From Candidatus Zixiibacteriota bacterium (GTDB lineage: Bacteria; Zixibacteria; MSB-5A5; SM23-73-2), in assembly GCA_030615745.1 (NCBI GenBank), contig JAUWYR010000053.1, forward strand, positions 1-13,627: 13,627 bases of DNA, read 5' to 3'. A program made the position numbers and the translations under genes. The notes beneath the pieces are model-generated. The model was not told the DNA's origin and made no database searches. It was given only the letters and a program-made list of their open reading frames with translations. Of this stretch, positions 1 through 13,627 are shown in pieces; the stretch's first letter is position 1, and each line of letters starts with the position of its first letter.

Positions 1-120
1 TTGTGCATTTTTGACATCCTTTATTGAACTGCTTTAACAAACTATAACTAAAATAGCCATAATATATTTAAAAACAAGATACTTACAAAACTCGACAGCA
101 ACACTTTTTATCCTTTAAGC
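1..120. other. gene-free AT-rich stretch at window edge
   Basis: No convincing coding region, RNA gene or terminator is visible here. A TTGACA at 11-16 has no well-spaced -10 box better than TTTAAC (33-38), and no plus-strand gene follows for almost 2 kb, so I do not call a promoter. Together with the repeat at 121-185 and the short stretch to 260, this is the distal end of the minus-strand operon that finishes at 261. Confidence 0.4.
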
Positions 121-187
121 CCATTGCGAGGGACGAAGTCCCGAAGCAATCTCTTGCCGAGATTCCTCGCTTTGCCCGGAATGACAG
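121..187. repeat. dispersed palindromic repeat, 'GCGAGG...CCTCGC' class
   Basis: The arms GCGAGG (126-131) and CCTCGC (165-170) are complementary. Inside them lie two smaller hairpins, GGGAC-GAA-GTCCC (130-142) and AATCTC-TTGCC-GAGATT (148-164). The block is clearly more GC-rich than its surroundings. It resembles the 'attgcgagg...gcaatctc...gagatt...' repeat that I recognise as common between genes of many uncultured bacteria; this is from memory, not a search. It lies downstream of the minus-strand operon and is noncoding. Confidence 0.75.
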
Positions 188-260
188 GATAGTACAGGTA
201 TTTGTGAGACACCACACTAGGTTCCTGGACAAAAAATAGCCACAAAGCTTCCCCTAATTT

Positions 261-1118
261 TTAAATCTTAGCATAAATCTCTTTCCTTCTCGCCTCCAGA
301 AATTCTGGCACTTTTCCCAAAAACTCAGCTGCGGTTAAAACTTTTTTTGAAAGCTTTTCAGCTTCTTTCAAAACTGGCTTAATTTTATCTTTATAATTTT
401 TGTCTCTGACCAGATGATGGTCCAGAATAATTGTGTTTACCTTGGTTTGAGTCAAAATCTTTAAAAGGTTTTTGTTGCTTTGTTCCATTCCCACCTTTGA
501 CGCTCTATACCCCAAAAATAGGGTTGGAAAACCGGACAAAATCAGAACATCAGGATTTTCATCGATTATCCAATTTGTGGTGAAGTCAAGCTGGGGTCCC
601 TGAACATCTGTTGCGTGGATTAATTTTTTCCTCTGAAAAGAGATTGAGCACATCACAACATATCCCAACTTTGAACGGTCTTCACCATGAAAAACAGGAG
701 GTGAGAAATTAATTTTTGTTTTTTTAAATTTAAAATTTCTCCCATCTGCAAACTCCTTTCTTTCAGGGCTATCCTTGATCCAATCAAAAAACTCAGATGC
801 CCTTCTCTTCTGGGAAAGATTAATATTTTCCTTCGGATTTTTTAACAATAAAAATTTATCTTTATAGAAGTTAGCCTGTGGAAAATAATGGTCATAATGA
901 TAATGAGAGATAGTCAACATAAAAGCCTTTTCAGCATATTCTTCGACAATCTCTGAAAGCTCCTTTAACCTTTCGATCTCCTTTACCGAGGGAGGAAGCC
1001 CGTATCTCAAAGAACCTAAAGAGACTCCGGGGTCAATAAGGATTTTTACGTCGGTCTCCACATAGGTAGCTGTGGACCTCACTCCTAAAGAATCAAAAGC
1101 CAAGGGAACGATCTTCAT
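261..1118 (-). CDS. UPF0282 family metallo-beta-lactamase-fold hydrolase
   Basis: A 285-residue protein of the UPF0282 family, known mainly from archaea. Its substrate is unknown to me. The start (MKIVPLAFDSLGVRSTATYV) is the family's usual opening. The metal-binding HxHxDH signature is intact at residues 72-77 (H72, H74, D76, H77), with further likely metal ligands at H144, D171 (HATDVQG) and H234/H235 (LDHH), so a two-metal hydrolase site looks complete. There is no signal peptide or membrane segment, so it should be cytoplasmic. The gene starts 28 bp after the stop of the upstream PTS EIIA-like gene on the same strand, so the two are probably co-transcribed. No strong ribosome binding site is visible before the ATG. 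Family assignment is firm; the function is open. Confidence 0.85.
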   Translation of the reverse strand: MKIVPLAFDSLGVRSTATYVETDVKILIDPGVSLGSLRYGLPPSVKEIERLKELSEIVEEYAEKAFMLTISHYHYDHYFPQANFYKDKFLLLKNPKENINLSQKRRASEFFDWIKDSPERKEFADGRNFKFKKTKINFSPPVFHGEDRSKLGYVVMCSISFQRKKLIHATDVQGPQLDFTTNWIIDENPDVLILSGFPTLFLGYRASKVGMEQSNKNLLKILTQTKVNTIILDHHLVRDKNYKDKIKPVLKEAEKLSKKVLTAAEFLGKVPEFLEARRKEIYAKI

Positions 1119-1146
1119 TTAAACTTTCAGGATTTAAATAAAAAAT

Positions 1147-1758
1147 TCATTCCATTTCTCTGATAGCTCTTAAGATCTCAAACTCTGTTTCAGCGGAGAT
1201 AAGCTTTTCTCTTAAAAAATCATATTGAAGGATTTGGGCTAAGCCTTTGAAGACTTTTAGATAGAGGTTATCATCATAAGGTGGTGCCACCATAACGAAG
1301 AAAAGATGAACAAGCTTTTTATCCAAGGCATCGAAATCGTAACCTTGTTTTGAACGGGCAAATCCCATGACAAAATCCCTTGCTTGCATAGTGCGGACAT
1401 GAGGAACTGCAATCCCTTTTCCAATGCCGGTGGAGGCTTTCTTCTCCCGATTCACAAGGTCTATAAATAATTTCTTTTTATTACAAACTTTACCGGAACG
1501 ATCTAAAAGGTTTACTAATTCCTCTAAGATAGCATTTTTTGTCATCCATAACTTCTTTTGAAAAGAGACCTCCTGCTCTGGGTCAAACTCCAATTTGGTT
1601 TCCATTTCTAATTTTATCAGCTCAGGCTTTAAAAATCGCGCGATGTTCATCTTTTCATTCTCAATTAATTTGAAAACTTTTTCTTCATTTTTCACAAAAG
1701 CCAAATCCCGGAAGCCGAAAAATTGATCGAACTTAAAGGTTAGCTTTTTCAATTTCAT
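1147..1758 (-). CDS. PTS EIIA type-2 (fructose/Ntr-like) domain protein
   Basis: A cytoplasmic phosphocarrier of the PTS EIIA fructose/PtsN family. The phosphorylation site is H120 within GIGKGIAVPHVRT (112-123), and the second conserved histidine is H151 (LVHLFF). The EIIA domain runs from about residue 37 or 75 to 203. The family usually spans about 150 residues, so this protein carries extra N-terminal sequence. M37 (MNIARFLKPELI) resembles the normal family start and is an alternative start at 1650. I kept the upstream start at 1758 because a perfect promoter lies just before it and would leave only about a 20-nt leader. No EI, HPr, EIIB or EIIC gene is in the window, so a regulatory role like that of PtsN is more likely than sugar transport; this is inferred. 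It is the first gene of an operon with the UPF0282 hydrolase. Confidence 0.85.
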   Translation of the reverse strand: MKLKKLTFKFDQFFGFRDLAFVKNEEKVFKLIENEKMNIARFLKPELIKLEMETKLEFDPEQEVSFQKKLWMTKNAILEELVNLLDRSGKVCNKKKLFIDLVNREKKASTGIGKGIAVPHVRTMQARDFVMGFARSKQGYDFDALDKKLVHLFFVMVAPPYDDNLYLKVFKGLAQILQYDFLREKLISAETEFEILRAIREME

Positions 1759-1785
1759 TTATCGGCAATTTTTGTCTTTCGTTAT

Positions 1786-1814
1786 ATTATAAGTTATGCC
1801 CAAAAAGCTGTCAA
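1786..1814 (-). promoter_or_regulatory. perfect-consensus sigma-70 promoter of the EIIA/UPF0282 operon
   Basis: Read on the minus strand, TTGACA (1809-1814) and TATAAT (1786-1791) are both exact consensus hexamers, separated by exactly 17 bp. Transcription would begin near 1779, about 20 nt before the ATG at 1758. This is the strongest promoter-like sequence in the window. Confidence 0.85.
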
Positions 1815-1845
1815 GGGTAAATAGACTCTTATTTGTGTCTAATTA

Positions 1846-1895
1846 CCTCACTCTCTATCCCCCTCTCCATAAGTGGAGAGGGGCAAGGGGTGAGG
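1846..1895. repeat. palindromic repeat, 'CCTCAC...GTGAGG' class
   Basis: The outer arms CCTCAC (1846-1851) and GTGAGG (1890-1895) enclose a perfect 10-bp hairpin, CCCCTCTCCA-TAAG-TGGAGAGGGG (1860-1883). It sits between two divergent promoters, ending 8 bp before the -35 box of the plus-strand gene. The flanks are AT-rich and the element is GC-rich. It looks like the widespread 'CCCTCACC...CCCTCTCC' intergenic repeat, from memory. There is no T-run on either side, so it is not a classical terminator. Confidence 0.75.
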
Positions 1896-1903
1896 AAAAA
1901 TAG

Positions 1904-1932
1904 TTGACTTTAATAGGTTTTTGTTATACAAT
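1904..1932 (+). promoter_or_regulatory. sigma-70 promoter of the DUF5916 gene
   Basis: TTGACT (1904-1909) and TACAAT (1927-1932) each match the consensus at 5 of 6 positions, with a 17-bp spacer. Transcription would start near 1939, giving a leader of about 35 nt to the ATG at 1974. The leader has no clear Shine-Dalgarno sequence. Confidence 0.7.
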
Positions 1933-1973
1933 TTTCGTGGATTTTGAATTAAGCACAGTTTTTTAAGCAAAAG

Positions 1974-4283
1974 ATGAAGTTACTCAGATTTTTATTAATA
2001 ACAAAATTAACTTTGTTTTTCCTTTTCTCTTTAGCTTTCTCCAAAGAGAAAAGCACAATCCAGCCTGAAAAATATCGAATCAAGGCTAAAAAAATAGGGG
2101 AGAAGATAAACCTGGATGGAATTTTGGATGAGCCAGTTTGGAAAACCACCTCTCCTGCAACCGATTTTGTTCAGCTTGAGCCAGAAGAAGGGGTTTTTGC
2201 ATCTGAGAGGACTGAGGTGAAAGTTCTATATGACAAAAAGAATCTATACTTAGGAATATCCTGTTATGATAGTTCTCCTGATAAGATCGTAGCAACCGAG
2301 ATGTGCCGGGATGCACCACTTTTTTATAACGATTTTGTTGCTTTTATTCTGGATACTTTTCACGACCATAGAAATGGTTTTTATTTTGCAGTAAATCCTT
2401 TAGGAGCCAAGCTTGATGCTCTGATAACAGATGAGGGGCAGAATAAAAACTTTGACTGGGATGGAGTATGGGAGTGCGAAACTCATAAGGATTCTCTGGG
2501 CTGGTATGCGGAGATAGCTATCCCCTTTAAAACTTTAAGATTTAATGAAAAAAAATCACAGGTCTGGGGATTCAATATACTTAGAGCTATCAGAAGAAAA
2601 AATGAGTTCTCTTTCTGGACTCCTGTATCCAGAGATTACGGGATAAATCCGGGAATGAAAATATCGAGATTCGGTCATCTTGAAGGGCTTTCTGGTTTAA
2701 AACAGGAAAGAAATTTAAAGACCAAACCCTATCTTTTGACAAGATTAGAAAGAGATTACCAGGAAAAGAAAACAGACCTATCAGGCGATCTTGGTTTAGA
2801 TTTAAAATATGGTGTTACCTCCAACCTCACCTTGGATTTGACCTTAAATACCGACTTTGCTCAGGTTGAGGCTGACCAGTATCAGATAAACCTCACTCGT
2901 TTCAGCTTATTTTTTCCGGAAAAAAGGGATTTCTTTTTAGAGGGCGCTGGGATTTTCCATTTCGGTGAAAGGATACCTGAATATGGTGGTCCACCCTCAA
3001 CTATTCTTTTTTTTAGCAGAAAAATAGGATTAGCAGAGGGTGAGCCTTTGCCTATCTTAGGTGGATTGAAATTAAGTGGGAAATCAGGCAAAAACAACTT
3101 AGGATTTTTGAATATTCAGGTGAGAAGAAAGGAGGTTGAAGATGATGAAGAAGTTTATATAATTCCGAGCACCAACTTCACAGTGATAAGGGTAAAAAGG
3201 GATTTTTTAGCTCAGTCAAATTTCGGCTTTATCTTTTTGAACAAACAGGTTGAACTTTCCTCCTCAGATAGAGAAAAAATAGAGGGAAATCCAAAAATTT
3301 ATTTATCTGAGGATTATGAAAATGCATATAACAGAGTAGCTGGATTGGATATTAACTTCTCCTTTTTTAAAAATCTAAATTTAGGTGGATTTTTGGCTAA
3401 AAGCTTTACACATAATTTAAAGGAAAAGGACTGGGCAAAAAGCGCTTATTTTCAATGGAGAAATGACCTTTTAAACTTCGATATAACTTTAGCAGATATT
3501 GATAATAACTTCAACTCTGAGATGGGATTTATCTTAAGGGAGGATATAAAAAAAGCAGAAATTGAGTTGGGATATAGCCCTCGTCCTAAGATAGGATTCA
3601 TTCGCCAGTCATTTTTCTTTTTTAACAATCGATATTTTACCGACCAAAAAAACCTTTTAGTCAATCGAAACATTAACATAGGTGTTTATAATGCATTAGA
3701 AAATGGTGGTCATCTTTTGTTCGGTCTCTATAAGGAGTTTGAGAGATTGAAGGTGGGGGATGATTTCGAGATCAAAGATGATAAATGGATAGAACCTGGG
3801 GATTACGAATCAGAAGGGTTTTTCTCTGAGCTGGGAACTGACCGCAGTCGAATGTTCTCTTTCAATCTCGGTTTGAATGGAGGAGATTTCTATAATGGGA
3901 AGCTCTTATCTTTAAATCTTCGGGGTTTCTTTGTTCCAAGCTTTCGGCTTTCAACATCTTTGTTTTTTAATTATAACAAAATCACAAAGCTTCCTGTTTT
4001 AAATACTGAGGATATCGAAGCTAAAAATGAGAAGATAGATTTCGAAACAAAAATTCTTGGTGCAAGGATAACCTATTCTTTCTCAACCAGGCTTTTTTAT
4101 CGGGGGTTTTTGCAATATAACTCAGAGGATAAGGAATTTTCAGCCAATCTACTTTTGAATTACATTTACAAGACCGGGAGCAATTTTTATTTGGTCTACA
4201 ATGAGCTCTGGGAGAAGGAAAGGATAGCTAAAGTAAAGAACAGAACCATACTCTCGAAGATAGTGTATCTTTTCAATATCTAA
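1974..4283 (+). CDS. DUF5916 outer-membrane protein with N-terminal CBM9-like domain
   Basis: A 769-residue exported protein. Residues 1-23 form a signal peptide (hydrophobic LLITKLTLFFLFSLAFS). Residues about 35-235 form a CBM9-like beta-sandwich (LDGILDEPVWKTT near the start, then VKVLYDKKNLYLGISCYD and IPFKTLRF). The rest is the DUF5916 region, with its hallmark segment around residues 293-325 (NTDFAQVEADQYQINLTRF, then FFPEKRDFFLEG). Alternating hydrophobic and aromatic strands run to the end (KIVYLFNI), as in an outer-membrane beta-barrel. The family is common in Bacteroidota, Gemmatimonadota and related candidate phyla. CBM9-like domains bind sugars, but the substrate and role of this group are not established to my knowledge. 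It is transcribed alone, divergently from the EIIA/UPF0282 operon and convergently with the broken DUF72 gene, 48 bp away. Confidence 0.88.
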   Translation: MKLLRFLLITKLTLFFLFSLAFSKEKSTIQPEKYRIKAKKIGEKINLDGILDEPVWKTTSPATDFVQLEPEEGVFASERTEVKVLYDKKNLYLGISCYDSSPDKIVATEMCRDAPLFYNDFVAFILDTFHDHRNGFYFAVNPLGAKLDALITDEGQNKNFDWDGVWECETHKDSLGWYAEIAIPFKTLRFNEKKSQVWGFNILRAIRRKNEFSFWTPVSRDYGINPGMKISRFGHLEGLSGLKQERNLKTKPYLLTRLERDYQEKKTDLSGDLGLDLKYGVTSNLTLDLTLNTDFAQVEADQYQINLTRFSLFFPEKRDFFLEGAGIFHFGERIPEYGGPPSTILFFSRKIGLAEGEPLPILGGLKLSGKSGKNNLGFLNIQVRRKEVEDDEEVYIIPSTNFTVIRVKRDFLAQSNFGFIFLNKQVELSSSDREKIEGNPKIYLSEDYENAYNRVAGLDINFSFFKNLNLGGFLAKSFTHNLKEKDWAKSAYFQWRNDLLNFDITLADIDNNFNSEMGFILREDIKKAEIELGYSPRPKIGFIRQSFFFFNNRYFTDQKNLLVNRNINIGVYNALENGGHLLFGLYKEFERLKVGDDFEIKDDKWIEPGDYESEGFFSELGTDRSRMFSFNLGLNGGDFYNGKLLSLNLRGFFVPSFRLSTSLFFNYNKITKLPVLNTEDIEAKNEKIDFETKILGARITYSFSTRLFYRGFLQYNSEDKEFSANLLLNYIYKTGSNFYLVYNELWEKERIAKVKNRTILSKIVYLFNI

Positions 4284-4331
4284 AAAGATAATTTGGTAAA
4301 TGTAGGAGAGACGTTTATCCCCTCCTTCTTT

Positions 4332-5198
4332 CTATTTTTTAACAATTTCTTTAAATCTTTTCGCATCTTCACACATAGAGATATTGTTAAACAGATAATA
4401 GACCTCAGAGAAACCCTCACCCAATTTTTTAGATCTTCAAATGCTATTCCAATTAAATAAGTAAAATTTTTCTGTAGGGGAGGGGCTTGTTGAGCCTTGC
4501 GAAATCCCGATTTATCGGGGTCCCCTCCCAACTCCAGCGGGAGACCACGAGGGTCTCCCCTACGTATATAGGTTTATTTTGTTGGATAAGCACTAAATCG
4601 TAATCGGTGTAATTATATCTATATCTCTTTTTTCCGTGAAGCCTGAAATAGGCGAGTTTTTTTGTTGTGGTTTTATTTTTAAAAGGGTCAACGCAGTGAA
4701 TCAAATCCAAATCCTTGCACAATCTTTCGATCTCTTTTTCCTTCCAATACCCTCTCGGCTCCCAGGCGAAAAGATAGTTTTCTCTTTTTATCTTTTTAAA
4801 AAATTTTTCAAGGTTACCCTTGTTTTCTTCTGTTTCAGCAAAGCTTGAAGGGCATTGAAAAACGATTATTTTTGCTTTCAGGATTGAGGCTATTTTTTCT
4901 GTTTTTTCCCAGGCGGAAAAGACCTCAGAAGTAGGCTTAAAAAAGCCATAGTTTTTCTTTTTGTTCTCAGGGATTTCAAATTTCAATCTGCGGTAAGTAG
5001 GAGATTTTGGCGAATGAGTTATAAGCTGCCAGGCTTTCAAACAGAATTCAAAATCAGGCGGAGCCTCATCTCTCCATTTTAAAGCAGTCTTTTGCTGTGG
5101 GGGTTGATAAAAGGTCTTTTGAATCTCCACCACTCCGAATTTTTTATAATATTTCTCCCTGAAGTGGGGAAACCACAGCACCCGATTTTGACCTTCAT
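4332..5198 (-). pseudogene. DUF72 gene, disrupted by a frameshift and a repeat insertion
   Basis: This is a broken gene of the archaeal-type DUF72 family (TIM-barrel-like, function unknown). The body is recognisable: VVEIQKTFYQPP, FEFCLKAWQLITHSP, FAWEPRGYW, HCVDPFKNK, YFRLHGKKRYRYNYTD. The true start is ATG at 5196-5198, reading MKVKIGCCGFPTS. One base is missing near 5160, and the body continues (REKYYKKFG) in another frame. At the far end, after NYTDYD, the gene runs into a palindromic insertion; beyond it the natural C-terminus RSKKLGEGFSEVYYLFNN, then ISMCEDAKRFKEIVKK and stop (4332-4334), is still present in a third frame. Removing about 160 bp (near 4437-4596) rejoins both parts in one frame. 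With the missing base restored this gives about 235 residues, the normal family size. The longer open frame starting at 5247 is an artefact that begins inside another repeat. Confidence 0.8.
4442..4592. mobile_element. 151-bp nested palindromic (MITE/REP-like) insertion in the DUF72 gene
   Basis: Imperfect terminal inverted repeats, TGCTATTCCAA (4442-4452) and TTGGATAAGCA (4582-4592), match at 9 of 11 positions. Inside is a GC-rich core with perfect ends GTAGGGGAG (4474-4482) and CTCCCCTAC (4555-4563). Within the core are two hairpins: CCCGA-TTTA-TCGGG (4506-4519) and GGGAGACC-ACGAG-GGTCTCCC (4539-4559). It encodes nothing. Because it interrupts a recognisable gene, it must have inserted there. 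The exact boundaries and any target duplication are uncertain; flanking GATTTA/GATCTA are only a weak candidate. Confidence 0.7.
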
Positions 5199-5206
5199 TT
5201 TTTATT

Positions 5207-5263
5207 TTGGAGTGCAAAAATTTATTTTTGCTATTTTGCATCAACAAAGTTGATGCACTCCAA
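5207..5263. repeat. 57-bp MITE-like repeat with ends TTGGAGTGCA / TGCACTCCAA
   Basis: Perfect 10-bp terminal inverted repeats (5207-5216 and 5254-5263) enclose two hairpins, GCAAAAA-TTTA-TTTTTGC (5214-5231) and GCATCAAC-AAA-GTTGATGC (5238-5256). It lies 8 bp upstream of the true ATG of the broken DUF72 gene, where its leader and ribosome binding site should be. The 'TTGGAGTGC...GCACTCCAA' pattern resembles a repeat family I have seen in many unrelated bacterial genomes, from memory. Confidence 0.75.
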
Positions 5264-5276
5264 TTTAATTTTTAGC

Positions 5277-5306
5277 TGGGGCAGGGGTTCAACCCCTGCC
5301 CCAACG
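5277..5306 (-). repeat. palindromic repeat 'GGGGCAGGGGTT', copy 1
   Basis: TGGGGCAGGGGTT (5277-5289) pairs perfectly with AACCCCTGCCCCA (5291-5303) around a single central base. In the opposite orientation it matches 13081-13110 at 28 of 30 positions, so this is a repeated family and not a chance palindrome. It lies between the EndoQ gene's end and the DUF72 remnant. No T-run follows on either strand, so it is not a standard terminator. Confidence 0.85.
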
Positions 5307-5341
5307 GTATAGTAGAGGCTGAATCCCACCTTAGTAGTGTA

Positions 5342-6595
5342 CTAAAACAGCTCCATCTGCTCCTCACCAGAAGCTTTCTCTTTTACTTCCTCTTCAAAAA
5401 TACTTATCTTTCCGTATACCCCATCATATCCAGGAACTATCTTTAAATTCCCTTCACGAACTCTTTTTATCCCCTCAGCTATCCTCGGAGGCGCTTTTTT
5501 TGAAAGCTCCTCTGAAGGTAAATCGAGCAATATTCTAAATTCGTTTCCAAAAGTCTGGAGCATCCTTTTGTATTCGTTCTCAACACCTTTGGTCTCTGTT
5601 CCCTGACCCAAAGCCTCAGCTATTATCTCTAAAAGTGGGATTAAATTTTTATAAGGAATACCATTATCCGGGACAAAACCTTTGGGTCTGTCTGCTAACT
5701 TTTCTACCCGATTCAAAACCCCCACGGTCAATCTTCTATGACATACCGGGCACAAACCCTTGTTCTTTTTGGTCTCGGATGGAGAGGACAGGACCCCGCA
5801 GTTTCTATGCCCATCGAAATGATATTTACCCTCCTCCGGGAAAAACTCTATGGTGAATAAAAACTTTTTTTTGTCCTTATTTTTTATCGCTCCCATTATC
5901 TCATCATAAGAAAGCTCGCAATCAAAAACATTTGCCTCCCTACCCAATTTTGAAGGAGAATGAGCATCGGAATTTGAGATTAAAGTAATATTGTCCAACT
6001 TTGATAACCTCCAGTTCATCTGGGGGTCGGATGAAAGACCGGTCTCTAAAGCGAAGATATATCTGGAATACTCTCCAAAGCACTCCTCTATGGAATCAAA
6101 TCCTGAATTGGCTCCGAATATGGAGAACCAAGGAGTCCAGGCATGTGCGGGAACAACCAAACACTCCTCTGAAATATCCAGGATGATTTTAATCAAATCT
6201 TTTGCAGGAAATGTAAAAGTTGGTCTACCATCTGAATGTAAGTTACCTAAAGGAGAGAGCTTTTTATTTATTTTCTCAACTATCTCAAAGCTTGGAGCGA
6301 AAATGATATTGTGAATCTTTCTGAGTCTTCCATCCTGATGGTAGATATTGTTAAGCTCTGTGCTCAGGATGAAATGGATATCAGTTTTTTCATTTTTTAA
6401 AACAAAAAGACCGTTGCCACAAGGTTTTAATTTCTCTTTTAATTCAGCAAAATAAGCTGGATGGGTGAAATCGGCAGTGGCTAAAAGGTCTATTCCCTTA
6501 AGCTTTGCCCACTTGGCTAATGCCTCGACCTCCATTTCCTTGGAGGTAGCCCGGCTGTATTTGGAGTGGATATGTAGGTCAGCGATTATCCGCAT
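5342..6595 (-). CDS. endonuclease Q family PHP-domain nuclease
   Basis: EndoQ cuts DNA 5' of deaminated bases (hypoxanthine, uracil, xanthine) and AP sites, starting their repair. The 417-residue product has the PHP metal-binding motifs in order: DLHIHS (6-11), D42 (ADFTH), E80, H151 (VPAHAWTPW), and D210 and H212 (NSDAHS). A zinc-binding segment follows with H260, H263, C266, C282 and C285 (HRNC...CPVC), then the family's helical C-terminal part (GVLNRVEKLADRP, RIAEGIKRVREG). The last five residues, QMELF (413-417), match the bacterial beta-clamp-binding consensus (QxxLF). Archaeal EndoQ is known to work with PCNA through a PIP motif, so this may be the bacterial equivalent. It appears to be a single-gene unit; the start codon has no strong ribosome binding site. 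Confidence 0.88.
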   Translation of the reverse strand: MRIIADLHIHSKYSRATSKEMEVEALAKWAKLKGIDLLATADFTHPAYFAELKEKLKPCGNGLFVLKNEKTDIHFILSTELNNIYHQDGRLRKIHNIIFAPSFEIVEKINKKLSPLGNLHSDGRPTFTFPAKDLIKIILDISEECLVVPAHAWTPWFSIFGANSGFDSIEECFGEYSRYIFALETGLSSDPQMNWRLSKLDNITLISNSDAHSPSKLGREANVFDCELSYDEIMGAIKNKDKKKFLFTIEFFPEEGKYHFDGHRNCGVLSSPSETKKNKGLCPVCHRRLTVGVLNRVEKLADRPKGFVPDNGIPYKNLIPLLEIIAEALGQGTETKGVENEYKRMLQTFGNEFRILLDLPSEELSKKAPPRIAEGIKRVREGNLKIVPGYDGVYGKISIFEEEVKEKASGEEQMELF

Positions 6596-6637
6596 CCGAA
6601 TCTCACATCTTCAGATTTTTGTTCAATCACCCGTAAC

Positions 6638-6680
6638 GGAGGGTTTATCCCTCCATAGCAGAGCCATAAAGGCTCTGCTA
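6638..6680. repeat. twin-hairpin repeat with complementary loops, copy A
   Basis: Hairpin 1 is GGAGGG-TTTAT-CCCTCC (6638-6654). Hairpin 2 is TAGCAGAGCC-ATAAA-GGCTCTGCTA (6656-6680). They are one base apart, both stems are perfect, both loops are 5 nt, and the loops TTTAT and ATAAA are reverse complements. It lies 43 bp upstream of the EndoQ start, so it may be in the leader of that gene or be a passive REP-like repeat. The outer bases (GTAA and, on the reverse strand, GTAG) resemble the tetranucleotide at the foot of REP elements. Confidence 0.75.
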
Positions 6681-6820
6681 CGCGATTTAAAAGAATCAAT
6701 TTTTTAACTAATTTAAAGTTGTTTTCCTAAATATGCAATAGATAAATCCAAAAAGTTTGTCTTCTCACCTCTTGTCCTCTTTCCACTTGTAGATAGGGAA
6801 AAGGTTTCAAGATTTTGCTT

Positions 6821-6867
6821 AAAAAATAAAAAACCCTCAGTCTTGCAAAATATGGAGCCGAGGGGTT
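6821..6867 (-). terminator. rho-independent terminator of the lipoprotein gene
   Basis: On the minus strand, AACCCCTCGG (6867-6858) can pair with CTGAGGGTT (6840-6832), allowing one bulged C and one G-T wobble. A 17-nt loop separates them, and a T-rich run TTTTTTATTTTTT follows. It begins 23 nt after the lipoprotein stop codon. The loop is longer than ideal. Confidence 0.55.
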
Positions 6868-6890
6868 CTCTTTTTTGATTAAAATATAAT

Positions 6891-7772
6891 CTATGGTGTT
6901 AGTCTATATTCACGTTCGCCAGCCTTTGGTTGATAACATGCTTTAAAAGAAATCCAGCCAGAGGATACATTCATGTCCACAATCTGTATTTTACCATAAT
7001 GATTATTACCAGTCTTTATAGCATAAACGTGTCCGAGCAAAGCTGTTAATGAATAGCCAGTGTTAGCATATCCATTTTCAGGCGCAACATCAGCGGAATT
7101 CCAATCGGACATATAACCCAAATCCATAGTCTCCGCCCCATTAGTTCCTGCCAACCACAACCTTGTTCCAGCAGCTAAAGCAATCCTTTCACAAATTATA
7201 TCCCCGATGCCAGAAGGTGTGCTGTAATCTCCCGTGTTTATTCCGGTCATATCCGTTACCGTGAAATTGGATAACTCGTATCCTGATTTAGTAGAATTGA
7301 CAGCATAAGCATACATAGTAGCATATTCTGTCGGACCGGTCTCCGGCCTTGGCGTATCCCTTACGATGTTTGAGGTATGGCTTATCTCGGTCCAGTCATC
7401 CTTTGCTGCCACCACCAAGAAACTATAGGTATTTCCATTGTTAAGACCGGAAACAGTTTTGGTTCGGATTGTATATGATTCTCCACTCGGAGTTTTCAAA
7501 GTCTCAGCTTCGAGAAACCCATTAGGTATCTGTTCCTTAGGGTCAAGATTGGAATAAGCTCCATCATATTTGTAGATAAGATATCCATCCAGGTCACCCT
7601 CATAATTGCTGGTATACCATACCAGAGCAACCTTACCATCTCCGGTTACACTTTTTAAACCCAAGGGTGGTGAAAGCTTCTCCGCACTTAGAACCTCGGT
7701 TATCTTATCCTCGCACCCAAGGAGCAGAAGAAAAACAAACAAAAAGATTAAAAGAAAAGCTAAATGCTTCAT
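6891..7772 (-). CDS. fibronectin type III domain lipoprotein
   Basis: A 293-residue lipoprotein. The N-terminus is a type II signal peptide with lipobox LLLGC, so C20 would be the acylated residue and the protein is anchored to a membrane facing the periplasm or the cell surface. Residues about 34-140 form a fibronectin type III-like domain (PPLGLKSVTGDGKVALVWYTS, then DLDGYLIYKYDG and YSFLVVAAKD). A second domain of about 140 residues (GDIICERIALAAGTRLWLAG, then GHVYAIKTGNNHYGKIQIVD) is not one I recognise. Such proteins usually bind partners or polymers and are not enzymes. A strong ribosome binding site precedes the ATG and a probable terminator follows the stop, so it is a single-gene unit, divergent from rarA. 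Confidence 0.8.
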   Translation of the reverse strand: MKHLAFLLIFLFVFLLLLGCEDKITEVLSAEKLSPPLGLKSVTGDGKVALVWYTSNYEGDLDGYLIYKYDGAYSNLDPKEQIPNGFLEAETLKTPSGESYTIRTKTVSGLNNGNTYSFLVVAAKDDWTEISHTSNIVRDTPRPETGPTEYATMYAYAVNSTKSGYELSNFTVTDMTGINTGDYSTPSGIGDIICERIALAAGTRLWLAGTNGAETMDLGYMSDWNSADVAPENGYANTGYSLTALLGHVYAIKTGNNHYGKIQIVDMNVSSGWISFKACYQPKAGEREYRLTP

Positions 7773-7777
7773 AAAAA

Positions 7778-7785
7778 CCTCCTCC
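7778..7785 (-). promoter_or_regulatory. strong ribosome binding site of the lipoprotein gene
   Basis: GGAGGAGG on the minus strand, 5 nt before the ATG at 7772. It is the only near-ideal Shine-Dalgarno sequence in the window and it fixes the start codon. Further upstream, TTGACT (7857-7862) with a poor TAAATA (7835-7840) at a 16-bp spacing is the best promoter candidate, at low confidence. Confidence 0.8.
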
Positions 7786-7922
7786 TTTTTTTCTCAATTT
7801 ATACTAAAAACTTTCCTTTTAAACACATTTCAAATATTTATCCAAAAAATTTTAAAAGTCAAGAAAAAAATCTTTAAATATTTACTTATTTGCTTTTTAG
7901 TAAATCAAATAAAAAAATTCGT

Positions 7923-7950
7923 TTGACTAATTATAAAATTTTGTTATGAT
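7923..7950 (+). promoter_or_regulatory. sigma-70 promoter of rarA
   Basis: TTGACT (7923-7928) and TATGAT (7945-7950) each match the consensus at 5 of 6 positions, with a 16-bp spacer. The start of transcription would fall around 7957, so the leader is only about 20 nt. GGAGGAG (7957-7963) lies right at the predicted transcript start and 14 nt from the ATG, which is far for a Shine-Dalgarno site. Confidence 0.65.
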
Positions 7951-7977
7951 TTAAGTGGAGGAGTAATTTTTAAGATT

Positions 7978-9327
7978 ATGAATCTATTTGAAAAGCCAAA
8001 AAAGAACAAGCCCAAAGGTCTTTCCCATGAATGGAAAACACCTTTAGCTGATAGGATGAGACCAAAAAACTTAGATGAGTTTATGGGGCAGAAACATATC
8101 CTTAAGAAGGACTCTGTCTTAAGAAAAGCGATAGAGAAAGGAGAACTTCAATCCTTAATTTTCTGGGGACCCCCGGGAACTGGGAAGACGACCTTAGCCT
8201 ATATCATAGCCGAAATCACAAATACACATTTTGTAGCCTTTTCTGCTGTAACCTCAGGGATAAAGGAAATCAAAAAGATAATGGAGGAGGCGAAAAAACA
8301 GAAAAAATTCTACAACAGAAGAACAATACTTCTCGTGGACGAGGTTCACAGATTCAACAAGGCTCAACAGGATGCTTTTCTGCCATATGTTGAAAAGGGA
8401 GACATAATTTTCATCGGAGCAACAACCGAGAACCCCTCATTTGAAGTGATATCAGCCCTTCTTTCGAGGTCAAAGGTTTATACCTTAAACCCATTGAATG
8501 AACAGGAACTCAAAATCATACTCGATCGCGCAGTAAAAGATAGAAAAAGAGGTTTAGGTGAACTAAATTTGAAGTTAGAGGATAAGGTCTTGGATTTTAT
8601 CGCCCAGATGGCTAACGGAGATGCAAGAGTAGCTCTGACAACTTTAGAATTTACTGCATTGGCAACCACTCCTGATAAGGACAATAAAAGATTTATAACC
8701 TTAAAGGTGGCCCAGGAGGCGATGCAGAAAAAAGCATTGGTCTATGATAAGGGTGGTGAGGAGCATTATAACATAATATCAGCCCTGCATAAAAGCTTAA
8801 GAGGTTCTGATCCTGATGCATCTTTATACTGGCTTGGCAGGATGCTTGCCGGGGGTGAGGATCCACTTTATATTGTTAGAAGGTTAATAAGGTTTGCCTC
8901 AGAAGATATAGGTAATGCAGACCCTCAAGCCCTCCAGGTAGCAGTAGCAGCAAAAGAAGCTTATCATTTCTTAGGTTCACCTGAGGGGGAATTAGCTTTA
9001 GCCCAGACAGTGGTATATTTAGCCACAGCCCCTAAAAGCAATTCCATTTACAAAGCTTTCAATCTGGTTTTTGGCGACATTCAAAAAACTCAAGCTTTGC
9101 CTGTGCCTTTGCACATTCGTAATCCGGTTACAAAGCTTATGAAAGACTTGGGCTATGGAAAAGATTATAAATATCCGCATAACCATTCAAATCATTTTGT
9201 TGATGAGGAATATCTGCCCGAAAACTTAAGAGGAAGAAAATATTATAAACCAACCGATTTCGGTTTCGAAAAACAGATCAAAAAAAGGCTTTTGTGGTGG
9301 GAGAAGAAAAAGAGAAAAAGTAAGTGA
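7978..9327 (+). CDS. rarA: replication-associated recombination protein A (MgsA/RarA AAA+ ATPase)
   Basis: RarA is a cytoplasmic AAA+ ATPase related to clamp loaders and RuvB. It acts at stalled replication forks and single-strand DNA gaps. The 449-residue length is normal. Motifs seen: [17 protein letters not shown] (24-40), Walker A GPPGTGKT (64-71), Walker B ILLVDE followed by [14 protein letters not shown] (117-136), sensor 1 GATTENPSF (147-155), and the arginine finger in LLSRSKVY (R164). The C-terminal domain has the family signatures [19 protein letters not shown] and, near the end, [18 protein letters not shown]. The gene has its own promoter. The next gene starts 74 bp downstream and may be read through from it. 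Identification is secure. Confidence 0.95.
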
Positions 9328-9401
9328 TTTTACTTTTTATTATCTTTTTCGTATTATTTGAAAACTAAAACTTTAAAGATTTTTTTCAGGATTAAATTAT
9401 T

Positions 9402-10673
9402 ATGCATATTAAAAATATCCTTAGTTTTCTCATCATAGTTTTTTTGTCTTTTCCAATCAATTCTTTTGCTGACAAAATTCTTATCCCCATGGATTTTCAT
9501 CAAACAGACCATCTCAAAGCGTATGGCGTTGCCTATTGGATTTTAGACCAGGGACAAGATGTGGAATGGCTTTTAAACTATCGTTGTGGCTCATTTATGA
9601 CAGAAGCAAATGAAAACATCAAAAGCCACTGTAGATTGCAAGGTGTTTTTTTTGAGCTGGCAAGCCCGACCCAAGCTGGAGCAATCTATAAAAAGATAGA
9701 GGAAAATAACATGGAGGTGGTGCTCTTGGAAAAAGCACCTTTAATTGCAATATACACCCCTCCTCATAAAGAGCCCTGGGATGATGCAGTAACTTTAGCT
9801 TTAACCTATGCAGAGATACCTTATACCACCCTATGGGATGAAGAGGTTTTAACCGGTGAGCTGGAAAAATGTGATTGGCTACATCTTCATCATGAGGATT
9901 TCACAGGACAATATGGAAAATTCTATGCTGCCTACAGAAATGCCTTATGGTATAAACAGGAGCAAGCCATCTGCGAAAGGGTGGCGAGAAAACTCGGATT
10001 TAAAAAAGTCTCAGATGAGAAAAAGGTGGTTGCAGAAACGATAAAAGAATATATTGCTCGCGGTGGATTTCTCTTCGCTATGTGCTCTGCGCCAGAGACT
10101 ATGGATATAGCCTTAGCAGCAAAAAGAGTCGATATTGTGCCCCAGGAGTTAGATGGGGACCCGGTCGATTTTGATTGTCAAAAAAAGCTCGACTATTCAA
10201 AATGTCTGGCTTTCACCGACTTCGAGGTGAATACCAATCCATTAGAATACGAACATTCAAATATTGATACCACACCGGATAAACTTCGTTTCATAGGCAA
10301 TCCCCAGGCAGACTTTTTCACCCTTTTCGACTTCTCTGCTAAATTGGACCCTGTTCCAAGCATGCTTGTTCAAAACCATGTGAATGGGGTCAACGGTTTC
10401 ATGGGGCAGACAACCGGATTTAAAAAAGATCTTGTGAAAAAGTATGTGATCATCTTAGGAGAGACTTTGGGACAGAATGAGGTTAAATACCTTCACGGAA
10501 ATTTTGGAAGAGGGACTTTTACATTTTTTGGAGGACATGACCCAGAGGATTACCAGCATCGGGTTGGGGACCCACCCACAGATTTAAACCTTCACAAAAA
10601 CTCATCCGGTTACCGGTTGATCTTAAACAATATCTTGTTCCCAGCTGCTAAGAAGAAGGAGAGAAAGACTTAG
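9402..10673 (+). CDS. exported protein of the 'asparagine synthetase B-like' family, function unknown
   Basis: A 423-residue protein with a clear signal peptide (hydrophobic residues 6-20, predicted cleavage after SFA at 23), so it is periplasmic or secreted. I recognise the family from Bacteroidota-type genomes, where it is usually called asparagine synthetase B. Landmarks are DKILIPMDFHQTDHLKAYG (24-42), WLLNYRCGSFM, the central DWLHLHHEDFTGQYGKFYAA, GGFLFAMCSAPETMDIALAA, and near the end FFGGHDPEDYQHRVGDPPTD. The asparagine synthetase label looks wrong: the mature protein does not begin with the catalytic Cys of AsnB and has no visible ATP-pyrophosphatase loop, and the protein is exported. 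The sheet-and-helix pattern around GGFLFAMCSA resembles class I glutamine-amidotransferase-like folds. A weak AGGA lies 10 nt before the ATG. The true activity is unknown. Confidence 0.75.
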   Translation: MHIKNILSFLIIVFLSFPINSFADKILIPMDFHQTDHLKAYGVAYWILDQGQDVEWLLNYRCGSFMTEANENIKSHCRLQGVFFELASPTQAGAIYKKIEENNMEVVLLEKAPLIAIYTPPHKEPWDDAVTLALTYAEIPYTTLWDEEVLTGELEKCDWLHLHHEDFTGQYGKFYAAYRNALWYKQEQAICERVARKLGFKKVSDEKKVVAETIKEYIARGGFLFAMCSAPETMDIALAAKRVDIVPQELDGDPVDFDCQKKLDYSKCLAFTDFEVNTNPLEYEHSNIDTTPDKLRFIGNPQADFFTLFDFSAKLDPVPSMLVQNHVNGVNGFMGQTTGFKKDLVKKYVIILGETLGQNEVKYLHGNFGRGTFTFFGGHDPEDYQHRVGDPPTDLNLHKNSSGYRLILNNILFPAAKKKERKT

Positions 10674-10744
10674 TCTCTCAATATATATAGAAAATCTCAC
10701 AATTCTTTAGCCCTTTTACAAATTTCACGGTGTATCCATATTAG

Positions 10745-10809
10745 GATGGGATAAATTCCCATCTCTATCAAAGTTATTGGGTAATAATAAGCGGGGCATT
10801 TAGCCCCGC
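10745..10809. repeat. twin-hairpin repeat with complementary loops, copy B
   Basis: Hairpin 1 is GATGGGA-TAAAT-TCCCATC (10745-10763). Hairpin 2 is GCGGGGC-ATTTA-GCCCCGC (10791-10809). Both 7-bp stems are perfect, both loops are 5 nt, and the loops TAAAT and ATTTA are reverse complements. It lies between the exported-protein gene and the MFS gene; the second hairpin ends 20 nt before the MFS start codon. A-rich and not T-rich sequence follows on the plus strand, so neither hairpin is a normal terminator for the upstream gene. The architecture parallels the pair at 6638-6680. Confidence 0.65.
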
Positions 10810-10829
10810 AAAAATAATAAAAAATCACT

Positions 10830-12023
10830 ATGGAAAACAAACCTAAAGTCTACTACATCACTCAATTTGCCACTGCATTTTGCTGGGGCTCGATTTTCCC
10901 TGTTTATGTCCTTTATTTCCGGAACTATGATCTTAATCTTTTTCAAATCGCCTTGATGGCAGCTATATTTGAAGCTTCTATTTTGATTTTCGAGCTACCA
11001 ACAGGACTGGTCGCTGATATCTATGGCAGAAAAATCTCACTGGTGCTTTCAAATGCGGTCCTTTTTATCGGGGGTTTAATCTTTTTGAGCTTCCCCTCAC
11101 TTATCGGGTTTATCTTCGGAGAGATAATTATTGGATTGGGTGATACTCTGAAATCCGGAGCATTTGAAGCCTGGATTTTCGATTCATTAAAATATGAAGG
11201 AAAAGAGAAAAAAACAAAATTTGTCTTTTCTCAGGGGAAAAGATACCAGACATCAGGAAGGCTTATCGGAATGATTTTAGGTGGATACATAGGCTTTTGG
11301 AATATAAGATTTGTCTGGTATCCATATGTTTTTGGCTTTTTGGTTACTTTTTTATTCTTACTTTTTGCAATGAGGGAGGAATACTGGCAAAAAGGGGAAG
11401 AAAAGAAAGGGGTCTTCAGGCAAATCAAAGATACGGTGAATAAAAGCTTAAAAGTCGTTCGATGTGAAAAGATGGTCTTTGCTTTGATATTTTTAGGACT
11501 TTTTTTTAGCTTCTCCTTTGAGACAATCTCTCAGTTCTGGCAGGTTCACTTTTCAGAAAATCTATCTGTTGCCACAAGCTATTTTGGATGGATAGTTGCA
11601 GGAGCTTCCCTTCTTGTAATTTTATTGGTAAATAAAATTACCAAGTTTACAGAAAAATTTAGACGAGAGACCACTCTTTTAATAATTTTAAAAATAGGAT
11701 TTTTCATAAGTTTAATGATCATAGCTTTTACCAAAAGTCCATTTATAGCCATAATCTTTTTTATCCTTTTGCAAGCCTTTGAAGGTTTTTCTGAACCAAT
11801 ATTTTTAGATATATTTAATCGCCATATCCCTTCAGAACAGAGGGCGACCCTTTTGTCTTTTCAGAGCATGACCGGTTCTGCGGGAGAAGTTTTAGCGGGG
11901 TTATGTATTGGTGTTTTTGCTTTGAGATTCGGGCTTCGCTTAACTTTCGGCTTGGGTTCTTTAGTTTTGATTTCAGGATTGGTAGTTTTCTGCCTTTTAA
12001 TTTTAAAGGTTAAAAAACCATAG
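10830..12023 (+). CDS. major facilitator superfamily transporter (DHA-like)
   Basis: A 397-residue inner-membrane transporter with about 12 hydrophobic segments, the usual MFS length and layout. The MFS motif A is present between segments 2 and 3 (TGLVADIYGRKISL, 58-71). A charged cytoplasmic loop at about 182-215 (REEYWQKGEEKKG...) separates the two six-helix halves. The sequence is most like proton-driven drug or metabolite exporters of the DHA type, but the substrate cannot be read from sequence. The start codon lacks a Shine-Dalgarno sequence and sits 20 nt after a strong hairpin. The KARI-like gene begins 36 bp downstream on the same strand, so the two may form an operon; if so, the transporter might handle a product or substrate of that enzyme, which is only a suggestion. 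Confidence 0.85.
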   Translation: MENKPKVYYITQFATAFCWGSIFPVYVLYFRNYDLNLFQIALMAAIFEASILIFELPTGLVADIYGRKISLVLSNAVLFIGGLIFLSFPSLIGFIFGEIIIGLGDTLKSGAFEAWIFDSLKYEGKEKKTKFVFSQGKRYQTSGRLIGMILGGYIGFWNIRFVWYPYVFGFLVTFLFLLFAMREEYWQKGEEKKGVFRQIKDTVNKSLKVVRCEKMVFALIFLGLFFSFSFETISQFWQVHFSENLSVATSYFGWIVAGASLLVILLVNKITKFTEKFRRETTLLIILKIGFFISLMIIAFTKSPFIAIIFFILLQAFEGFSEPIFLDIFNRHIPSEQRATLLSFQSMTGSAGEVLAGLCIGVFALRFGLRLTFGLGSLVLISGLVVFCLLILKVKKP

Positions 12024-12059
12024 ATTTTCAAAATTATTCCTTTATATTCACAATAAGAT

Positions 12060-13040
12060 ATGAGGTCAAAACTTTTGGTTTATAAAGGTAAAGACGCAAA
12101 TTTAAATCACATAAAAAATAAAACCATAGCCATCTTAGGATATGGTTCACAGGGAAGGGCTCAGGCTCTGAATTTAAGGGATAGCGGCTTGAAGGTTATC
12201 ATCGGCTTGCCGAAAAAAAGCAAAAAAAGAAAAATCGTAAAAAATGATGGGTTTGAGGTTTTTTCAACAGAGGATGCTACAAAAAAAGCTGATATACTCT
12301 CTTTTTTAGCTCCTGACCATCTTCACCAGCAGATTTTTGAAACACAGATTAAGAAGAATTTAAAAAAAGGACAGGCAATAATTTTTGCCCATGCCTTCTC
12401 AGTTCATTTTAAATTAGTTCAGCCACCTGAATATGTTGATGTGATTTTAGTTGCACCCCATGGACCAGGAGAGCTTCTCCGAAAGAATTTCCTTCAAGGT
12501 AGCGGTTTAACATCTTTTTTTGCTATTTTTCAAGATTATTCAAAGAATGCAAAAAAAATCGGTTTAGCTTATGCTAAAGGTGCTGGTTTAATTAAACCCG
12601 GGATGATCAAGACAACTTTTGAGGATGAAGCAATAGGGGATATTTTCGGAGAACAGGCAGTATTATGTGGAGGTCTTTCTGAGCTTATAAAAAATGGATT
12701 TGAGACCTTGGTTGAGGATAGGATTTCACCTGAGAATGCTTATCTGGAATGTGTGTATCAGCTCGATCTGATAGTTAATTTGATCAAATCTTATGGGATT
12801 TCCGGGATGTATAAAAGGGTAAGCAAGCTTGCTGAATACGGTTCATATCTTTCAGGTAAAAGGGTTATAAACAAAGACCAGATGAGAAAAATACTAAAAG
12901 AGATAAAAGCTGGAAAGTTCACCCAGAGATTCTTAAAAGAATTTCAAACCGGAGCGAAAAATTATAAAAATAAAAAAAGGTCATACCAGAAGCATTTGTT
13001 AGAGAGGACTGGGGAGAGGATGCGGAGGAGAGTGGGATAG
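12060..13040 (+). CDS. ketol-acid reductoisomerase (class I)-like protein, divergent active site
   Basis: True ketol-acid reductoisomerase (IlvC) uses NADPH and two Mg2+ to isomerise and reduce acetolactate in valine/isoleucine synthesis. The 326-residue length and order of motifs fit class I: Rossmann motif GYGSQG (27-32), then FAHAFSVHF with catalytic H111, VAPHGPGELLR (131-141), FEDEAIGDIFGEQAVLCGG with metal ligands D194 and E198, YLECVYQL (229-235), and VSKLAEYG (254-261) with S255. Two normally invariant positions differ. The catalytic Lys of VAPKGPGH is H134, and the fourth metal-binding Glu is Q234; E230 is kept. The KKSKKRK stretch after GLP (53-59) fits NADPH use. No ilvB, ilvN, ilvD or leu gene is adjacent. 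It could be a true but divergent IlvC or a paralog with another reaction, so I give no gene symbol. Confidence 0.8.
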   Translation: MRSKLLVYKGKDANLNHIKNKTIAILGYGSQGRAQALNLRDSGLKVIIGLPKKSKKRKIVKNDGFEVFSTEDATKKADILSFLAPDHLHQQIFETQIKKNLKKGQAIIFAHAFSVHFKLVQPPEYVDVILVAPHGPGELLRKNFLQGSGLTSFFAIFQDYSKNAKKIGLAYAKGAGLIKPGMIKTTFEDEAIGDIFGEQAVLCGGLSELIKNGFETLVEDRISPENAYLECVYQLDLIVNLIKSYGISGMYKRVSKLAEYGSYLSGKRVINKDQMRKILKEIKAGKFTQRFLKEFQTGAKNYKNKKRSYQKHLLERTGERMRRRVG

Positions 13041-13080
13041 ATTTAGGTATATCAGGGTTATCTACCCCCTATGTTCAATA

Positions 13081-13110
13081 CGTTGGGGCAGGGGTTGAAC
13101 TCCTGCACCA
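13081..13110 (+). repeat. palindromic repeat 'GGGGCAGGGGTT', copy 2 (decayed)
   Basis: Inverted relative to 5277-5306 and identical at 28 of 30 positions. The two changes (C to T and C to A in the second arm) each break a pair of the palindrome, so this copy can no longer fold perfectly. That suggests copy 1 is younger or conserved and this one is decaying. It lies 40 bp downstream of the KARI-like gene. Confidence 0.8.
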
Positions 13111-13131
13111 ATAATTTATAAAATCTTCGAT

Positions 13132-13204
13132 GCATCCCGCCAAAGGCGGGATGCTATTTAGCTTCGGGAATTCCTATAAGAAGCATCCTTCGGATTCCCG
13201 AAGC
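13132..13204. repeat. compound hairpin repeat
   Basis: A perfect 10-bp hairpin, GCATCCCGCC-AAA-GGCGGGATGC (13132-13154), is followed 6 bp later by a second with 11-bp arms, GCTTCGGGAAT (13161-13171) and ATTCCCGAAGC (13194-13204). The loop of the second contains AAGCATCC, echoing the GCATCCC of the first hairpin. It is noncoding and GC-rich within AT-rich DNA. It is likely another dispersed repeat, though only one copy is in the window. Confidence 0.65.
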
Positions 13205-13303
13205 ATCAAAGATCGCTTCCTCAGGCATAACTGTGGATGAATCCCTTCCAAAACCACCTTGGCACCTTTTTTCCGGAAAACAGAAGAGAACTGAGGCATT
13301 CTC

Positions 13304-13340
13304 AAAAATCGACTCCTCACTTTGTTCAAAGAAGGAGTCG
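13304..13340 (-). terminator. probable rho-independent terminator of the cold-shock gene
   Basis: On the minus strand an 8-bp stem, CGACTCCT (13340-13333) with AGGAGTCG (13317-13310), encloses an inner stem CTTTG-AA-CAAAG. The hairpin is followed by ATTTTTG (T-run at 13308-13304). It starts about 73 nt after the cold-shock stop. It could instead be another repeat, since on the plus strand it has no T-run. Confidence 0.5.
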
Positions 13341-13412
13341 TTAAAAGGATCCTCATTTCATCTTTTTATTCTGGAGTTTCAATTTGACCAAACGGAGGGG
13401 AGATTAATCTCT

Positions 13413-13619
13413 CTATTCGCTGGTTTTTTTAATGTCGACAGCCTGAGGACCTTTATTCCCCTTAGTAACAGTAAACTCCAGATGATCTCCTTCCTCTAAT
13501 TTATCAAAGTCCACATCCTGAAGTTCTGAGCGATGAAAAAATATCTCTCTTCCGTCCTCAGCCAAAATGAATCCAAATCCCCTTTCTCTCATTATCCGCT
13601 TTACTGTCCCTTTAGACAT
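13413..13619 (-). CDS. cold-shock domain protein (CspA family)
   Basis: A 68-residue single-domain, OB-fold nucleic-acid-binding protein of the CspA family, which melts RNA secondary structure and binds single-stranded DNA or RNA in the cytoplasm. RNP1 is GFGFI (14-18) and RNP2 is IFFHRSEL (26-33). The usual ending GPQAVDI is present. Compared with the classic KWFN(x)KGFGFI opening, this one reads TVKRIMRERGFGFILAEDG, a common variant of non-cold-induced members. The gene is complete, but only 8 bp lie beyond its start, so its promoter and leader are outside the window. A long cold-shock leader cannot be assessed. Confidence 0.92.
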   Translation of the reverse strand: MSKGTVKRIMRERGFGFILAEDGREIFFHRSELQDVDFDKLEEGDHLEFTVTKGNKGPQAVDIKKTSE

Positions 13620-13627
13620 ACTTTTAT

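What the first reader, a model, noticed from the sequence alone, without database searches (positions are those of the whole stretch)
12060..13040. Ketol-acid reductoisomerase-like protein with two changed active-site residues and no ilv neighbours
All class I KARI landmarks are present in order, yet the catalytic Lys in VAPKGPGH is His (H134, in VAPHGPGE), and one of the four metal-binding acids (second Glu of the ECLHE motif) is Gln (Q234, in ECVYQ). The other ligands D194, E198, E230 and catalytic H111 are kept, and the length is normal, so this looks selected and not decayed. It sits 36 bp behind an MFS transporter and has no branched-chain biosynthesis gene nearby. It may be a paralog that has gained another reaction on a related substrate.
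Basis: partly seen in the sequence, partly recalled or inferred. Interest (0 to 1): 0.65.

Follow-up and report, generated by a model that had tools for sequence, protein, structure and literature searches.

The report
KARI-derived reductase likely making pantoate
In an uncultured bacterial phylum that has lost branched-chain amino-acid synthesis, a relative of the enzyme ketol-acid reductoisomerase survives with its isomerising residues fixed to other amino acids, and it probably now does one step of vitamin B5 (coenzyme A) synthesis that otherwise has no enzyme in these genomes.

Summary
Window 12060-13040 encodes a full-length class I KARI-type protein. His134 replaces the catalytic Lys, and Gln234 replaces the second Glu of the ExxxE metal/base motif. 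It is the only KARI homologue in a 98.6%-complete genome. It is not a lone odd paralogue: 90 of 98 related genomes (114 of 126 in the phylum) carry an ortholog. In 65 aligned members Gln234 is 65/65, the Lys is never present (50 His, 14 Leu, 1 Ala), and the remaining acids and Ser255 are 65/65 kept. These members form one clade (98/99 support). Dihydroxyacid dehydratase is absent from all 98 genomes, so classical branched-chain amino-acid synthesis cannot be its role. The pantothenate pathway has a matching hole: the genome has panB, panC and panD side by side but no PanE and no PanG. Across the class, 65 of 67 near-complete genomes with PanB and PanC have this protein; one of the other two has a PanE-type enzyme instead. 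Best reading: a reductase-only KARI that reduces ketopantoate to pantoate, having lost the alkyl-migration step. IlvC standing in for PanE is known in Corynebacterium and Buchnera. A dedicated, phylum-wide version was not found described. Activity is untested.

The parts
12060..13040 (+). KARI-derived protein, 326 aa, proposed reductase-only ketopantoate reductase
12138..12161 (+). nucleotide-binding loop, GYGSQGRA (Gly27-Ala34)
12390..12392 (+). His111 (E. coli KARI His132 position), kept here; Cys/Ala/Ser in 6 of 65 relatives
12459..12461 (+). His134 codon (cat), replaces catalytic Lys; His/Leu/Ala in the family, never Lys
12627..12641 (+). E190-A-I-G-D194 in place of canonical ETETD; E190 and metal ligand D194 kept, Gly193 fixed
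12651..12653 (+). Glu198, metal ligand, kept
12747..12749 (+). Glu230, first Glu of the ExxxE motif, kept
12759..12761 (+). Gln234 codon (cag), replaces second Glu of ExxxE; fixed as Gln in 65 of 65 family members
10830..12023 (+). upstream MFS transporter gene; shared gene order only within the genus, not considered part of the function

Best explanation
The gene encodes a reductase-only descendant of class I KARI that most likely serves as the ketopantoate (2-dehydropantoate) reductase of coenzyme A synthesis. SHOWN by sequence: KARI family over full length, nucleotide-binding loop, first metal site (Asp194, Glu198), Glu190, Glu230 and Ser255 kept; the Glu that takes the substrate proton before methyl migration is fixed as Gln, and the catalytic Lys is lost, across a whole phylum; no DHAD, PanE or PanG in the genome; panB, panC and panD present. 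INFERRED: Mg2+ holds the carboxylate and 2-keto group of ketopantoate, hydride is passed from NAD(P)H to C2, and no alkyl migration occurs because Gln234 cannot act as the base; pantoate then goes to PanC. Ketoisovalerate for PanB would have to come from valine or a branched acyl-CoA, not from acetolactate.
For: Sole KARI homologue. DHAD 0/98 with control 14/14. PanB 87/98, PanC 92/98. Own panB, panC and panD adjacent and over curated cut-offs. PanE family absent from the own genome; 15 of 16 PanE-family hits in the phylum sit with 6-hydroxycyclohexene-carbonyl-CoA dehydrogenase-type genes of aromatic degradation, and the one left (G076) is in a genome without the KARI-like gene. PanG/DUF2520 0/98. 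Among 74 genomes at least 90% complete, 65 of 67 with PanB+PanC have the KARI-like protein; with the aromatic-cluster hits set aside, 65 have it alone, 1 has PanE alone, 1 neither, 0 both. Residue pattern fixed in 65 members, one clade, purifying selection. IlvC replaces PanE in Buchnera and C. glutamicum (PMC4306246). KARI isomerase and reductase activities can be separated in vitro (PMC4353338). In spinach KARI, D315, E319 and E496 are the catalytic residues, with E496 protonated just before methyl migration (PMC11264209); E496 is the second Glu of ExxxE by motif spacing.
Against: No activity data. The gene is never next to pan genes in the loci examined. PanB, PanC and the KARI-like gene are all near-universal in this class, so their co-occurrence is weakly discriminating. 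One complete genome (G017) has PanB and PanC but neither PanE nor the KARI-like gene. Another unknown reductase could fill the step. The metal site is partly altered and His111 is lost in 6 of 65, so the substrate could be a different 2-keto acid.
Confidence: 0.68

Rival explanations
1. A reductase-only KARI descendant acting mainly on another 2-keto acid (for example hydroxypyruvate or a branched 2-keto acid in amino-acid fermentation), with pantoate made by an unrelated enzyme.
For: The KARI relative BurG reduces hydroxypyruvate (PMC9359912) and KARIs are promiscuous reductases (PMC4353338). No pan-gene linkage.
Against: Near-universal retention in a class with a pantothenate pathway lacking just this step; no other ketopantoate reductase family detected.
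Confidence: 0.2
2. A working ketol-acid reductoisomerase with unusual residues, making 2,3-dihydroxyisovalerate.
For: Scores above the curated KARI cut-offs; six of the eight conserved polar active-site positions kept.
Against: The isomerisation base (Glu to Gln) and catalytic Lys are lost in all members (role of the Glu from PMC11264209). No DHAD in any of 98 genomes to use the product.
Confidence: 0.05
3. A substitute pyrroline-5-carboxylate reductase (ProC) for proline synthesis, an activity known in some Streptomyces KARIs.
For: ProC missing from 92 of 98 genomes; promiscuous P5CR activity of KARIs (PMC4353338).
Against: ProA is also missing: 0 of 98 over cut-off, so the glutamate route to proline is absent as a whole, unlike the pantothenate route.
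Confidence: 0.04
4. A specialised-metabolite enzyme such as BurG (cyclopropanol formation) or another rearrangement.
For: Precedent for a repurposed KARI fold (PMC9359912).
Against: Core-gene distribution, vertical inheritance, neighbours are housekeeping or unrelated genes; no biosynthetic cluster.
Confidence: 0.03

Closest known systems
Class I ketol-acid reductoisomerase (IlvC, EC 1.1.1.86)
   Same: Both Pfam domains, full length, about 42-46% identity, nucleotide loop, E190/D194/E198/E230/S255
   Different: Catalytic Lys is His/Leu/Ala; second Glu of ExxxE is Gln; ETETD is E-x-hydrophobic-G-D; no ilv genes nearby, no DHAD in the genomes
IlvC acting as ketopantoate reductase in Corynebacterium glutamicum and Buchnera
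   Same: KARI-fold protein filling the missing PanE step (PMC4306246; Merkamm 2003 cited in PMC4353338)
   Different: There it is a normal bifunctional KARI of a working valine pathway with a side activity; here the isomerase residues are lost and the valine pathway is incomplete
PanE/ApbA ketopantoate reductase (TIGR00745) and PanG (DUF2520)
   Same: Proposed reaction
   Different: Other families; neither found in this genome
BurG of the malleicyprol pathway
   Same: KARI fold with a new function; its E232Q variant loses cyclopropanol formation but keeps NADH reduction of hydroxypyruvate (PMC9359912)
   Different: Secondary-metabolite cluster, NAD-dependent, about 1e-35 match only; equivalence of E232 with Q234 not tested

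Membership tests
Ketol-acid reductoisomerase (IlvC) | KARI_N and KARI_C domains over full length | tested here: met
Ketol-acid reductoisomerase (IlvC) | catalytic Lys of the APKGPGH motif | tested here: not met
   His134 here; 0 of 65 family members have Lys
Ketol-acid reductoisomerase (IlvC) | four metal-site acids D, E, E, E | tested here: not met
   second Glu of ExxxE is Gln in 65 of 65
Ketol-acid reductoisomerase (IlvC) | a downstream step (dihydroxyacid dehydratase) in the genome | tested here: not met
   0 of 98, control 14 of 14
Ketol-acid reductoisomerase (IlvC) | acetolactate conversion | not testable with these tools
   needs an enzyme assay
PanE/ApbA ketopantoate reductase | ApbA_C domain | tested here: not met
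   protein matches KARI domains, not ApbA; none in own genome
PanG ketopantoate reductase | DUF2520 domain | tested here: not met
   0 of 98
IlvC-type ketopantoate reductase (functional class) | pantothenate pathway present with the PanE step missing | tested here: met
IlvC-type ketopantoate reductase (functional class) | ketopantoate reduction or rescue of a panE ilvC mutant | not testable with these tools
   needs experiment
Pyrroline-5-carboxylate reductase (functional class) | proline route from glutamate present with ProC missing | tested here: not met
   ProC absent but ProA absent too
BurG-type repurposed KARI | specialised-metabolite gene cluster around it | tested here: not met

The most novel reading that the evidence does not exclude
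A whole bacterial phylum has turned its only KARI into a dedicated single-step ketopantoate reductase by fixing a base-to-amide change that switches off alkyl migration, with the rest of branched-chain amino-acid synthesis lost; current 'ilvC' annotations of such proteins would be wrong, and pantothenate synthesis in the phylum would be complete.
Probability: 0.6. Interest if true: 0.62.

Novelty: new variant of a known kind. Interest (0 to 1): 0.52.

Why it matters
KARI joins an alkyl migration and a reduction in one active site. A natural, phylum-wide family in which the isomerisation residues are fixed to non-functional ones while the reductase residues stay would be a clean evolutionary dissection of that bifunctional enzyme. 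It would also fill a missing step of coenzyme A synthesis in an uncultured lineage, and correct an annotation: curated models call this protein ketol-acid reductoisomerase, which would lead metabolic reconstructions to credit a valine pathway that is not there.

Tried and rejected
Second canonical ilvC in the genome: none. Proline rival: ProC is missing but so is ProA. Gene context as a guide: neighbours differ between families of the class (MFS; pyrE-like and a GNAT protein; nadC and birA; pdxJ; endonuclease III), none of them pan genes. PanE hits in 16 genomes looked like evidence against until 15 proved to be one ortholog set inside an aromatic-degradation cluster. Statistical test of PanE against KARI-like presence with all ApbA hits counted: not significant. 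AlphaFold model from a two-sequence alignment was poor (mean pLDDT 59.7) and was not used. Scans of viral contigs found no relative; the one genome-contig scan found only a canonical archaeal KARI. The key mutagenesis paper (Tyagi 2005, FEBS J) is not held.

Full report
THE OBSERVATION. The ORF at 12060-13040 (+) is 326 aa and starts 36 bp after an MFS transporter gene. It matches KARI_N (2.6e-62) and KARI_C (3.8e-42) end to end and passes two curated KARI cut-offs. Alignment with solved KARIs and with named canonical KARIs from Tistrella, Sinorhizobium, Gemmatirosa, Streptomyces, Natribaculum and Enterococcus confirms both changes: His134 in place of the catalytic Lys, and Gln234 in place of the second Glu of the ExxxE motif.

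IT IS A PHYLUM-WIDE FAMILY, NOT A PRIVATE ODDITY. The genome (2.28 Mb, 98.6% complete) has this one KARI homologue only. 90 of 98 relatives and 114 of 126 genomes held for the phylum have a homologue, almost always as one copy (a few are split over contig ends). In 65 aligned members Gln234 is 65/65, position 134 is His 50, Leu 14, Ala 1, and never Lys; E190, D194, E198, E230, S255 and Gly193 are 65/65; His111 is 59/65. The 65 form one clade against canonical KARIs (98/99 support) and follow the host families, so the gene is old and looks vertically inherited. Against the same-genus ortholog the amino-acid identity is 81%, dS is about 1.2 and dN/dS about 0.09: strong purifying selection.

IT CANNOT BE A CLASSICAL ILVC. 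Dihydroxyacid dehydratase, the next enzyme of valine and isoleucine synthesis, is absent from all 98 genomes while the control rings in 14 of 14. In spinach KARI the catalytic residues are D315, E319 and E496, and E496 is protonated, with the substrate deprotonated, just before methyl migration (PMC11264209). E496 is the second Glu of ExxxE, which is Gln234 here (equivalence by motif spacing and alignment). A Gln cannot take that proton. The residues for binding the first Mg2+ and the nucleotide are kept. From general knowledge (Tyagi et al. 2005, not held here), several active-site changes in E. coli KARI remove isomerase and leave reductase; [quoted passage not shown]

THE PATHWAY HOLE. The genome has panB, panC and panD in a row on another contig (L095 9026-9829, 8119-8964 and 7486-7845), all above curated cut-offs, but no PanE and no PanG-type DUF2520. 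Across the 98 genomes PanB is in 87 and PanC in 92. PanE-family proteins appear in 16 of 132 genomes, but 15 of these are one ortholog set. In the cluster examined (L099) the set lies beside genes over the cut-offs for 6-hydroxycyclohex-1-ene-1-carbonyl-CoA dehydrogenase and 6-oxocyclohex-1-ene-1-carbonyl-CoA hydratase, that is, aromatic degradation, and homologues of these or of the adjoining benzoyl-CoA-reductase-like gene flank all 15. The remaining one, in G076, is a stand-alone TIGR00745 protein, and G076 lacks the KARI-like gene. Among genomes at least 90% complete with both PanB and PanC (67), 65 have the KARI-like gene, G076 has PanE instead, and G017 has neither. This is one replacement event, so it is suggestive and no more.

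MECHANISM PROPOSED. Ketopantoate, made by PanB, binds through its carboxylate and 2-keto group to Mg2+ at Asp194/Glu198; hydride from NAD(P)H reduces C2; the base needed for alkyl migration is gone. Pantoate goes to PanC. The metal count, cofactor preference and substrate are inferred. IlvC taking over the PanE step is established in Buchnera and C. glutamicum (PMC4306246; PMC4353338), there as a side activity of a normal KARI. I found no paper in the held library describing a dedicated, isomerase-dead form; that is a limit of the library, not proof of novelty.

RIVALS. Proline: ProC is missing from 92 of 98 genomes and KARIs can have P5CR activity, but ProA is missing too, so there is no pathway to complete by the glutamate route. 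Another 2-keto acid reductase role stays possible. A BurG-like specialised role is unlikely given core-gene distribution and housekeeping neighbours.

LIMITS. No enzyme data. Gene context is not conserved beyond the genus. PanB, PanC and the KARI-like gene are all near-universal here, which makes co-occurrence weak evidence. AHAS and transaminase genes were not searched. The structure model was too poor to use.

Noticed in passing
L099 8683-9642, L100 4012-4959, L102 8283-9230 and 12 further genomes (L113, L115-L125): An ApbA/PanE-family dehydrogenase is a constant member of a benzoyl-CoA-type aromatic degradation cluster in 15 genomes of this phylum; annotation as 2-dehydropantoate 2-reductase is probably wrong and its role in dearomatisation is open.
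   Followed up: partly
whole class (98 genomes): DHAD 0/98, ProA 0/98 and ProC 6/98: the class appears unable to make branched-chain amino acids or proline by the standard routes, though it keeps pantothenate synthesis.
   Followed up: partly
L110 3989-5041 (Eleftheria terrae plasmid): A very divergent KARI-like protein (Arg at the Lys position, Ser at the second ExxxE position) sits between a thioester-reductase megasynthase and an fkbH gene, so perhaps another repurposed KARI in a biosynthetic cluster.
   Followed up: no
L109 3980-5008 (Haladaptatus plasmid): A divergent protein annotated ilvC (Arg at the Lys position, about 32% identity) lies among mandelate-racemase-family genes and not ilv genes.
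   Followed up: no
G017 (100% complete): Has PanB and PanC but neither a KARI-like protein, a PanE-family nor a DUF2520 protein; how it makes pantoate is unexplained.
   Followed up: partly
window 9402-10673: Secreted-looking 423-aa protein with no Pfam or NCBIfam match; its order with the MFS and KARI-like genes is kept in the same-genus genome G001 (L052).
   Followed up: no
window about 13400-13620, minus strand: A small cold-shock-protein-like ORF reads on the minus strand near the window end.
   Followed up: no
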